Source: Posidoniimonas polymericola
GTDB taxonomy: Bacteria; Planctomycetota; Planctomycetia; Pirellulales; Lacipirellulaceae
DNA length: 64,000 nt
NCBI RefSeq assembly: GCF_007859935.1
Contig: NZ_SJPO01000001.1
Location: forward strand, 620,001-684,000
Reading direction: 5' to 3'
Of the stretch, positions 1 to 64,000 are shown piece after piece. Both the position numbers and the translations under genes were made by a program. Within the stretch, counting starts at the first letter, position 1; each line of letters opens with the position of its first letter. The notes beneath the pieces were generated by a model that saw nothing but the letters and a program-made list of their open reading frames with translations, was not told the origin of the DNA and searched no databases.

Positions 1-1293
1 CCGGGTGAACACGTTCTGGCAGTTGGCGAACCAGAAGCCGGCGCCGCGATTGGGGTCGAACGGGATCACCTGCTCCGGCAGTGGCCGGCCGGGACCGACC
101 GTGCAGGCGAGGTTGTGGTCGAGGACGTTGTTGGTCTCCGTGCCGTCCTCGAGGAAGAAGCCGTGCCCGATCGACTTGTAGCCGACGCAGTCGCGGACCA
201 CGAGGCCGTCGGTCCCGTGGATGGTGAGGAAGCGGTTGTGGCTGTCCCAGATCGACGCGCCGATGACCGAGCTGCCGCGCATCGTGTCGCCGCACAGGTG
301 GTAGTGCAGGCTGTAGCGGCCGAGCGCGCCCTGCTTGCCGAGGTGGCGGAACTCGGCGTAGCTGATCGAGCCCCGCGAGTGCACGTGGATCATGGTGTGC
401 CCCCGCGCGACGTCGGGCTCGGCCGACTCCACCACGACATTGCGGCTGAGGTTGGCGACCTCCGCGCGGAAGGCGCCCTCAGCGTAGTGATCGTGCGTCA
501 GCGGCCGGTCGAGCGTAATCGGGTAGCCGCCGGTGAAGTCGCGGCCGCCGATCTTGGTGATCGTGCGGACCTCGGTCTGGGCCCCGTCGAAAAAGGCGTC
601 GTCGAGGAAGGCGCCGCTGCGGCCCCGCCGATTTCGCTGCCGGGTGGTGCTGGTGACGATCACCCGGTCGCCCACGCGCCAGTCGGCGACCGGCTGGTCG
701 ACCGCGACGCGGTTGTCGCCCGTCTCGGCGCCGCGCTGCAGCTTGACCCAGGTCTTGGCGAGCGGCGCGCCGTGCAGCTCCATGCGGCCGCCGCAGTTCA
801 AGAGCGCGGGGCACGACTCGCGGTCCATCCCTGCGACATAATGTAGGCGGATCGTGGCGGTGTGATCGACCGGCAGCGGGCTGCCCGGCTCGCCGATCAG
901 CAGCGTCGCCTGGTGCCCGCCGGGGTGGACGTGCTCGGGGGTCTCATGGCAGTCGAAGCCCTGCTCAGAGGGCTCCTCGCTGGCCGTGAGCTGCACCAAG
1001 CCCGCCTCGAGCCGCGTGTCGCGGTCGCGGGCGAACTCCAGCGTGCCGACAATCTGCACCAGCCGCAGCACCTCGCTCGACGCGACGTCGTACCGCACGT
1101 GGTGCTCGCGGCCAATCACTACCCGGTCGCCCGTCTGAGGGACGCGGCCCGCGTCCCAGGTGGCGGGGTCAGACCACGGGCCCGACTGCGCGGTGCGGAG
1201 CAACGGCGGTTCAGGGGCTGCGGCGAGTGTCTGGTGGGTCGCGACGAATTGGCAGCACAGCACGAGTGCCAGGCAGCGGGCGGTCGATTGCAA
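1..1293 (-). CDS. G8-domain secreted protein with beta-helix, C-terminus cut by window edge
   Basis: The first 430 or so residues of a longer protein. A short hydrophobic signal peptide (about residues 1-25, ending LAAA) is followed by a G8 domain, recognisable from the pattern W-S-D-P-A-T-W then G-R-V-P-Q-T-G-D-R-V-V-I at about residues 40-60. G8 domains occur in extracellular proteins such as CEMIP/TMEM2 and bacterial relatives. The later part has repeated short strands typical of a right-handed parallel beta-helix (for example HNRFLTIHGTDGLVVRDCVG). The first in-frame start after a stop is TTG at 1293, with GGAG nine bases upstream. It is the last gene of an apparent three-gene minus-strand operon, 32 bases after the lipoprotein. 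By family analogy it may bind or cut a polysaccharide; the substrate is unknown. Confidence 0.75.
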   Translation of the reverse strand, partial: MQSTARCLALVLCCQFVATHQTLAAAPEPPLLRTAQSGPWSDPATWDAGRVPQTGDRVVIGREHHVRYDVASSEVLRLVQIVGTLEFARDRDTRLEAGLVQLTASEEPSEQGFDCHETPEHVHPGGHQATLLIGEPGSPLPVDHTATIRLHYVAGMDRESCPALLNCGGRMELHGAPLAKTWVKLQRGAETGDNRVAVDQPVADWRVGDRVIVTSTTRQRNRRGRSGAFLDDAFFDGAQTEVRTITKIGGRDFTGGYPITLDRPLTHDHYAEGAFRAEVANLSRNVVVESAEPDVARGHTMIHVHSRGSISYAEFRHLGKQGALGRYSLHYHLCGDTMRGSSVIGASIWDSHNRFLTIHGTDGLVVRDCVGYKSIGHGFFLEDGTETNNVLDHNLACTVGPGRPLPEQVIPFDPNRGAGFWFANCQNVFTR

Positions 1294-1325
1294 GTTATCT
1301 GACTCCGGTTAAGACGCCACGCGTT

Positions 1326-1730
1326 CTAGCGGCGCGAGAGGTTGATGGGTTCCATCGTGGCCGGCTCATCGCCGCTCGGCAGCGCGAAGGTCGTCACGGG
1401 TTGAATGGGGTCGCGGTAGCGTCCGCCGAAGCGGTCGGGGCCCTCGACCACCGAACCGTCGTCGAGCAAGACCGACGGCCAGAACGCGGTGACAGCGAAC
1501 GGGCCGTCGCTGCTGACGCGGATTTTGAAGGCGCCGTCGGGATCGGTGCGGGCGGTGGCGGACGCCGTCGGCGGCGCGCCGGCAGCAACTGCCTCCGTCA
1601 GCACGACGTACACCCCCTCGGCCGCGCGGCCGTCGACCCGCACACTGCCGTGCACCTCGCGGGCGGCGGGGTGCTGGTCGCAGCCGACGCTCAGCAGTGC
1701 GAGGCACGCCAGCCATCGGACGCTAGTCAT
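1326..1730 (-). CDS. Small lipoprotein with carboxypeptidase-regulatory-like fold
   Basis: A 134-residue protein with a lipoprotein signal peptide: a hydrophobic stretch ending LLSVGC, so Cys17 would be lipidated. The rest resembles one carboxypeptidase-regulatory-like or transthyretin-like beta-sandwich ([19 protein letters not shown] ... TDPDGAFKI ... FAVTAFWP). Planctomycetes carry many such small lipoproteins next to DUF1559 proteins; their function is unknown. The start codon overlaps the end of the upstream DUF1559 gene by eight bases (ATGACTAG), which suggests translational coupling. Confidence 0.8.
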
Positions 1731-2727
1731 CGATTACCTCGGCGCTGTCGCGGCTCACCAGGAACATCAGCACCCGGGCGGACGTGTCCTCGGCCAGCAG
1801 CCGGACGCTGCCGTCCCCCATGCCGGCGTGCGCGCCGCCGGGGTGGAAGCCGAAGACGCCCTGCGAGTTGTTGCAGTTGATCGCACAGTCCGTGCCGGCC
1901 GGGATGTTGCGGAGGGTGGTGGGGTAGGTCTCGGCCGTGTAGGAAGGGTAGGTCTGCACCATGAAGGCGCACCAGCCGAGCCAGGTGCCCCACGCGCCCG
2001 GCTGGTCGAGCGTGACATCGTCAGACGGCATCGGCATGCCAACGCCGCGGACGAAGTGCTGGTCGTAGCCGGCGTGCTCGACCACCATCGTGGTGTTCGA
2101 CAGGCCGTCGGTCACCTTCGACATCTTCGGCTCGTCCCCCTTAAAGATCGGCGACGGCCGGTCGGCCCCTGGGTTCACCAGCTCGTACGCCGACGAGTTG
2201 ATGCCGTGGTTGACCCAGTAGTCGAGGGCCCAGCCGGTGAGGATGCCGGCCGCGCCCGGGTCGCTGGTCGTGCCGGTCGTGGTGAGGAAGTCGCCGTAGC
2301 TCGAGCCGGTGGAGCTCGAGAGCCGCATCTTGATCGGGTCGGTGATCGGGTTTGACGGGCAACGCACGAGTCCGACCTCGAGATTCGCCAGAGGCTGGTG
2401 CGACGGGTCGGCGAAGCCGCCCGGCGCGGTGCGGTCGAACAGGTCCGCGACGTTGCCCTCCTCGATGAACGGCAGCAGCCCGACCATGTGACCGAACTTG
2501 GGGTCCTTCGACAGCCGCGCCGGCGGGAACATCCGGTAGGTGTCGTGGTAGTTGTGCATGGCGAGCGCCATCTGCTTCAAATTGTTCTGGCACGACGATC
2601 GCCGGGCCGCCTCGCGGGCCGACTGCACCGCCGGCAGCAGCAGGCTGATCAAGACGCCGATGATCGCGATCACGACCAACAGTTCGACCAACGTGAAAGC
2701 GCGAACGTGGGGATACTTCAAACGCAT
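1723..2727 (-). CDS. DUF1559 pilin-like protein with prepilin N-terminus
   Basis: A 334-residue member of the large planctomycete DUF1559 family. A prepilin-type cleavage and methylation motif lies near the N-terminus ([18 protein letters not shown], about residues 9-26), followed by the family signature [26 protein letters not shown]. The C-terminal H-X9-G-DGSV block is present ([18 protein letters not shown]). Family knowledge indicates a type IV pilin or pseudopilin-like surface protein; the exact role is not established. The start at 2727 was chosen because it puts the prepilin motif at the usual distance; the open frame extends upstream to 2901 without homology. It is the first gene of the operon with the lipoprotein and the G8 protein. 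Confidence 0.9.
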
Positions 2728-2961
2728 GGGGCAACGGGAGGGAGGTGCTGGCGGGAGGGCAGGGCGCCGGTCTGGCGGGGACCGGCGCCCGCGACTGCTG
2801 CTCTCCTCTAGCCAATGGCGCGCCAAACTCGCGCTAAGCGTTAGGAAACGACGCTCGCACCCTCCCGCGAGCGGTGCTGCCGCACGGTAGCGACGAAACA
2901 CAACAAGACGTTCTCCGCTAGCGTGTCGATCGGTGCGGCGCGGGCGTCGTATCGACCGACA

Positions 2962-3432
2962 CTACGCGACGCACAGCACCAGACTAGTGTCAGCAGGGCG
3001 GGGCTCGCCGAGCGGCCAGTGGAACTTGCGGTCGGTCTCGGCGATCAAGACGTCGTTGATCGAGGCCTCGCGGCGCCGCATCAGGCCCTCGTTGTCGAAC
3101 TCCCACAGCTCGTTGCCGTAGGCGCGGCGCCACTGGCCTGACGCGTCACGGTGCTCGTACTGGAAGCGGACGGCGATGCGGTTGTCGGTGAACGACCACA
3201 GGTCCTTCATCAGGCGGTAGTCGAGCTCGCTGGCCCACTTGCGCGTCAGGAAGCCGCGGATCGCGTCGCGGCCCTGCAGGAACTCGCCGCGGTTGCGCCA
3301 CGTCGAGTCCTCGCTGTACGCGAGGGCCACCCGCGCCGGGTCGCGTGAGTTCCACGCGTCCTCGGCGGCGCGGACCTTCTGCCGGGCGGTCGACTCGGTG
3401 AACGGCGGGCGGAGGGAGGTCGGGGGCGTCAT
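2962..3432 (-). CDS. DUF1348 (SnoaL/NTF2-like) protein
   Basis: A 156-residue cytosolic protein of the DUF1348 group of the SnoaL/NTF2-like superfamily. Conserved stretches are [30 protein letters not shown], the WELWEF-like YGNELWEFD, and the terminal [11 protein letters not shown]. The family has a cone-shaped alpha+beta fold with a ligand pocket; the ligand is unknown. GGAG lies eight bases before the ATG. It sits 64 bases downstream of the AhpD-like gene on the same strand, but a perfect 14-bp hairpin separates them, so its expression may be reduced or independent. Confidence 0.88.
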
Positions 3433-3449
3433 CGGTTCATCTCCATTCG

Positions 3450-3486
3450 AAAAGGGGCCGGGCGCCGCGCCTCGCGGCGCCCGGCC
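3450..3486 (-). terminator. Perfect 14-bp hairpin between ahpD-like and DUF1348 genes
   Basis: Two perfectly complementary 14-base arms (3456-3469 and 3473-3486) with a three-base loop are followed on the minus strand by CC and TTTT. This has the form of an intrinsic terminator or partial attenuator lying between two co-directional genes. Confidence 0.7.
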
Positions 3487-3496
3487 ATGGCAGGGG

Positions 3497-4087
3497 TTAC
3501 ACGCTGCAGCCGCAGGCGGTCGTGCACGCGGCGGCCTCGCCGACCTCTTCGAGCGGCGCCGCGACGGGGAAGTCGACCTCGGTCTGGGCCAGGTTGTTGA
3601 AGTAGTTGGTCAGCGTGTTGAGCGCCACGGCGGCGACTACCTCGGCGACGGCCGCGTCGTCGAAGCCGGCGGCGCGGAACTGGTTGAGGTCGTCGTCGCT
3701 GACGCGGCCGCGGGTCGCCACGACCGCGGCGGCCAGCTTGGCGACCGCGTCGGCCGTCGGCTCGCCGCCCGAGGCGCGCCGGGCGGCGGTAATGGCGTGG
3801 GCGTCCATGCCGGTCGACTTGCCGATGGCCGTGTGGGCGGCCAGGCAGTACTCGCAGCCATTGGCCTCGGCCACGGCCAGCGCGATGACCTCCCGCTCGT
3901 GCGCCGTCAGCATGGCGTCGGCGCCAAGCGCGGCCGACAGGTCGAGGTAGCCCCGCAACGCAGCGGACGAGTTCGCCAGGCCCCGCAGCAGGTTGGGCAC
4001 GCGGCCCAGCTTCGACTGCACGGCCTGCAGCAGGGCGGCTTGAGTGGCGTTGGCTTGGTCAGAGGCAACTAGGGGAAGACGCGACAT
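3497..4087 (-). CDS. AhpD-like carboxymuconolactone decarboxylase family protein
   Basis: A 196-residue member of the carboxymuconolactone decarboxylase/AhpD-like family. It carries the redox motif C78-E-Y-C81 followed by H85 within [12 protein letters not shown], the catalytic arrangement of AhpD-type alkylhydroperoxidases (Glu upstream, CxxC, His). The protein ends in an unusual extra cysteine tail (CTTACGCSV). The start at 4087 is preceded by AGGAG at good spacing. The gene has a sigma-54-like promoter and faces a sigma-54 activator, so it is probably induced by that regulator. A role in peroxide or electrophile detoxification is an inference from the family. Confidence 0.88.
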
Positions 4088-4154
4088 GATAGAGCTCCTG
4101 GTAGGGCAGGGAGTGGGTTCTGGGCGACAGCTCGCCGTCATAGCAGTGCCCTTA

Positions 4155-4170
4155 GGCATGATTGGCGCCA
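4155..4170 (-). promoter_or_regulatory. Putative sigma-54 (-24/-12) promoter of the AhpD-like gene
   Basis: On the minus strand the 16-mer TGGCGCCAATCATGCC matches the sigma-54 consensus TGGCAC-N5-TTGCA. The invariant GG and GC are separated by exactly ten bases. It lies about 70 bases upstream of the AhpD-like start and next to a divergent sigma-54 activator gene, which makes chance less likely. Confidence 0.6.
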
Positions 4171-4303
4171 AACGTCGGGATTTCTCGTAAGTTATTTTTG
4201 GGTAGAGCTTTAGGTGTTTTCTTGCCGGGTTGCTAGAGCAGCGACATTTCGATATCAAGCGAGAAGTCGTGGTTGGGCAGCGAGATTACGCTATGCTTCA
4301 GCC

Positions 4304-5911
4304 ATGCCGCCGCTCTCCGATCACACCCCGATGTTCAGCCATCCCAAGCAGCTGCTGCTCGACTTGGCGCAGCAGCGGGAACTGCCGGCATTGCTCGATC
4401 TGCTGGTGAGCCGGATCGCCGAGTCCGAGGGCGTCGCGCTCGCGCGGCTGTGGCTGGTGCGGCCGGGCGCCGGCTGCGAGACCTGCCCCATGCGCAGCGA
4501 GTGCCCCGACCAGTCGCAGTGCCTGCACCTGGTGGCGAGCCGCGGCCGCTCGGTGGTGGAACCAGAGAATAACCTCTCGCGACTCGACGGCCGGTTCCGC
4601 CGCTTCCCGATCGGCGTCCGCAAGGTGGGCCGCATCGCGCTGACCGGCGAAGCGATCGAGGCGCCCGATCTCGACACACTGCCCGAATGGGTCGTCGACC
4701 CGGAGTGGGCACAGTCCGAGCAGATCGTCGGCTTCACGGGCCAGCCGCTCACGCACCACGGCATGGTGCTCGGCGTGCTCGGCGTGTTCAGCCGTGTGCG
4801 GATCGGCGACGAGTGCTTCGACTGGCTGCGGATGATTGCGGACCACGCCGCGGCGGCGATTGCGCACTCTTACGCGTGGGAAGAGGTGCAGCGGCTGCGG
4901 CAGCGTTTGGAGGACGAGAACGAGCACCTGCAGCACGAGATCGCCGCCGAGCAGGGCTTCGGCGAGATGCTCGGCCGCAGCCCCGCGTTGCGCAACGTCA
5001 CGCAGCAGATCGAGCTGGTCGCGCCGACCGACTCGACCGTGCTGATCTTGGGGGAGAGCGGCGCCGGCAAGGAGGTGGTCGCGCGTGAGCTGCACCGCCG
5101 CAGCCGCCGCGCGGACCGGCCGCTGATCAAGGTGAACTGCGCGGCGATCCCGCGTGAGCTGTTCGAGAGCGAGTTCTTCGGCCACATCAAGGGCGCATTC
5201 ACTGGCGCGCTGCGCGACCGGGTAGGCCGGTTCGAGCTGGCCGACGGCGGCACGCTGTTCCTCGACGAGGTCGGCGAGGTGCCGCTCGACCTGCAGAGCA
5301 AGCTGCTGCGGGTGCTGCAGGAGGGCGAGATCGAGCGGATCGGCGAGGAACGGACCCGCCGCGTCGACGTCCGGGTGATCGCCGCCACTAACCGCGACCT
5401 CCGTGAGGAGGCCCGCCAGCGCCGCTTCCGCGAGGACCTGTACTACCGGCTGAGCGTGTTCCCGGTCGAGCTGCCGCCGCTCCGCGACCGCCGGGAGGAC
5501 GTCCCGCTGTTGGCCGAGCACTTCCTCGAGCAGGCCTCACGCCGGCTGGCGGTCGCCAGGCCGCGGCTCACCAAGGGGGTCGCGCGGCAGCTCCAGCAGT
5601 ACGACTGGCCCGGCAACGTCCGTGAGCTGCAGCACGTGGTCGAGCGGGCAGTAATCCTGTCGCGCGGCGGCCCGCTCCGCGTCCAACTCGACGACGCGCC
5701 CGCCGCTGCCGCGCCGCCCACGAACGCCGCCGACGCCACCGAACTGCTCACCGAAGCCCAGGTCCGCGACTTCGAACGCGCCAACCTCCGCCGCGTGCTC
5801 GACGCCGCCGGCGGCAAGGTCTACGGTTCCGGCGGAGCGGCCGAGCTGCTCGGCATGAAACCGTCGACGCTGATTTCGAGGCTCAAAGCCATGGGCGTCG
5901 AGCGGCGGTAA
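4304..5911 (+). CDS. Sigma-54-dependent activator with cysteine-containing GAF domain
   Basis: A 535-residue bacterial enhancer-binding protein. Residues about 10-190 form a GAF domain with an inserted C58-x2-C61-x5-C67-x5-C73 cluster that could bind a metal or an Fe-S cluster. The AAA+ domain has Walker A GESGAGKE (250-257), the sigma-54-contacting loop GAFTGA (297-302) and Walker [11 protein letters not shown] (315-324). A Fis-type helix-turn-helix ends the protein ([20 protein letters not shown]). The order GAF-AAA-Fis is that of NorR-like regulators, but NorR's own iron ligands are not evident. The ATG at 4304 is favoured; MFSHPK at 4331 is an alternative. It is divergent from the AhpD-like gene, its likely target. 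Confidence 0.92.
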
Positions 5912-6089
5912 CTTGTCTCGAATGAGTCGCTGGGCCCGCATTATTGACTGCGGAGAACCGTTGGCGTAGGCTGTCGGTTGACTTGCCGGAAGGTCACCCC
6001 GCCTAAATTGCAGCGTCTGCAGCAGGGATCTCGGTCGAGATTGTTGCGCTCGTCGCGTCTTCTAAAGAGCAGAGATAGGACCGCAGATC

Positions 6090-7226
6090 ATGATGTGCTC
6101 CACATTTTTTCAATCGTTTCTCGCCCTGGTCGCTGCGACTATGACGCTGCTGTGCTTAGCGTCGCCTTCTTCTGGCGAGCGGCTTTTCCTGAACGGCAGC
6201 ATGTACTCGGCGACCGGCGAGTTGATCCCGCGCCAGTATCCTTTCCCAGAGGGGACCGGCATCGAGAACCAGGAAGTGGTCTACTTAGATCGCACTCTCA
6301 GCGCCGATGGGAAGGTTGTGACGACCTGGGCGAACTCACTGGGTTTGGAGATCGGCTACCACCGTGACGCTAGGACAGGGGAGTACTTGGGGACAACCCA
6401 GAGCTTCGTCTATCTGTACGGCGGGTCGGTAGGGCAGCCGATTTACACGGGGTGGGGGGGGCCGGATGATGCGATCGCCTTACCGCCTCACCGTCGCATG
6501 ATGGAGAGGGTGCACGCCCCGCCCGGTGGCGCTGACTACTTAGCGAGAGGAGTCACGGAAGCACCTGAGGATTACGGTCCAGCGGTCGATGTTCTATTTG
6601 ACAGCCAGACCGGCTTGGTGCGTCAAGCGTTTGGATCGGTGCTGTGTTTCGGTCCTGGTCCGCTCGGTCTGCAGTCGCGACTCTACGCCAACGAGGGCCA
6701 GCAGATCGTCGTCTACGAGGAGGTGGATGACGGTGGCGTCATCGATTTCCAACGCGTCAATTCCTACGCAAGTCCGATCAATGTGAGCGACGCCTATTAC
6801 TACGACTTCGTTATCCCAATTCACGCGGGCGCCGATGGGAATCTGTACTTCTTGAAAGACAACGCTGTCCATCGCATGAACGGGCTGACCGGCGAGGACC
6901 TCGGCGTGTTCGTGTCCCTCGATCAGTACGACTCGACTGGTCCACCGGCAGAGGAAGCATTCACAAGCATCCGAATGGCCGAAGAGCCTTACCTCTACGT
7001 TCAATACGCAGGTGTTGAAAAGCCTTACACTGCGTTCACCAAGTTCGACTTGGCTACCGGCCAGCGAATCGGCGGATTCGAGATCGAGGCTCTCAATATC
7101 GACTTCACAGCTACCCTACAGTGGCAATCGTGGGAAATCGTTGAAGGGGTTCCCGAGCCGAGCAGCGTCGCTGTGCTCGCAAGCGGCGTCTGCTGCCTGC
7201 TGGGCCGCCGGCGCCGCGTTGGGTGA
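6090..7226 (+). CDS. PEP-CTERM protein of unknown function
   Basis: A 378-residue exported protein. The signal peptide is about residues 1-30 (FLALVAATMTLLCLASPSSG). The C-terminus has the PEP-CTERM sorting tail: VPEPSSVAVLA, a hydrophobic helix and RRRRVG. Between them are repeats of short beta strands with aromatic and Gly residues, as in beta-propeller or PQQ-like folds (HAGADGNLYFLKDNAVHRMNGLTGEDLGVF). No enzyme motif was recognised. An exosortase encoded elsewhere would process it. Its stop lies only five bases from the stop of the convergent HEAT-repeat gene. Confidence 0.85.
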   Translation: MMCSTFFQSFLALVAATMTLLCLASPSSGERLFLNGSMYSATGELIPRQYPFPEGTGIENQEVVYLDRTLSADGKVVTTWANSLGLEIGYHRDARTGEYLGTTQSFVYLYGGSVGQPIYTGWGGPDDAIALPPHRRMMERVHAPPGGADYLARGVTEAPEDYGPAVDVLFDSQTGLVRQAFGSVLCFGPGPLGLQSRLYANEGQQIVVYEEVDDGGVIDFQRVNSYASPINVSDAYYYDFVIPIHAGADGNLYFLKDNAVHRMNGLTGEDLGVFVSLDQYDSTGPPAEEAFTSIRMAEEPYLYVQYAGVEKPYTAFTKFDLATGQRIGGFEIEALNIDFTATLQWQSWEIVEGVPEPSSVAVLASGVCCLLGRRRRVG

Positions 7227-7231
7227 GCCTT

Positions 7232-7711
7232 CTATGTTTCGACGGCCGCGAGCGCCTGCTTGGCGAGTCGCGCGAGCCGCGGTTGGGGCGACTCGGTTAG
7301 TGGCTCGAGCGCCTCGCGGCAGCCGCTGGCGGGCGGGCCGATCTTGCTGATGGCCCACACGGCGCGTTCGCGGACGGCGATGGGTCGCTGCGCGGCGGCG
7401 GTCTCGGCGAGCTGCGCCGCGGCCGGCGCGCCGGCGGGGCCGAGCCGGCCGATGAGGGTTGCGGCCCAGTAAGCCGGCAGCTCGTCGGCGTTCAGCAGGT
7501 TGACCAGCGCGTCGAGCTGGTCGACGGTAGGCGGGCCGCACTTCTCGAGCGCGGCGATGCACGGCTCGCCGATGTCTGAGTCGCCGGCGTGCGCGGCGAG
7601 CGTGGCGGCGATCGGGCCGGCGCCCTCGCCGTCGATCATCGCGCGGTCGGCGGCCGCCAGTCGGTCGTTGCCGCCGCCCGCGAGGGCGGCCAGGATCTGG
7701 TCGTGTGTCAT
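7232..7711 (-). CDS. HEAT-repeat-like protein
   Basis: A 159-residue, alanine-rich helical protein made of HEAT-like repeats (ALEKCGPPTVDQLDALVNLLN, ELPAYWAATLIGRLGPAGAPAAAQLAE, VRERAVWAISKIGPPASGCREALEPL). Such repeats mediate protein contacts. It follows the ABC ATPase gene by 39 bases and is probably co-transcribed. Function is unknown. Confidence 0.8.
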   Translation of the reverse strand: MTHDQILAALAGGGNDRLAAADRAMIDGEGAGPIAATLAAHAGDSDIGEPCIAALEKCGPPTVDQLDALVNLLNADELPAYWAATLIGRLGPAGAPAAAQLAETAAAQRPIAVRERAVWAISKIGPPASGCREALEPLTESPQPRLARLAKQALAAVET

Positions 7712-7750
7712 GGGGGCGTGATCATCAAGGGGGTGCGAGCAACGACAACG

Positions 7751-8425
7751 CTACTGATCGACCAATCGCCCGTCATCCAGTCTCTTGCTCGACTGCATCG
7801 CGGCGGCCAGGTCGGGGCTGTGCGTGACGACCACCAGGATGGAATTGGTTTCTTGTTGCAGTTCCAGCAGCAGGTCGGTGACGCCGCCGGCGGTGGTCTG
7901 GTCGAGGTTGCCGGTCGGCTCGTCGGCAAGGACCAGCGTCGGCTTGCGGACCAACGCCCGGGCGATGGCGACCCGCTGCCGCTCGCCGCCCGACAGCTCG
8001 GACGGCAGGTGGGTGAGCCGCTGGCTGAGGCCGACGCGGTCGAGCAGCTCGCGGGCGATTTCCTGCTCGGCGGGCCCGGCGGAGCCAACCGCCAGCAGCG
8101 GCGTCAGCACGTTCTCGAGCACCGTGCACTGCGGCAGCAGGTAGTGCTCCTGGAAGACAAAGCCGATCTGCTCGCCGCGGAACTTGGGGAGCTCCTTCTC
8201 CGGCAGGGCGTAGGAGTCCTGGCCGGCGATGGTGATCGTGCCCGCGGTCGGCGGCTCAAGCCCGCCGAGCAGTGCTAGCAGCGTGCTCTTGCCAGAGCCG
8301 CTGGGTCCGACAATCGCCATGCTCTGGCCACGGTCGAGGGAGAAGCTAGCTTCGCGCAGCACCTCCAGCGGTCCCGAGGGGGTGGGGTAGCTCTTGGCGG
8401 CGTGGTCGACAACGAGGTCTGGCAT
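7751..8425 (-). CDS. LolD/MacB-type ABC transporter ATP-binding protein
   Basis: A 224-residue ATPase. Walker A is GPSGSGKST, the Q-loop is QEHYLLPQ, the signature is LSGGERQR, Walker B is LVLADEPT, and the switch His is in VVTHSPDLA. The sequence is closest in style to the LolD/MacB/FtsE group, which works with FtsX-like permeases in lipoprotein release or efflux. No permease gene is adjacent: the only neighbour on the strand is the HEAT-repeat protein. The start MPDLVVDHA at 8425 was chosen over an upstream extension of low-complexity sequence. Confidence 0.92.
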   Translation of the reverse strand: MPDLVVDHAAKSYPTPSGPLEVLREASFSLDRGQSMAIVGPSGSGKSTLLALLGGLEPPTAGTITIAGQDSYALPEKELPKFRGEQIGFVFQEHYLLPQCTVLENVLTPLLAVGSAGPAEQEIARELLDRVGLSQRLTHLPSELSGGERQRVAIARALVRKPTLVLADEPTGNLDQTTAGGVTDLLLELQQETNSILVVVTHSPDLAAAMQSSKRLDDGRLVDQ

Positions 8426-8652
8426 GCCGTGATTGTCGGCTGCTGGCGCCCGACCGCCAAGGGGCACGCCGCCCAGGGCCACGTTGCTAAGGGCCACGCC
8501 GCGGCCGCCCACAGACTCTTCCCGACCCGAACAGGGCCCCGCGATTGCTGTATCGCTAGCGGGGTGATCCCGCTAAAAACACGTCGACTTGCTGCCCGAT
8601 AGGGGGTACAAGTCGGACCGCTACCCCACCACTCTTGCCCCCGAAACTACCG

Positions 8653-9348
8653 ATGTCGCTCTCCCGTCGGGCGCTCTCCTGGCTCATCGCGTTGGCGATT
8701 GTGACCCTCCGCATCACTTGCCGCGTGCGGGTCTACAACGACCCCCGCCCCAAGCTCCGCGAGGCGGGCCTGCCTTACACGTACTCAACGCTGCACGCGC
8801 ATCAGGTAGCCGTGGTGATCAACCGCGAGCCGGGCACGGCGGCCATGGTATCCCAGTCGAAGGACGGTCAGCTGCTGATCCCGGCGTTCAAGCTGATGCG
8901 GGTGCGTCCGAAGTGCGGCTCGAGCGGCGGCGGCGGCAAGGGCGGCCGCGCCGCGTTGCAGGGCCTGGCCGACAACCTCCGCGGCGGCGACCCGGCGATC
9001 CTGGCGGTCGATGGCCCGATCGGCCCCCGCGGCCGCGTCAGCAAGGGCGTGGCGGTGCTCGCGAAGCAGACCGGCTGCGCCGTGATCAACGTGGTCGGCA
9101 TCCCCACCAGCCGCTGGATCATCACCAAGGCGTGGGACCGGCTGCAGATCCCCAAGCCGTTCAGCACCATCCACGGCTACTTTGGCGAGCCGCTGTTCTA
9201 CCAAGTCGGCGAGAGCATCGAAGACTTTCGCCTGCGCGTCGAAGAGCAGCTGAACGCGCTGGAGCAGAAGCACGACCCCGAAGAAGCGGCAGCGGCCGCC
9301 GCGGCGACCGCTGCCCGGCCGCCCAGACGGCGCCGCGTGGCGGCGTAG
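8653..9348 (+). CDS. Lysophospholipid acyltransferase family protein (DUF374)
   Basis: A 231-residue membrane-associated protein with an N-terminal hydrophobic helix (LSWLIALAIVTLRITCRV). The DUF374 pattern follows: LHAHQVAVVI, MVSQSKDGQLL, GGGGKGGRAALQGLADNL and LAVDGPIGPRGRVSKGVAVLAKQTG. The family is related to lysophospholipid and lipid A acyltransferases; HAHQ stands where the canonical HxxxxD motif would be, as is usual for this family. The C-terminus ends in an Ala/Arg-rich tail. The 3' end overlaps by 188 bases the extended 3' end of the convergent PEP-CTERM gene. Confidence 0.85.
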   Translation: MSLSRRALSWLIALAIVTLRITCRVRVYNDPRPKLREAGLPYTYSTLHAHQVAVVINREPGTAAMVSQSKDGQLLIPAFKLMRVRPKCGSSGGGGKGGRAALQGLADNLRGGDPAILAVDGPIGPRGRVSKGVAVLAKQTGCAVINVVGIPTSRWIITKAWDRLQIPKPFSTIHGYFGEPLFYQVGESIEDFRLRVEEQLNALEQKHDPEEAAAAAAATAARPPRRRRVAA

Positions 9349-10798
9349 ATCGCTGGGGCACGCTGCTTATCTTATTATCTAAATTCTTGCGCCGCCGCCG
9401 GCAACCCATGGCTGGCACGGCCAACACCGTCAAAGCCACGGCATGCGGCTCGGGGACGGGGTGAGAGCCGAACTCGAAGAAGTACGAATGGACTTCTGGC
9501 TCATTGCCTGCTGCGTTCGGCGCCAGGCTCATGCTGTACGACTTGACCCGAACTCTCTTTGCACCAACAGTAGAAACCTCGGAAGAGAGAAGATTGTAGC
9601 CAGCGAGATTCCCGAGGTCGAAATCGGTGTCGGATCGTTCGAATTGATTGAGCGCGATCAATTCGTTCGAGTCGGCGTCGTAGATTTCAGAGACCGTTCG
9701 CAGCAATCCGATCCCGTCTCTGCGCCCATTCTCATAGCTTGGATGGTGAGCTACTCCAAAGCTCTCAATCCGGCCTTCGCCAGCCTGCAGCACAAACTCC
9801 GTCTGGATTAGCTGGGCGTATCCGTCGGGGAAGTTCCCAATGCGGCCGCCAAGCAGGGTTCCAAAGATGCTATCTCGAGGGCCAACATACAGCAATGAAT
9901 CCAATCGATTTACGTAGTGTATCTCTGAGAAGGGTGTGGTGAAGTCTCCTGCGACCAAGAGGGCGCCGGCAGCCGACGTGCTAATTGGAGAAACGGAAGC
10001 GAGTCTTGATAATCCGCTTGCCCAGGCGTAGTCGACTGCGGCGGGAAGCGTTGGGTACACCGAGGAGTCAATGGCGACCTCCACTCGTTTCCACGAGAGC
10101 TCCGTGAGTGTCATTCCGTTGCTAACGACGACCGTTCCCGGAGTCGCAAAGTCTTGAAGTGTCGCGTCGAGTGCAAGCGGGTACCCAGGCTGAATGATCC
10201 CTGCTTCTTCTTGAGTCAAGCCGGAGGTGAGCAGCCACGTTGCGAGTGGACCGCCTCTGACGTCCATCACGCGGACAAGGTTGTCACGGGCCACAATCTG
10301 GGCAACCACACCATCCAGTCCATCGCAGTGGATCAAGAATCCAACCGCACAGTGCGTGCCATGCTGGTCGACGAAGATGGGGGCCGCACTGGCGGACTCC
10401 CCTTGATTCTGCGGGAACAGACCTCGCTCTGCGTAGTAGCGCAGGCGGTGCATCTGAAGTTCTCGACGGCTGGCAAGCTCCCGCAGTGCCTGGCGCCGCT
10501 GCGAGTACGTCCATTCGGTTCGCGACACTGCCTCTGCCCGCCACAACGCTACCAGCAAGCTGTAGTTTCGGTTCCGCTCGAGGGTTTCTACGACTGCGGC
10601 AAAGTGATGTGTGAGTTGCGAGTCGATTTCCTCACGGTCCAATCCTTCGTCCCACACCGTCGGACCGAAGACCGCCGACCGAAACTCTGTTGGGTTGATT
10701 TCGATTGCGTGGGGTTCAGTGATCGGGCGGGCGAGCCCTGTAGAGCAGAGCAACACGCACAGACCAATAACCCGAGCGGCGAGTGAGGTGTTAGACAT
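9161..10798 (-). CDS. PEP-CTERM protein whose frame runs about 75 residues past its sorting tail
   Basis: A 545-residue frame with a signal peptide (VIGLCVLLCSTGLA). Residues about 60-200 contain an uncharacterised conserved-looking region (LRYYAERGLFPQN ... PIFVDQHGTHCAVGFLIH ... WLLTSGLTQEEAGIIQPGYP). The PEP-CTERM signal VPEPHAVALTVLAVPAMGCRRRR ends near residue 470, where such proteins normally stop. Here the frame continues through the antisense of the acyltransferase gene with Arg/Pro-rich, non-biological-looking sequence. Both alternative frames have stop codons within a few bases of the RRRR codons, so a one-base indel or a recently lost stop is likely. Confidence 0.75.
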   Translation of the reverse strand: MSNTSLAARVIGLCVLLCSTGLARPITEPHAIEINPTEFRSAVFGPTVWDEGLDREEIDSQLTHHFAAVVETLERNRNYSLLVALWRAEAVSRTEWTYSQRRQALRELASRRELQMHRLRYYAERGLFPQNQGESASAAPIFVDQHGTHCAVGFLIHCDGLDGVVAQIVARDNLVRVMDVRGGPLATWLLTSGLTQEEAGIIQPGYPLALDATLQDFATPGTVVVSNGMTLTELSWKRVEVAIDSSVYPTLPAAVDYAWASGLSRLASVSPISTSAAGALLVAGDFTTPFSEIHYVNRLDSLLYVGPRDSIFGTLLGGRIGNFPDGYAQLIQTEFVLQAGEGRIESFGVAHHPSYENGRRDGIGLLRTVSEIYDADSNELIALNQFERSDTDFDLGNLAGYNLLSSEVSTVGAKRVRVKSYSMSLAPNAAGNEPEVHSYFFEFGSHPVPEPHAVALTVLAVPAMGCRRRRKNLDNKISSVPQRSTPPRGAVWAAGQRSPRRPLPLLRGRASAPARSAALRRAGESLRCSRRLGRTAARQSSRGWC

Positions 10799-11214
10799 TT
10801 AGATCTCGACTGGCGAGGCTGTTTGAAATCGGCGGCGATACCTGTTAGCGGAAACAGAAAAAGCCACGAAGTCGAACGTCCCCACCCCGGAGGGGCTTAT
10901 GGGGGCGTTCGGACTCGTAGCTTTGGCAGTAGCGGAAATTGTCGTGCGTGAGTGACAAGAGGATCTGAAACCGGAGTCTAGCCATGCGTCGGGACGATTG
11001 CAAGTGTTTTCCGCAATGCGCTCATTCCCGAAACACGCGATTCGCGCCCAAGCCGCTGAACACCGTGAACGGCTACTTCGACTAGACGCTGTGTGGTGAC
11101 GAAGGTCGAGATTTCCGCCAAGATCGGTGCGCCGGCCCCGAACCCTGCCGTTGATGGACTAGACTAGCCCCTCACGCTTCGCCGTCTCAGATTCCTTCGG
11201 CATGAGCCGCCCCG
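10799..11214. other. Intergenic region between divergent genes
   Basis: This 416-base spacer separates the PEP-CTERM gene from the DUF5685-fusion gene. It holds a large hairpin (10858-10924) described separately. A 33-codon open frame on the plus strand (10984-11085) lacks a good ribosome binding site and is not called. Confidence 0.6.
10858..10924 (-). terminator. Long imperfect hairpin followed by T-run on the minus strand
   Basis: Arms of 24 bases (10860-10883 and 10901-10924) match at 19 positions. A second small CCCC/GGGG stem lies inside the loop. On the minus strand the structure is followed by TTTTT. It sits about 60 bases upstream of the minus-strand PEP-CTERM start, so it would insulate or attenuate that gene rather than end it. 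It could also be a dispersed repeat. Confidence 0.5.
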
Positions 11215-12486
11215 ATGTTTGGATACCTCCGCGGCCCCCACGGTGACCTCGACTACCGCCGGGCGTATGCGCGGTGCTGCCGGTTTCAGCGGCTGTGCTT
11301 TGGCGCCCGCACGGCGCCGGTCGTGAGCTACGAGGGGGTGTTCGCTTACCTGCTGGCGAGGGAGGCGCTCGGCGGCGGCGTGCTGCTAGAGTCGGAGTCG
11401 ACCTGCTGCCGTTTGCGGGGCGCGCGGGCGGTTGCCGGGGCGGACGACCAGCCGCTCGGCGAGTTCGCCGCGGCGCTCGGCATGCTGCTCGCCGGGATCA
11501 AGCTCCGCGACGATGTCCGCGACGACCGGTCGCTCGCCGCGCGGCTGGCGTTGTTCATCTGGCGGCGACCGATGAAGCAAGCCGAGGAGTACTTCGCCCA
11601 ACTCGACCCGGCAGCGCCCAGCCGCTTCCGCGAAGTCGTCGAGCGGCACGTCGCGCTCGAGGCTGCGGGCCAGCGCTGCTCGCTGGCCGAGTTCGCCCGG
11701 CCGACGGCCGAGGGCTTCGGCTACGCGTTCTCGCTGCTGTCGCGGTTGGACGGGCGACTGATCACGCACGCCGATCGGTTCGAGGAGATCGGTCGGGCGA
11801 TCGGCGGCGCGATCATCATGGCCGATTGCGCGGTGGACTGGCGGCGTGACAAACGGCGTGGTCTGCCCAACCCGGTGAAGGACGCGGACGCCGCCGACGA
11901 CGCCTCCACGGCCGCGCAGCGCGAACTTGTCGAGGCGTCCTCGTGTTGGTGGGCGATGGCTGATCGCCGCGTTTCGCTGCGGGTGCTCAGCAGCGCGATC
12001 GAACGCATCGAGTCGCGGCGCTCGGCCCCACTGCCGCCCGGAAAATGCCCCACGCTGCGGCCGTCGCATCTGATGCGAGCTGGGTTTTGCGACTGCGACT
12101 GCCCAATCGGCGGGTGCGACTGTGGTGGTGGCGACTGCGGAGGCGGGGAGTGTGGGGCGTGTGGAGGCGGTGGTCCTGATGTTGGCTGGGCGCCTGGGGC
12201 GTCTGCCGGCTGCTGCGACCCCAGCTGCTGTATCTGCATCGACTGCTGGATGTGCGAGCCCCGCCAGCAGAAGCCTGAAATGACCCGCCGGCGGTGGGAG
12301 TCGTTCATCGGACGGACCGGCTTCGCCAACGGCGACCTAGCTCCCGTCGGGATGGTGGTGATTGACGGCCGCTCTCACCCCGCCAGCACAAAAGGGCCAC
12401 GAATCGGCGGTGGCGCCTGCGTCGAAGTCGTGGACGTCGACGAATTCGGCTTGATTGTGCAGCGTAGCGAGCAGACGCAAGCCTGA
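11215..12486 (+). CDS. DUF5685-like / cysteine-rich / NfeD-like fusion protein
   Basis: A 423-residue protein with three parts. Residues 1-270 resemble DUF5685 (start MFGYLRG, Cys pair CCRFQRLC at 21-28, an acidic IKLRDDVRDD stretch near 95-104 and MADCAVDWRRD near 202-212). The two acidic motifs recall isoprenyl-synthase-like all-helical folds. Residues 291-347 hold 15 cysteines, many as CxC or CC. Residues 365-423 (GRTGFANGDLAPVGMVVIDG ... GACVEVVDVDEFGLIVQ) match the OB-fold C-terminal domain of NfeD proteins, without the NfeD membrane part. No signal peptide is seen. The function is unknown; metal binding by the central region is an inference. Confidence 0.75.
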   Translation: MFGYLRGPHGDLDYRRAYARCCRFQRLCFGARTAPVVSYEGVFAYLLAREALGGGVLLESESTCCRLRGARAVAGADDQPLGEFAAALGMLLAGIKLRDDVRDDRSLAARLALFIWRRPMKQAEEYFAQLDPAAPSRFREVVERHVALEAAGQRCSLAEFARPTAEGFGYAFSLLSRLDGRLITHADRFEEIGRAIGGAIIMADCAVDWRRDKRRGLPNPVKDADAADDASTAAQRELVEASSCWWAMADRRVSLRVLSSAIERIESRRSAPLPPGKCPTLRPSHLMRAGFCDCDCPIGGCDCGGGDCGGGECGACGGGGPDVGWAPGASAGCCDPSCCICIDCWMCEPRQQKPEMTRRRWESFIGRTGFANGDLAPVGMVVIDGRSHPASTKGPRIGGGACVEVVDVDEFGLIVQRSEQTQA

Positions 12487-12489
12487 CGA

Positions 12490-12518
12490 TTACCCTCCGG
12501 CGGCATCGGCGCTATGAT
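12490..12518 (+). promoter_or_regulatory. Putative sigma-70 promoter of uvrB
   Basis: A good -10 box TATGAT (12513-12518) lies 17 bases after a weak -35 TTACCC (12490-12495). Transcription would start near 12525, about 67 bases before the uvrB ATG. No LexA-type operator was recognised. Confidence 0.45.
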
Positions 12519-12591
12519 TAGGGATTCTGGGATTAGGGGTTCCGACCGCCGATCCTCGCCTGCCGCCGCTCCCCCCACGCTCTGGTTCGTC

Positions 12592-14664
<2,073 letters not shown>

Positions 14665-14665
14665 C

Positions 14666-14695
14666 GGTCAGTCGTCCGTGGTCAGTTGTCAGTTG
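14666..14695. repeat. Short tandem heptamer repeat
   Basis: Just after the uvrB stop, four consecutive seven-base units resemble GGTCAGT (GGTCAGT, CGTCCGT, GGTCAGT, TGTCAGT). Heptamer arrays of this kind occur between genes in many bacterial genomes and have no known function. Confidence 0.55.
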
Positions 14696-14727
14696 CAAGC
14701 TCTTCTAGCCCACCCAGCCAGGAGTGA

Positions 14728-14745
14728 GGCGCCAACATTGGCGCC
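14728..14745. repeat. Perfect inverted repeat GGCGCCAA-CA-TTGGCGCC
   Basis: Two perfect eight-base arms with a two-base spacer lie between uvrB and the next gene. It may be a small hairpin or a protein-binding site. No T-run follows, so a classical terminator is unlikely. Confidence 0.5.
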
Positions 14746-14850
14746 CGATGTGCCAACCTGTTCAGCGACTCTCTCGCCCGCGTGCAGCCGTCCTCCGGGC
14801 GGCCGTGCCGACCGCTGCACTCTCAGCCTGATTCCAAAGGAGCCAACACG

Positions 14851-16014
14851 ATGCGACTCCCACCGCGCCTGGCCATTCCCCTCGCGCTCGCCCTGTCTTG
14901 CTGTTGGTCGTCGGCAGAGGCGGCGCAACCCGAGAGCAGCGACGCCATGATCCACGGCGGGCTCACCGAGGTCATCGAGCGGCTCGTCAAGATCGAAGAG
15001 CGGCTTGACAAGCTGGCCGACGGCCCGAGCGAGTTCACGCCGGTGCAGATCACGGTGGTGGATACGAGCGGCGGCCCGATCCCCGGCGCCAAGGTGCAGC
15101 TCAGCGGCGTCCGGGAAGGACGCGAGCTGCAGGTGACGGGCGAATCGACGGCCGACGAACCGGTCGCGTTCTCACGCAGCCTGCCGTACGGCAAGTACCG
15201 GATGACGGTGGAGCTGCCCAATGGGTACCGCGTCAATCGGAGGGCGTTTGTCGTTGAGTACGGCGCGAAGATGGCAGTTGAGGTGGTCGCGCCGCCGGCC
15301 GACGAGAGCGGGACGCTGGTGCTCCGCTCTAGGATCAGCGCCGAATCAGCAGAGGGGCTGCGATTCGGCGAGCGGCGGACAAGCAGGGGCATTGCCTATA
15401 CAAAGTCAAATGCGCCAGAACCTTCCGAAGACGGCGGCAGCATGGCCGACTACCCTACCATCGGTGACGGCCTTGCCGAATTGATGGCGGCGGTGAGCAT
15501 CAGCGTGACCTGCACGCTCGAGCAGCCCGACGGCAGCGAGATTGAGTGGAAGTGGGCGCCGGAGGGGCACAGCCATCAGCCGCTCTACTACGCCACTTCC
15601 GACGGACACATGGCGCCGTACGACGGGCTCTTCTCTGGCGGTGAGACCCGCGAGGCGGATGCCGAACGGTTCGAGGACCTCGGTCTGCGTGAGTCGATCC
15701 ACTACCTGGTGCAGCAGCGGGATGTTCAAACCCAGGATTCCGCAACGATCACGCTGCCGGTGGGCACATTGGTTGTCGAGGTCGACCCGCCGATCGCCCA
15801 CGCCGAACGGCCGGTCGCCGAGGCCCTGCGGGCGGATTCCAGCGTGGTCGATAAGGTGTGGTTGAACTCAAATCTGGGGAAGAAATCAGAGTGGTGGGGC
15901 CGCTTGCTGGGCGAGAATGATTGGGATTTCGGCAATCCCTTCCACGCCGACGCCAAGATTGACCTGAGGGCGGGCGAACAAGCAAATATCACGATCGGTC
16001 CTGCGGCCCAGTAG
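14851..16014 (+). CDS. Exported protein with carboxypeptidase-regulatory-like domain
   Basis: A 387-residue secreted protein with a signal peptide (LAIPLALALSCCWSSAEAA). A short coiled-coil-like helix follows (GLTEVIERLVKIEERLDKLAD), then one beta-sandwich repeat of the carboxypeptidase-regulatory or CnaB type (FTPVQITVVDTSGGPIPGAKVQLSG ... YGKYRMTVELPNGY). The remainder is not recognised. The ATG at 14851 has a strong AAAGGAG ribosome binding site nine bases upstream. Function is unknown. Confidence 0.8.
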   Translation: MRLPPRLAIPLALALSCCWSSAEAAQPESSDAMIHGGLTEVIERLVKIEERLDKLADGPSEFTPVQITVVDTSGGPIPGAKVQLSGVREGRELQVTGESTADEPVAFSRSLPYGKYRMTVELPNGYRVNRRAFVVEYGAKMAVEVVAPPADESGTLVLRSRISAESAEGLRFGERRTSRGIAYTKSNAPEPSEDGGSMADYPTIGDGLAELMAAVSISVTCTLEQPDGSEIEWKWAPEGHSHQPLYYATSDGHMAPYDGLFSGGETREADAERFEDLGLRESIHYLVQQRDVQTQDSATITLPVGTLVVEVDPPIAHAERPVAEALRADSSVVDKVWLNSNLGKKSEWWGRLLGENDWDFGNPFHADAKIDLRAGEQANITIGPAAQ

Positions 16015-16023
16015 CGGGCTGAC

Positions 16024-16033
16024 GTGATATACT
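16024..16033 (+). promoter_or_regulatory. Putative extended -10 promoter
   Basis: TATACT (16028-16033) preceded by TG one base upstream forms an extended -10 element about 45 bases before the next ATG. No -35 box is apparent. Confidence 0.35.
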
Positions 16034-16079
16034 CGGCTCCCTGGTCCGTTTAGTTCTAACCCGCCATCGAGTGATCGCC

Positions 16080-16853
16080 ATGTCCATGCCAACCGACAAC
16101 CCCAACGCCTACGACGCGCCCGAAGCCCCGCCCGAGAAGAAGCCCAAGGGCTGCATGTTCTGGGGCTGCCTGATTGTCGGCATCGGCGGGGTGCTGATGC
16201 TGCTGCTCTTGGTGGGCGGCGGGTTCGGCGCGTACTTCTGGGCGAAGGGGCAGATCGAGCAGTATACCTCGACCGAGCCGGCCGAGATCCCGGTTTCCGA
16301 AGCGACCGACGAAGAGATCGCCGAGATCCAGGCACGCGTCGACGCGTTGCAGCAGGCGGTCGAGAACGATCAGCCGGCCGCCCAGAACGAGGTGGTGCTC
16401 ACCGCCGACGACATCAACGCCCTGATCGCCAGCAACCAGGACATGAAGGGCAAGGTCTACGTGACCATCGAGAACGGCGAGGTCACGGGCGACGTCAGCA
16501 TGCCGCTCGACGACCTGCCGATGGGCAAGGGCCGCTTCCTGAACGCCAAGGTCACGCTGAACGCCAGCTACGAGGACGGCGTGCCGATCGTCACACTCAA
16601 GGGGGGCTCGGTGAAGGGCCAGCCGCTGCCGCAGCAATTCATCGACGCGCTCGCCAATGAGAACCTGGCCAAGGACCTGCTGAAGGACCCGAAGGTCGCC
16701 GAGAAGCTCCGCAAGTTCGACAGCATCAAGGTCGAAGGCGACAAGATCATCCTGAGGCTCAAGGAGCCGGCGGACGGCGAGGCGCCGGCGGGCGCAGAGG
16801 GGCCGGCAGCAGGAGAAACGGCTGAGCCCGTCGGGGCGGGCGCGGCGGAATAG
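16080..16853 (+). CDS. Single-pass membrane protein of unknown function
   Basis: A 257-residue protein with a cytosolic Pro/Glu-rich N-terminus, one membrane helix (GCLIVGIGGVLMLLLLVGGGFGAYFW, about residues 25-50) and an outer or periplasmic domain of about 180 residues. That domain (EVVLTADDINALIASNQDMKGKVYVTIENGEVTGDVSMPLDDL) looks like a beta-rich lipid-binding-like or LysM-unrelated fold seen in planctomycete hypotheticals. The tail is Ala/Gly/Glu-rich and low in complexity. ATG at 16080 and ATG at 16086 are both possible starts. Confidence 0.8.
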   Translation: MSMPTDNPNAYDAPEAPPEKKPKGCMFWGCLIVGIGGVLMLLLLVGGGFGAYFWAKGQIEQYTSTEPAEIPVSEATDEEIAEIQARVDALQQAVENDQPAAQNEVVLTADDINALIASNQDMKGKVYVTIENGEVTGDVSMPLDDLPMGKGRFLNAKVTLNASYEDGVPIVTLKGGSVKGQPLPQQFIDALANENLAKDLLKDPKVAEKLRKFDSIKVEGDKIILRLKEPADGEAPAGAEGPAAGETAEPVGAGAAE

Positions 16854-16961
16854 TACGGCCGCGCCTGCTAATTAGAAGCCGACGCATCCGTTTTTTCTCC
16901 GGACGTCGATCGTGATTACAATCGCGGTTGGTTTCGGCAGTACGGTAATCGGGGGCGGAGA

Positions 16962-17546
16962 ATGCAGATTCTCAGGCGTGCTTGCATTGTGTTGGCGGCT
17001 GCGTTGGCGCTGATCGCGGCGGGCGCCTCGGTGGCCCACGCCGAGATGCTCCGTTTCGCCTTCGACGACATCGCCGGCGACCCGCGTGACAACTTCGACG
17101 TGACACGGGTCGAAGTGACATTCGACAACCAGACGGGCGACTACACGATCGTGGCCGAGTCGACCGCCGAGCACCCGTTTTCGGGTTCTCACCGCTTGTA
17201 CCTCAGCGTCTTCAACCCCGACACGACGGCTACCTCTACCACTTTCGGTGTTGGCCGCTATAGCTTTAGTTCGCCAACCCCGACCACTCGACAAGAACGC
17301 TCCGGCATTTCGTCCGATCTGGTGGGCTGGATGGCGGGCGAGCGGGTCGCCAGCTACGACTTGTTCGGCTCAGCCAGCAGTGACATCGTTTATTCCGTGC
17401 TCGGTGGGAACCGAGGTGGCTTCAATAATTCCGACGAAATCCGTGACGACACGGTGATCGTTCGGGCGCCAGTCCCGGAGCCGGCGGTCTTGGCAGTGCT
17501 GCCATGGTGCGGGGTGCTTCTTTTTGGCTCACGGCGTTCGCGGTGA
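16962..17546 (+). CDS. Small PEP-CTERM protein
   Basis: A 194-residue exported protein with signal peptide (IVLAAALALIAAGASVAHA) and a PEP-CTERM tail (VPEPAVLAVLPWCGVLLFGSRRSR). The mature part is short and beta-rich (LRFAFDDIAGDPRDNFDVTRVEVTFDNQTGDYTIV) with no enzyme motif. It probably becomes an exosortase-processed surface or matrix protein. Confidence 0.8.
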   Translation: MQILRRACIVLAAALALIAAGASVAHAEMLRFAFDDIAGDPRDNFDVTRVEVTFDNQTGDYTIVAESTAEHPFSGSHRLYLSVFNPDTTATSTTFGVGRYSFSSPTPTTRQERSGISSDLVGWMAGERVASYDLFGSASSDIVYSVLGGNRGGFNNSDEIRDDTVIVRAPVPEPAVLAVLPWCGVLLFGSRRSR

Positions 17547-17557
17547 GGTTGGCCTCG

Positions 17558-17586
17558 TTGTTCAGCGTTGGCGTCTGACTTATCTT
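17558..17586 (+). promoter_or_regulatory. Putative promoter giving a leaderless Xaa-Pro peptidase mRNA
   Basis: TTGTTC (17558-17563) and TATCTT (17581-17586) are separated by 17 bases. The predicted start of transcription falls on or next to the ATG at 17593, so the message could be leaderless. Confidence 0.4.
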
Positions 17587-17592
17587 GGAAGG

Positions 17593-18735
17593 ATGAGCCA
17601 ACCAACGCCGATCGCTCCTGCGGAATACCAATTACGCCTCGCCAAGGCGCAGCGTCTGCTGGCCGAGCACAACCTCGACGCGCTCTTGCTGCCGGCCGGG
17701 ACGAGCCTGCGGTACTTTACGGGCGTTGCCTGGGGATTGAGCGAGCGTTTCCTCGGCGCGGTGCTGCCGCGGGAGGGGGAGCTGGTTTACGTCGCGCCGG
17801 CGTTCGAGGAACCCAAGGTGCGCGAGCTGCTCGTACTCGACGGGCCGCTCGCAGTCTGGGAGGAGCACGACTCGCCGTTCGAGCTGGTCGCTCGTTTGCT
17901 AAAGGAGCAGAACGCCGGCCGGGTAGCAGTTGAGGGCACGACACCGTTCTTCATGGGCGAGGCGCTCCGCCAAGCCGCGCCGAGCGTCGAGCTGGTCGAC
18001 GCCGCGCCGGTGGTCGACGGCTGCCGGATGCAGAAGTCGGCGGCCGAGGTCGCCATCATCGAGCACGCGATGGGCGTGACACTCGACATCCACCGCCGCG
18101 TGCGCGATCGGCTCGCGGTCGGGGTGACCAACACCGAGATCGCCCGCTGGATCGACGCCGAGCACCGGGCGGCGGGCGCCGACAACGGGTCAACGTTCGC
18201 GATCGTGGCGTTCGGCGAGTCGACGGCGTTCCCGCACGGGCCCAAGGGGGAGCAGCGGCTCGCGGAGGGCGACACCGTGCTGGTCGACACCGGCTGCACC
18301 TTTGATGGCTACCACTCGGATTTAACTCGGACTTATGTGTTTGGCGAGCCGACCGCTCGGCAGCGGCAGATCTGGGAGATCGAGCGCGAGGCGCAGGCCG
18401 CGGCGTTCGCGGCCGCCCAGCCCGGCGCGCCGTGCGAGGCGGTCGACGCGGCCGCCAGGGCGGTGCTCGAGCGGCACGGGCTCGGGCCCGACTACCAGAC
18501 GCCCGGCCTGCCGCACCGCACGGGGCACGGGCTGGGGATGGACATCCACGAGGCGCCGTACCTGGTCCGCGGCAACCAGACGCCGCTGGCCGAGGGGATG
18601 GTCGGCAGCATCGAGCCGATGATCTGCGTCTACGGCGAGCTCGGCGTGCGGCTCGAGGACCACTTTGTGGTGACGCCCGCCGGGCCACGCTGGCTCAGCG
18701 AGCCTTCGGCGTCGCTCGACCGACCGTTTGGGTAG
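17593..18735 (+). CDS. M24 family Xaa-Pro peptidase
   Basis: A 380-residue cytosolic metallopeptidase of the pita-bread fold (aminopeptidase P/prolidase group), which cuts bonds involving proline. The creatinase-like N-terminal domain spans about residues 1-135. The catalytic domain shows the expected dinuclear metal ligands: Asp in VLVDTGCTFDG, Asp in YHSDLTRTY, His in HRTGHGLGMDIHE, Glu in GSIEPMICVYGE and Glu in VRLEDHFVV. ATG at 17593 was chosen from alignment with the family N-terminus; no conventional ribosome binding site spacing is seen (GGAAGG directly abuts the start). Confidence 0.93.
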   Translation: MSQPTPIAPAEYQLRLAKAQRLLAEHNLDALLLPAGTSLRYFTGVAWGLSERFLGAVLPREGELVYVAPAFEEPKVRELLVLDGPLAVWEEHDSPFELVARLLKEQNAGRVAVEGTTPFFMGEALRQAAPSVELVDAAPVVDGCRMQKSAAEVAIIEHAMGVTLDIHRRVRDRLAVGVTNTEIARWIDAEHRAAGADNGSTFAIVAFGESTAFPHGPKGEQRLAEGDTVLVDTGCTFDGYHSDLTRTYVFGEPTARQRQIWEIEREAQAAAFAAAQPGAPCEAVDAAARAVLERHGLGPDYQTPGLPHRTGHGLGMDIHEAPYLVRGNQTPLAEGMVGSIEPMICVYGELGVRLEDHFVVTPAGPRWLSEPSASLDRPFG

Positions 18736-18795
18736 GGCCGCCGGCCGTGGATCACTGCGGTCTGGTTTCTTGGCGTTGGGGTTAGGTCGGCGCAC

Positions 18796-18828
18796 AAAGA
18801 AAGCCGGCGGCCCCAAAGGACCGCCGGC
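18796..18828 (-). terminator. Intrinsic terminator of the PEP-CTERM gene at 18863
   Basis: Eight-base GC-rich arms (18803-18810 and 18821-18828) form a hairpin. On the minus strand it is followed by TTTCTTTG. It lies 35 bases after the stop of the minus-strand PEP-CTERM gene. Confidence 0.7.
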
Positions 18829-18862
18829 CCGAGTCGAATAGCTCGTTCTCTCTTGTCGACCG

Positions 18863-19732
18863 TTAGCGGCGGCGACGTCCCACCAGGCCACAGACGGCCA
18901 GGCCGGCCAGGCACAGGGCCGCCGGCTCGGGCACCACGCGGGTGCCGCTCATGTCGGCGTAGGTGGTGCCGATGCGGATCTCGTCGACCAGCAGCTGGCC
19001 GGCGGGGCGGCCGCTGCTGGTGTCGCCAATGAACGGCCGCAGCGAGTCGATGCCGGAGTAGTCGGCGGCGTCGATCGCCGAGGCGTCCGCCGTGCCGAGG
19101 GTCGGCTCGACATTAGGATCGGGGTCGATCCACAGGTAGGCATTGTCGTTGACGGTCTCGTCGCCGATGTGGTCAATCCGGATCACGCCCCAGTGGAGTT
19201 CGCTGTAGGGAGCGTTCGGCGCGCCCTGGCGGAGGCCGCCGCTGCCGAGCGGGATGATCGACCATTCGTCGGCGGTGGCGTTGGAGGAGTTGCCCATCGC
19301 CAGGCGTTCTGAGCCGCTGTCGAACAGGCTCACGTTTACGCCACGCGGGTAGGGGTTGGTGCCAAACGCCGGCGGGTCCTGGACGTCGCCGATCCGCTGA
19401 CCGATGTAGCTGTACCAGGTGGTGGCGCCGTCCGAAGAGTCGAGCTCGGCGAAGTCGCGGAAAATCGTGTAGGTGCCGTTTTCGCCAGAGAGCAAGGCGT
19501 GGCCGCCCGAGGTGGGCAGTCCGGCTGGGCCGGCTAGGCTGCCGGCCAGGATGGTTCCGCCGGCGGCGCCGGCGTCGCGCCACGCGCTGGTGAACCCGCC
19601 GCCGCCGTTCTGCCCGTTGAGGGCTTCGTTTTCGTTGTAGTCAAACGGCTCGTAGGCGACGAGCTCGGCGGAGGCCGAGCCGGCCGCCAGCATCGCCGCG
19701 AACAGCGTCAGTGAAAAAGCAAATCGAGACAT
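18863..19732 (-). CDS. PEP-CTERM protein with LamG-like beta-sandwich features
   Basis: A 289-residue exported protein. Signal peptide: FSLTLFAAMLAAGSASA. The mature domain starts ELVAYEPFDYNENEALNGQNGGGGFTSAW, a motif common in planctomycete PEP-CTERM proteins with concanavalin-like jelly-roll folds, and continues to VDEIRIGTTYADM, typical of the last strand. The PEP-CTERM tail is VPEPAALCLAGLAVCGLVGRRRR. A GGAGG lies 13 bases before the ATG. No catalytic function is evident. Confidence 0.85.
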   Translation of the reverse strand: MSRFAFSLTLFAAMLAAGSASAELVAYEPFDYNENEALNGQNGGGGFTSAWRDAGAAGGTILAGSLAGPAGLPTSGGHALLSGENGTYTIFRDFAELDSSDGATTWYSYIGQRIGDVQDPPAFGTNPYPRGVNVSLFDSGSERLAMGNSSNATADEWSIIPLGSGGLRQGAPNAPYSELHWGVIRIDHIGDETVNDNAYLWIDPDPNVEPTLGTADASAIDAADYSGIDSLRPFIGDTSSGRPAGQLLVDEIRIGTTYADMSGTRVVPEPAALCLAGLAVCGLVGRRRR

Positions 19733-20105
19733 GAGCAGACAATCCTCCCAGGGGAACAGAAAACATGCCGCCACCTGCGCCGGAGTGGAACGCGCCGACA
19801 ACTAATTGGTGGCCGCTAGACAAGGTTGATGAGTTGCATTGCGAGCCGGTCGAAACGCGTGCACGGCCGGCCGCACGAGTAGTCTAAACGGCCGCGGGCA
19901 CGAATAGCGACCCTTCGGGCAGCCGAATCTGCCCGGTAATAGGACATTTGCAAACAGGGGCGCCGCCGGTGCATCTCGGCGTCCCTGTATGGTCGGCCGG
20001 CGACGAATGGTCCGCGACAAAAAGGGGCCGCGACAACGGGGCGGCGGCGGATCGCAGTCCGCGATAGAATCGGTGTCGTGTCCTCGCCGCCGACTGGAGC
20101 TTGTC
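19733..20105. other. Intergenic region between divergent genes
   Basis: A spacer of 373 bases separates the PEP-CTERM gene and the pectate lyase gene. A TAGAAT -10-like box at 20065-20070 could serve the lyase. No gene or strong structure was seen. Confidence 0.5.
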
Positions 20106-21182
20106 TTGGCCCGCATCGCACTGCTGTCTGCATTGATTGGCCTGGCGCCGCTCGCGTTGATTTCGCCGTTGGCCAGCGGGGCGGGCGCTTCTTGGCGGAG
20201 CGTGCTGTCGCAGCCGCGGCAGTGGTACGCGTCCGCCGAGGCAGAGCGGATCGCGGACAACGTGCTCGCCTACCAGCACCCCAACGGCGGCTGGCCCAAG
20301 AACATCGACAAGGCCCGGGTGCTCAGTGACGCAGAACTCACCGCCGTGCGTCGCGACGCGCCCCGCGGTCAGACGATCATCGACAACGGCGCCACGCACA
20401 CCGAGGTCCGCTTCTTAGCGCGGGTGTCCGCCGCCACCGGCCGCCCCGCGTACCGCGACGCCGCGCTGCGGGGCGTCGACTTCCTGCTCGACGCCCAGTA
20501 CCCCGGCGGCGGCTGGCCGATGATCTACCCGCTGCGGCGTGGCTACTACACGCACATCACCTACAACGACGGCGCCATGGTCGGCGTGCTCCGCGCCCTC
20601 CGCGACGCCGCCGCCGGCGAGGACGAGTGGTCCTTCGTCGACAGCGCCCGCCGCGCCCGCGCAGCCGACGCGGTCGAGCGCGGCGTGCAGACGATCCTCG
20701 CCACGCAGATCCGGGTCGACGGGAAGCTGACCGCGTGGTGCGCCCAGCACGACGAGCACACCCTGGCGCCGGCGAAGGCCCGGGCGTACGAGCTGCCCTC
20801 GATCAGCGGCCAGGAGAGCGTCGGCATCGTGGAGTTCTTGATGGAGATCCCCGAGCCGAGCGATGACGTCGTCGAGGCGGTCGAGTCGGCGGTCGACTGG
20901 TTCCGCCGCTCGAAGGTCGAGGGGGTGCGTGTCGAGCGGACGCGTCGGCCCCGCAACAGCGTGCTGGTCGAAGACCCGGACGCCCGGCCGCTGTGGGCCC
21001 GCTTCTACGACATCCCGACCAACCGCCCGATGTACGTCGGCCGCGACGGCGTGCCGCTTGACGGCTACAACGAGCTAGAGCTCGAGCGCCGCCTCGGCTA
21101 CAGCTACCTCGGCCCCTACGCCGAGCGGCTGTTGGCGAAGAGCTACCCGCGGTGGCGCGAGCGGGTCATGGGCGACGAATAG
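20106..21182 (+). CDS. Pectate lyase, polysaccharide lyase family 10
   Basis: A 358-residue secreted enzyme that cleaves polygalacturonate by beta-elimination. Family 10 motifs are GGWPKNID near the start, IIDNGATHTEVRFLARVSAATGRPAYRDAA, AQYPGGGWPMIYPLRRGYYTHITYNDGAMVGVL and CAQHDEHTLAPAKARAYELPSISGQESVGIVEFLM. The family fold is an (alpha/alpha)3 barrel. TTG at 20106 is favoured: it has GGAG six bases upstream and gives a clean signal peptide (ARIALLSALIGLAPLALISPLASG). An in-frame GTG at 20073 is possible, but a TAGAAT box at 20065-20070 would place the transcript start after it. Confidence 0.9.
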   Translation: MARIALLSALIGLAPLALISPLASGAGASWRSVLSQPRQWYASAEAERIADNVLAYQHPNGGWPKNIDKARVLSDAELTAVRRDAPRGQTIIDNGATHTEVRFLARVSAATGRPAYRDAALRGVDFLLDAQYPGGGWPMIYPLRRGYYTHITYNDGAMVGVLRALRDAAAGEDEWSFVDSARRARAADAVERGVQTILATQIRVDGKLTAWCAQHDEHTLAPAKARAYELPSISGQESVGIVEFLMEIPEPSDDVVEAVESAVDWFRRSKVEGVRVERTRRPRNSVLVEDPDARPLWARFYDIPTNRPMYVGRDGVPLDGYNELELERRLGYSYLGPYAERLLAKSYPRWRERVMGDE

Positions 21183-21198
21183 TCCGTTTGGCGTCTGA

Positions 21199-21615
21199 CT
21201 ACGGCGACAGCAACTCGGCGATCTCGCCCTTGTCGAGCCCCGCGGCGACGCGGTGCACGACCACGCCGTTGTCGAGCGTGATGAAAGTCGGCGTGGCGTT
21301 GATCTGGTAGCGGCTCGAAAGCTCTCGATTTGTAAGCGTGTTGATCGAACGGATCTTGTAGCCCTGAGCCTGCAGCGTGCGGACCCGCCGCTGGGTCTTG
21401 ACGCTCACCGGGCAGTTGGGGCGCCAGAAGTGCAAGAGCTCGAGGGATTCGCCGCAGGCGGGACGCGCGTAATCAATGCGGGGCAGATCGCACTGCTGGC
21501 CGCACGAATAAGGGTTCTCGCGGAGCTGTTTGCCGACGAGGCCGCCAAACTCCTCCGCCAGCGGGGGGCCGGCCACCGCCAGGGCGGCGACGATCGCAAA
21601 GCTATGCCAGTTCAT
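21199..21615 (-). CDS. Exported thioredoxin-like protein with CPVS active site
   Basis: A 138-residue protein with a short N-terminal hydrophobic export signal and a thioredoxin fold (LELLHFWRPNCPVSVKTQRRVRTLQ ... YQINATPTFITLDNG). The cis-Pro (P109 in TPTF) is present. The usual CxxC is C68-P-V-S71, so the resolving cysteine is replaced by serine. Three other cysteines (C38, C42, C54) precede the motif. It may act as a monothiol protein or no longer as a reductase. It converges with the pectate lyase gene. Confidence 0.8.
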   Translation of the reverse strand: MNWHSFAIVAALAVAGPPLAEEFGGLVGKQLRENPYSCGQQCDLPRIDYARPACGESLELLHFWRPNCPVSVKTQRRVRTLQAQGYKIRSINTLTNRELSSRYQINATPTFITLDNGVVVHRVAAGLDKGEIAELLSP

Positions 21616-21886
21616 CGGGGGCCTCTTGGGGGCTCGTCCTGCGGTATCGGCGGGTGTCCAACGCAAGCATAGCCCGCCCGCCGGCTAGCCGGACGGGGCG
21701 TTGGTGCGGGCGCTAAAACTTTGGCGAAAACGACTTTTCACGGTAGAAACAGGCATCGCCTCGGCGTTTCTACGCCGCCTGACGTGCGGGCTGTCAGAAG
21801 AAGTGTCCGTACGGCCTGTAACGCCGCCGTCGCGCCGCCGTAGGAGCGGGTACCGGAACAGAAGCTCTCTAACTACGAGGCCCACG

Positions 21887-22825
21887 ATGCCCCAACACCG
21901 CCACGCGTTGCCGCAGCTCAACAACCAAACCGTAATCACTGACGGCGGGATGGAGACCGTCCTGCTGTTTCAGAAGGGGTTCGAGCTCCCCGATTTCTGT
22001 GCGTTCCCGCTGCTCCGCACCGAAGAGGGGAGGGCGGCCCTGGCCGAGTACCTGACCGACTACCTAACGATCGCCCGCCGGCACGGCGTAACGCTGCTGC
22101 TGGAGAGCAACACCTGGCGGGCGCACTCCGATTGGGTGACGAAGCTCGGCTTCCACGAGTCCGACGCGGCCGACCTAAACAACGAGGCGATCGACCTGCT
22201 CGTCTCGGCCCGCGAGGCGAACCCGGACGTGCGGACCGTGATTAGCGGCTGCATCGGTCCGCGGGGCGACGGCTACGTGCCGTCCAGCGCAATGTCTGCC
22301 GATCAGGCGCACGGCTATCACCGTGCCCAGGTAGAAACCCTCGCCCGCAGCGAGGCCGACTTAATATCCGCGCTGACGCTCAACTACACCGACGAGGCGA
22401 TCGGACTGGCCCGGGCCGCGGGCGAGGCCGACATGCCGTGCGCGATCTCGTTCACCGTGGAGACCGACGGCCGGCTGCCGACCGGGCAGCCGCTCGGCGA
22501 GGCGATCGAGCAGTGCGACGCGTCGTGCCCGCAGCCGCCGGCCTACTACATGATCAACTGCGCGCACCCGACGCACTTTGCCCATCTGGCGGACGAGGGC
22601 GCGCCGTGGCTGGAGCGGGTGGGCGGGCTCCGCGCCAACGCGTCGACCAAGAGCCACGCCGAGCTGGACGAGATGGCCGAGCTCGACGAGGGCGACCCGG
22701 CGGACCTGGGCGCTCGTGTCGGCGCGTTCCGCCGCCGGATGCCGTCGCTCAATGTGGTGGGCGGTTGCTGCGGGACCGACCACCGCCACATCGCGTCGAT
22801 CGCGGCGGCCTGCTGCGATTGCTGA
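21887..22825 (+). CDS. Homocysteine S-methyltransferase family protein
   Basis: A 312-residue cytosolic TIM-barrel enzyme of the MmuM/BHMT group, which transfers a methyl group to homocysteine to make methionine, usually from S-methylmethionine or betaine. Zinc ligands are visible: Cys in YYMINCAHP and the CC pair in VVGGCCGTDHRHI. The N-terminal ITDGGMETVLLFQKG matches the family substrate-binding loop. GAGG lies six bases upstream of the ATG at 21887. The donor cannot be told from sequence alone. Confidence 0.9.
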   Translation: MPQHRHALPQLNNQTVITDGGMETVLLFQKGFELPDFCAFPLLRTEEGRAALAEYLTDYLTIARRHGVTLLLESNTWRAHSDWVTKLGFHESDAADLNNEAIDLLVSAREANPDVRTVISGCIGPRGDGYVPSSAMSADQAHGYHRAQVETLARSEADLISALTLNYTDEAIGLARAAGEADMPCAISFTVETDGRLPTGQPLGEAIEQCDASCPQPPAYYMINCAHPTHFAHLADEGAPWLERVGGLRANASTKSHAELDEMAELDEGDPADLGARVGAFRRRMPSLNVVGGCCGTDHRHIASIAAACCDC

Positions 22826-22867
22826 CCCGACCGGCGCCGCTTGCCGCCGCGTCGGAGGGAGAACCGG

Positions 22868-23008
22868 ATGCACGGTGCATGGAAGGTTCGGTCGAGTGCC
22901 GGTCGTGCATGGTCGATCAACACCGCCGAGGGAACGACCGCCGCCCCGATCGGCGCCTTCGACTACAGCTCGCACAAGGTCCCGTTCGGAACCTCCGTCT
23001 CGCTTTAG
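22868..23008 (+). CDS. Possible small protein of 46 residues
   Basis: A short open frame in a 274-base gap. It starts with ATG behind a strong GGAGGGAG (22855-22862) at good spacing. The product (MHGAWKVRSSAGRAWSIN, later APIGAFDYSSHKVPFGTSVSL) is not low in complexity and looks protein-like. No homologue is recognised. It could be a real small protein or chance. Confidence 0.35.
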   Translation: MHGAWKVRSSAGRAWSINTAEGTTAAPIGAFDYSSHKVPFGTSVSL

Positions 23009-23099
23009 TCGGCGACGCACCCTTGCCAGCGGGATAATGGTCCGGCGATAACGTTGGGAGACTGTCGCAGACGCGATCGACTTCCACCGCAGGGGACCC

Positions 23100-23558
23100 A
23101 TGGGCAAACGCAAGCTTTCGTTCGGCTCGCTCGACGAGGCCGCCGACGAGATCCGCCGGCTCCGCGACGGCGGCTATCAGCCGCTGGTCAAGTGGAACCT
23201 GAGTGAGTGCTGTGAGCACCTCGACAAGACGATGCAGGCCGGCATGACCGGCAGCATCAAGCCGCTGCCGTGGGTCCTCCGCGCGACCGTGTTCCGCGCA
23301 ATGACCGAGGCAATCATGGCGATCGGCAGGATGCCGGGCGGCGCTCCGGCGCCACCCGAGATTGCGCCCCAGGAGCACGCCGAGGACGAACCGGCCGTGA
23401 TCGATGCGTGCCTGGCGACGCTCGATCGCGCCGCCGCGTTCCAGGACCCGCTGCCGACACACATGTTTAGCACCGGCATGAACGCCCGCAAGTGGAAGCG
23501 GCTGATGTGCGTCCACGCCGCGCACCACCTGGGTAATCTGCAGCCGAAGCAGGGCTGA
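23100..23558 (+). CDS. DUF1569 (DinB-like) protein
   Basis: A 152-residue protein of the DUF1569 family, related to the four-helix DinB/YfiT metal-binding fold. Signs are WNLSECCEHLDKTMQAGM near residue 37, where His would be a metal ligand, and the terminal CVHAAHHLGNLQ with the HAAHH cluster. Members of the superfamily include thiol-dependent transferases; the role of DUF1569 is unknown. Confidence 0.85.
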   Translation: MGKRKLSFGSLDEAADEIRRLRDGGYQPLVKWNLSECCEHLDKTMQAGMTGSIKPLPWVLRATVFRAMTEAIMAIGRMPGGAPAPPEIAPQEHAEDEPAVIDACLATLDRAAAFQDPLPTHMFSTGMNARKWKRLMCVHAAHHLGNLQPKQG

Positions 23559-23645
23559 TTGCGGGCGCCGCGAGCGAATCCGTCGTTCCTCGTGATTTGT
23601 CGGTCAAATTGCGTGCGGGCCAATATCTCTTCTTTAGGCCCAAGC

Positions 23646-23675
23646 TTGGATCTGCGTCGCGGCTCCTCTTATAAT
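23646..23675 (+). promoter_or_regulatory. Sigma-70-type promoter of the DUF1549/DUF1553 gene
   Basis: TTGGAT (23646-23651) and a perfect TATAAT (23670-23675) are 18 bases apart. The predicted transcript starts about 40 bases before the ATG at 23724. Confidence 0.6.
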
Positions 23676-23723
23676 TGAGGCCGGCGATTCGCCACGCTCG
23701 TGCCACCCCTGCCTCGGATCGGT

Positions 23724-26636
23724 ATGCCCCGCCGCTGCGTCCATCGCGTGATCTCGACCGCCTGCGTGCTCGGTGCGTTGTCGGCGTGCGTGCCGACCGT
23801 ATCTGCGGACGAGCCGATCGAGTTCAACGAGCACATCCGGCCGATCTTCGTGGAGCACTGCGCCGGCTGCCACGGCGGGCCGAAGCAGGCGGGGGGCGTG
23901 TCGTTCTTGTACCGCCGCGACGTCCTGTCCGAGGGCGACAGCGGCCAACCGGTCGTCACGCCGGGCGACCCCGAGGCCTCGCACCTGATCGAGCGCGTCA
24001 CCGAGCCCGACAACGACTTCCGCATGCCCCCCAAGGAGCACGGCCCGCGGCTGACCGACCACGAGATCGGGCTGCTGAGGGAGTGGGTCCGGCAGGGCGC
24101 GGCGTGGCAAGAGCACTGGTCGTTCGTGAAGCCAGAGCGTCCCGATCGGCCCGCGGTTGTGCACGACGAGTGGCCGCTCCACGAGCTCGACTACCACGTG
24201 CTGGCGAGGCTCGAACGGGAGGGCCTCGCGCCGTCGCCGCTGGCGCCGCGTGAGCAGTGGCTCCGCCGCGTGACGTTCGATTTGACCGGCCTGCCGCCGA
24301 CCGAGGCCCAGCGTGACGCGTACCTGGCCGACGACGCGGCGGGCGCCGAAGAGCGGGTGGTCGAGCGGCTGCTCGAATCGCCGCGGTTCGGCGAACGCTG
24401 GGCGGCGATGTGGATGGACCTCGGCCGCTACGCCGACACCATGGGCTACGAGAAGGACCTGGGCCGCACGATGTGGCCGTGGCGCGATTGGCTGATCCGT
24501 GCGCTCAACGCCGACCTGCCGTACGACCAGTTTGTCGTCAAGCAACTGGCCGGCGACCTGCTCCCCAACCCGACCCTCGACGACCGACTCGCCACGGCGC
24601 TGCACCGGAACACGCAGACCAACACCGAGGGCGGCACCGACGACGAGGAGTTTCGCCTGGCCGCGGTGATCGACCGCGTCAACACGACCTGGCAGGTGTT
24701 CCAGGCCCAGACCTTCGGCTGCGTGCAGTGCCACACGCACCCGTACGACCCGATCGAGCACCACGAATATTACGAGTTCGTAGCGATCTTCAACAACACC
24801 CGCGACGCGGACTTTGATGACGAGCAGCCGCTGCTGCGTGTTCCGGCGGACCCCGCGGACAAACCAGAGCTGACTGCACTCGACGACGAAGCGTCGCGGC
24901 TGCACCGCAAGTTGCACGTCGGTGTGCTCGATATCGCAGGCGACGATTCGCAGTGGCAGCCGCTGGCGATCGCCAGCGCCGCCGCCAACAACGGCTCGCA
25001 GCTGGTAGTGAAGCGACACGATGGCCGCGACGAGGTTTGGACCCGAGGCACGATTGCCAGCGGCACGGACTTCACGCTGCAGGCGGCTCCGTCGGGCGAT
25101 CTCGCGTCGCCGATTACTGCGCTGCGGATCGACGCCCTGCCGAAGGACGCTGAACAGGCGTTGCGGATCCCTGAGGATGGGTTCGTGGTGACGCGCCTCT
25201 CGCTGCAGGTCATTGCGGCCGACGGGAGCAAGCTGCGGGAGGTAGAGGTCCGCTCTGTGTTCTGCGATGAGCCCGAGCCGATGTTCGATCCGCGTGAGAG
25301 CCTTCGCGACAGCACCGACGGCTGGGCGGCGTACACCAAGCTCTTCCGGCGCCGCTGGGCCGTGTTCGTTCTCGCCGAGCCGCTGGAACTGCCCCCCAAC
25401 GCCCGGCTGCAGATCACGCTCGACCACGACCGCGAGGGCTCGGGCCAGACGCCGTTGGTGCTGGGGCGTTCCCGCTTTAGCATCAGCACCAGCCAGCAGT
25501 GGGGGCGGTTGCAGCAGGACCCAAAGTTCGTCGCCTCGCTGCAGCGGCTCGATGAGATCGCCAACCAAGCCAAGCAGATCGCCTGCGCCCGCGTGCCGGT
25601 GATGCAGCAGCGTGACCCGCGTGCGGCGCGGAACACCTACACTTTTGTCCGCGGCAACTGGCTGGAACGCGGCGAGCAGGTGCGGCCCGGCACGCCCGAC
25701 TCGCTGCCGCCGCTCCCAACCGACAACGGCGGCAACCGGCTCGACATGGCCCACTGGATCGCCTCGCCCGAGAACCCGCTGACCGCTCGCACGCTGGTCA
25801 ACCGGGTGTGGGAGCAGCTATTTGGGCTCGGCGTCGTCGAGACGGTCGAGGACCTCGGCGCGAGCGGCGCCGAGCCGTCCAACCAGCCGCTGCTCGACCT
25901 GCTGGCGACCCAACTGCAGGGCGAGATGCACTGGAGCTTCAAGTCGCTGCTGAGAGAGATCGTCCTTTCGGCGACCTACCGTCAGGACTCCCGTGTCAGT
26001 GCGGAGCTTGCCGAGCGCGACCCGCGGAACACGCTGCTCGCCCGCGGCCCGCGCACGCGACTGCAGGCCGAGATGGTCCGTGACCAGGCGCTGTTGCTGT
26101 CGGGCCGGCTGTGCGACAAGCCGTTCGGCCCGCCGGTGATGCCCTACCAGCCTGACGGTGTGTGGCGGTCGGTCTACAGCGGCGCGGCGTGGGAGACCTC
26201 GCCCGGCGAGGACCGCTTCCGCCGCGCGGTCTACACTTACTGGAAGCGGACCAGCGCGTACCCCAGCCTGATGGCGTTCGACATGACCAGCCGCGAGGTC
26301 TGCACCCCGCGCCGGCTGACCACCAACACGCCGCTGCAGGCGCTCGTCACGCTCAACGACCCGGCGTACGTCGAGCTGGCCCAGGCGTTGGGCGAGCGGA
26401 TGACGCAACACGGCAAGGCTCCCGCCGAGCAGATCGCCTGGGCGTACCGGCTGGCGGTCGGTATGCCGGCGGCCGACCAGAGCGTTCGTGAATTGCTCGA
26501 CCTGTACCACGCGGCGGAAGAGAGCTACCGGCAAGACCCCGCGGAAGCCGCTCACCTCGGCGGCGACGCGGCGGCCTTCGCCCGCACGGTCCTGGCCAAC
26601 GCCATCCTGAACCTCGACGCCTCGATGACCAAGTAG
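23724..26636 (+). CDS. PSCyt1 cytochrome / DUF1549 / DUF1553 protein
   Basis: A 970-residue exported protein. After a signal peptide (residues 1-29) comes a planctomycete cytochrome c domain (PSCyt1) with C46-A-G-C49-H50 and a distal Met in FRMPPKE. DUF1549 follows (WLRRVTFDLTGLPPTEAQ, SPRFGERWAAMWMDLGRYADT) and contains a second heme-like C333-V-Q-C336-H337. A middle beta-rich region of about 250 residues separates it from DUF1553 (PENPLTARTLVNRVWEQLFG ... LQAEMVRDQALLLSGRL ... LTTNTPLQALVTLNDP). These proteins are a planctomycete hallmark and always pair with DUF1501 proteins; a role in extracellular glycan breakdown has been proposed but not proven. ATG at 23724 was preferred to GTG at 23700. 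Confidence 0.93.
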   Translation: MPRRCVHRVISTACVLGALSACVPTVSADEPIEFNEHIRPIFVEHCAGCHGGPKQAGGVSFLYRRDVLSEGDSGQPVVTPGDPEASHLIERVTEPDNDFRMPPKEHGPRLTDHEIGLLREWVRQGAAWQEHWSFVKPERPDRPAVVHDEWPLHELDYHVLARLEREGLAPSPLAPREQWLRRVTFDLTGLPPTEAQRDAYLADDAAGAEERVVERLLESPRFGERWAAMWMDLGRYADTMGYEKDLGRTMWPWRDWLIRALNADLPYDQFVVKQLAGDLLPNPTLDDRLATALHRNTQTNTEGGTDDEEFRLAAVIDRVNTTWQVFQAQTFGCVQCHTHPYDPIEHHEYYEFVAIFNNTRDADFDDEQPLLRVPADPADKPELTALDDEASRLHRKLHVGVLDIAGDDSQWQPLAIASAAANNGSQLVVKRHDGRDEVWTRGTIASGTDFTLQAAPSGDLASPITALRIDALPKDAEQALRIPEDGFVVTRLSLQVIAADGSKLREVEVRSVFCDEPEPMFDPRESLRDSTDGWAAYTKLFRRRWAVFVLAEPLELPPNARLQITLDHDREGSGQTPLVLGRSRFSISTSQQWGRLQQDPKFVASLQRLDEIANQAKQIACARVPVMQQRDPRAARNTYTFVRGNWLERGEQVRPGTPDSLPPLPTDNGGNRLDMAHWIASPENPLTARTLVNRVWEQLFGLGVVETVEDLGASGAEPSNQPLLDLLATQLQGEMHWSFKSLLREIVLSATYRQDSRVSAELAERDPRNTLLARGPRTRLQAEMVRDQALLLSGRLCDKPFGPPVMPYQPDGVWRSVYSGAAWETSPGEDRFRRAVYTYWKRTSAYPSLMAFDMTSREVCTPRRLTTNTPLQALVTLNDPAYVELAQALGERMTQHGKAPAEQIAWAYRLAVGMPAADQSVRELLDLYHAAEESYRQDPAEAAHLGGDAAAFARTVLANAILNLDASMTK

Positions 26637-26653
26637 GCGATAGCGAACCCAGC

Positions 26654-28135
26654 ATGAACCTCGCTCAACAGCTGCAACGCGACCAGCTCCAACGCCAGAC
26701 CCGGCGGACGTTCCTCAGCGAAGGGATGGCCGGGCTGGGTGCGTTGTGGCTCGGCGGCCAGCTCACGCAGCCAGCCTACGCTGGCGGCGGCGCGATCGAG
26801 ATCGACCGGGCGCAGCCGCAGGTCCCCCGCCGGCCGCACTTTGCCCCGCGCGCCAAGAGCGTGATCTACCTGCACATGGCCGGCGCGCCGAGCCAGTTCG
26901 AGCTGTTCTGCCACAAGCCCGACCTGCAGCGGCTCAACGGCCGCGACTGCCCCCAGGAGTTCCTCGAGGGCAAACGCTTCGCCTTCATCCAGGGGACGCC
27001 GCAGCTGCTCGGCTCGTACTACCCCTACCACCAGTCGGGCGAGAGCGGCGCGTGGGTCAGCGACCGGCTGCCGCACTTCGAGCGGGTGATGGACAAGGTC
27101 TGCTTCGTGCACACGATGCGGACCGACCAGTTCAACCACGCGCCGGCGCAGCTCTTGATGCAGACCGGCGACCAGCGCCTCGGCTACGGCTCGATTGGCT
27201 CGTGGGTGACCTATGGCCTGGGGAGTGAGAACCAGGACCTGCCCGGCTTTGTGGTGCTGGTCTCTGGCGGCAAGTTCCCCAGCGCCGGCAAGAGCGTGTG
27301 GGGATCGGGCTTCCTGCCGTCGGTCTACCAGGGCGTGCAGTGCCGCTCGCAGGGCGACCCGGTGCTGTTCCTCTCGAACCCGGACGGGCTGAGCCAGGGA
27401 CTGCGGGGCCGCATGATCCAGGCGATCAACCGCGTCAACCGCCGCACCCACGACGAGCTCGGCGACCCCGAGACCGTCACCCGCATCGCCCAGTACGAGA
27501 TGGCGTACCGCATGCAGATGGCCGCCACGGATGCGATGGACATCCACCGCGAGACAACCGCCACCAAAGCGTCGTACGGCGTCGAACCGGGCGCGGAGAG
27601 CTTCGCCAACAACTGCCTGCTCGCGCGGCGACTGGTCGAACGCGGCGTGCGGTACGTGCAGCTCTACGACTGGGGCTGGGACTCGCACGGAGCCGCCCAG
27701 AGCGAGGCCCTCAACGGCGGCTTCGCCGGCAAGTGCCGCGACATCGATCAACCGATTGCTGCTCTGCTCAACGACCTCGAGCAGCGCGGCCTGCTGGACG
27801 AGACCCTCGTCGTGTGGGGCGGCGAGTTCGGACGCACGCCGATGCGCGAAAACCGCGGCGGCCGCGAGATGCGTTTCGTCGGACGCGACCACCACCCGCA
27901 CGCCTTCACTATTTGGATGGCGGGCGGCGGCGTGAAGGCCGGCACGCACATCGGCGAGACCGACCCCATCGGCTACGAGCCGATCACCGAGCCGATCCAG
28001 GTCCGTGATCTGCACGCCACGATGCTGCACCTGCTGGGACTCGACCACCGCAAGCTGATCTACCCGCACCAGGGGCTCAACCAGAAGCTCACCGGGGTGA
28101 AGCCGTCGCGCGTGGTCGACGAGATCCTGGCGTGA
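26654..28135 (+). CDS. DUF1501 protein, Tat-exported
   Basis: A 493-residue protein with a twin-arginine signal (QTRRTFLSEGMAGLGALWLGG). DUF1501 is related to the alkaline phosphatase/sulfatase superfamily. Typical stretches are KSVIYLHMAGAPSQFELFCHKPDL, FVHTMRTDQFNHAPAQLLMQTG, YDWGWDSHG and VVWGGEFGRTPMRE. It starts 17 bases after the DUF1549/DUF1553 gene and is certainly co-transcribed. The catalytic activity of the family is not established. Confidence 0.93.
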   Translation: MNLAQQLQRDQLQRQTRRTFLSEGMAGLGALWLGGQLTQPAYAGGGAIEIDRAQPQVPRRPHFAPRAKSVIYLHMAGAPSQFELFCHKPDLQRLNGRDCPQEFLEGKRFAFIQGTPQLLGSYYPYHQSGESGAWVSDRLPHFERVMDKVCFVHTMRTDQFNHAPAQLLMQTGDQRLGYGSIGSWVTYGLGSENQDLPGFVVLVSGGKFPSAGKSVWGSGFLPSVYQGVQCRSQGDPVLFLSNPDGLSQGLRGRMIQAINRVNRRTHDELGDPETVTRIAQYEMAYRMQMAATDAMDIHRETTATKASYGVEPGAESFANNCLLARRLVERGVRYVQLYDWGWDSHGAAQSEALNGGFAGKCRDIDQPIAALLNDLEQRGLLDETLVVWGGEFGRTPMRENRGGREMRFVGRDHHPHAFTIWMAGGGVKAGTHIGETDPIGYEPITEPIQVRDLHATMLHLLGLDHRKLIYPHQGLNQKLTGVKPSRVVDEILA

Positions 28136-28339
28136 CGCCGTTGTCGGGCGCCGTTGGGGCGACCAACCTTGGGCCGCTGCAGGCGGAGCTAGCAGACGCC
28201 CGAGCCCTGTGTAGGTTGCCCAGTCTCCGCAGCGTGCACCGGGCTGCACGCGGTTGGTTGCTGGTCGCGTCCCCGAGCCCTAAGATCGTGGACAGATGTT
28301 GTCAGCCACGAGTCGACGCCTAGGGAGGGAACTTGGCTA

Positions 28340-29143
28340 ATGAACCGTTCACTTTTACACGCCGCTGGTTGCGGCGTGGTCTGTTTGGTAGTCCTGTTGA
28401 GCACGGCTGCTCGCGAAGCACGGGCGGTTAGCTACGCGGTGAACGTGGATGGCGTCGACGCCATCTTCCTGGCGGGCCGCACCGACCTGACGATCCCCGA
28501 CGCGTCGCTGCCGTGGACCGGGCCCGGCGACTACCTAGTGCGCCACCCATCACCGACGCCCGAGGAGGCGCTCGAGAGCCTGCCTTCGGGCATCGGCATC
28601 ACCGCGGGCGACGTCGTGCGGGTGCTTGACCCGACAATCGGCGGCATCGACTTCTACAACGGTTTTGGACCTCCCTACTTCGGCCCCAGCGGCAACTCGC
28701 TGGCGGGCAGCTCGGTGGGATCGCTGGGCGGCATCAGCGGCTACGCAGGCCCGCAGGGCCCCTTAACGGGCGTGTTCCTCGACGACTCGGTCCCGTCCGC
28801 CGGTCCTGCGCCGTCGACCATCGATTTCACCCCCGCTGGCATTGGCGTCGACTTTCCAGAACTCAGCCCCGAACTCGGGCAGGTGTTCTACATCGGCGAC
28901 GGCGTCACGAGCGGCGGCGTCTTTCAGGAGTTTACCGCCCCGGCCGGTGCGACCCGGCTGTTCCTCGGCATCCCCGACGGCTTCGGCTTCAGCGGTCCGC
29001 CCGGCGCCTACGACGATAACGACGGCTCTTACCGGGTGGTGATTGGGGTGAACGAATTGCCGGTCATCCCTGAGCCAACAGCGGCCACTCTGGTTGCCCT
29101 GGCGGCGTGCTGCTTTGCACGCGCCCAGCGGCGGCGCCGCTAG
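28340..29143 (+). CDS. PEP-CTERM protein
   Basis: A 267-residue exported protein with signal peptide (AAGCGVVCLVVLLSTAAREARA) and tail IPEPTAATLVALAACCFARAQRRRR. The mature part contains NDNDGSYRV-like and LFLGIPDGFGFSGPPGAYDDNDGSY, a motif common in planctomycete PEP-CTERM proteins close to PA14- or jelly-roll-like folds. No enzyme motif. A GGGAGG lies about 13 bases upstream of the ATG. Confidence 0.85.
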   Translation: MNRSLLHAAGCGVVCLVVLLSTAAREARAVSYAVNVDGVDAIFLAGRTDLTIPDASLPWTGPGDYLVRHPSPTPEEALESLPSGIGITAGDVVRVLDPTIGGIDFYNGFGPPYFGPSGNSLAGSSVGSLGGISGYAGPQGPLTGVFLDDSVPSAGPAPSTIDFTPAGIGVDFPELSPELGQVFYIGDGVTSGGVFQEFTAPAGATRLFLGIPDGFGFSGPPGAYDDNDGSYRVVIGVNELPVIPEPTAATLVALAACCFARAQRRRR

Positions 29144-29512
29144 ATGCGAGCCGGCGTGTGGTGATCCGTCCGTCACCTTGAGGATTAGGCACGCCGCGGA
29201 TACTCTGAATAGGGTCAGGAGTTTGATTCCCAGCGGGGAACGCGGCAGCCGGAAGCCGTGATCCCGACCGACCAAGTCCTCAATAACTGGGGACGCGTTA
29301 CGCGAAGCACAGGGTTGGGTGAGCGGCCGAGGGCCGCCAGCGGTCGGCCCGTGTGAAGTTGGGCCGCGCAGCTGCCCCCGCGGGCGGCGCGTGCACTCTT
29401 CCGTACGGGCCCGGTCGCAGATTGCTGTCGGCCCCGCCTTTGCGTCGCCTCCTGACGAAGCGCTCGCCTCACCACCCCCGCCACATTGACCCGCCGCACC
29501 CAAGGATCGCGC
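29144..29512. other. Intergenic region upstream of the hybrid kinase
   Basis: This stretch of 369 bases has no credible gene. It includes a GGGTCAGGAGTTTGATTCCC stretch near 29213-29232, which resembles the short repeats often found near REP-type elements; no transposase is present. No promoter was recognised. Confidence 0.4.
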
Positions 29513-32500
29513 ATGCCCTCTCTGTCGGCGCCAACCCGCGTGTCGCAGGGCGTGGTGTGCCTGGCGGGCGGGTACGCGCTGGCAAGCGGGTCGGTCACCC
29601 TTACCGGCTGGTTGTTTGATATCAAACGACTCGCGGACTGGTGGGGTGATGGCATCTGGATGCAGTTCAACACGGCGCTTGCCGCGATGGCCAGCGGGCT
29701 GGCGTTGCTGCTGCTTACCCAGCTGACGGGATCCGCGTGGGGGCGACGGGTTGGCCAAGCGGCGGCGGCGCTCACCATTCTGATTGGCGTCCTGACGCTG
29801 GTGGAGCACGCCACCGGCCTGAACATCGGGATCGACACGCATCTCGATCGCTCCTGGGGGCAACGGGCCACGGTCTCGCCGGGCCGGATGGGGCCGCCTG
29901 CCTGTATCTCCTTCACGCTGCTGGGGGTCTCGCTGCTCTTGCTGGTGCGGGGCCGAAGGGGGCGCCGGATCGGCAGCATCATGGCGGTCGCCCCGCTGCT
30001 AATCTCGTCGCTGTCGCTCATCGGCTACTGGTTCGGCGCGGACCAGTTGTTTGGCATGGCGAAGGTGACCGCCATTGCGCGTCAGACTAGCACCATCCTC
30101 GCCGTGCTGGGCGTCGGGGCGATCGCTGCTTACCCAGAACGCGGAGCGTTCTGCGCCCTTAGCCGCGACGACATCGGCGGGCAGTTGTTCCGCCGCCTGC
30201 TGGCGCCGGTGCTGGTGGTGCCGTTGATCATCGGCTGGCTATTGGTGCGCGGGCACAACCTGGGCTACTACGATCAGGGGTTCAACGCGGCGGTGCTGGT
30301 GCTGGGCGGCGTGGCGCTGTTCGTGGGGCTGCTGTGGTGGACCGCCAAGAACCTCGGCCAGTACGCGGTCGAGGCGCAGCGCGCCCAGAACTACCTTGCC
30401 GCCATCGTCGAGAGCTCGCACGACTCGATCATCAGCAAGACCCTCGACGGGACCATCGTCAGCTGGAACGCGGGGGCCGAGCAGCTGTTTGGCTACACCG
30501 AGGTCGAGGCGGTCGGCCGTTCGATCGAGCTCATTGTCCCGCCCGAACGGCGGGACGAGGAGCGCGACATCCTCGAGCGTCTGCAGCGGGGCGAGCGGAT
30601 CCAGAACTACGAGACCCGCCGCCGCCGCAAGGACGGCGAGCAGGTGTACGTTTCGATGTCGATTGCCCCGGTGAAGTCGGCCTCGGGCGAGGTGCTCGGC
30701 GCGTCGAACATTGCCCGTGACATCACCGAACGCCGCCGCGCCGACGAGGCGGTGCGGCGCCGCGAGGCCGACCTCCGCGCGCTCGCCGACACGATGCCGC
30801 AGCTGGCCTTCATGGGGCACCCCGACGGCGGCATCTTCTGGTACAACCAGCAGTGGTATGAGTACACCGGCCTCGCGCAGGGCGAGAGCGAGGGCTGGGG
30901 CTGGCAGAAGCTGCACGACCCCGACATCCTGCCGACCGTGCTCGCGCGGTGGCAGCAGTGCCTGGCTTCCGGCGCGCGGTTCGAGATGGAGTTCCCCCTC
31001 CGCGGCGCCGACGGCGAGTACCGCTGGTTCCTGACCCGCGTGCACCCGCTCCGCGACGACGCCGGCCACGTGGTGCGGTGGTTTGGCGCCATGACCGACA
31101 TCGACCGCAGCAAGCGGGTGGAGCAACGCCTCCGCGAGCAGACCGAGACGCTCGAGCTCCTCAACGAGACCGCCAAGGCCGTCGGCTCGGTGCTCGGCCT
31201 GGGCGAGCTGTTGCAGTTCATCACCGACATCGCGCGGCGGCTCAGCGGCGCCAAGTACGTCGCGTTCTACTGCAACACCGCCGACGAGGCCGGTGACGAG
31301 CTGACGCTGCGCGCGGTGTCTGGCGCCCTCCGCGAGGCGTTCGACCCGCTCGCCACCCCGTCGGCCCTGACGCTGTTCGGGCCCGACGCCGGCGGCGACC
31401 GGTCGGTCTGCGTGGACGACCTGCAGCAGGTCGCCTCGAGCGACCCCCAGAGCGACTTCCCCGGCCTGCCGCTGGGACGCTTCACCGTGCGCAGCTACCT
31501 GGCCGTGCCGGTGGCGTCGCGGTCGGGAGAGATCGTCGGCGGGCTGTTCTTCGGCCACCCCGAGCCCAACCGGTTCGGCCCGCAGATCGAGCAGGTGATC
31601 GCCGGTGTGGCTTCGCAGGCGTCGGTGGCGATCGACAACTCGAGGCTCTACGAGAACCTTAAGCAGGCCGCCGACGAGCGGCTCATGCTGCTCGAGGCCG
31701 AACGCGCCGCCCGCTCCGAGGCCGAACGCGTCAGCGTCATGAAGGACGAGTTCCTGGCCACCCTCTCGCACGAGCTGCGGACCCCCCTCAACGCCATCCT
31801 GGGCTGGGCCCAGATCCTCGACCCCGACGAGTCCGACCGCGAGGAGCTCGCCGAGGGGCTCGAGACCATCCAACGCAACGCCCGCACCCAGACCCAGCTG
31901 ATCGAGGACCTGCTCGACATGAGCCGCATCATCTCCGGCAAGGTGCGGCTCGAGCCCAAGCTGCTGACCACCGCCGAGGTGATCCGCCAGGCGACCGAGT
32001 CCGTGCGGCACTCCGCCGAGGCCAAGGGCATCAAGCTGGTGCACAACTTCGACGCCGAAGGGCCGGTCTGGGGCGACCCCACCCGGCTGCAGCAGGTGTT
32101 CTGGAACCTGCTCAGCAACGCCATCAAGTTCACGCCCGCAGGCGGCAGCGTCACGACCACGCTGAGCGAGCGGGGCGGGCAGGTTGAGGTGAGCGTCACC
32201 GACTCGGGCATCGGCGTGAAGCCGGAGTTCCTGCGGGTGATGTTCGACCGCTTCCGCCAGGCCGACGCCACCACGACCCGCGCGTACGGCGGGCTTGGGC
32301 TGGGGCTGTCGATCGTTAAGAACCTGGTCGAGCTGCACGGCGGAACCATCGAGGCGTCCAGCGAGGGCGAGGGCCGCGGGGCAACCTTCACCGTCCGGCT
32401 GCCGGTGAACGAGTCCGAACGCCACGACCCGCGGCAGTCGCAGGGCGCGGCGCCCGAGGAAGCCGACCCGGGCATGGCCGGGCTGCGGGTGCTGATCGTC

Positions 32501-32872
32501 GAGGACGAGGTCGACTCGCGGGCGATGCTCAAACGCGTGCTGAAGCAGTCGGACGCCGAAGTGATCGAGGCCGGCTCCGCCGACGAAGGGCTCCGCCTGC
32601 TGAAGTCGACCCGGCCCGACGTGATCGTCAGCGACATCGGCATGCCCGGCGTCGACGGCTACGATTTCATCCGCAGCGTCCGGAAGCTGCCGGTCTCGGC
32701 GGGCGGCCAGACGCCGGCGGTGGCGTTGACGGCGCTCACCCGCTCCGAGGACCGCACCAAGGCGCTCATGGCGGGCTTCGGGGCGCACGTCGCCAAGCCG
32801 GTCGACCCCAAGCGTTTGCTCAACACCATCCACGGACTCGTCGCTACGGCCCGTAGCAGCGAGGCCAGCTGA
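29513..32872 (+). CDS. Hybrid sensor histidine kinase with PAS, GAF and receiver domains
   Basis: A 1119-residue membrane kinase. The N-terminus has about eight membrane helices (residues 1-285), an uncharacterised integral sensor. Then come a PAS domain (IVESSHDSIISKTLDGTIVSWN), a second PAS (MPQLAFMGHPDGGIFWYNQQWYEYTG) and a GAF domain (FITDIARRLSGAKYVAFY). HisKA has the phospho-acceptor in SHELRTPLNAILGWAQIL. HATPase has the N-box LLSNAIKFTPAGG, G1 DSGIGV and G2 GLGLGLSIV. A C-terminal receiver has the acceptor Asp in VIVSDIGMPGVDG. The ATG at 29513 has AAGGA upstream. The receiver gene 29 bases downstream is the likely partner. Stimulus unknown. Confidence 0.94.
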   Translation: MPSLSAPTRVSQGVVCLAGGYALASGSVTLTGWLFDIKRLADWWGDGIWMQFNTALAAMASGLALLLLTQLTGSAWGRRVGQAAAALTILIGVLTLVEHATGLNIGIDTHLDRSWGQRATVSPGRMGPPACISFTLLGVSLLLLVRGRRGRRIGSIMAVAPLLISSLSLIGYWFGADQLFGMAKVTAIARQTSTILAVLGVGAIAAYPERGAFCALSRDDIGGQLFRRLLAPVLVVPLIIGWLLVRGHNLGYYDQGFNAAVLVLGGVALFVGLLWWTAKNLGQYAVEAQRAQNYLAAIVESSHDSIISKTLDGTIVSWNAGAEQLFGYTEVEAVGRSIELIVPPERRDEERDILERLQRGERIQNYETRRRRKDGEQVYVSMSIAPVKSASGEVLGASNIARDITERRRADEAVRRREADLRALADTMPQLAFMGHPDGGIFWYNQQWYEYTGLAQGESEGWGWQKLHDPDILPTVLARWQQCLASGARFEMEFPLRGADGEYRWFLTRVHPLRDDAGHVVRWFGAMTDIDRSKRVEQRLREQTETLELLNETAKAVGSVLGLGELLQFITDIARRLSGAKYVAFYCNTADEAGDELTLRAVSGALREAFDPLATPSALTLFGPDAGGDRSVCVDDLQQVASSDPQSDFPGLPLGRFTVRSYLAVPVASRSGEIVGGLFFGHPEPNRFGPQIEQVIAGVASQASVAIDNSRLYENLKQAADERLMLLEAERAARSEAERVSVMKDEFLATLSHELRTPLNAILGWAQILDPDESDREELAEGLETIQRNARTQTQLIEDLLDMSRIISGKVRLEPKLLTTAEVIRQATESVRHSAEAKGIKLVHNFDAEGPVWGDPTRLQQVFWNLLSNAIKFTPAGGSVTTTLSERGGQVEVSVTDSGIGVKPEFLRVMFDRFRQADATTTRAYGGLGLGLSIVKNLVELHGGTIEASSEGEGRGATFTVRLPVNESERHDPRQSQGAAPEEADPGMAGLRVLIVEDEVDSRAMLKRVLKQSDAEVIEAGSADEGLRLLKSTRPDVIVSDIGMPGVDGYDFIRSVRKLPVSAGGQTPAVALTALTRSEDRTKALMAGFGAHVAKPVDPKRLLNTIHGLVATARSSEAS

Positions 32873-32901
32873 TTGCACTACTCAGGCGCTTCTGCAGAAC
32901 T

Positions 32902-33273
32902 ATGACCGCACTCACCACCAGCCAGGTCCGGATTGTCATCGCCGAGGACGACCCCTCGTCGCGCGAGATGCTGGTGCGCCTGCTGGCGAAGCTCGGCTAC
33001 GAGGTAGCCTGCGCCGTAGAGAACGGCGCGGACCTGCTCGACCGCTGCCGCGAGGAGCGGTTCGACGTGGTCCTGGCCGACCTCGACATGCCGCAGATGG
33101 ACGGGCTCGAGGCCGCCGAGGAGATCGCCAAGCTTGGCCAGCCCTGCATCCTGATCTCCGGGCACGCCGACCTGCACCAGATCGTGCTCGACCGCGAGCC
33201 GATCATCTCGGCGCTCTCCAAGCCGGTGCTGCTGCCGGAGCTGGAGCAGGCGATCCGCCGCGCGCTCGGTTAG
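32902..33273 (+). CDS. Single-domain response regulator
   Basis: A 123-residue receiver domain with no output domain. The acidic pair is in IAEDDPSS, the acceptor Asp is D60 in VVLADLDMPQMDG, followed by the Thr/Ser position in ISGHAD and Lys in LSKPV. It is 29 bases downstream of the hybrid kinase and probably co-expressed. Single receivers act as phosphorelay intermediates or by protein contact. Confidence 0.92.
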   Translation: MTALTTSQVRIVIAEDDPSSREMLVRLLAKLGYEVACAVENGADLLDRCREERFDVVLADLDMPQMDGLEAAEEIAKLGQPCILISGHADLHQIVLDREPIISALSKPVLLPELEQAIRRALG

Positions 33274-33277
33274 GCGG

Positions 33278-34501
33278 TCAGCGGGGCGTGAAGCCCGCGG
33301 CGCGGACCAGCTCCGCCAGCCTGGCCGCGGTTACCGGGCCCTCGACCACCGCCCGACCGGGAGAGAGCGTGACGCTGGCTTGTTGGATGTCGCTGTCGGC
33401 GCGGAGCGTCCGCTCGAGCTTGGCCACGCAGCCGCCGCAGGTCATGCCGTCGACGCCGATCGATTGGCCCGAGTCGGACGCCGGCAGCGGCTGCTTGGCG
33501 CGGCGCCACGCCGCGAGTTCCTCGGCGGCGAATTTTCCGACCAACGCCAGCAGCACCACGGCGCTCGCTGCCGACCACCAGTTTTGGTGCTGGTGGTGGA
33601 GCATCTCGGTGACCGCTGCGGCCGGGATAACCGCCTCGAACAGCAGCCCGGCCGCCACGCTGCCGGCGATGATCACGCCGAGGTACACCGCCAACGCCCG
33701 GCCGCCGAGCGCCTTGCGGACCGCTCCAATGGTCGCCAAGTTGGTAGCCGGGCCCGCCATCAGGAACACCAACGCCGCGCCGGTCGGCAGCCCGCCCGCC
33801 ACTAGCGAGGCGGCAATCGGCACGGAGGCCGTCGCGCAAACGTACAGCGGCACCGAGATCACGAGGGTCAGCAGCATGGCGGCCAGGTCTCCCCACACGG
33901 CGCCGCCGCCGGCCGACAGCCCCGACAATGCGTTGGGGGGCAGCAGCACGCCGATCAACGCCGACGCAACCACGCCCAGCACCAGCCACCGCCAGAGCGA
34001 CTTGAGCAGCATCTGGGCGTACGACAGCACCTCGCCCAAGCTCCGTGGCGCCGGCGGTTCGTCTTGTGCAATCGGCAATGCAAAGCCAGACGGTGTGTCG
34101 TCGACCGCGTCGGCCAGCCAGCCACCGACAACGCCGGTCACCGCGGCCGCTGCCAGTTTGAAGACCGCGAACGGCCATCCGAGCATCGTCGCGCTCACCA
34201 GCACCGAGTCGACGCCGGTCTGCGGCGTGCTGATCAAGAAGCCGACCGCCGCGCCGCTCGACGCGCCGGACTTCCGCAGGCTCAACCCGACCGGGATCAC
34301 CCCGCACGAGCAGAGCGGCAGCGGCACGCCCAGCAGCACGCTCTTCACCACGCCCCACGGGCCGCGGAGCTGGCGGTTGAGCCACCCGGCGGGCACCAGC
34401 ACGTGCAGCAGCCCGCCGGCAAGCGCGCCCAGCAGCAGCCACGGGGCGAGCTCCAGCGTGATGGTCCAACAGGCAGCAAGGAATTCGAGAACGCGTGGCA
34501 T
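33278..34501 (-). CDS. SO_0444-type Cu/Zn efflux permease with HMA domain
   Basis: A 407-residue inner-membrane permease (DUF318/ArsP-like) with about eight to ten helices. It has the characteristic LPLCSCGVIPVGLSLRKSGAS motif, FLISTPQTGVDS, and a second half repeat FLMAGPATNLATIGAVRK. The C-terminus carries a heavy-metal-associated domain, GVDGMTCGGCVAKLERTL, with the metal-binding CxxC. Fusion of these two parts is seen in the SO_0444 family, proposed to export copper or zinc. No P-type ATPase or metalloregulator is adjacent. It converges with the single-domain receiver gene, four bases apart. Confidence 0.9.
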   Translation of the reverse strand: MPRVLEFLAACWTITLELAPWLLLGALAGGLLHVLVPAGWLNRQLRGPWGVVKSVLLGVPLPLCSCGVIPVGLSLRKSGASSGAAVGFLISTPQTGVDSVLVSATMLGWPFAVFKLAAAAVTGVVGGWLADAVDDTPSGFALPIAQDEPPAPRSLGEVLSYAQMLLKSLWRWLVLGVVASALIGVLLPPNALSGLSAGGGAVWGDLAAMLLTLVISVPLYVCATASVPIAASLVAGGLPTGAALVFLMAGPATNLATIGAVRKALGGRALAVYLGVIIAGSVAAGLLFEAVIPAAAVTEMLHHQHQNWWSAASAVVLLALVGKFAAEELAAWRRAKQPLPASDSGQSIGVDGMTCGGCVAKLERTLRADSDIQQASVTLSPGRAVVEGPVTAARLAELVRAAGFTPR

Positions 34502-34731
34502 AGGGGGGCAAACGATTGGGCGATGGCTTCCGGCCGCGGGTCGCGGCTACTAACGTAACGGTTGCCCACGACCGCGGCCGGGTCAAGGCCGGCCACCAAG
34601 CGGGAGGCCCGCGAATGCGAGAAACCGGCCCAGTGACCGCGAACCGGGGCGGCCCTACGGGTGACCCTGATGGTGACCTTCCAGGCAACAAGAACCCGAC
34701 CGCCGGCAAACCAAGCACCCCCTTTTCCGCC

Positions 34732-35187
34732 ATGCTGACCTTCCACGTCAACGAGCCCGCCCACCTCGACGCGTTCATCGCTCTTAACGAGGCCTGGATC
34801 ACCGAGTACTTCGAGCTCGAGGAGGGAGACCGCCGGCTGGCAGCCGACCCCGGCGCGATCGCCAGGTCCGGCGGGGTGGTGATCTCCGCGATAGAGGACG
34901 GCGAGGTGGTGGGGGTGGGAGCCGTTGTACCGCTGGAGGACGGCGTCTGCGACTTCATCCGCTTCGCCGTCGACCCGAGCCGGAGGTCTCAGGGGATCGG
35001 CCGGCAGATCATCAACCTCGCGATCGAGCACGCCCGGGCGATGGGCGGCAAGCAGCTGACGCTGTACACCAACACCAAGCTCGAGGCGGCGCAGTCGTTG
35101 TACAAGTCGCTCGGATTTGTCGTCACGCACCGCGGCCCCCACCACGAGTACCGCCGCCCCGACCTGGTGATGTCGCTCGACCTCTAG
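34732..35187 (+). CDS. GNAT N-acetyltransferase
   Basis: A 151-residue acetyl-CoA-dependent acetyltransferase. The family motif A is FIRFAVDPSRRSQGIGRQIINLAIEHARAMG, with the acetyl-CoA-binding R-x-x-G-x-G/A pattern (RSQGIG), and motif B is NTKLEAAQSLYKSLGFV. The substrate is unknown. The long open frame upstream of the ATG at 34732 has no similarity and was left out. Confidence 0.88.
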   Translation: MLTFHVNEPAHLDAFIALNEAWITEYFELEEGDRRLAADPGAIARSGGVVISAIEDGEVVGVGAVVPLEDGVCDFIRFAVDPSRRSQGIGRQIINLAIEHARAMGGKQLTLYTNTKLEAAQSLYKSLGFVVTHRGPHHEYRRPDLVMSLDL

Positions 35188-35257
35188 ACTAATTTAAGAA
35201 CCTCTGTGCGAGTGACAGCAGGGTCGGGGCGACGGGTTGTGGCAATGCAGAGGGCAG

Positions 35258-35286
35258 GTGAAACGCCCGGCGTAGGCGGCTAGAAT
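35258..35286 (+). promoter_or_regulatory. Putative promoter of the nucleoside hydrolase gene
   Basis: GTGAAA (35258-35263) and TAGAAT (35281-35286) are 17 bases apart. Transcription would start about 30 bases before the ATG at 35325. Confidence 0.4.
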
Positions 35287-35324
35287 GACAGTTCTTGTCC
35301 CGCCCTGCTGGAGTCGCCGCCACG

Positions 35325-36383
35325 ATGCCGTCCGCCGCTAACCGACGATTGTTTGCCGTGCTGTCGATCGCCCTCGCCGCCACGGTCTGGCGCGCCGCCG
35401 GCGCCTGCCAGGCGGCGGAGCCGACGCCGCTGATCTTTGACACCGACTTCGGCAACGACTGCGACGACGTGCTGGCCCTGGCGATGGTCCACACGCTCGC
35501 CGACCGCGGTGAGTGCGATCTGTTGGCGGTGACTGTCACCAAGGACCACCCGTACTCGGCGCCCTTCGTGGATGTCGTGAACACGTTTTACGGCCGGGGC
35601 GACACGCCGATCGGAGTCTGCCGCAGCGGCGTCACGCCGGACGAGGGCAAGTACAACGGACTCTGCCAAGCAACCGACGACGGCCAGTTTCGCTATCCGC
35701 ACGACCTCACGAGCGGCGCCGACGCGCCCGACGCGGTCGCCGTGCTGAGAGAGTCGCTGGCGGCGGCAGCAGACCGCTCGGTCGTGATCTGCCAGGTCGG
35801 CTTCTCGACGAACCTCGCTGCGCTGCTCGCTTCTGCGGCCGACGAGCACAGCCCGCTGGCAGGCCGCGAGCTGATTGCTCAGAAGGTGCGGCTGCTGTCG
35901 GTCATGGCGGGCGCGTTCGAGTCGATCCCCGGCCCCGACGGCCAGCCTCGCATCCACCGCGAGTACAACGTCGAGCGCGACCTCGCGTCGGCCCAGACGC
36001 TCGCCGAGCAGTGGCCGACGCCGACTGTGTGGAGCGGGTTCGAGATCGGCATCGCCTTGCCGTACCCGCACGAGAGCATCGAGCAGGATTTCGGCTACTT
36101 CCCGCACCACCCGGTCGCCGAGGCCTACCGCTTGTACAGCCCGCCGCCGCACAACCGCCCGACGTGGGACCTCACCACGGTGCTCTACGCCGTACGCCCC
36201 GACGAGGGCTACTTCCGGCTCTCGCCACCCGGCCGCGTCACGATCGACGACAACGCCGTCACGCACTTCCAAGCCGAGGGCCACCGCGACCGCTACCTGA
36301 TCATCGGCCCAGCGGCCCGCGAACGGGCGCTGGTGGCGATGGTAGAGCTGACGAGCGCCCGGCCGGCTACGGATCGGCCTTAG
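35325..36383 (+). CDS. Exported inosine-uridine-type nucleoside hydrolase
   Basis: A 352-residue protein with a signal peptide (FAVLSIALAATVWRAAGACQA) and the nucleoside hydrolase calcium/ribose signature IFDTDFGNDCDDVLAL (the family DxDxxxDDxxAL). These enzymes hydrolyse the N-glycosidic bond of nucleosides; planctomycetes export many homologues whose substrates are not known. Its 3' end overlaps the convergent M56 gene by 17 bases. Confidence 0.88.
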   Translation: MPSAANRRLFAVLSIALAATVWRAAGACQAAEPTPLIFDTDFGNDCDDVLALAMVHTLADRGECDLLAVTVTKDHPYSAPFVDVVNTFYGRGDTPIGVCRSGVTPDEGKYNGLCQATDDGQFRYPHDLTSGADAPDAVAVLRESLAAAADRSVVICQVGFSTNLAALLASAADEHSPLAGRELIAQKVRLLSVMAGAFESIPGPDGQPRIHREYNVERDLASAQTLAEQWPTPTVWSGFEIGIALPYPHESIEQDFGYFPHHPVAEAYRLYSPPPHNRPTWDLTTVLYAVRPDEGYFRLSPPGRVTIDDNAVTHFQAEGHRDRYLIIGPAARERALVAMVELTSARPATDRP

Positions 36384-38502
36384 GGATCTCGATACCGTTG
36401 GGCGTGTCGGCAAACCAGTCGACCGTCACGGCGTAGCAGAACGCGCCGGCCGGTTCGGGTTCGTTGCCCTTGTCGTCCGGCGGCAGCGGCGCCATCAGCA
36501 GCGTCTGGCCCTTCTGCATCCGGCAGCGGGCGGTGAGCGTCCGCTTGGACATTCGCAGCGACTGCACCGTGACCTCCCGATTGGGCAGGGTCGTCGTGCC
36601 GACGTCGTCGATGTGCGAGAGCAGCAGCTGGCAGTTGAGGTCGAGCGTCTGGTCGTCGATGACCCGCGGCAGGACCCGCACCTCGGCGCCCTCGGACAGC
36701 ACCGCGATGTTCGGTTGCGCGGCCGTGGCAGACTCGCCGCGGACGTAGTCGACGCCTAGCACAAACGGCGTTTGAGACTGGTCCCGGACCATCGCCTGCT
36801 GGCCGCTGAACAGGGTGACCTTCGGCGCCTGGTAGAGCCCGCGGCGGGGGTGCGCCTGCCACTTCTCGATCAGGGCATCGGTCGCGGCGGCGTCCAGTGT
36901 CGCCGCGATGAACGGCGAGTAGTCCACCACGACCGACTTGGTTGTGAACAGCGGTTCGTCCACATCGCCGTTGAAATCTAAGCCAGGCGTGGTTGAGTAG
37001 CCGCCCGCCGGGTGTGGAAATGGCGTCGCCACCGGCTCTTGCTCGATGTCGGGAAACGCGACCGAGCGGGTCCAGTCGACGCCCGGCAGGTCGTCCAGTT
37101 TGGCGGCCCTGATGACTCGCGTGCTGACGAACACCTGCCAGGTGTGGCCAGAACGCGCGACCTCCTCCAGCTGGGTGGAGAAGAGCTGGTGGACCGCCTT
37201 GGTCGCCCGCACGGCGACTCGGCGGGAGCCCTCGGGGGGTAACGCCCTGGGCTTTCCGCCTTGCATTCTTGAGAACGCCAGCAGCCATGCGCGCGGGTTC
37301 TCGGCATCGGGATGGACCTCTTGGATCTTGGCGAGTGCCTCCGAGAGATCGTAGGTCCGCAGCTCGACGGCGTCTGCGTCAGGGCCGTCGAACGCCCAGC
37401 TGTATGGACTGGTCTGTAGGGGCAGGCGGTCGTGCGCGTTGTCCGAACGTGAGGACGCCGGGTCGGTCAGCGTGACGACCGCGACGACCGCCAGCAACGC
37501 GGCGCCCAAGAGTTGCGGCGCGCGGCGGAAGCGGGGCGTGGCCTCGCTAAGGGCCTCGATCCGGGCGCCGAGCTCACGGGCAGAGCGAGCAAACCAAATC
37601 CCGACCAGCCCGGCGGCGGGCGCCGGCCCGGCCGATGCGAAGCGGAGCAGCAGGTCGGCGTAGTCCTTGAGCTGCGCGGCGGGCAGTCGGCGTCGGACCG
37701 CCTCGTCGCACGCCTGCTCGCGGTACCGCTCGTAGCGTCCGAGAGCGAGCCACGCGATTGGGTTGCACCAGTGCAACGCCCTCACCGGGGTTAGCAGCCA
37801 CGCGGTCAGGCAGTCGCGGCGGCGGAGGTGGGCCGCCTCGTGCAGGGCGACCATGCGGAGCTCGTCGGAGGTGAGCGGCTCGTCCGCGGGCAGGCAGAGC
37901 GTCGGCCGCAGCACGCCAAACAGCGCCGGCGCGCCGAGGCTCGGCACACGCTTGATGCGCGGGCGGCGGACGCCGACCTCGTCGCACGCGTGCAGCACCA
38001 CGTCGACAACCGAGGTGTCGTCCTCGGCTGGGCAACGACGCAGCTGCCAGGCGAACCTAACCGACGCCAGAGTGGCCCGCAGCAGCACCCAAGCAACGCC
38101 GGCCGGCCAGGCGGTCATGAGAATCCAGAACAGCACGTCGTCCCATATCGCACGAGATGGCGGCGCGGCGGGCGTGGCTGTGGCTGGGATGGTTGGGGAG
38201 GGCGTCGGAGAAGCAGCAGCGGTTTCCGTATGGTTGAGCTGCGGCTCTGCCACGGCGACCGCCGAGCGGTCACCCTCCAGCAGGCTCCACGCCCGCTGCA
38301 CGCTATACAGGCTCTCCGGCGCGACCGGCATCATCAGCCTGGCCGCCACCAACAGCCACAGCGCGGCGCGGATGCCTGGGGCAATCCGCTTGCCGGCCAC
38401 TCGGTCGACAAGCCACACCAGCAGCACCACCGCCACAGCGGCGATCCCGGCATTGGCAAAACATTCGAAGAGCTCTTCGATGGGATGAATGAAACCGCGC
38501 AT
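36367..38502 (-). CDS. M56 (BlaR1-like) metallopeptidase with secretin-like C-terminus
   Basis: A 711-residue inner-membrane protease. It has membrane helices near 15-35, 45-65, 120-150 and about 330-350, and the zinc motif H221-E-A-A-H225 with a likely third ligand in the RYREQACDEAV segment (about 259-269). In BlaR1/MecR1 this domain cuts the partner repressor after a signal. The usual C-terminal penicillin-binding sensor is absent. Instead, the last 180 residues (QAPKVTLFSGQQAMVRDQSQ ... VIDDQTLDLNCQLLLSHIDD ... QKGQTLLMAPL) resemble the beta region of type II/III secretins. The ATG at 38502 has AAGGAAGG upstream. It is 21 bases downstream of blaI-like. Confidence 0.88.
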   Translation of the reverse strand: MRGFIHPIEELFECFANAGIAAVAVVLLVWLVDRVAGKRIAPGIRAALWLLVAARLMMPVAPESLYSVQRAWSLLEGDRSAVAVAEPQLNHTETAAASPTPSPTIPATATPAAPPSRAIWDDVLFWILMTAWPAGVAWVLLRATLASVRFAWQLRRCPAEDDTSVVDVVLHACDEVGVRRPRIKRVPSLGAPALFGVLRPTLCLPADEPLTSDELRMVALHEAAHLRRRDCLTAWLLTPVRALHWCNPIAWLALGRYERYREQACDEAVRRRLPAAQLKDYADLLLRFASAGPAPAAGLVGIWFARSARELGARIEALSEATPRFRRAPQLLGAALLAVVAVVTLTDPASSRSDNAHDRLPLQTSPYSWAFDGPDADAVELRTYDLSEALAKIQEVHPDAENPRAWLLAFSRMQGGKPRALPPEGSRRVAVRATKAVHQLFSTQLEEVARSGHTWQVFVSTRVIRAAKLDDLPGVDWTRSVAFPDIEQEPVATPFPHPAGGYSTTPGLDFNGDVDEPLFTTKSVVVDYSPFIAATLDAAATDALIEKWQAHPRRGLYQAPKVTLFSGQQAMVRDQSQTPFVLGVDYVRGESATAAQPNIAVLSEGAEVRVLPRVIDDQTLDLNCQLLLSHIDDVGTTTLPNREVTVQSLRMSKRTLTARCRMQKGQTLLMAPLPPDDKGNEPEPAGAFCYAVTVDWFADTPNGIEIPKADP

Positions 38503-38523
38503 GATCAAACCTTCCTTGGGGGA

Positions 38524-38898
38524 TCAGTTGGACTTCTCGTCTAGCAGGCGACGCAGCTCGGCGACCTCCTGCTCGGTGAGCTTGGATGTCTTGACCAGGT
38601 GCATCAGCGCCGGCGCGGCGGCGCCGCCGAACACGCGGTCGAGAAACGAGCGGCTCTCACGCCGCACGCAGTCGCTGCGGCGGACGGCCGCGCGGTACAG
38701 GTAGCGTTTGCCGTCCCGCTCGTAGGAGAGGGCCTGCTTCTTCACCAGCCGGTGGAGCATGGTTTTCACCGTGGCGGCGGTCCAGCCGTTGGCCTCCGCC
38801 AGCTGCTCGACCACCTGCTGGGCCTCGACCGGCTGGCCCTCCCAGACGACGTTCATCACCAGCCACTCCGCGTCGGAAATAGCAACACTGCTTGCCAT
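38524..38898 (-). CDS. BlaI/MecI/CopY family repressor
   Basis: A 124-residue winged-helix repressor (ISDAEWLVMNVVWEGQPVEAQQVVEQL ... TAATVKTMLHRLVKKQALSYERDGKRYLYRAAV). The C-terminal helices allow dimerisation. Such repressors are destroyed when the partner M56 protease is activated. A strong AAGGAGG precedes the ATG at 38898. A TACA-N2-TGTA operator lies in its promoter, so the operon is probably self-regulated. No beta-lactamase gene is nearby, so the regulated response is unknown. Confidence 0.93.
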   Translation of the reverse strand: MASSVAISDAEWLVMNVVWEGQPVEAQQVVEQLAEANGWTAATVKTMLHRLVKKQALSYERDGKRYLYRAAVRRSDCVRRESRSFLDRVFGGAAAPALMHLVKTSKLTEQEVAELRRLLDEKSN

Positions 38899-38924
38899 AG
38901 GGGCCTCCTTCCTTGTTGGCCGGC

Positions 38925-38954
38925 AATTTAGATTACATCTGTAAACGGTGTCAA
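38925..38954 (-). promoter_or_regulatory. blaI-M56 promoter with BlaI-type operator between -35 and -10
   Basis: On the minus strand a perfect TTGACA (38954-38949) is followed after 18 bases by TAAATT (38930-38925). Inside the spacer is the perfect inverted repeat TTACAGATGTAA (38933-38944), matching the BlaI/MecI core TACA-N2-TGTA. A repressor bound there would block the polymerase, giving autoregulation of the operon. Confidence 0.75.
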
Positions 38955-39110
38955 CGTGAGATCCCGCAGAATCTCGGGCCGCCCGCACCGGGAGCCGGCA
39001 GCAAGAGAATCTCTCAATCTGCCCGCTGCATGGTGGAAAGCAGCCCGCCCGGCGCGGTCAAATAGGGCGGCGACCTCTTCAACAAGTCAATCGGCAGGCG
39101 GGAGCAAGAT

Positions 39111-40679
39111 ATGGGGAGAGACACAACACGACCGACGCTCGCAGTCCTTGTGGCGCTCATCGCGGCCGGCGCCGCTACCGCCGAAGCCGAGCGACCCAAC
39201 ATCGTCTTCATCATGAGCGACGACCACGCCTACCAGGCGATCAGCGCCTACGACGGCTCGCTCAACCAGACGCCCAACCTCGATCGGCTGGCGGCCGAGG
39301 GCGTGCGGTTCGACCGCTGCTACGTGACCGACTCGATCTGCTCGCCGAGCCGCGCCTGCATCCTGACCGGCAAGTACGGTCACCGGAACGGCGTGACCAA
39401 CAACTACACCAAGTTCGACGGCGGCCAGGTCACCTTCCCAAAACTGCTGCAGCGGGCCGGCTACCAGACCGCGATGATCGGTAAGTGGCACCTCGGGAGC
39501 GACCCCACCGGGTTCGACCACTGGGACATCTTGCCGGGGCAGGGCAAGTACTACCGGCCCGACTTCCGCACCGCCGACGGTCAACGCGCCGTCGACGGCT
39601 ACGTGACCGACGTCACCACCGACCTGGCCGTGCGGTGGCTCACCGAGCAGCGGGCGACCGACAAGCCGTTCCTGTTGATGATGCACCACAAGGCGCCGCA
39701 CCGCCCGTGGGACCCCGCGCCCGACAAACTGGCCGCGTACCGGGGACGCGAGTTCCCCCAGCCCGCCACCTTCGACGACGACTACCAGGGCCGGGCCTCG
39801 GCCGCGCGGCTCGCCGAGATGCGGATCGAGCAGATGCGGCCCAGCCCCGACCTGAAGATCTGGGACGACGACGACCGGCACCGGCGGTGGCTCTACAAGC
39901 ACATGTCGGACGCGGCCCGCGCGAAGTGGGAGCAGGAGATCGACCCGCGGTGGGAGCAGTGGGCCGGCGGCAACGACCCTCGCGTGGGCGACCCGCCGCT
40001 GCAGAAACGCCGCTGGATGTGGGAGCTGTACCTGCAGGACTACCTGGCGTGCGTCGACTCGGTCGACGAGAGCGTCGGCCGCGTGCTCGCGACTCTGGAA
40101 GAGCAGGGCTTGGCCGACAACACGATTGTCGTCTACACCAGCGACCAGGGCTTCTACCTCGGCGAGCACGGCTGGTTCGACAAGCGGCTGATGTACGAGC
40201 AGTCGCTGCGGACGCCGCTGCTGATCCGCTGGCCGGCTGCCAGCAGTGTCGAGGCCGGGCGGGTAGAGAAGCAGATTGTGTCGAACGTCGACTTTGCCGC
40301 CACGTTCCTCGACGTGGCCGGCGCCGACGTGCCCGATGCAGTGCAGGGCCGCAGCTTCCTGCCGATGCTCAGCGGCCAGACGCCGCCGGACTGGCGGGAG
40401 GACTTATACTACCACTACCGCGAGGGGCCCGAGCGGGACCACGCGGTTGCGCGGCACGAGGGCGTGACCAACGGCCGGCTCAAGCTGATCCACTACTACG
40501 AGACTAGCGAGTGGGAGTTGTTTGACCTCGAGGCGGATCCCCACGAGGTGCGCAGCGTGTACGACACCCCTGCCTACGCCGAGCGGCAGACGCGGATGCA
40601 TCACCGGCTCGGCGAGCTCCGCAAGGAGCTCGGCGTGCCGGACCCGACGCCCAACGGCCCGGTGGCCCTAGGCCAGTGA
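39111..40679 (+). CDS. Exported sulfatase
   Basis: A 522-residue secreted type I sulfatase, which removes sulfate esters from glycans. The formylglycine motif C-S-P-S-R is in DSICSPSRACILTGKYGHRNG, so an anaerobic or FGE-type maturase must act on the cysteine. Metal ligands are visible in FIMSDDHAYQAI and in the TSDQGFYLGEHGWFDK block. The C-terminal subdomain is typical (WELFDLEADPHEVRSVYD). Signal peptide: LAVLVALIAAGAATAEA. The substrate is not assignable from sequence. The last 12 bases overlap the convergent PEP-CTERM gene. Confidence 0.93.
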   Translation: MGRDTTRPTLAVLVALIAAGAATAEAERPNIVFIMSDDHAYQAISAYDGSLNQTPNLDRLAAEGVRFDRCYVTDSICSPSRACILTGKYGHRNGVTNNYTKFDGGQVTFPKLLQRAGYQTAMIGKWHLGSDPTGFDHWDILPGQGKYYRPDFRTADGQRAVDGYVTDVTTDLAVRWLTEQRATDKPFLLMMHHKAPHRPWDPAPDKLAAYRGREFPQPATFDDDYQGRASAARLAEMRIEQMRPSPDLKIWDDDDRHRRWLYKHMSDAARAKWEQEIDPRWEQWAGGNDPRVGDPPLQKRRWMWELYLQDYLACVDSVDESVGRVLATLEEQGLADNTIVVYTSDQGFYLGEHGWFDKRLMYEQSLRTPLLIRWPAASSVEAGRVEKQIVSNVDFAATFLDVAGADVPDAVQGRSFLPMLSGQTPPDWREDLYYHYREGPERDHAVARHEGVTNGRLKLIHYYETSEWELFDLEADPHEVRSVYDTPAYAERQTRMHHRLGELRKELGVPDPTPNGPVALGQ

Positions 40680-43600
40680 GCGGCGCCGCGACAAGAGCCA
40701 TGTTCCCGTCGCGGCGAGCAGCAACAACGCAGCCGGCTCGGGTGCGTTGGCGGGAGTCGCCGCCGGCGCGGTGAGGCCGAAATGGTTCGCCCACGAATCG
40801 TAGTCGGCAGCGTTGTACTGACCGCGAGGGTTGTCTCGCCAGGTGGCGTAGTCGGCGGCGTCGACGAGGCCGTCCAGGTTGAAGTCGCCCGGCAGGGCCG
40901 CCACCGCGGCGACCTGGTAGGGCTGGTAGTCGATTGCCCAGACGAGGCCGTCACCAAGCTCCGGCAGCCCCGTGACCGCGTCGAACACTCCCTCGGTCGG
41001 GCCCATGAGGAAGGCGATTTCATCGCCGTAGCTTGGCGCAATGGCATCGGCGAAGTCGAAGCCGAGCGTACCGCCGAGGCTGCTCAGCTGGCTGACCCGC
41101 AGCACGCTGTGCAAGTTGGGCGTCAGGCCGTCGACCGCGATCCGCAGCTCGCCGGTCGCCGACTGCTGGAAGCCGCCCCGCACGAAGAGGTCCTCCGGGC
41201 CGGCGTCGGGTGCAATCAGCCCCGCGTTGTTGAGCGATGTGATGCTAGGCGTCTGGTCGTTCAGCAGCAGCTCGCCGTGCCCAGTGATGGCGGACCCCGT
41301 GTGGTTGTTGAGAAAGTTGGCGGTGAGGTCGCCGGCGACTTGGATGGTCGCGCCACTGGCGTTAATCAGCCACGGCGAGGAAATGTTGTTGCCGCTGCTG
41401 GCGGCCTCGATCACGCCGCGGTTGGTGAAGGATTGATTCTGCGAGACGACCAGAAAGTGTCCCTCGCCGGAGCCGGACAGCAGGCCGTTCTGCAGGAGGT
41501 AGCTGTTCGTTCCGAGGTTGATGGTGAGGCCGTCGGCCGCGTCGGCGATAATCGCCCCATTGTTGACGATGTCGTATCGGTACGCATTCATACCCCCGCT
41601 GCCGGTGATCCGGTGTCCGGCCGCGTTGGTGAGCAGGCCGACCGGGCCGGACCGCGGGCCGGTGAGGACGCGGTTGACCAGCCGCAGCTCGCCCTCGCCG
41701 CTCAGCGTGGTTGGTTGCCCGGCTAGGCTGCCGCTGCCCGTCAACTCGATCAGGGCGTTGTTGACGATGTTTCCGCCGAGGTTCCCCTGCTGAATCTGCA
41801 GGCGCCCCGCGTTTACGATGTCGCGCAGCGACCCGTTTGGGTCGCCGAGGGCGCCGTCAATGACAATCATGCCGTCGGCGATCTCTTCATCGGGGCTCGC
41901 GTCGGTAGTGAGTCGACCCCCACGCAAGGCGTAGGCCGAGACCACAGCGCCTGCTTCGGCGTGCACCCCGGCCGCCGTGGCGCCGAGCAAAACCTCGACC
42001 GATGGAAGCACAAGCGTCGAACCGGCGCGCGCGACCAGCAGCCCGTGATTGCGGATCTCTTTCCCGGGCGCGTAGCTTGTTCCGTCGCCCGCGACGCTCT
42101 CCACTACCCCGTGGTTGTCAAGGATAATCTGGTAGGAGCCCGACGGGCTGTTCGAGAGCAGCCGAAGGGTGTTGTCGCGGTTCGTGACAACAACATCCGC
42201 CGGCGTGCCGCCCTGCTCGGCTTCAAACCGTCCGCTACCCGCCAGCACCACCATGCCGCCCCCAGCGAGCTCGAGGCCCCCGGACACCACCAGCAGTTGA
42301 GTTTCCAGCACGCCGGTGTTCTCGATGCGGCCCCGCAGGGCAACCGCGCCCGCTTGCCCGCCGACGTGCCCCTCGATCCGCACCGAGTCGAGGATGGCCG
42401 GCTGAGACGAGAAGCCGAACTGCAACTCGGACACGGGGCCGCTTGGCGGCTCGTTTGACTCGTACTGCGCGTCTGTGCGTAGGACGCCGCCGTGGATCGT
42501 CGTGCCATAGCCAAGCGACACCTGCCCGCCGCCGGTCGCCTCGATCACGCCAGCGGCGGAGCCCTCGAAATTCTGCAGCTCGGCGCCTTCGAAGCTGTTG
42601 CCTTCGATCCGGAGCAAGCCGCCGGCGCCGCTAGCGCTCAGCACGCCCGAGTTCACGACCGGAACGCCGCTCAAGTTGTTGAAGGCGATCCGCAGCAACC
42701 CGCCGGGCGTGGCGGCGTCGGGGCCGTGGCCGGCGTCGACTACGCCGCGGTTGATGAACTGCCCGCCGTAGACGTCAATCGTGCCGCGACCGATTACGGT
42801 GTTGTCTTCGTTTGTAATCCGCGTGAAGCCAACCGAGCTGGGGTTGATGCGCAGGAAGTCTTGCCCACCCCCCACTGCCGGGTCGCCGAGCAGCAGCTCC
42901 CCGCCGCCGGTCAGCGTGGCGTCGGAAGTCAGTTGGGACGCCTCGCCGTGGATGATCTGCCCGGTGTTCTCGATCTGACCGGCGAACGGCCCGTACAGCT
43001 GCAGTCTTCCCTCGACCCGCACGTCCTGGATGGCGTTCGCCCTGATCTCGCCGGCGGGATCGGCGGCGAGCACGCCGCCTACTACAGTGACGCGGAGGTC
43101 GACCAGCGAGTTAGGCCCGGCCTCGATGCGGCCGGCGTCGCCGCCAACGTAGTTGAGCAGTTGGCTCATCCCCCCGCCCTCGTCAACCAGCAGCGTCGCC
43201 CCGTTCTCGGCCCGCATCAGTCCGGTACTTGTCATCAGCAGCGACGACGGCGCCGAAGCGCCGATCGCCGTCTGCAGCTTCAGCTGATAGTTGGGATCGT
43301 TGGCGACGATCGTTCCTTCGTTTAGCAGGTTGCGTTTGGTGTCGATGCTGCCGCTCCCCTCGATCACGCCGAGGTTGTACAGCAGGGGACTCCGCCCGCC
43401 CAAGGCGGAGCCGAGCGAGGGGAGGGCGCCAGAGTTCAACTGGACCAGGGTCAGCCGGCCGGTCTCGCCGATCACGATTGGCCCCATCGGGCCCACCCGT
43501 CTTGCGTCCTCGAGCCGGAGCGCGCCGTCGAGAGCGAAGAGTCCGTTGTGATACAGGTTGGCGCCGCCCGCAAGCGTCAGCGCGTCGCCGGCGTCGATCG

Positions 43601-43844
43601 TTAGGTCGGCCACCGTCACGGTCGCGGACTGGTTGAGCGCTACGGAGGAGTCGACCGCCGGGCTGCGGTCGATCTGCGTCACGTCGGTCATCGCCTCGGG
43701 CACGGCGCCAAGCGACCAGTTGGCGGGCTCCAGCCAGTCGTTCGACACGCCGCCGATCCAGAAGTTCTCGCTCCCGAAAGCGGCGCCGGCGGCCGTGGCG
43801 GCAAGCACGCAGGCTGCGCGGCAAAACGCGGTGACCGAACGCAT
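40668..43844 (-). CDS. Large repetitive surface protein with dockerin-like and PEP-CTERM ends
   Basis: A 1058-residue exported protein with signal peptide (AACVLAATAAGAAFG). The N-terminal motif NFWIGGVSNDWLEPANWSLGAVPEAMTDV resembles the start of planctomycete autotransporter-like beta-strand-rich proteins. About 850 residues of Asn/Gly/Leu-rich short repeats follow, consistent with a parallel beta-helix. A dockerin-like pair of calcium loops lies near the end (GDFNLDGLVDAADYATWRDN). The tail is PEP-CTERM-like: APEPAALLLLAATGTWLLSRRRS. It probably forms an extended surface or matrix fibre. Confidence 0.85.
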   Translation of the reverse strand: MRSVTAFCRAACVLAATAAGAAFGSENFWIGGVSNDWLEPANWSLGAVPEAMTDVTQIDRSPAVDSSVALNQSATVTVADLTIDAGDALTLAGGANLYHNGLFALDGALRLEDARRVGPMGPIVIGETGRLTLVQLNSGALPSLGSALGGRSPLLYNLGVIEGSGSIDTKRNLLNEGTIVANDPNYQLKLQTAIGASAPSSLLMTSTGLMRAENGATLLVDEGGGMSQLLNYVGGDAGRIEAGPNSLVDLRVTVVGGVLAADPAGEIRANAIQDVRVEGRLQLYGPFAGQIENTGQIIHGEASQLTSDATLTGGGELLLGDPAVGGGQDFLRINPSSVGFTRITNEDNTVIGRGTIDVYGGQFINRGVVDAGHGPDAATPGGLLRIAFNNLSGVPVVNSGVLSASGAGGLLRIEGNSFEGAELQNFEGSAAGVIEATGGGQVSLGYGTTIHGGVLRTDAQYESNEPPSGPVSELQFGFSSQPAILDSVRIEGHVGGQAGAVALRGRIENTGVLETQLLVVSGGLELAGGGMVVLAGSGRFEAEQGGTPADVVVTNRDNTLRLLSNSPSGSYQIILDNHGVVESVAGDGTSYAPGKEIRNHGLLVARAGSTLVLPSVEVLLGATAAGVHAEAGAVVSAYALRGGRLTTDASPDEEIADGMIVIDGALGDPNGSLRDIVNAGRLQIQQGNLGGNIVNNALIELTGSGSLAGQPTTLSGEGELRLVNRVLTGPRSGPVGLLTNAAGHRITGSGGMNAYRYDIVNNGAIIADAADGLTINLGTNSYLLQNGLLSGSGEGHFLVVSQNQSFTNRGVIEAASSGNNISSPWLINASGATIQVAGDLTANFLNNHTGSAITGHGELLLNDQTPSITSLNNAGLIAPDAGPEDLFVRGGFQQSATGELRIAVDGLTPNLHSVLRVSQLSSLGGTLGFDFADAIAPSYGDEIAFLMGPTEGVFDAVTGLPELGDGLVWAIDYQPYQVAAVAALPGDFNLDGLVDAADYATWRDNPRGQYNAADYDSWANHFGLTAPAATPANAPEPAALLLLAATGTWLLSRRRSLA

Positions 43845-43912
43845 GACGAGACTCCCAGCCGATGGACAAGAGCGGGTCGCCCGGTTCGGCGGGGAGCCTC
43901 GCGTGAGGGCCC

Positions 43913-43918
43913 ATTATA
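43913..43918 (-). promoter_or_regulatory. Perfect -10 box upstream of the repetitive surface protein
   Basis: TATAAT on the minus strand, about 70 bases before the ATG at 43844. No convincing -35 box is found. Confidence 0.35.
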
Positions 43919-44030
43919 GTCCGCCGGCAGCCCTACCCGCCAGGAATTCGCGGGCTAGAAGCAGGCGCCGCCGAGGAAGAATGGCAGCGAGCCGGTCGCA
44001 ATTAAGCCGCCACGGTCGCCGCTCGGACTG

Positions 44031-47000
44031 CTAGCGGACTTCGACCCATTTCATGATCCGCATCTCAGTCGACTTTCCGGCGGCGTAGGCGGCGGTGACC
44101 TCGTCGGGCAAGAGCGCCCGGTTGTAGAGCCGCGCGTCCCACATTGGCCCCTGGAAGTACGCGTCGGTCGCCCAGTTGCTGCGGGCGATGAAGTTGCTGA
44201 TGCGGACGACGTCGGGCGGCGTGCCGATGGTTTGGGCGTAGGCGAACTCTCCATTCACGTACAAGGTCGCCCAGCCGGTGGAGTCAACCGTAACGGCGTA
44301 GTGTCGCCAGGTGTTGTTGACAATGGCTGACGATGACACCAGGAACTGGTCGCCTAGGCTTCCTCCGCGAATGCCAGCCCGCACATGATCGGACGTGCCT
44401 TCTCGATTGAGGGTCAAGTTCTGGGCGTCGGTCCCATTGCCGATGTCGAAGAACCTGGCCCAGCTGGCGGTTGCGGTTGGCTTGGCCCACACCGTGAAGC
44501 TGTAGCCTTCGCTGAGATTAGCGGCCACGGTCGGCAGCACAACGTGCCCGTCCGCGCCATCGAACGAAGCGGCCTTCAATTTCGAGAGGGGACCTGTCTG
44601 ACCGAGCACCACGCCACCGGAGTACTCCGCGTGGAGCCCGTAGCCCGACGAGTCGACCGCGGTGTAGCCGCTGGTCTCGTCGAGCTTCCAGCGTCCGATC
44701 AGCCCGTAGATCTCGGCGATCTCCGGTTCGGTGAGCCCCCGATTGTAGACGCGGAAGTCGTCCAGTACGCACGGGTCGCCATTCTTGAAAGGGTTGGACC
44801 CCAGGTATAGCGCGCCTGTGTTCCCGTACGAGTCGCCGTCGACCGTGCGGGTGCTGTCGAGTTGCCCGTCGATATACAGTCGGTAGACTCGGCCGGATTT
44901 GGTCAGCGTGAGGTGCGACCACTGGTCGGTGGGCAGCGGTTCTGCGGATATTGAACCGGCGTTCCAGTTCCCGTTGGCGCTGATCGCGTACTCGACTCGG
45001 TTGTCGCCGAAGTTGAGTGACAGGTTGGGGGTTCGCTCCTGTGAGGTGTCGCCCTTGTGCACCAACGGCCGGTCGTATGAGTCGGGCGCAGACGGCTTCA
45101 CCCACAGCGCTACGCTCAGATCGCCGCCATCAACTCCCAGATCGTCGAGCGACGGCGATGACGGCGCGGTGACATGCTGCAGCGTGTCGGTAATCTGGGC
45201 TCCATAGAGTCGCGGGGCGGCGTGACCGAGCGTGGGGCCGTCGACGTAGGCTCCGTCGTTCCCCAGCGGGGTCGCGTCATTGGCGGTCGCCCCGGTTAGC
45301 TCGTCAAGCTTCCAGTGGACGATCAGCCCGTACAGCTCGGCGACCTGCTTCTGAGAGAGCCAGTGGCTGTAGATGCGGAAATCATCCAGGGCGCCGGTGA
45401 AGTACTGATTTGAACCGGTGCGGCAGCCGAACGTCATCAGGGCGGCCGGCTGCTTGGTAAGGTCGGCCGCGTAGACGCCGGAACGGTCGAGCTGGCCGTC
45501 GACGTAGACCTCGTACTCGTCGTCCGACGAGCGGTAGTTGACGACGATGTGGCGCCAGCGGCCGATGAAATCAAAGGCCTTGGTGGGCGTCATGTCGTCG
45601 GGCGCGCCGGACCAGCAGAGGTCGAAGTAGATCCTGCCGTCCGGGTTCTGGAAGCACTCGTACGCGTTGCCGTTGCCGAACGGCCGCTGCCGCACCGCGG
45701 GGGGGGCGTCGCAGCGGACCCAAAACGCGACGCTGCCTTCTTCCGGCGGGTCGAAGTCGGCGGCGGTGAGCGCGTCGCTGGCGCCGTCGAAGTACAGGGC
45801 GCCGCCCCGCACGCCCTCGATCCACTGGGGAGCGCCGGCGTTGAAGTCGGCGTGGTTGGCGTTCGGGGAACTATCGGCGGCTGTTGTGCCCGAGGCGTCG
45901 TCGAAATCCCAATGGCCAACCAGGCCGTACAGTTCTACCACCTCGGCCTGGCTCATTGCGTAGTTGTAGACCCTCAGGTCGTCGAGCGAGCCGGTCAGGT
46001 GACTGCTGTAGTAGGGGGTCGCCTCGTCGCCGGCAGTGGTCTGCGAGCCGACCGTGAACGACGGGTTGCCGGACGAGGTGGCCGAGCCCACCAGCACACC
46101 GTCTAGGTAGAGCCGGACCTGTTTGGTGGCGCCGTCGAAGGTCGCCGCGTAGTGCCGCCAGCCGGTCCCGACCGTCGAGCCGCCGGACGCCCCAAACTCC
46201 TCGAGGACGCCGCCGTTCCAGAACGCCAGCGACGGAGCGCCCTTGGCGGCCGAATGGGACAGCAGCCCGACCGCGTCGCCTACCGTTAGGATGGTGGCGC
46301 CGTGGGTGTCGTAGCCGGTGGTGTTCGCCCAGCCCGCGACGGTGAAGCTGCCCGGCTCGCCCAGCTCGGTGGCGACCTGAACCTTGCCGCCGCTGCCGAC
46401 TGTGAGCGCGTTGTCACGCTTGCCGTCGGTCCACGCGGTTGTGCCGCTGACGGCGCCGTCGTGGTTGTAGCTAGAGGAGTCGTTGGCGGTGGCGCCGGAG
46501 GTCTCGTCGAGCTTCCAGTGCAGGAGCAGCGGCGAGGCCTCCGTGTAAGTCACGTGCAGCTTCGGGGCGTACGCGGAGTTCCCGGACCGTTTCCAGAGAC
46601 CCGTCCCGCCGGAGACTGGCTTGAGTATCATCACCATCGCGTTTCCGGGCGACCATCCTGTGCGGCTGACAACTTCTTGGATGATGTGGGCAATGTCCGG
46701 CGAAGGCATCGACTGCCCCTCAGAGAACGCCATCGAAGGCGCCGTGGCCGCGAGATTGGCGGTCGTTCGCGGGCGGGTGCTGAGATTGTTTGCGGTAGTA
46801 CTAAAGGTGGGCGGGTTGTCGGCGGCTTGGGCGTAGAGTTCGACCGAGAAGGCGGCGGTTTCCGAGCCGTAGTGGAACATCTCGAAGGTCGCGCTGTTGA
46901 TCGTCGCGCCTGCCGGGATCGTGACATTCTGGAAGCGGGCGCCGACGTAGTTGTCGAGCCAGCTGTAGCCGTCGCCGACCCACATCTCGCCGGTCGACGG

Positions 47001-47177
47001 GTCCTGGTCGGCGTCGTCGGAATTCTGCGAGACCGTGAACGTGACGCTCGTTTGAGCGTGGGCAGCTGCTGGGGCCAACGCGGCCACCGCAAGGCACGCC
47101 AGGCCGATCGCGCAGCCGGCCGCGCGGCGCAGGCCGAAGTCGGTGCGAGCGGGGGGATGGGCGGGAATCGTGGGCAT
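44031..47177 (-). CDS. Large secreted protein with four LamG domains
   Basis: A 1048-residue exported protein with signal peptide (GCAIGLACLAVAALAPAAAHA). Residues about 40-230 form a beta-rich domain like the DNRLRE or carbohydrate-binding type (FTVSQNSDDADQDPSTGEMWVGDGYSW ... GLWKRSGNSAYAPKLHVTYTE). Four LamG/concanavalin-like repeats follow, each starting like HWKLDETSGATANDSS-N-DG and ending in a DDFRIYNRxLSxxEVxELYG block. Such domains usually bind sugars. No PEP-CTERM tail is present: the end is KSTEMRIMKWVEVR, so anchoring is unclear. The frame stays open upstream into rpoD, but the start at 47177 gives a proper signal peptide. Confidence 0.88.
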   Translation of the reverse strand: MPTIPAHPPARTDFGLRRAAGCAIGLACLAVAALAPAAAHAQTSVTFTVSQNSDDADQDPSTGEMWVGDGYSWLDNYVGARFQNVTIPAGATINSATFEMFHYGSETAAFSVELYAQAADNPPTFSTTANNLSTRPRTTANLAATAPSMAFSEGQSMPSPDIAHIIQEVVSRTGWSPGNAMVMILKPVSGGTGLWKRSGNSAYAPKLHVTYTEASPLLLHWKLDETSGATANDSSSYNHDGAVSGTTAWTDGKRDNALTVGSGGKVQVATELGEPGSFTVAGWANTTGYDTHGATILTVGDAVGLLSHSAAKGAPSLAFWNGGVLEEFGASGGSTVGTGWRHYAATFDGATKQVRLYLDGVLVGSATSSGNPSFTVGSQTTAGDEATPYYSSHLTGSLDDLRVYNYAMSQAEVVELYGLVGHWDFDDASGTTAADSSPNANHADFNAGAPQWIEGVRGGALYFDGASDALTAADFDPPEEGSVAFWVRCDAPPAVRQRPFGNGNAYECFQNPDGRIYFDLCWSGAPDDMTPTKAFDFIGRWRHIVVNYRSSDDEYEVYVDGQLDRSGVYAADLTKQPAALMTFGCRTGSNQYFTGALDDFRIYSHWLSQKQVAELYGLIVHWKLDELTGATANDATPLGNDGAYVDGPTLGHAAPRLYGAQITDTLQHVTAPSSPSLDDLGVDGGDLSVALWVKPSAPDSYDRPLVHKGDTSQERTPNLSLNFGDNRVEYAISANGNWNAGSISAEPLPTDQWSHLTLTKSGRVYRLYIDGQLDSTRTVDGDSYGNTGALYLGSNPFKNGDPCVLDDFRVYNRGLTEPEIAEIYGLIGRWKLDETSGYTAVDSSGYGLHAEYSGGVVLGQTGPLSKLKAASFDGADGHVVLPTVAANLSEGYSFTVWAKPTATASWARFFDIGNGTDAQNLTLNREGTSDHVRAGIRGGSLGDQFLVSSSAIVNNTWRHYAVTVDSTGWATLYVNGEFAYAQTIGTPPDVVRISNFIARSNWATDAYFQGPMWDARLYNRALLPDEVTAAYAAGKSTEMRIMKWVEVR

Positions 47178-47314
47178 ACGCAAACGTACGCCACCGGTCC
47201 GCCCGGTCACTCCACTCAGCGTCTGTCGCTCGCGTCGGCCGGGGCGCGTCTTGCCAGACGCGCGGCCTTTGCCGGTTGTAACGCCCGGGCCAACCGCACA
47301 CGCTCGCCGGCCAC

Positions 47315-47347
47315 AAAAAAAGCCCCGCGATCGCTCGATCGCGGGGC
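47315..47347 (-). terminator. Intrinsic terminator of rpoD
   Basis: Perfectly complementary arms of about 12 bases (47322-47333 and 47336-47347) are followed on the minus strand by seven T residues. It lies about 30 bases after the rpoD stop and separates it from the LamG gene. Confidence 0.9.
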
Positions 47348-47377
47348 TTCGGAGTCTTGTGGTTGTCGACCGCTGGG

Positions 47378-48949
47378 CTAATCGAGGAAGCCAACCAGCT
47401 CGGCGCTGCGGCTGGGCTGCTGCAGCTTGCGGACGGCCTTGGCCTCGATCTGGCGGATACGCTCGCGGGTTACCTTGAAGATGTGCCCGACCTCTTCCAG
47501 CGTGTAGCTGTAGCCGTCGCCCAATCCGTAGCGGAGCTTGATGATCTCCCGCTCGCGGTAGGAGAGGGTCTTGAGGACCGAGGTGATCCGGCCGCGGAGC
47601 ATCTCTTGGGCCGCGCCGACCGACGGGCTCTCGGCGCCGGAGTCGGGCAGCAGGTCGCCGAAATGGCTGTCCTCGCTGTTGCCGACCGGGCGGTCGAGGC
47701 TGATCGGGTAGCGGCTCATGGCGAGCACGCGGCGGGCCTCGTCGATGGTGCACTCGGCGGCGCGGGCCGTTTCTTCAATGGTCGGCTCGCGTCCCAGCTT
47801 CTGCAGCAGGGCGCGGCTGACGTTCCGCACGCGGCTCATGGTCTCGACCATGTGGACCGGGATGCGGATGGTGCGGCTCTGGTCGGCCACGGCGCGGGTG
47901 ATGGCCTGACGGATCCACCACGTGGCGTAGGTGCAGAACTTGAAGCCGCGGCGGTACTCGAACTTGTCGACCGCCCGCATCAGGCCGGCGTTGCCCTCCT
48001 GGATCAGGTCCAGGAACGACAGGCCGCGGTTGCGGTACTTCTTAGCGATCGACACCACCAGGCGGAGGTTGCCCTCCGACAGGCCGCGCTTGGCCCGCTG
48101 GTACTCGGTGTAGATCTCCTTGAGGTCGGCCACCCGGTTGCGGAGGCTGGTGGGGGTTTCTTGCAGGGCGCGGAGGATGTTGCGGGTCTCGATGATGACC
48201 GGCTTCCGCTCCTCCATCGGGCGGCGGTCCTTCTTCATCTGGGCCAGCTGTTCGCACAGCTCGTCGACGCGGCGGCTGAACTGCTCCAGCTGCTCGATCA
48301 TCGGCTCGATCCGCTGGGTCCGCAGGCCGAGCTCCTCGACCAGCAGCACGGCGCGGCAGCGACGCTGGCCGAGGCGGCGCCAGGCGGCGCGGCGCTCCGG
48401 CATCTTGTGCAACTTGCTGGTCGCGATGCGGTAGTCTTCGGCGTTCCGCTCCAGCAAGATCTCGAGCGTCCGCAGGTTGTGCGGCATGCGGCCCAGGATC
48501 TGCTCCTTCTCCAGCCGGTCGGTCACGCTGACCTGCACGGTACGGTCGAAGGGGAGCTCGCCGCGGTGCACGCGGCCGAGGATCTTCACCGCGTTCTGAA
48601 TCACGTGGTCGCAGGCCAGCAGCTTGCGGCGGAACGCGGTGCGGGTAGTCTCGATCCGGCGGGCGAGCGAGATCTCCTCCTTGCGGGTGAGCAGCGGGAT
48701 CTCGCCCATCTGCGTCAGGTACATCCGCACGGGGTCGTCGGACCAGGACTCGTTGTCGTCGGCCTCGAGCAGGCCTTCTTCCTCGTCCGAATCGTCGTCG
48801 GTCGTGTTGTTCGTCGTGACCGAGTTCGAGATGCCGCTGCTGTCGTCGTCGTCGTCCGAGCTCGCCAGCGACGAACCGAGTCCCGCGGCAACCTCCGTTG
48901 CTACGGCGCCGTCCTCGTCAAGATCGTTGTCCAAAAGGGATTCGTACAA
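47378..48949 (-). CDS. rpoD: Primary RNA polymerase sigma factor RpoD/SigA
   Basis: A 523-residue vegetative sigma factor. Region 1.2 starts [22 protein letters not shown]. Region 2 includes [60 protein letters not shown], with 2.4 determinants for -10 recognition. Region 3 and region 4 follow ([18 protein letters not shown] ... [27 protein letters not shown]). The N-terminus is a Ser/Asp-rich acidic stretch instead of a normal region 1.1, and a non-conserved insert of about 170 residues lies between 1.2 and 2. The first available start is TTG at 48949, with GGAG nine bases upstream and an in-frame TAA before it. Confidence 0.96.
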
Positions 48950-50473
48950 CTTTATTTACTCCTACCAAACGAAGGTTTTGAGTTGCTCTGGCGGCTAGCC
49001 GAGATTGTGCTGTCGGGAAAGTTGGCCCTGCCGGTCGGTGATTCACGGGCAGTCCCCGTGAGTCGCCGCTGGCGGTTGTCTTTCGTCTCCGAGACAGGCG
49101 TGCGAGTGGCGCCCTGGTAGGGAGGGCCGCCAAGCGGTCGCGTTCGCCTTTGATAGTGGAGACAGCCTTGCTGCTCGTGCAATGAAAGACCCGTTGCAAG
49201 CCTCGCTCGTTCGCCACGGCCGCGTGCTGCGGTCCGTGTCGGTGCGATTCGTCGTGCCGGCGCGGCGCCGGCTCGATTCTGGGAGGTCGCCGCCGGCGCC
49301 GGGCAATCTGCCCAGGCCCGCACGCCGCCCACTTGCGTTTCAACCCCTTAGGAACCAACCCCTTGTTCTGTAAGTCGCCTAGAGACAAATAATTCTAACA
49401 CCCTGTCACCGCCAGCCGGGTGGGGGAACTTATTTGGGAGGAGTTTACGTTCGCGCAAAGTCCAACGCCTCGGCAAACGCGCCCGGCAAGAAACCACGTC
49501 GGTTGGCTTGCTGGCTTCGCGATCTCGCCCGTTGGCTTGTCTTGCGGAACGCCACCCAAATCAGAAGTTGCCCAACACACCTGACCAATAACGCCTGCCT
49601 AGCAGGTACGCCCTGCAGGTCGCTGCCCGTCGACACGCGGTCCGGAGACCGGCGTCCCGATGGCGGTCACGCCCTAATCTGCCCAGCGGTCCGGTTGCCG
49701 ACCCAGCGTCTGCTGAACTGAACCAGCGTCTGCTGAAACGGCGTGTCGCCGCGGCGTGCATCTGGCTCGCCCGGCTGCACGCGACAACCGAATTGCTCGC
49801 GTCCATCCTTGTATTGATTGGCGTCCCACTAGCTCCACCAGGGAAGCGAGCGAACGCCTTAAATCTCAACCTAGCAGCACCCGGCGGCAATCTGCCGCCG
49901 AACAATGCCCCTGCTAAGGCCGACTCTCCGAACGCAAGCAGCCACCGATCATCACCGCATCCATTTGCCAAGAGCTCGGTTGTCGAGTCACGGGCTCCAA
50001 GCGGGGGGAGGCCGGGCTGCGACATACCGCCTTTAAAGCGATGTCAATGGTCTGCACTAAATTTTAAGCACCCAGGCCGGCCGGTCCATAGCCAAAAACC
50101 GAAAAATCCTTACGATAGATCGATTCGGTCGGCTCCCCGAAGCTTGGCGGTGGTCTCTTCCTAACCACCTTTCAGCATCCGGACCTACGTTTGCAAACAG
50201 CACGGCCCCCTGATCGGACTGATTGCGTCGGCGTGGCGAGCGGGAATAATCTGCCTCCCCGAGGCTGCAATCCCGGGAGAGGACCCGCGTCGATGCAGCC
50301 GGCCTCCAAAACGCCGACCCTCAAAACGCCGACCCAAAAAACACAGCGGCCGAACGGAAAAGACTCCGCAGGGTCCCGAGCCTGGCGCCGGCCCGGCAAG
50401 CGAGCCAAGACTCACTGACCCTCGTCCCCAACTACGCGGCCGCACCGCAAACCGTTCTAACGATCGATTAACT
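48950..50473. other. 1.5-kb region without a credible gene upstream of rpoD
   Basis: No open frame here has a protein-like composition, a ribosome binding site and a start. Base composition falls to AT-rich patches near 49385-49440 and 50040-50110. Short repeats are present: CCAGCGTCTGCTGAA twice (49703-49737) and an AAAACGCCGACC unit twice (50293-50330). It may hold a long rpoD leader, one or more small RNAs, or a decayed gene. No known RNA family was recognised. Confidence 0.5.
49703..49737. repeat. Tandem duplication of CCAGCGTCTGCTGAA
   Basis: Two identical 15-base units begin 20 bases apart (49703-49717 and 49723-49737), with partly matching flanks. They may be a regulator site pair or a simple slip duplication. 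Confidence 0.55.
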
Positions 50474-51013
50474 ATGCACCTGCTCCCCTGTGCTTGCGGA
50501 AAGAGCATCCCGGTTGAGGTCTCCCAGGCGGGGGACCGCGTCACCTGCGAGTGCGGCGCCCAGGTCGAGGTCCCGCCGCTGAGGCAACTCCGCGAGCTGC
50601 CGGTGCAAGAAGACGCCGCCGCCCCCGTCACGCGGCCCAAGAGCGACTGGGCCGTGCACCAGGGGGTGCTGACTGCCGGCATGCTGATCGCCCTCACTCT
50701 GGCCGGCATCGGCCTCTGGCGGTGGGCCCACGAGCCCCCGATGCCCAAGGGCTTCGACGCCGAGGCGACCGGCCAGCGGGTCGACAACTTCGTCGACCAG
50801 ATGACCCCCGGGCAGGCCTACGGCCAGTGGGTCACCTCTTACTCGCAGAGCCGCGGGCTCGAGGTCATGCAGAGCGACCAGGAAGAGGCCCTCATCGCCT
50901 ACATCGGGCACCTCCGCCAGCTCCGCTGGGCCCTGCTGACCGGCGCCGCGGTGGTCGCCGTGCTGAGCGTGCTGCTCTACCTGCAACTCAAACCGCGCAA
51001 GCAACGGTCGTAG
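50474..51013 (+). CDS. Small membrane protein with zinc-ribbon-like N-terminus
   Basis: A 179-residue protein. The first 35 residues contain CACGKSIPVEVSQAGDRVTCECGAQVEVP, with two CxC pairs that could bind zinc as in ribbon domains. Two membrane helices follow at about residues 67-85 (VLTAGMLIALTLAGIGLWRW) and 152-172 (ALLTGAAVVAVLSVLLYLQL), with a soluble loop of about 65 residues between them. The start ATG lies in an AT-rich spot. No homologue with a known role is recognised. Confidence 0.75.
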   Translation: MHLLPCACGKSIPVEVSQAGDRVTCECGAQVEVPPLRQLRELPVQEDAAAPVTRPKSDWAVHQGVLTAGMLIALTLAGIGLWRWAHEPPMPKGFDAEATGQRVDNFVDQMTPGQAYGQWVTSYSQSRGLEVMQSDQEEALIAYIGHLRQLRWALLTGAAVVAVLSVLLYLQLKPRKQRS

Positions 51014-51036
51014 GATGCGGCTGCGTCGCCACTCGA

Positions 51037-52320
51037 CTAGCTCGCCAGCAGCGCCAGCCGCTCGGCCGGCGAGAGCTCCGAGACGCCCCCCAGTGGCCCC
51101 ACCCGGCACGCCCGCACAATGCTTAGGTCGTCGCGGTTGACGACCAACAGGTACCGAGTGAGCGCCTGCGAGCCTTGCAACAGGTAGACCGAGTCGGTCT
51201 CGGCCAATCGCCACCGCCGTAGCGCGGCGAGCGTCGGGTGGGCCGCCTTGATCGCCTCGAGCGACGGCTCGCCGGCGCGGACCCGCCGCATCCGCCGGCA
51301 GCCCTCGCAACGGCCCCCCTGCTGCGAGGCGTGGCTCACCTGCTGCCCGCAGCGTTTGCAGGCGACAAACTCGGAGGCCAGCGACAGCTCGCCCGACACG
51401 GGGCAGGGCTTGGTCAGCCCGGGGTCGACCCGCTTGCCGGTCGCGGCGCAGGTCACCAGGTCGCGGTCCAGCAGCTCGCGATCGCTCACCTCGCAGCGGC
51501 CGATCTCTTCGGCGGCGACAATGCCGAGCCCCTCCACCAACGCCAGCGAACGGGTCTGCCGCCCGGTGTGCGGGCATGTGACCAGCGGCGCCTCGAGGGT
51601 GCTGGCCCAGCCCTCGAATGGAGCCTTGAGCGTGGATTCGCCGATGGTGAACTGGATGTGCCCACTGACCCGCTTGGCCCACACCACGCCGGTCGGCAGC
51701 GGGGCGCCGGTTCCGCGGGGCGCCAGGCAGTGGGGCGGGGCCGGCAGGTGGAATTCGAGGTCCTTGGTGTGCGTCAGCCCGAGCTGGTCCGCCAGCGCCT
51801 GTGGCACGGCGTCCCCGTGCGAGTCGTACAGCGTGTGGACAAATGCCGGGTCGTCCCCGCCGGCGACCGAGGTCACCCGCACGAACGGCACGTCCTCGAA
51901 GTGGCAGCCGGCGATGTGCGACCGGCCGTTGGCCACTTGGTACGCTCCCAGCAGGGCGCCCGCCAAGTCGTGCACGCGTTCGGGCTGTCCCTCGGGCGCG
52001 AGGTTGGGGGGCGTTTCGAGGTCGGCGAGCCGCGCGATCAGCTGTCCGGCCAGCTCGGCCGCGCTGTCAAACCGCTCGCCGCTGGCGGGCACGTCCGCGT
52101 CGCGTTTGCGGCGGTGCAGCAACGACGAGCCGAGGCCGCTGCGGGCGGGCTTCTCGGCCGGCTCTGAGCCCTCGGCGAGTGGACGCAGCGTGAAGGCCTG
52201 GCCGTCGAACTCCATCGCCAGGTGGAGCCGGCCGGCCGACCAGTTGGCGAACGAACCCCACGGCTCCTGCCAGCCGCAGGGCTTGGTGGCTCCGATGGTT
52301 TCGGTGGGCGAGGGGGTCAC
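51037..52320 (-). CDS. Hypothetical protein with paired CxxC-type motifs
   Basis: A 427-residue cytosolic-looking protein starting with GTG. The C-terminal half has several cysteine pairs: CPHTGRQT, CEVSDREL, CAATGKRV, CPVSGEL, and CKRCGQQVSHASQQGGRCEGCRRM. The recurrent C-x2-[ST]-G-[KRE] pattern followed by a return strand suggests a series of small treble-clef or zinc-ribbon units, some with Asp/Thr in place of Cys. The N-terminal part is mostly unrecognised (LADLETPPNLAPEGQPERVHDL). The function is unknown. It converges with the zinc-ribbon-like membrane protein. Confidence 0.75.
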   Translation of the reverse strand: MTPSPTETIGATKPCGWQEPWGSFANWSAGRLHLAMEFDGQAFTLRPLAEGSEPAEKPARSGLGSSLLHRRKRDADVPASGERFDSAAELAGQLIARLADLETPPNLAPEGQPERVHDLAGALLGAYQVANGRSHIAGCHFEDVPFVRVTSVAGGDDPAFVHTLYDSHGDAVPQALADQLGLTHTKDLEFHLPAPPHCLAPRGTGAPLPTGVVWAKRVSGHIQFTIGESTLKAPFEGWASTLEAPLVTCPHTGRQTRSLALVEGLGIVAAEEIGRCEVSDRELLDRDLVTCAATGKRVDPGLTKPCPVSGELSLASEFVACKRCGQQVSHASQQGGRCEGCRRMRRVRAGEPSLEAIKAAHPTLAALRRWRLAETDSVYLLQGSQALTRYLLVVNRDDLSIVRACRVGPLGGVSELSPAERLALLAS

Positions 52321-52388
52321 GCTGATGGGGGCCCTTTGTGGGGCCGCTGATGGGTCGTGTTGGCTGACCGGCAGCGGCAGCGCCGCCG

Positions 52389-53174
52389 CTACTGCTTGTG
52401 CAGCACGTAAACCACGTCTTCGGTGCTACGGTTTATCTCAACTGGCGAATCGACATCATACGCAAAGTCGTAGGTCGCGACGCACTCCAAGCCGGGGACG
52501 CTGGCAATAAGATCGTCCATCTGCTCGGCCGTGTAGGTCCTGAAATCGAACTGATTCTTCAGACGGAACACCTTGCTCGGGGTATAAACGTCAAAGGTCA
52601 TGCCGACCGTCTCTTTGCGGGCGCGTCGGTCCACTTTGATCGACCACATGCGCGATAACACGCTGAGGTTTCCCCGCCGCGCGGCCCAGCTCTCCTCGCC
52701 GCTCATCGGCTGCCCCCGCGCGGGGGTGAGGTGCAGCCCCAGCACGTACAACCCTCCTTTCTTCAGCGACCGCGCAACACAACTCAGGTGGTCGTGCGCC
52801 TGCTGCTCGGTCGCCAGGTGGCGGAAGCTGTTGATCGTGTTGAACGAGGCGTCCACCTTCTGCTTGACGCGGTAGTCGCACATGTCGCCCACGACGGCGG
52901 TCTCTGGCAGGTTGAACTTGGCGAGCCGGTCGTTGCAGTACGCCACGGCCGCGGCGTTGAGGTCGTTGCCGCCAACCTGGTAGCCCGCTTGCGAGAACCG
53001 GTACAGCAGCCGCCCGGTGCCGCAGGCCGGCTCGAACAGCCGCTCGACCATCAGGTCGGTGTGCCGCTCGAACACATCCTCGAGGAAGTCCATCTCGGCC
53101 TTCCAGTCCGAGCCGAAGACTAGGTCGTAGTACTTCGGGTAGTCGTACAGGTTGCCTTGGATCGTCTCGATCAT
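52389..53174 (-). CDS. Class I SAM-dependent methyltransferase
   Basis: A 261-residue cytosolic methyltransferase. Motif I is LFEPACGTGRLLYRFSQAGYQVGGNDLN, with the Asp that binds the SAM ribose. Motifs II-III are AVVGDMCDYRV and INSFRHLATEQQAHDHLSCVARSLKKGGLYVLGLHL. The start ATG at 53174 is the natural N-terminus (MIETIQGNLYDYPKYYDLVFG). The target is unknown. Confidence 0.88.
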   Translation of the reverse strand: MIETIQGNLYDYPKYYDLVFGSDWKAEMDFLEDVFERHTDLMVERLFEPACGTGRLLYRFSQAGYQVGGNDLNAAAVAYCNDRLAKFNLPETAVVGDMCDYRVKQKVDASFNTINSFRHLATEQQAHDHLSCVARSLKKGGLYVLGLHLTPARGQPMSGEESWAARRGNLSVLSRMWSIKVDRRARKETVGMTFDVYTPSKVFRLKNQFDFRTYTAEQMDDLIASVPGLECVATYDFAYDVDSPVEINRSTEDVVYVLHKQ

Positions 53175-53322
53175 TGAACTCGCTAGGAAATATTGGTCGT
53201 TGGAAATCGGCTACTAGCAGGGGCAGCCTACCCCTCGCAGGGTGGGCTAGCCATTGACTCGCGTGGTAGAACCAGGGTGGATCATTCTAGCCCAATTCCC
53301 CTACCGCGACCGAGGCGCCCCC

Positions 53323-53787
53323 GTGACCCAGCCCACCACCGGAGATTTCCAGCAGCAGGTTAGGCTAATGCAGAGCATCTTTGCCGCGATGGTGCTCGGC
53401 CCGCTGGTCTTCGCCTTGGTCGTGCTGCTGGTGCTGCCGGGCGAAGGGGCAGGCGACGGGCCGCTCACCAAGATCGGGCTGATCGGCGGCTTTGGCGCGC
53501 TCTGCCTGAGCGGGCCGGTGGGCCGCGTGCTGCGGTCCCGCGGCGCGACGGCCGGCAGCCCGCTCGGCAGCTTCCTCACGGCGCTGATCGTGTCCGGAGC
53601 GATCCTCGAGGGGGGCGTGTTCCTGAACCTCCTTGCCCACATGCAGGAACGCTCGCTGTGGTCGCTCGCGATGGCCGCGTTGCTGTGGACCGCCCTGCTG
53701 TTCAAGTTCCCCGCCGAGACCCGCGTCCGGTCTTGGCTCGAGAAGCAAGAACTCGCAATCCGTGAAGCAGCGGCGTTTCGAAAGTAG
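53323..53787 (+). CDS. Integral membrane protein of unknown function
   Basis: A 154-residue protein with four predicted membrane helices (IFAAMVLGPLVFALVVLLVL, TKIGLIGGFGALCLSGPVG, FLTALIVSGAILEGGVFLNLLA, LWSLAMAALLWTALLF). GTG at 53323 is the most likely start; the frame is open further upstream. It is 77 bases upstream of the degenerate signal peptidase gene and could be expressed with it. Confidence 0.7.
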   Translation: MTQPTTGDFQQQVRLMQSIFAAMVLGPLVFALVVLLVLPGEGAGDGPLTKIGLIGGFGALCLSGPVGRVLRSRGATAGSPLGSFLTALIVSGAILEGGVFLNLLAHMQERSLWSLAMAALLWTALLFKFPAETRVRSWLEKQELAIREAAAFRK

Positions 53788-53864
53788 GAGCGATCCTGTG
53801 GTGCGGGAGGATCCTCGAGTTCCTGCCCCCGAGCCGACGACGCAATCGAAAACGTGTGCTCGCA

Positions 53865-54425
53865 ATGAAAAAGTCCGACTTACTCCTGAAAGGCGCTGTT
53901 GGCGCTGGCGTACTGGCGGTCGTCGCCTTGGTCATTGCGAGGGCGTTCTTTGTAGACCTTTATCGGATCCCCCAGGACGGAATGTACCCCGCTCTGCCGG
54001 CGGGCAGTCGGATTCTCGTTGCGCGTCGTCCCTACGGTGACGTGTCTGACGTAGAGCGAGGCGACGTGGTCGTGTTCCGACGCGATGAGGGCGGCCAGCC
54101 TTACAACTACATCTGGCGCGTCGTCGCGTTGCCGGGCGATCAGGTGGTCGCAAGCGATCGGGCGCTCAGCGTCAACGGTGTAGCCGTTTCGCGTCAAGAG
54201 ATCCGCGAAGTCAACGGCGCCACGGTATTTCAAGAGACTGTCGGTGACGCACGCTACGAGGTTGCGTTCAGCGCCGTGCCTCAGGCAACGCCGCCGAGCA
54301 TCTCGGTGGTGGTTCCTGCCGACCACGTTTTTGTGATGGGGGACAATCGGTACGGCGCGCGAGACAGCCGCTACTTCGGGCCGATCCCGTTTGGGTCGAT
54401 TTCCGGTAAGAAGATCTGGCCGTAG
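53865..54425 (+). CDS. Signal peptidase I homologue lacking both catalytic residues
   Basis: A 186-residue membrane protein of the S26 family with one N-terminal helix (LKGAVGAGVLAVVALVIARAFFV). Family boxes are all present: B-like IPQDGMYPAL, C RPYGDVSDVERGDVVVF, D YIWRVVALPGD and E GDNRYGARDSRYFGPIPFGSI. In box B the catalytic Ser before M is Gly39 (the family usually has S-M-x-P). In box D the catalytic Lys before R-V is Trp84. It therefore should not cut signal peptides. A true signal peptidase must be elsewhere. It may bind or present substrates, or be a decoy. Confidence 0.88.
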   Translation: MKKSDLLLKGAVGAGVLAVVALVIARAFFVDLYRIPQDGMYPALPAGSRILVARRPYGDVSDVERGDVVVFRRDEGGQPYNYIWRVVALPGDQVVASDRALSVNGVAVSRQEIREVNGATVFQETVGDARYEVAFSAVPQATPPSISVVVPADHVFVMGDNRYGARDSRYFGPIPFGSISGKKIWP

Positions 54426-54450
54426 GGCTAGAGCGCAGCCTGACAGCCCC

Positions 54451-54651
54451 TTAGACGCGGTCCAGCATCGAGCCGAACACGGCCGCCACTGCGCCGATGC
54501 CGGCGCCGATGAGTGCCCCCACCGCCGCGGCTTGATCGGGCCGGGGGCCGGGCTGGTCGCTGTTACGCCAGCGGATTGCGAACGCGACGATCGACCCACA
54601 CACGCTGTAGCCGATGATCGTGCCCAACATCTTTATCAGCACTGGGTCCAT
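54451..54651 (-). CDS. Small membrane protein with glycine-rich helices
   Basis: A 66-residue protein with two membrane helices (MLGTIIGYSVCGSIVAFAIRW and AAAVGALIGAGIGAVAAVFGSML). The second is Gly/Ala-rich and could insert or pack tightly. GGGAG lies eight bases before the ATG. It resembles small phage-like or stress membrane proteins only in shape; no homologue is recognised. Confidence 0.65.
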   Translation of the reverse strand: MDPVLIKMLGTIIGYSVCGSIVAFAIRWRNSDQPGPRPDQAAAVGALIGAGIGAVAAVFGSMLDRV

Positions 54652-54722
54652 CGCTCACGCTCCCGTCTACCGCTGACGACTAGTAAGTGCCCTACGGGTA
54701 GGTGCCCCAAGGGCGATTTGCT

Positions 54723-55136
54723 TCAGCCTGCGGGCACGAGCCTCAGCAGCCCCGCGGCGTACTTGCGGATCTGCTTGGGGGTCGGACCGTCGGCCAGGTT
54801 GGAAAGCATGTCGGCGATCTTCACTTCCCTGGCGATCGGGTTGCCGAGGATCGCCGACAAGTACGCCTCGTAGGCCACGCCGGGCGACTTGGTCAGCAAT
54901 TCGACCGCGTCGACAACCTCCGCGGGAACGCCCGCGGCGAGCAGCGATTCGCGGGTCTCGTCGGTGTCCTCGAGCACGTCGTGCAGCCAGGCGGTCGCGA
55001 TCAGGTTGGGGGAGTCGCCGACCCGTGCAACCACCGCCCGGGGGTGCTCGACGTACGGCGTGACGCCGTCGCGCCGGAACTGCCCGGCGTGCGAACGGAC
55101 CGCGATCTGCTCGGCGAGGTCGACTAGCGAGGTCAT
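54723..55136 (-). CDS. HD-domain protein, SpoT/Ppx-like hydrolase fold
   Basis: A 137-residue HD-type metal hydrolase domain. Metal ligands are visible: His in RSHAGQFRRDGVTPYVEHP, His-Asp in ATAWLHDVLEDTDET, and Asp in VKIADMLSNLAD. The pattern is that of the small SpoT/RelA-like hydrolases that remove pyrophosphate from ppGpp-type nucleotides or act on other phosphoesters. The second helix EAYLSAILGNPIAREVKIADMLSN is characteristic. It has no synthetase partner in the window. Confidence 0.85.
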   Translation of the reverse strand: MTSLVDLAEQIAVRSHAGQFRRDGVTPYVEHPRAVVARVGDSPNLIATAWLHDVLEDTDETRESLLAAGVPAEVVDAVELLTKSPGVAYEAYLSAILGNPIAREVKIADMLSNLADGPTPKQIRKYAAGLLRLVPAG

Positions 55137-55148
55137 GCTTGGCGTTGA

Positions 55149-55198
55149 GGGTCGGCGGGGAGGGTCGGCGGGGAGGTTGGGTGGGGAGGTTGGGTGGC
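55149..55198. repeat. Minisatellite of four 13-bp units
   Basis: Between the HD and DUF1080 genes lie about four tandem 13-base G-rich units: two of GGGTCGGCGGGGA, then two closely related GGTTGGGTGGGGA. It could form unusual DNA structures and vary in copy number. Confidence 0.75.
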
Positions 55199-55881
55199 TA
55201 GTTCGATTCCGCGCCGCCCTTGTCGAGCGGCCGGAGCGTGATGCTTGCGAACACCGCCCGAGTGCCGTGGTCCTGCAGCTCGATGCGGCCCCGGTCGCTC
55301 TGAAACACATCCTTCACGGGGCCGAACTTGCTGGCGCCGATCCGCTCGCGCCACTCGCTGCTGCCGCGATCGGCGTCGACCGTCTTCTGGCCGTTGAGCC
55401 AGTGCTCGGAGTGGTCGCCGCGGACAATGATCCGCGACTCGTTGTACTCGCCCGGCGGGTTGAGCTTCCGCGGCGTGATCGGCGCGTACAGCCCGTAGAT
55501 GCCGCCGGTCGACTGCTGGGGCGTCTGCTTGAGGGCGACGCCGTCGATCATCTGGTACTCGCAGCCCAGCCAGCCGGGGTGGCCGTAGACTCCCTGCTCG
55601 TAGAACCGGACGCGGTACTTCACGCCGCTGTTGCCGCGGGGCGGGATCTTCCAACGGAACGCCAGCTCGAAGTCGCCGTACTCCTCGGCCGTGTAGATCG
55701 AGCCGACATGCCCCGGGCAGACCAGCTCGCCGTCCTCGACCCGCCACCCCTTGGCGACCGGCTTGCCGTTCTTGTCGACCCACCCGTCGAGCGAGTGGCC
55801 GTCGAAGAGCTGAATCGTTTCGCCGGCGGTGACGGGCGCCACGAGGAGCAGCAGAAGAATCACGTGTTTGACGCCTGGCAT
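55198..55881 (-). CDS. Exported DUF1080 protein
   Basis: A 227-residue secreted protein of the DUF1080 (3-keto-disaccharide hydrolase) family with a concanavalin-like jelly-roll fold. Signature: LFDGHSLDGWVDKNG near the start, YTAEEYGDFELAFRWKIPPRGNSGVKYR, and IELQDHGTRAVFASITLRPL at the end. Signal peptide: HVILLLLLVAPVTA. Family members hydrolyse 3-keto-glycosides; here the substrate is not shown. Its stop touches the minisatellite. Confidence 0.9.
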   Translation of the reverse strand: MPGVKHVILLLLLVAPVTAGETIQLFDGHSLDGWVDKNGKPVAKGWRVEDGELVCPGHVGSIYTAEEYGDFELAFRWKIPPRGNSGVKYRVRFYEQGVYGHPGWLGCEYQMIDGVALKQTPQQSTGGIYGLYAPITPRKLNPPGEYNESRIIVRGDHSEHWLNGQKTVDADRGSSEWRERIGASKFGPVKDVFQSDRGRIELQDHGTRAVFASITLRPLDKGGAESN

Positions 55882-56081
55882 GCTTCACGACCCTTGGGAT
55901 CTGGGGCTCACACAACGCCGTGCCACCCGTGTGACGGACGGCGCCCGGCCCCCGGATATGTTCTGGGGATCAGTGTAGCAGCTCACAAATCGCCACGCCT
56001 ACTTTGCCGGGGGAAACCGGCAGGCGTAGACTAATGACGGCGCGAAGCTCGCGTCCCTCGTTTTTCAGCAAGAGGCTCGCA

Positions 56082-56285
56082 ATGCTCCTCGCCCACGACC
56101 TCGTCCAGACCACTCAAACCGTCACCCAGTCGGGCATCGGCCTCGGCTCGGCCATCGCCGTGGTCTGCTCGTGGGAACGCAACCGCTCGATCTTGTGGGC
56201 GATCCTGGCCGGGCTGCTGTCGTGGTTTTACGTGATCTACTTCGCGCTGACGCGCGACGAGAGCGAGACCAAGCGGCTCCGCTGA
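56082..56285 (+). CDS. Small membrane protein, 67 residues
   Basis: A 67-residue protein with two membrane helices (GIGLGSAIAVVCSWERNRSILWAILAGLLSWFYVIYFAL). The W-E-R-N-R-S-I-L-W-A motif links them and the C-terminus is charged (TRDESETKRLR). AGAGG lies at suitable spacing before the ATG. Similar tiny two-helix proteins are common in planctomycetes; the role is unknown. Confidence 0.7.
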   Translation: MLLAHDLVQTTQTVTQSGIGLGSAIAVVCSWERNRSILWAILAGLLSWFYVIYFALTRDESETKRLR

Positions 56286-56456
56286 CGCCGGCCGCCCGAG
56301 CTGACCTAGAAAACGTTCGACACCAGGTAGTCGGTCGGCCTAGAATCAGCTCACGCATCTCCTCTCGTCGGTTTGCGTCTTGACTACCCGATCCGCCTGC
56401 CGGATCGCACGGCGACCGGTTCAACGTCTTCTCTACGATCGCAGTGAGGCGAACTC

Positions 56457-58103
56457 ATGATGACAGCGTTCCCGTCCTGCCGCTCGGCGGCCCCGATGCT
56501 CAGGCCGATCCTCGTTGCCGCGGCGGCGTGCCTGCTCGCGTCGACCGAGCGAGCCGCCGCCGACGCCATCCGCACCGTTGCCCTCTCGGATCAGATAGCG
56601 CCGGGGTTCGACGAGCCGTTCGATTGGATTATTGATTCGGGCATCGCGATCAATGATCGCGGTTCGGTTGTGTTCCGCGGGGCCGTTGGTGAACCGCGGG
56701 CGTATGGGATCTGGAGAGAAGTCGACGGCAACCTTTCGCTCGTCGCCAGTGAGGGCGATCCGGCGCCCGGAACGCCCGATGTGTTCGGAACGTTTGACTC
56801 TTCGGACTTCGTGTTCGATCGGCCGATCATCAACAACCAGGACGTGGTCCTCTTCGCCGGCACCAGCCGCGACGACACGAGCTCGCGGTTTGGCCTGTGG
56901 GCTCAGCCCAAGGTTGGTGAGGCGACGCTCGTCGCGATTGAGGATCGTGACCTGGCCCCGCCGGACTATCAGCTGGTCAGCCACTTCCGGTACACAGCGA
57001 ACGATCGCGGCGAGGTGGCCATGCACGCCGCGCAGGACGCCGGCCCCGACTCGGCGTTGCTGCAGGGGATCGCCATCGACGGGCTGTCGCTGCTGGTGCA
57101 AGAGTCCGAGGTGCTGGGGGCGAGCGGCTACCATGTCGATGACATTCCGAGGTCGCAGGTATGGATCAATGATAACGGCTACGGGATTGTCAGCGCTGCG
57201 TTGGAGGACGACGGGGCCAATCCTCACGTGGGGCTGTTGCTGACCCACCCGGGCGAGCCCGCCCAGCCGCTGGCGGTGCAGGAAGTCGCTGGCGAGATCG
57301 GCGGGGCCCAAACGTCCTACTCCTATATCGCAGGCGGGGTGAACAATCGGAACACAGTCGTGTATACGGACCAGCGTTTCTCGCGAGACGATCCGTCGCT
57401 GTTCCAGCAGAGCCTCTGGGAGTGGAGCCCCAGCTCGGGCGCCGAACTCCTGGCGAGGACCGGCGAAGTCCACGAGGACCTCGGGGTTACGTTTGTCAGG
57501 ATCAGCCACGCCGTCGTGAACGGAAACGACCAAACCGCGTTCCTGGCCCGCACCATCGACGGCGAGGGCCAGTGGTCCGCGCAGGGGCTCTGGCTCGAGT
57601 CGCCCGACGGCGTGCTCACGGCGGTCGTCGAGCAGGGCGCCGACGCGCCGGGCGCCGCGGCGCAGTTCCTGTCGGTCGGCGATGGAATCTCCGTGAATCG
57701 TCGGGGGCAGATTGCTTTCTTGGGGCACCTCCAGGGCGACGGCGTGACCAGCGACAACAGCGGGGGGATCTGGGCGACCGACGCCGACGGCCAGCTTCAG
57801 TTGGTCGCCCGTCACGGGCAGACCATCGACGTGAGCAGCGACGCCACGACGCCAGACCTCCGAGTCATCGACCGGTTGTACTTCTACACAAACAGCAATG
57901 GCAACAGCCCCATGAGCGGGCTCGAAGACGGCCGTGCTAGCCCGTTCAACGAAGCCGGCGAAATCGTGTTCGACGCCCGCTTCACCGACGGAACCACCGG
58001 CGTTTTTGTTTCGCGGCTGGTCGCCGTGCCGGAGCCGAGCGTGACGTTGCTCGCCGGGGTGGCCGCGCTCGCGGCGGCCGGTGGCGGTCGCCGGCGGGCG
58101 TGA
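56457..58103 (+). CDS. PEP-CTERM protein of the beta-propeller-like DUF7453 type
   Basis: A 548-residue exported protein with signal peptide (ILVAAAACLLASTERAAA). The body consists of repeats with INDRGSVVFRG, INNQDVVLFAG, ANDRGEVAMHA, INDNGYGIVSA, VNNRNTVVYTD, VNGNDQTAFLAR and VNRRGQIAFLG, each about 55-70 residues. This is a clear repeat series of a beta-propeller type. The PEP-CTERM tail is VPEPSVTLLAGVAALAAAGGGRRRA. Its role is unknown. Confidence 0.88.
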   Translation: MMTAFPSCRSAAPMLRPILVAAAACLLASTERAAADAIRTVALSDQIAPGFDEPFDWIIDSGIAINDRGSVVFRGAVGEPRAYGIWREVDGNLSLVASEGDPAPGTPDVFGTFDSSDFVFDRPIINNQDVVLFAGTSRDDTSSRFGLWAQPKVGEATLVAIEDRDLAPPDYQLVSHFRYTANDRGEVAMHAAQDAGPDSALLQGIAIDGLSLLVQESEVLGASGYHVDDIPRSQVWINDNGYGIVSAALEDDGANPHVGLLLTHPGEPAQPLAVQEVAGEIGGAQTSYSYIAGGVNNRNTVVYTDQRFSRDDPSLFQQSLWEWSPSSGAELLARTGEVHEDLGVTFVRISHAVVNGNDQTAFLARTIDGEGQWSAQGLWLESPDGVLTAVVEQGADAPGAAAQFLSVGDGISVNRRGQIAFLGHLQGDGVTSDNSGGIWATDADGQLQLVARHGQTIDVSSDATTPDLRVIDRLYFYTNSNGNSPMSGLEDGRASPFNEAGEIVFDARFTDGTTGVFVSRLVAVPEPSVTLLAGVAALAAAGGGRRRA

Positions 58104-58110
58104 AGCCGAG

Positions 58111-59181
58111 CTACCGCACCATCACGGCGTCGATTGCGCGGTGCAGCCGGTTCCAGTCCTCGACCACGTGCCGCTTGGCCGACTCGTTGAACCGTGCGAC
58201 GTTGCCGTCCTCGCGGGAGTAGCGGAACGTGGCCAGGTCCAGCGGCGAGTCGGCCAGCGCCTCGTGCACGCGTGCGGTGTGCTTCTCGTGGTCGTCGACA
58301 AACACCACGGCGCGGAACGCCCGCGACTCGACCAGCGTGCCGTTGTCCGGGATCGCCCGGGCCAGCAGGGTCTGCAGCATGTAGCCCTTGTGCTGGCCGG
58401 CGGTCATGTAGATGCCGTTGGCGTAGCTGACCGGCGCGAGGCGGCCCTCGATCTGCTGGATGATCTCGGCCGACAGCCCGTGCGCGTCGGGGCGGTTGGC
58501 GTCGAACGGCAAGAACAGGCCGCGGGCCTCGTCGATGCGGAGGGCAGAAACGGAAAAGTCGTAGCCGTTGCGGGTGAGTTCCCGCTCGGCGGCGTCGCGG
58601 AAGCTATGCCCCCGCGAGGTGAGCACCACGGTCGTGACGCCGAGGTCCTGGATCTGTTCGATCAACGCCGGCAGCTCCGGCTGGGGCGGGTGCATGCCGC
58701 TCAGCGCGAACAGTTCGCCCTGCACGCCCAGCAGCCCCGGGAAGTCGCGGGCGACCAGGTCACGCGAGCGGGGGTTGTCCTGCTGCAGCTGGGCCTGCCA
58801 ATTGAACCACTGGTCGCTGCCGAGGTCCTGGTTCATCGCCAACAGCGTGTTGTCGATGTCCATCACCAGCAGCACCCCAGCGGCGGTGTGCTTGGCGGCG
58901 AACTTCTCAACCTGCTTCACCACTCGCTCGAAATCGGCGGTGGTGACTGCCTTGCGGATCCGAGCGCCGGCGGGGCGTTCAGCGGCGCCGGCTTCAGCGG
59001 CGGGCTGCTCGCTGCTCGGCGGTTCGGCCGCAGGGGCGAGCGCCGGCTCCTCGGCCGCGGCCCAGGGGGACCACAGCAGAGCAATCGCAAGGACGAGCAG
59101 CGTAGGGCGAGGCAGATTCAAGGTGGCAGCCAGATGTCGGGGTCGCTGGGGCGTGGCACTGAGGGAATCGCAAGAAAACAT
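58111..59181 (-). CDS. DUF2608 HAD-like exported protein
   Basis: A 356-residue protein with a hydrophobic N-terminal export segment (TLLVLAIALLWSPWAAA), a Pro/Ala/Glu-rich linker (about residues 45-75) and a DUF2608 domain. HAD-like motif I is LLVMDIDNTLLAM (D-x-D-x-T), motif II VVLTSRG, and motif IV-like VVFVDDHEKH. The family relates to haloacid dehalogenase phosphatases. Its target is unknown. The stop lies seven bases from that of the convergent PEP-CTERM gene. Confidence 0.85.
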   Translation of the reverse strand: MFSCDSLSATPQRPRHLAATLNLPRPTLLVLAIALLWSPWAAAEEPALAPAAEPPSSEQPAAEAGAAERPAGARIRKAVTTADFERVVKQVEKFAAKHTAAGVLLVMDIDNTLLAMNQDLGSDQWFNWQAQLQQDNPRSRDLVARDFPGLLGVQGELFALSGMHPPQPELPALIEQIQDLGVTTVVLTSRGHSFRDAAERELTRNGYDFSVSALRIDEARGLFLPFDANRPDAHGLSAEIIQQIEGRLAPVSYANGIYMTAGQHKGYMLQTLLARAIPDNGTLVESRAFRAVVFVDDHEKHTARVHEALADSPLDLATFRYSREDGNVARFNESAKRHVVEDWNRLHRAIDAVMVR

Positions 59182-59376
59182 CCTCGCCAATCTACCCATT
59201 CTAACAAGCCTGCGGCCGCCTCGCTGCGGGCCTTTCTATCGGCCGCAAGAGACGCCGTAGTGGGCGTGAAATCGCTATTTGCCGTCGGTTTTCGGTCGAA
59301 ACCGGCCGCCCCGCGCGGTTCAATAGAGCGTGCCTCGCCGCCCCGCCGCTCCCGCCGTAACCCCGATGGCCGCTCG

Positions 59377-60762
59377 ATGCCCGTCGCAAAACCGCCTGCC
59401 TTTCGACTGCTCCTCCTGCTGGCCTGCCTTGTGGCCGCGCCGCTGCTGGCGGGCCAGCCGTGCAAAATAACCGTCGTCGACGCCGAGAACGGTTGGCCCG
59501 TGCCGCTGGTCGAGTTGACCACTACGAGCCATGTCGAGTTCGTAACCGACAACGCCGGTGTTGTGGCGTTTGACCTGCCAGAGTTCATGGGCCGCGAGAC
59601 CTGGCTGACGGTCGCGTCGCACGGGTACGAGGTTCCTCAGGACGGCTTTGGCTACCGCGGCGTGCGGGTGACGCCGACCGCCGGCGGCGATCTGACAATC
59701 AAGATCGAGCGGAAGCAGATCGCCAAGCGGCTCGGCCGGCTGACCGGGTCGGGGCTGTTCGCCGAGGCCCAGCAATTGGGCGAGCACCGCCCCTGGCGAG
59801 AGTCGGGCGTGGTCGGATCGGACACGGCCTACGCCGCCGAGCACCGCGGCCGGCTGCACTGGATCTGGGGCGACACGGGCCTGCCGGGGTACCCGCTCGG
59901 CATCTTCCAGACGCCCGGCGCGGTGTCGGAGCTTACCCCGCTGACGAGCTTCGAGCCGCCGATCGCGGTCCGCTACGACTACTTCCGCGACCAGCGGGGC
60001 AAGGTCCGCAACCTGGTTCCGATACCCGGCAAAGGTCCGACCTGGACTTCGGCGGTGGTCTCGTTGCCCGACACGCGGGGCGAGCCGCACCTGGTTGGGA
60101 CCTACGCCAAGATCCCGGAGCACCTGGCCGCCAATGAGATGGGGCTAGTCGAGTGGAACGAAGCGGCCGAGCAGTTCGAGCGTGTGCTGACGTTCTGGAA
60201 GAAGTCAGATGAACAGCCCAAGCCCCCGCGGCTGCGGCCCGACGGGCATGTCGCGATCGCCGCGGACGACACGGGGCGCGAGTGGGCCTACTTCGGCGGT
60301 CCCCCCAACATCCGCTGCCCGGCGACCTACGAGGCGTGGCGCAACCGCGAGACCTGGGAGCCGGTCGACAACCCATGCGAGTTCCCCGCCGCCGGGGGCG
60401 GCCGCGTAGCGGTCGCCTCAGCCGACCTCGCCTGGAGCGACTTCCGCCAGAAGTGGGTAATGATTGTGCAGCAGAAGTTTGGCGACTCGGTCTTCGGCGA
60501 AGTGTGGTACCTGGAGGGCGACTCGCCCACGGGGCCGTGGGGGCCGGCGGTGAAGATCGCCAGCCACAACAACTACACCTTCTACAACATCCAGATCGAC
60601 CGCTGGTTCGCCGACCGCCGTTCGCCCGTGCTGCTGTTCGAGGGGACCTACACGCACACCTTCACCGACAACCCGCATCAGACGCCCCGCTGGGACTACA
60701 ACCAGGTGCTGTACCGCCTGGACCTAGACGATCCGAGCCTTGCGGCCGCGCGGCGGGACTGA
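59377..60762 (+). CDS. Secreted beta-propeller protein with regulatory-like N-terminal domain
   Basis: A 461-residue exported protein. The signal peptide is LLLLLACLVAAPLLA. Residues about 25-110 form a carboxypeptidase-regulatory-like sandwich (CKITVVDAENGWPVPLVELTTTSHVEFVTDNAGVVAFDLPEFMG). The remaining 340 residues look like a five-bladed propeller of the GH43/DUF4185 kind (GVVGSDTAYAAEHRGRLHWIWGDTG ... HVAIAADDTGREWAYFGGPP ... AWSDFRQKWVMIVQQKFGDS ... SHNNYTFYNIQIDRWFADRRSPVLLFEGTYTHTF). No catalytic triad could be assigned. It precedes a GH43-like gene on the same strand. The ATG at 59377 is the first that leaves a proper signal peptide. Confidence 0.8.
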   Translation: MPVAKPPAFRLLLLLACLVAAPLLAGQPCKITVVDAENGWPVPLVELTTTSHVEFVTDNAGVVAFDLPEFMGRETWLTVASHGYEVPQDGFGYRGVRVTPTAGGDLTIKIERKQIAKRLGRLTGSGLFAEAQQLGEHRPWRESGVVGSDTAYAAEHRGRLHWIWGDTGLPGYPLGIFQTPGAVSELTPLTSFEPPIAVRYDYFRDQRGKVRNLVPIPGKGPTWTSAVVSLPDTRGEPHLVGTYAKIPEHLAANEMGLVEWNEAAEQFERVLTFWKKSDEQPKPPRLRPDGHVAIAADDTGREWAYFGGPPNIRCPATYEAWRNRETWEPVDNPCEFPAAGGGRVAVASADLAWSDFRQKWVMIVQQKFGDSVFGEVWYLEGDSPTGPWGPAVKIASHNNYTFYNIQIDRWFADRRSPVLLFEGTYTHTFTDNPHQTPRWDYNQVLYRLDLDDPSLAAARRD

Positions 60763-60923
60763 CCGGCTGAGTCCTTGTTGCACAGGCCCGCATCGCGGCC
60801 GTGCCGCCGAAAACTTCGCCTCGTTTAGCTTTTTGACTAGACTGGGGGAGCCCGCTCGCGGCCCGCTCGTCGGCCTGGCAGGCGGCTTCTCTTGGAGCGG
60901 ATCAAATCGGAAGAGGTGGTTGG

Positions 60924-62222
60924 ATGTCAGGCGTGGGTCGATTGCGTTGGCTCTTGGGGGTGTGGGCGGTGTTCGCGTTGGCGGCTCCAAAAGTTGTCCA
61001 CGCCGAAGACGTGCTGCTCTTCCCCTACTTCGACTCCAACGGCGAGAACGGCGTCTACCTCTCGTGGAGCCACGACGGACGCACGTTCCACCAGGCGAAC
61101 TCCGGCCAACCGATCTTTACGCCGCCCCAGTGGGGCGGCGGCCAGAACCTGACCCGCGACCCGTCAATCGTCTACAACGACGGCCTGTTCCACATGGTCT
61201 GGACCTCCAACTGGTCCGGCAATATCTTCGGCTACGCGTCGTCGCCCGACCTGATCAACTGGTCCACACCGCAGCAGGTGCAGCCGTTCCCCAACGGCTC
61301 CGAGCAGCCCAACAACACCTGGGCGCCCGAGATCCTGTGGGACCACATCGCGAGCGACTACAAGATCGTCTGGTCATCGACGCTGCCGAGCGAGCTCAAC
61401 GACAACGACGGCAGCCAGGACCCGCACGGCGGCGACCACCGCATGTACTACACCAGCACGACCGACTTCCAATCGTTCTCTTCGCCGGAGCTGATCTACC
61501 CCGACCTCGACTACAGCGTGATCGACGCCCACATCGTGTGGCAGCCGGGCGGCCGCGGCGGGACAGGCCGGTGGGTAATGTCGCTCAAGCGGGAGCAGGG
61601 CGCCAGCCAGGGCGGCAAGAACATCCGCCTGGCGTTTAGCGACGCCGCGATCAGCCCGGCCAGCTTCATCAACCCGACCGAGCCGTACGTCGGCTCCGGC
61701 ACGGCGATCCAGGGCGGCCAAGAGGCCGAGGGCTCGTCGATGGTCTACTGGAACGACGAGTGGCTCCTGTACTGGGACGCGTACACCAGCGGCCACTACT
61801 CGCTGGCGTCGTCCACCGACCTGGAAAACTGGACCGACGATTCGAACGAGCTGTCCTTCCCGGTCGACCACCCGCGGCACGGCACCGTGATGATCGCCGA
61901 CGCCGCGAACGTCGGCTGGCGCCTTGCCGCGCGGGGCGACCTCAACTCGGACGGCGTTGTGGACGTCGGCGACTACCAGATCCTGATCGGCAACCACCTA
62001 ACCGACCTATCGGCCTACGACCAGCTCGGCCAGGCCATCCGCGGCGACCTCGACGCCGACGGCGACAACGACTTCGACGACTTCCGCCTGTTCAAGACCG
62101 ACTACGAGCGGACGTACGGCGCCGGCTCGTTCGCCGCAATGCTGGCGGTCCCAGAACCGGCCGCGTCGGCCTGGTTGCTCGCCCTTTTCACCGTCACGAC
62201 GCTGCGGCGCCGCCGCACCTGA
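60924..62222 (+). CDS. GH43-like glycosidase with dockerin-like and PEP-CTERM ends
   Basis: A 432-residue exported protein with signal peptide (GVWAVFALAAPKVVHA). The five-bladed propeller of glycoside hydrolase family 43 is visible: an N-terminal FPYFDSNGENGVYLSWS, a TRDPSIVYNDGLFHMVWTSNW block, NNTWAPEILWD and a VIDAHIVWQPGG stretch. Family 43 enzymes act on arabinan or xylan side chains. A dockerin-like calcium loop pair follows (GDLNSDGVVDVGDYQILIGNH and GDLDADGDNDFDDFRLFKTDY). The tail is PEP-CTERM: VPEPAASAWLLALFTVTTLRRRRT. Confidence 0.9.
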   Translation: MSGVGRLRWLLGVWAVFALAAPKVVHAEDVLLFPYFDSNGENGVYLSWSHDGRTFHQANSGQPIFTPPQWGGGQNLTRDPSIVYNDGLFHMVWTSNWSGNIFGYASSPDLINWSTPQQVQPFPNGSEQPNNTWAPEILWDHIASDYKIVWSSTLPSELNDNDGSQDPHGGDHRMYYTSTTDFQSFSSPELIYPDLDYSVIDAHIVWQPGGRGGTGRWVMSLKREQGASQGGKNIRLAFSDAAISPASFINPTEPYVGSGTAIQGGQEAEGSSMVYWNDEWLLYWDAYTSGHYSLASSTDLENWTDDSNELSFPVDHPRHGTVMIADAANVGWRLAARGDLNSDGVVDVGDYQILIGNHLTDLSAYDQLGQAIRGDLDADGDNDFDDFRLFKTDYERTYGAGSFAAMLAVPEPAASAWLLALFTVTTLRRRRT

Positions 62223-62225
62223 GTT

Positions 62226-62480
62226 ATGGCGGAGACGACAGCCGAACAGATCGCAGCGTGCCTCCTGGAACTCGCCGAGCAGAGGGGCGCCGGCAAGACC
62301 TTCTGCCCGTCCGAGGCGGCGCGGCGGCTCTCGCCCGAGGACTGGCGGCCGCTGATGCCGGCGATCCGTTCGGTCGCCACCCGACTGGCCGAGAAGGGCG
62401 GCCTGGCAATCACCCAGGCAGGCCGTCCGGCGTCGATCGACGCCAAGGGGCCGATCCGGCTGGGGCTGCCGGATTGCTAG
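62226..62480 (+). CDS. DUF3253 protein
   Basis: An 84-residue helical protein of the DUF3253 family (QIAACLLELAEQRGAGKTFCPSEAARRLSPEDWRPLMPAIRSVATRLAEKGGLAITQAGRPASI). The fold looks like a winged helix; some members are thought to bind nucleic acid, but the function is unknown. It starts three bases after the GH43 stop and may be translated as part of the same message. Confidence 0.88.
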   Translation: MAETTAEQIAACLLELAEQRGAGKTFCPSEAARRLSPEDWRPLMPAIRSVATRLAEKGGLAITQAGRPASIDAKGPIRLGLPDC

Positions 62481-62518
62481 CTGGTCTAGTCTTAGGGGAC
62501 GCTGGCTGACAAGGCCAT

Positions 62519-62556
62519 CAATAAGCCCCGCCCCTTCCAGAGAGAAGAGGCAGGGC
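62519..62556 (-). terminator. Intrinsic terminator of the DUF892 gene
   Basis: Twelve-base arms with two G-U pairs (62525-62536 and 62545-62556) form a hairpin on the minus strand followed by TTATT. It lies about 23 bases after the DUF892 stop. Confidence 0.65.
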
Positions 62557-62578
62557 CCACAGTCGGTGCAGGCCCGCA

Positions 62579-63070
62579 CTAGGCGGTAGCGGCCAGTTTA
62601 TTCAGGTTCTTCGAGAGCTTGGTCAGCTTCTTGTCGGCCGACTCTTCCTCGTCGATATTCTGCTTGAGCAGCTTGAGAGCCTTGGAGTAGCCGAGCACCT
62701 CGGCCCACGTGCAGAGCGTGCCGTAAGTGGCGATCTCGTAGTGCTCTGCCTTCTGGGCGCAAGCAATGATCAGAGCGTCCTTCACCTCGGGGTCGGCGTC
62801 TTCCTTCAGGCAGTCTTCACCTTCCTTGATGATGCCCTTCATCGCCTCGCAGGCTTTAGCGCGTGCGGACTTGCCGGTTTCTTCGAAGGACTGCTCGACA
62901 CGCTCCACGTGCTTCTCGGTCTCGGCGAGATGGTTCTCGAAAGCCGCCTTTAGGTCTTTGCTGTGAGACTTTTTGGCCATCTTGGGAAGCACCTTGAGCA
63001 GCTGCTTCTCGGCGCTCAGCACATCACGCAGCTCGTCGTAAAAGGCGTCGGCGAGTGTATCTAGGGACAT
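62579..63070 (-). CDS. DUF892 (YciE/YciF-like) stress protein
   Basis: A 163-residue all-helical protein of the DUF892 family, a ferritin-like fold. Metal-binding-like residues appear in [39 protein letters not shown], and [16 protein letters not shown]. coli YciE/YciF belong here and are stress-induced. A diiron site is expected by family; the exact role is unknown. A GGAG-like site is weak. Confidence 0.9.
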
Positions 63071-63337
63071 GGTTGCTCCTTGAGGGGGATGAGGGGAGCC
63101 CGCTCCAACTTTGCGTCGGGGCGAGCAAGGGGGCGTTGATGTTCAACTCGGCGGCGCTCTGGCCACCGTGCACGGCCCTACCGTAGGCAATTGCCGTGCC
63201 GTAGAGATTCAAGAGAGAACCACGCCATTCGGACCGAGGAATGCCTCCCCACGCATCGGTCTCAGCAGGCGGACGCCGCTAGGCGAGCAGCTAAGAGGCC
63301 AACATGAGCGTGGCGCGCTCACGACATCGGCGAGAAT

Positions 63338-64000
63338 TCAGCCAGAAGCGTGGCGGTTCTTGGAGAGCTTCTTCTTGATCTCCTTCTTCAGGTCGCCCAG
63401 AACCGAGGCCTTGTTGGTGTTCTCCAGCACCTGCATCACGACCTTTTTGGGGCCCTTGTCACCCCAGCTCGATCCCTGCTCGAAGTACACCCGCGCCGCC
63501 TGGCCGACGATGTAGCTGCCGTAGCCGGCGGCCGCGGCCTGGGGCGCGGCGACCAGCGGCGCCGCGGCGCCGAGCGAGATCCCCTTCAGCAGCGAGCTGC
63601 CGTAGCTGGTCACGGCCTCGCCGAGCATCACCCAGCCGGCCGCCTTGGCGAGCGACAGCGCCAGGTCCCGGGCGCGGCCGACGCTCATCTCCAGCCCGTA
63701 GACGTTGGCCAGCGTAACGATCATCGCCGCGTCGACAGCCAAGCCGCCGGCAACGTCCGCCACCGCCACCGGGTTGAGCGCCACGGCGGTCGCCTTGGCG
63801 ACCGCGAACGTGCGGATCACCTGGGTCGCCTTCTGGTTGCGCATCTGCACGCGGATTGCGGCGATGCGGTCGCTGCGGTCCGCGGCGTACATCGACGCGT
63901 TCAGCGCAATCAGCGACGAGCCGTCTGCCTCCAGCACCTCGAGGATCCGCTCGCGGAGCCCGCCGACGTCGACCGGCGGCTTCCGCCACTCGCTCCGCTG
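63338..64000 (-). CDS. C-terminal part of a DUF697 protein, cut by window edge
   Basis: The frame is open to the window end, giving the last 220 residues. It has four to five hydrophobic segments (AVALNPVAVADVAGGLAVDAAMIVTLANVYGL, LAKAAGWVMLGEAVTSYGSSLLKGISLG, APLVAAPQAAAAGYGSYIVGQAARVYF) typical of DUF697/YcjF-like proteins, often the membrane half of GTPases with an Era-like domain upstream. The GTPase part, if present, lies outside. The C-terminus is lysine-rich (LKKEIKKKLSKNR). Confidence 0.75.
   Translation of the reverse strand, partial: QRSEWRKPPVDVGGLRERILEVLEADGSSLIALNASMYAADRSDRIAAIRVQMRNQKATQVIRTFAVAKATAVALNPVAVADVAGGLAVDAAMIVTLANVYGLEMSVGRARDLALSLAKAAGWVMLGEAVTSYGSSLLKGISLGAAAPLVAAPQAAAAGYGSYIVGQAARVYFEQGSSWGDKGPKKVVMQVLENTNKASVLGDLKKEIKKKLSKNRHASG

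What the first reader, a model, noticed from the sequence alone, without database searches (positions are those of the whole stretch)
53865..54425. Signal peptidase I homologue with Ser and Lys both replaced
All S26 boxes are intact, but the catalytic Ser before M-x-P is Gly39 and the general-base Lys before R-V is Trp84. Losing both dyad residues while keeping the fold suggests a pseudo-peptidase that binds preproteins or guides a true peptidase. It might help sort the numerous PEP-CTERM or Tat proteins of this genome, but that is speculation.
Basis: partly seen in the sequence, partly recalled or inferred. Interest (0 to 1): 0.6.

Follow-up and report, generated by a model that had tools for sequence, protein, structure and literature searches.

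The report
Catalytically dead signal peptidase paralogue
A planctomycete carries an extra copy of the enzyme that cuts export signals off proteins, in which the residues that do the cutting are replaced while the folded shape is kept, so it probably binds rather than cuts; one distant relative has the same replacements.

Summary
Window 53865-54425 (+) encodes a 186-aa S26 signal peptidase homologue with Gly39 at the catalytic Ser site (GGA) and Trp84 at the Lys site (TGG). After the membrane helix the only lysines are 182 and 183. The predicted fold is intact (pLDDT 95; Z 20.4 to E. coli LepB). One other genome, of the same class but not the same order, has a 55%-identical protein with the same four residues: the dead site is conserved and not a sequencing error. 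The gene is very patchy: the sister species has an unrelated gene at the same site. The host keeps two S26 genes with Ser and Lys. Seven of 86 S26 sequences in my non-random set lack both dyad residues, all from Planctomycetota, needing 6 changes on the tree. Dead signal peptidases are known (S. pyogenes SipA, S. aureus SpsA): a new variant of a known kind. A membrane-anchored, non-cutting role is most likely; peptide binding is inferred, and SipA data support it only weakly. PEP-CTERM sorting is not supported: the sister species has about as many such proteins without the gene.

The parts
53865..54425 (+). pseudo-signal peptidase, 186 aa, S26 family
   Evidence: PF10502 125 bits, TIGR02227 116 bits; AlphaFold2 pLDDT 95.2; VIA Z 20.4 to 1t7d
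53868..53951 (+). N-terminal helix, residues 2-29 in the model, taken as the membrane anchor
   Evidence: Helix 2-29 in the model; hydrophobic stretch read from the sequence; no membrane predictor was run
53973..53981 (+). box B remnant Q37-D38-G39 where LepB has S88-G89-S90
   Evidence: Alignment to LepB chains; codon GGA at 39
54114..54116 (+). Trp84 (TGG) at the box D Lys145 position; the following Arg85 is kept
54339..54371 (+). box E GDNRYGARDSR (159-169): Gly, Asp, Asn, Arg and DSR kept, the Ser278 position is Ala165
   Evidence: role of Ser278 from PMC4049620
53323..53787 (+). upstream gene of unknown family, same strand, 77-base gap; conserved in the sister species, so probably not coupled to the finding
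   Evidence: No Pfam match; syntenic in G001
54451..54651 (-). small gene (66 aa) on the other strand; conserved in the sister species; marks the right edge of the variable site
   Evidence: Translation; synteny

Best explanation
It is a catalytically dead type I signal peptidase paralogue, a pseudoenzyme. One N-terminal helix anchors it in the membrane with the beta domain on the outer side. The nucleophile, the general base, the Ser that holds the base and the Ser88 position are all replaced (Gly39, Trp84, Ala165, Gln37), so it should not cut by the Ser-Lys mechanism. The elements around the peptide cleft (IP-x-x-x-M, YI-x-R and GDNR...DSR) are kept. I infer that it docks a signal peptide or another exported stretch without cutting it and so holds or presents a client to a partner. 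It was probably gained horizontally and is accessory. Shown: residue losses, predicted fold, the same residues in a distant relative, patchiness, two other S26 genes with Ser and Lys. Inferred: orientation, inactivity itself, peptide binding, client and partner.
For: Dyad and support residues replaced. No Cys; after the membrane helix the only Lys are 182 and 183, and the relative's domain likewise has Lys only at the matching C-terminal end. AlphaFold2 pLDDT 95.2, pTM 0.88. VIA Z 20.4, rmsd 1.9 A over 151 residues to LepB 1t7d; Z 16.0, 3.6 A over 130 to SipA 4n31. Relative L039 (same contig as G547): 92 of 168 identical, same Q/G/W/A. The dead site is better conserved between the two than the rest: residues 33-49 16 of 17, 80-92 11 of 13, 156-170 12 of 15, against 50-79 14 of 30 and 93-155 24 of 63. 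Codon-position differences of 53/57/105 in 163 codons point to protein-level constraint. Loss of Lys goes with loss of the box E Ser: 7 of 13 Lys-less against 1 of 73 Lys-bearing sequences, Fisher p 2.4e-6, not corrected for kinship; this protein and its relative are two of the seven. SipA, lacking dyad and Ser278 counterparts, showed no detectable peptidase activity, keeps the cleft, held an N-terminal peptide of a neighbour molecule there in the crystal, and is needed for pilus assembly (PMC4049620).
Against: No evidence of peptide binding or of any client. Only two proteins carry the Gly/Trp pair, and G547 is a MAG of 84% completeness and 7% contamination. Neighbours are not conserved between the two and give no pathway. 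The sister species does without the gene. The SipA precedent is weak on the cleft: a cleft-blocking V99R mutant and changes at the Asp and nearby Lys did not harm pilus assembly, and pull-downs with pre-FctA and sortase found no interaction (PMC4049620 section 10). In SipA Gly272 is also replaced (Asn); here Gly159 is kept. No side-chain geometry was available, so whether Trp84 leaves the cleft open is unknown.
Confidence: 0.53

Rival explanations
1. Dead scaffold that binds a membrane or protein partner (for example an active signal peptidase or the translocase) and not peptides in the cleft; the fold is kept as a structural module.
For: Trp at the Lys site could fill the head of the cleft. 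In the relative the domain is fused behind a small membrane protein that stands alone in G335, G380 and G474. SipA works with a blocked cleft. Odds raised from 0.20 to 0.27 after reading that section.
Against: The segments that face the cleft in LepB (33-49, 80-92) are among the best conserved parts between the two proteins.
Confidence: 0.27
2. Neutral relic: a foreign signal peptidase gene that lost its site and is decaying.
For: Absent from the sister species; no other Gly/Trp copy seen in the genomes searched; GC3 0.717 against 0.834 to 0.930 in six neighbouring ORFs.
Against: Full frame and intact predicted fold; the same four replacements in a protein that differs at 45% of positions, with third-position excess.
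Confidence: 0.1
3. Active hydrolase with another nucleophile or base, such as Ser48, Asp38 or His154.
For: Ser48, Asp38 and His154 are shared with the relative.
Against: No Cys, and no Lys after the membrane helix except the C-terminal pair. Ser48 sits nine residues past the nucleophile position, where LepB and most rows have the Asp of a G-D pair. The box E Ser is lost as well. SipA, with Asp at the Ser site, shows no activity.
Confidence: 0.06
4. Decoy that soaks up signal-peptidase inhibitors of the arylomycin kind made by competitors.
For: Cleft elements kept, patchy, probably horizontal; arylomycin binds LepB in this cleft (PMC4049620 section 9).
Against: No resistance or biosynthesis gene among the six neighbours tested. 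Ser and Lys that contact such inhibitors are gone (contacts recalled, not tested).
Confidence: 0.04

Closest known systems
SipA of Streptococcus pyogenes (pilus assembly factor, PDB 4n31)
   Same: Signal peptidase fold with Ser, Lys and Ser278 counterparts lost; Z 16.0
   Different: SipA has Asp/Gly (and Gly272 to Asn) and sits in a pilus operon with a sortase; here Gly/Trp/Ala, Gly272 kept, no such neighbours among six proteins tested
SpsA of Staphylococcus aureus
   Same: A second, dispensable signal peptidase homologue that lacks two conserved catalytic residues beside an active one (PMC12445088, passages)
   Different: Another phylum; its residues were not compared here; the active partner there is SpsB
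E. coli LepB, type I signal peptidase (S26A)
   Same: Fold (Z 20.4, 1.9 A over 151 residues) and box elements around the site
   Different: Ser90, Lys145, Ser278 and Ser88 equivalents are replaced; only 186 aa in all
Other dyad-less planctomycete S26 paralogues (L141 G/Q, L205 A/M, L206 A/Q, L196 Q/G, L231 A/M)
   Same: Both dyad residues replaced in an S26 homologue
   Different: Different replacements; not grouped with this protein with any support

Membership tests
Bacterial type I signal peptidase (S26A, TIGR02227) | Family-level sequence match | tested here: met
   116 bits against cut-off 47; PF10502 125 bits against 22.9
Bacterial type I signal peptidase (S26A, TIGR02227) | Signal peptidase fold | tested here: met
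   Model pLDDT 95.2, Z 20.4 to 1t7d; predicted, not solved
Bacterial type I signal peptidase (S26A, TIGR02227) | Box B nucleophile Ser | tested here: not met
   Gly39, codon GGA
Bacterial type I signal peptidase (S26A, TIGR02227) | Box D general-base Lys | tested here: not met
   Trp84, codon TGG
Bacterial type I signal peptidase (S26A, TIGR02227) | Box E Ser that supports the Lys | tested here: not met
   Ala165
Bacterial type I signal peptidase (S26A, TIGR02227) | Cleaves preproteins | not testable with these tools
   Needs an assay
SipA-type pseudo-signal peptidase | Fold kept, Ser-Lys dyad lost | tested here: met
   definition from PMC4049620
SipA-type pseudo-signal peptidase | Encoded in a pilus operon with a sortase | tested here: not met
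   Six neighbouring proteins searched in Pfam: methyltransferase, weak HD match, 3-keto-disaccharide hydrolase, DUF7453 with a weak PEP-CTERM tail, two without a match
SipA-type pseudo-signal peptidase | Needed for assembly of a surface polymer, without cleavage | not testable with these tools
   Needs a knock-out

The most novel reading that the evidence does not exclude
Planctomycetota have repeatedly turned accessory signal peptidases into non-cutting, client-binding proteins, outside the Gram-positive pilus setting in which such proteins are known; the Gly/Trp/Ala type is one of them and has moved between orders by horizontal transfer.
Probability: 0.3. Interest if true: 0.55.

Novelty: new variant of a known kind. 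Interest (0 to 1): 0.37.

Why it matters
The dead signal peptidases I found in print are from Gram-positive bacteria, with one clear role, in pilus assembly. A conserved dead form in a planctomycete, and recurrent loss of both dyad residues among planctomycete paralogues, would suggest that non-cutting signal peptidases are a wider device in protein export. It also warns that annotation as 'signal peptidase I' (this protein passes that model's cut-off) can be wrong about activity.

Tried and rejected
Sequencing error: rejected, two records and multi-base codon changes. PEP-CTERM sorting: not supported, 87 against 89 matches with and without the gene, both lower bounds because 150 of 232 and 150 of 218 candidates were scored. 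Viral origin: the scan of IMG/VR with the two-row alignment had 11 pattern matches and no relative; plasmid and phage records were not searched. Link to the upstream gene: weakened, since the sister species keeps that gene next to an unrelated one. dN/dS: dN 0.435, dS not computable. The Fisher test used rows that hold this protein twice; the figure quoted is the later one.

Rows dropped before counts: two rows with an unclear box E, four rows without the Arg or Asp of the boxes (among them L200, Ser/Gly), besides rows with too few columns, a gap at either dyad position or an identical sequence, which the script skipped silently, four more that I judged to be misaligned pieces of large split-domain proteins (ORFs of L236, L189, L230, L225), one of which one search had counted as double loss. 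Each genome search gave loci for at most its best 8 to 30 matches, so dyad states were read in those alone. The set of 86 was chosen largely by likeness to this protein, holds 8 rows (outside the planctomycete searches) and is no random sample. In the part picked by the Pfam model alone, 1 of the 22 sequences it added lacks both residues (L231).

Against the reading of many origins: the two trees place the Gly/Trp pair differently, and in the careful one it lies near L191, L196 and the L141 clade with poor support, so a shared loss among those is not excluded; a shuffle test finds double loss no more scattered or clustered than chance (86 of 500 as low).

Literature: 'no planctomycete case seen' rests, listings of an open-access library; one search showed 15 of 76 papers. 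In PMC12984324 (passages) the word Planctomycet does not occur. A comparison of dyad loss with a control phylum was considered and not run. The odds of the best explanation were lowered from 0.60 to 0.53.

[quoted passage not shown] the other scripts read files. One search was turned back because one of seven references (the small downstream gene) held a stop codon; one search repeated it without that one, another (the HD-like gene) re-cut by three bases. The structure job used the window and genome-contig loci only.

Full report
What is there. The ORF 53865-54425 (+) encodes 186 residues. It is a clear S26 family member: PF10502 125 bits, TIGR02227 'signal peptidase I' 116 bits against a cut-off of 47. 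The alignments to LepB and other solved chains and an alignment of 115 rows put Gly39 at the nucleophile and Trp84 at the general base. Two further parts of the active site are gone: the position of LepB Ser278, which stabilises the Lys (PMC4049620 section 8, read), is Ala165, and that of Ser88 is Gln37 (the number 88 is recalled and agrees with the offset, model 29 to chain 80). Gly159 (LepB Gly272), Asp160, Asn161, Arg162 and Asp167-Ser168-Arg169 are kept. Lysines occur only at 2, 3, 9, 182 and 183, there is no cysteine, and the one histidine is 154.

Fold. AlphaFold2 with 54 sequences gives pLDDT 95.2 and pTM 0.88, with an N-terminal helix 2-29 followed by a beta domain. Foldseek's 26 best chains are all signal peptidases or SipA. 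VIA gives Z 20.4, 1.9 A over 151 residues, for LepB 1t7d and Z 16.0, 3.6 A over 130, for SipA 4n31. The fold is thus kept in prediction; side-chain geometry was not available.

Is it conserved? The scan (80 loci kept of 91 relatives) gave one close relative, L039, on a contig titled Planctomycetia bacterium; one search found the same contig as G547, labelled same class but not same order. G547 is 84% complete with 7% contamination, so its placement is less sure, but the small membrane protein to which the domain is fused has homologues in three other genomes of G547's family. BLASTP: 92 of 168 identical. It has the same Gln, Gly, Trp and Ala, with codons GGG and TGG at the dyad sites. Between the two, residues 33-49 match at 16 of 17, 80-92 at 11 of 13 and 156-170 at 12 of 15, against 14 of 30 for 50-79 and 24 of 63 for 93-155. 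Differences by codon position are 53, 57 and 105 of 163 codons. Both proteins end within three residues after a G-K-K motif. Either the dead site has been held by selection for long, or an already dead gene was transferred and then kept.

How widespread? Searches covered 296 genomes of the order (single protein), 397 of the class, 43 of the family, 392 of the phylum and 95 of G547's family (the sets overlap, and those of order, class and phylum are samples). With the two-row profile only the window's genome (372 bits) and G547 (515 bits) stand out; the next match scored 104 bits, and no further Gly/Trp protein was seen among the loci read. The only other genome held for the genus, G001, has no copy.

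Locus. G001 keeps the flanks in order: upstream gene and methyltransferase on one side, small gene and HD-like gene on the other (74 and 76% DNA identity). blastn and tblastn find no significant trace of the signal peptidase there. GC3 of the gene is 0.717 against 0.834 to 0.930 in six neighbouring ORFs (the small gene was given in a wrong frame there and is not counted). In L039 the domain lies between what I take to be hisD and hisC (names recalled from the translations) and is fused behind a small membrane protein that stands alone in G335, G380 and G474. The two neighbourhoods differ, and the picture is of a movable accessory module.

Other signal peptidases of the genome. PF10502 finds two neighbouring large open frames, 663 and 709 residues, on contig C5. 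They show GSSM with CIKR and TGSM with YIKR, so Ser and Lys are present.

Recurrence. Among planctomycete S26 paralogues read here, both dyad residues are replaced in L141 (G/Q), L205 (A/M), L206 (A/Q), L196 (Q/G) and L231 (A/M) besides the two Gly/Trp proteins. After dropping fragments the tree holds 86 sequences, 8 of them and not from the planctomycete searches: 7 double-loss, all planctomycete, and 6 Lys-only, one of them. Double loss needs 6 changes, of which well supported branches force 4; loss of Lys needs 6, of which 5 are forced. L196 has a very long branch, the bootstrap had not fully settled, and the place of the Gly/Trp pair differs between the two trees. A clade of three Lys-less proteins (L141, L151, L152; 98/92) suggests another stable altered line. 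Loss of the Lys goes with loss of the box E Ser (7 of 13 against 1 of 73), as expected if that Ser serves the Lys; this is not corrected for kinship, and the sample is not random.

Known relatives by type. SipA of S. pyogenes lacks the dyad (Asp48, Gly85), keeps the cleft, shows no peptidase activity and is needed for pilus polymerisation; but a cleft-blocking mutant still worked and pull-downs with pre-FctA and sortase were negative (PMC4049620, passages and sections 8, 9 and 10). A 2026 paper also describes SipA as a homologue that has lost the dyad (PMC12984324, passages). SpsA of S. aureus is listed as inactive and dispensable (PMC12445088, passages). The SipA paper says that Gram-positive genomes encode further such proteins. 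Four literature searches (listings, one of them capped) showed no planctomycete case.

Mechanism. Shown: four parts of the Ser-Lys machinery are replaced while the predicted fold and the elements around the cleft stay. Inferred: the protein sits in the membrane with its beta domain outside and holds a client without cutting it. That the client binds in the cleft is my first choice, but the SipA mutants make a scaffold role nearly half as likely. PEP-CTERM sorting is unlikely as the role, since about as many PEP-CTERM matches occur without the gene.

Verdict. A real, conserved, most likely catalytically dead signal peptidase homologue; a new variant of a known kind, moderately interesting because of conservation across orders and recurrence in the phylum.

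Noticed in passing
L175 1612-2538 (G001:C5), the site that matches window 53788-54450: The sister species has an unrelated gene with a PEP-CTERM-like tail between the same flanking genes; the site looks like a place of gene exchange.
   Followed up: partly
L039 5767-6507; L136, L137, L139: The relative's pseudo-signal peptidase is fused behind a small membrane protein of about 95 residues that stands alone in three genomes of the same family.
   Followed up: partly
L002, L003 (G000 C5 about 265166-268718): The two large S26 frames of the genome carry Cys-pair (zinc-ribbon-like) inserts between the Ser and Lys boxes, as do several large planctomycete homologues.
   Followed up: no
L151, L152, L141: A supported clade of planctomycete S26 proteins in which the Lys is His, Arg or Gln; the Ser/His member recalls eukaryotic-type signal peptidases (recalled).
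   Followed up: partly
L056 and L058 (Shinella), L106 (Niastella), L103 and L077 (Firmicutes): S26 homologues outside planctomycetes with Ser kept and Lys replaced by Thr, His or Ala; those of L103 and L077 lie next to a Ser/Lys copy.
   Followed up: no
window 56457-58103 (+): Large DUF7453 protein with a weak PEP-CTERM tail close to the locus.
   Followed up: no
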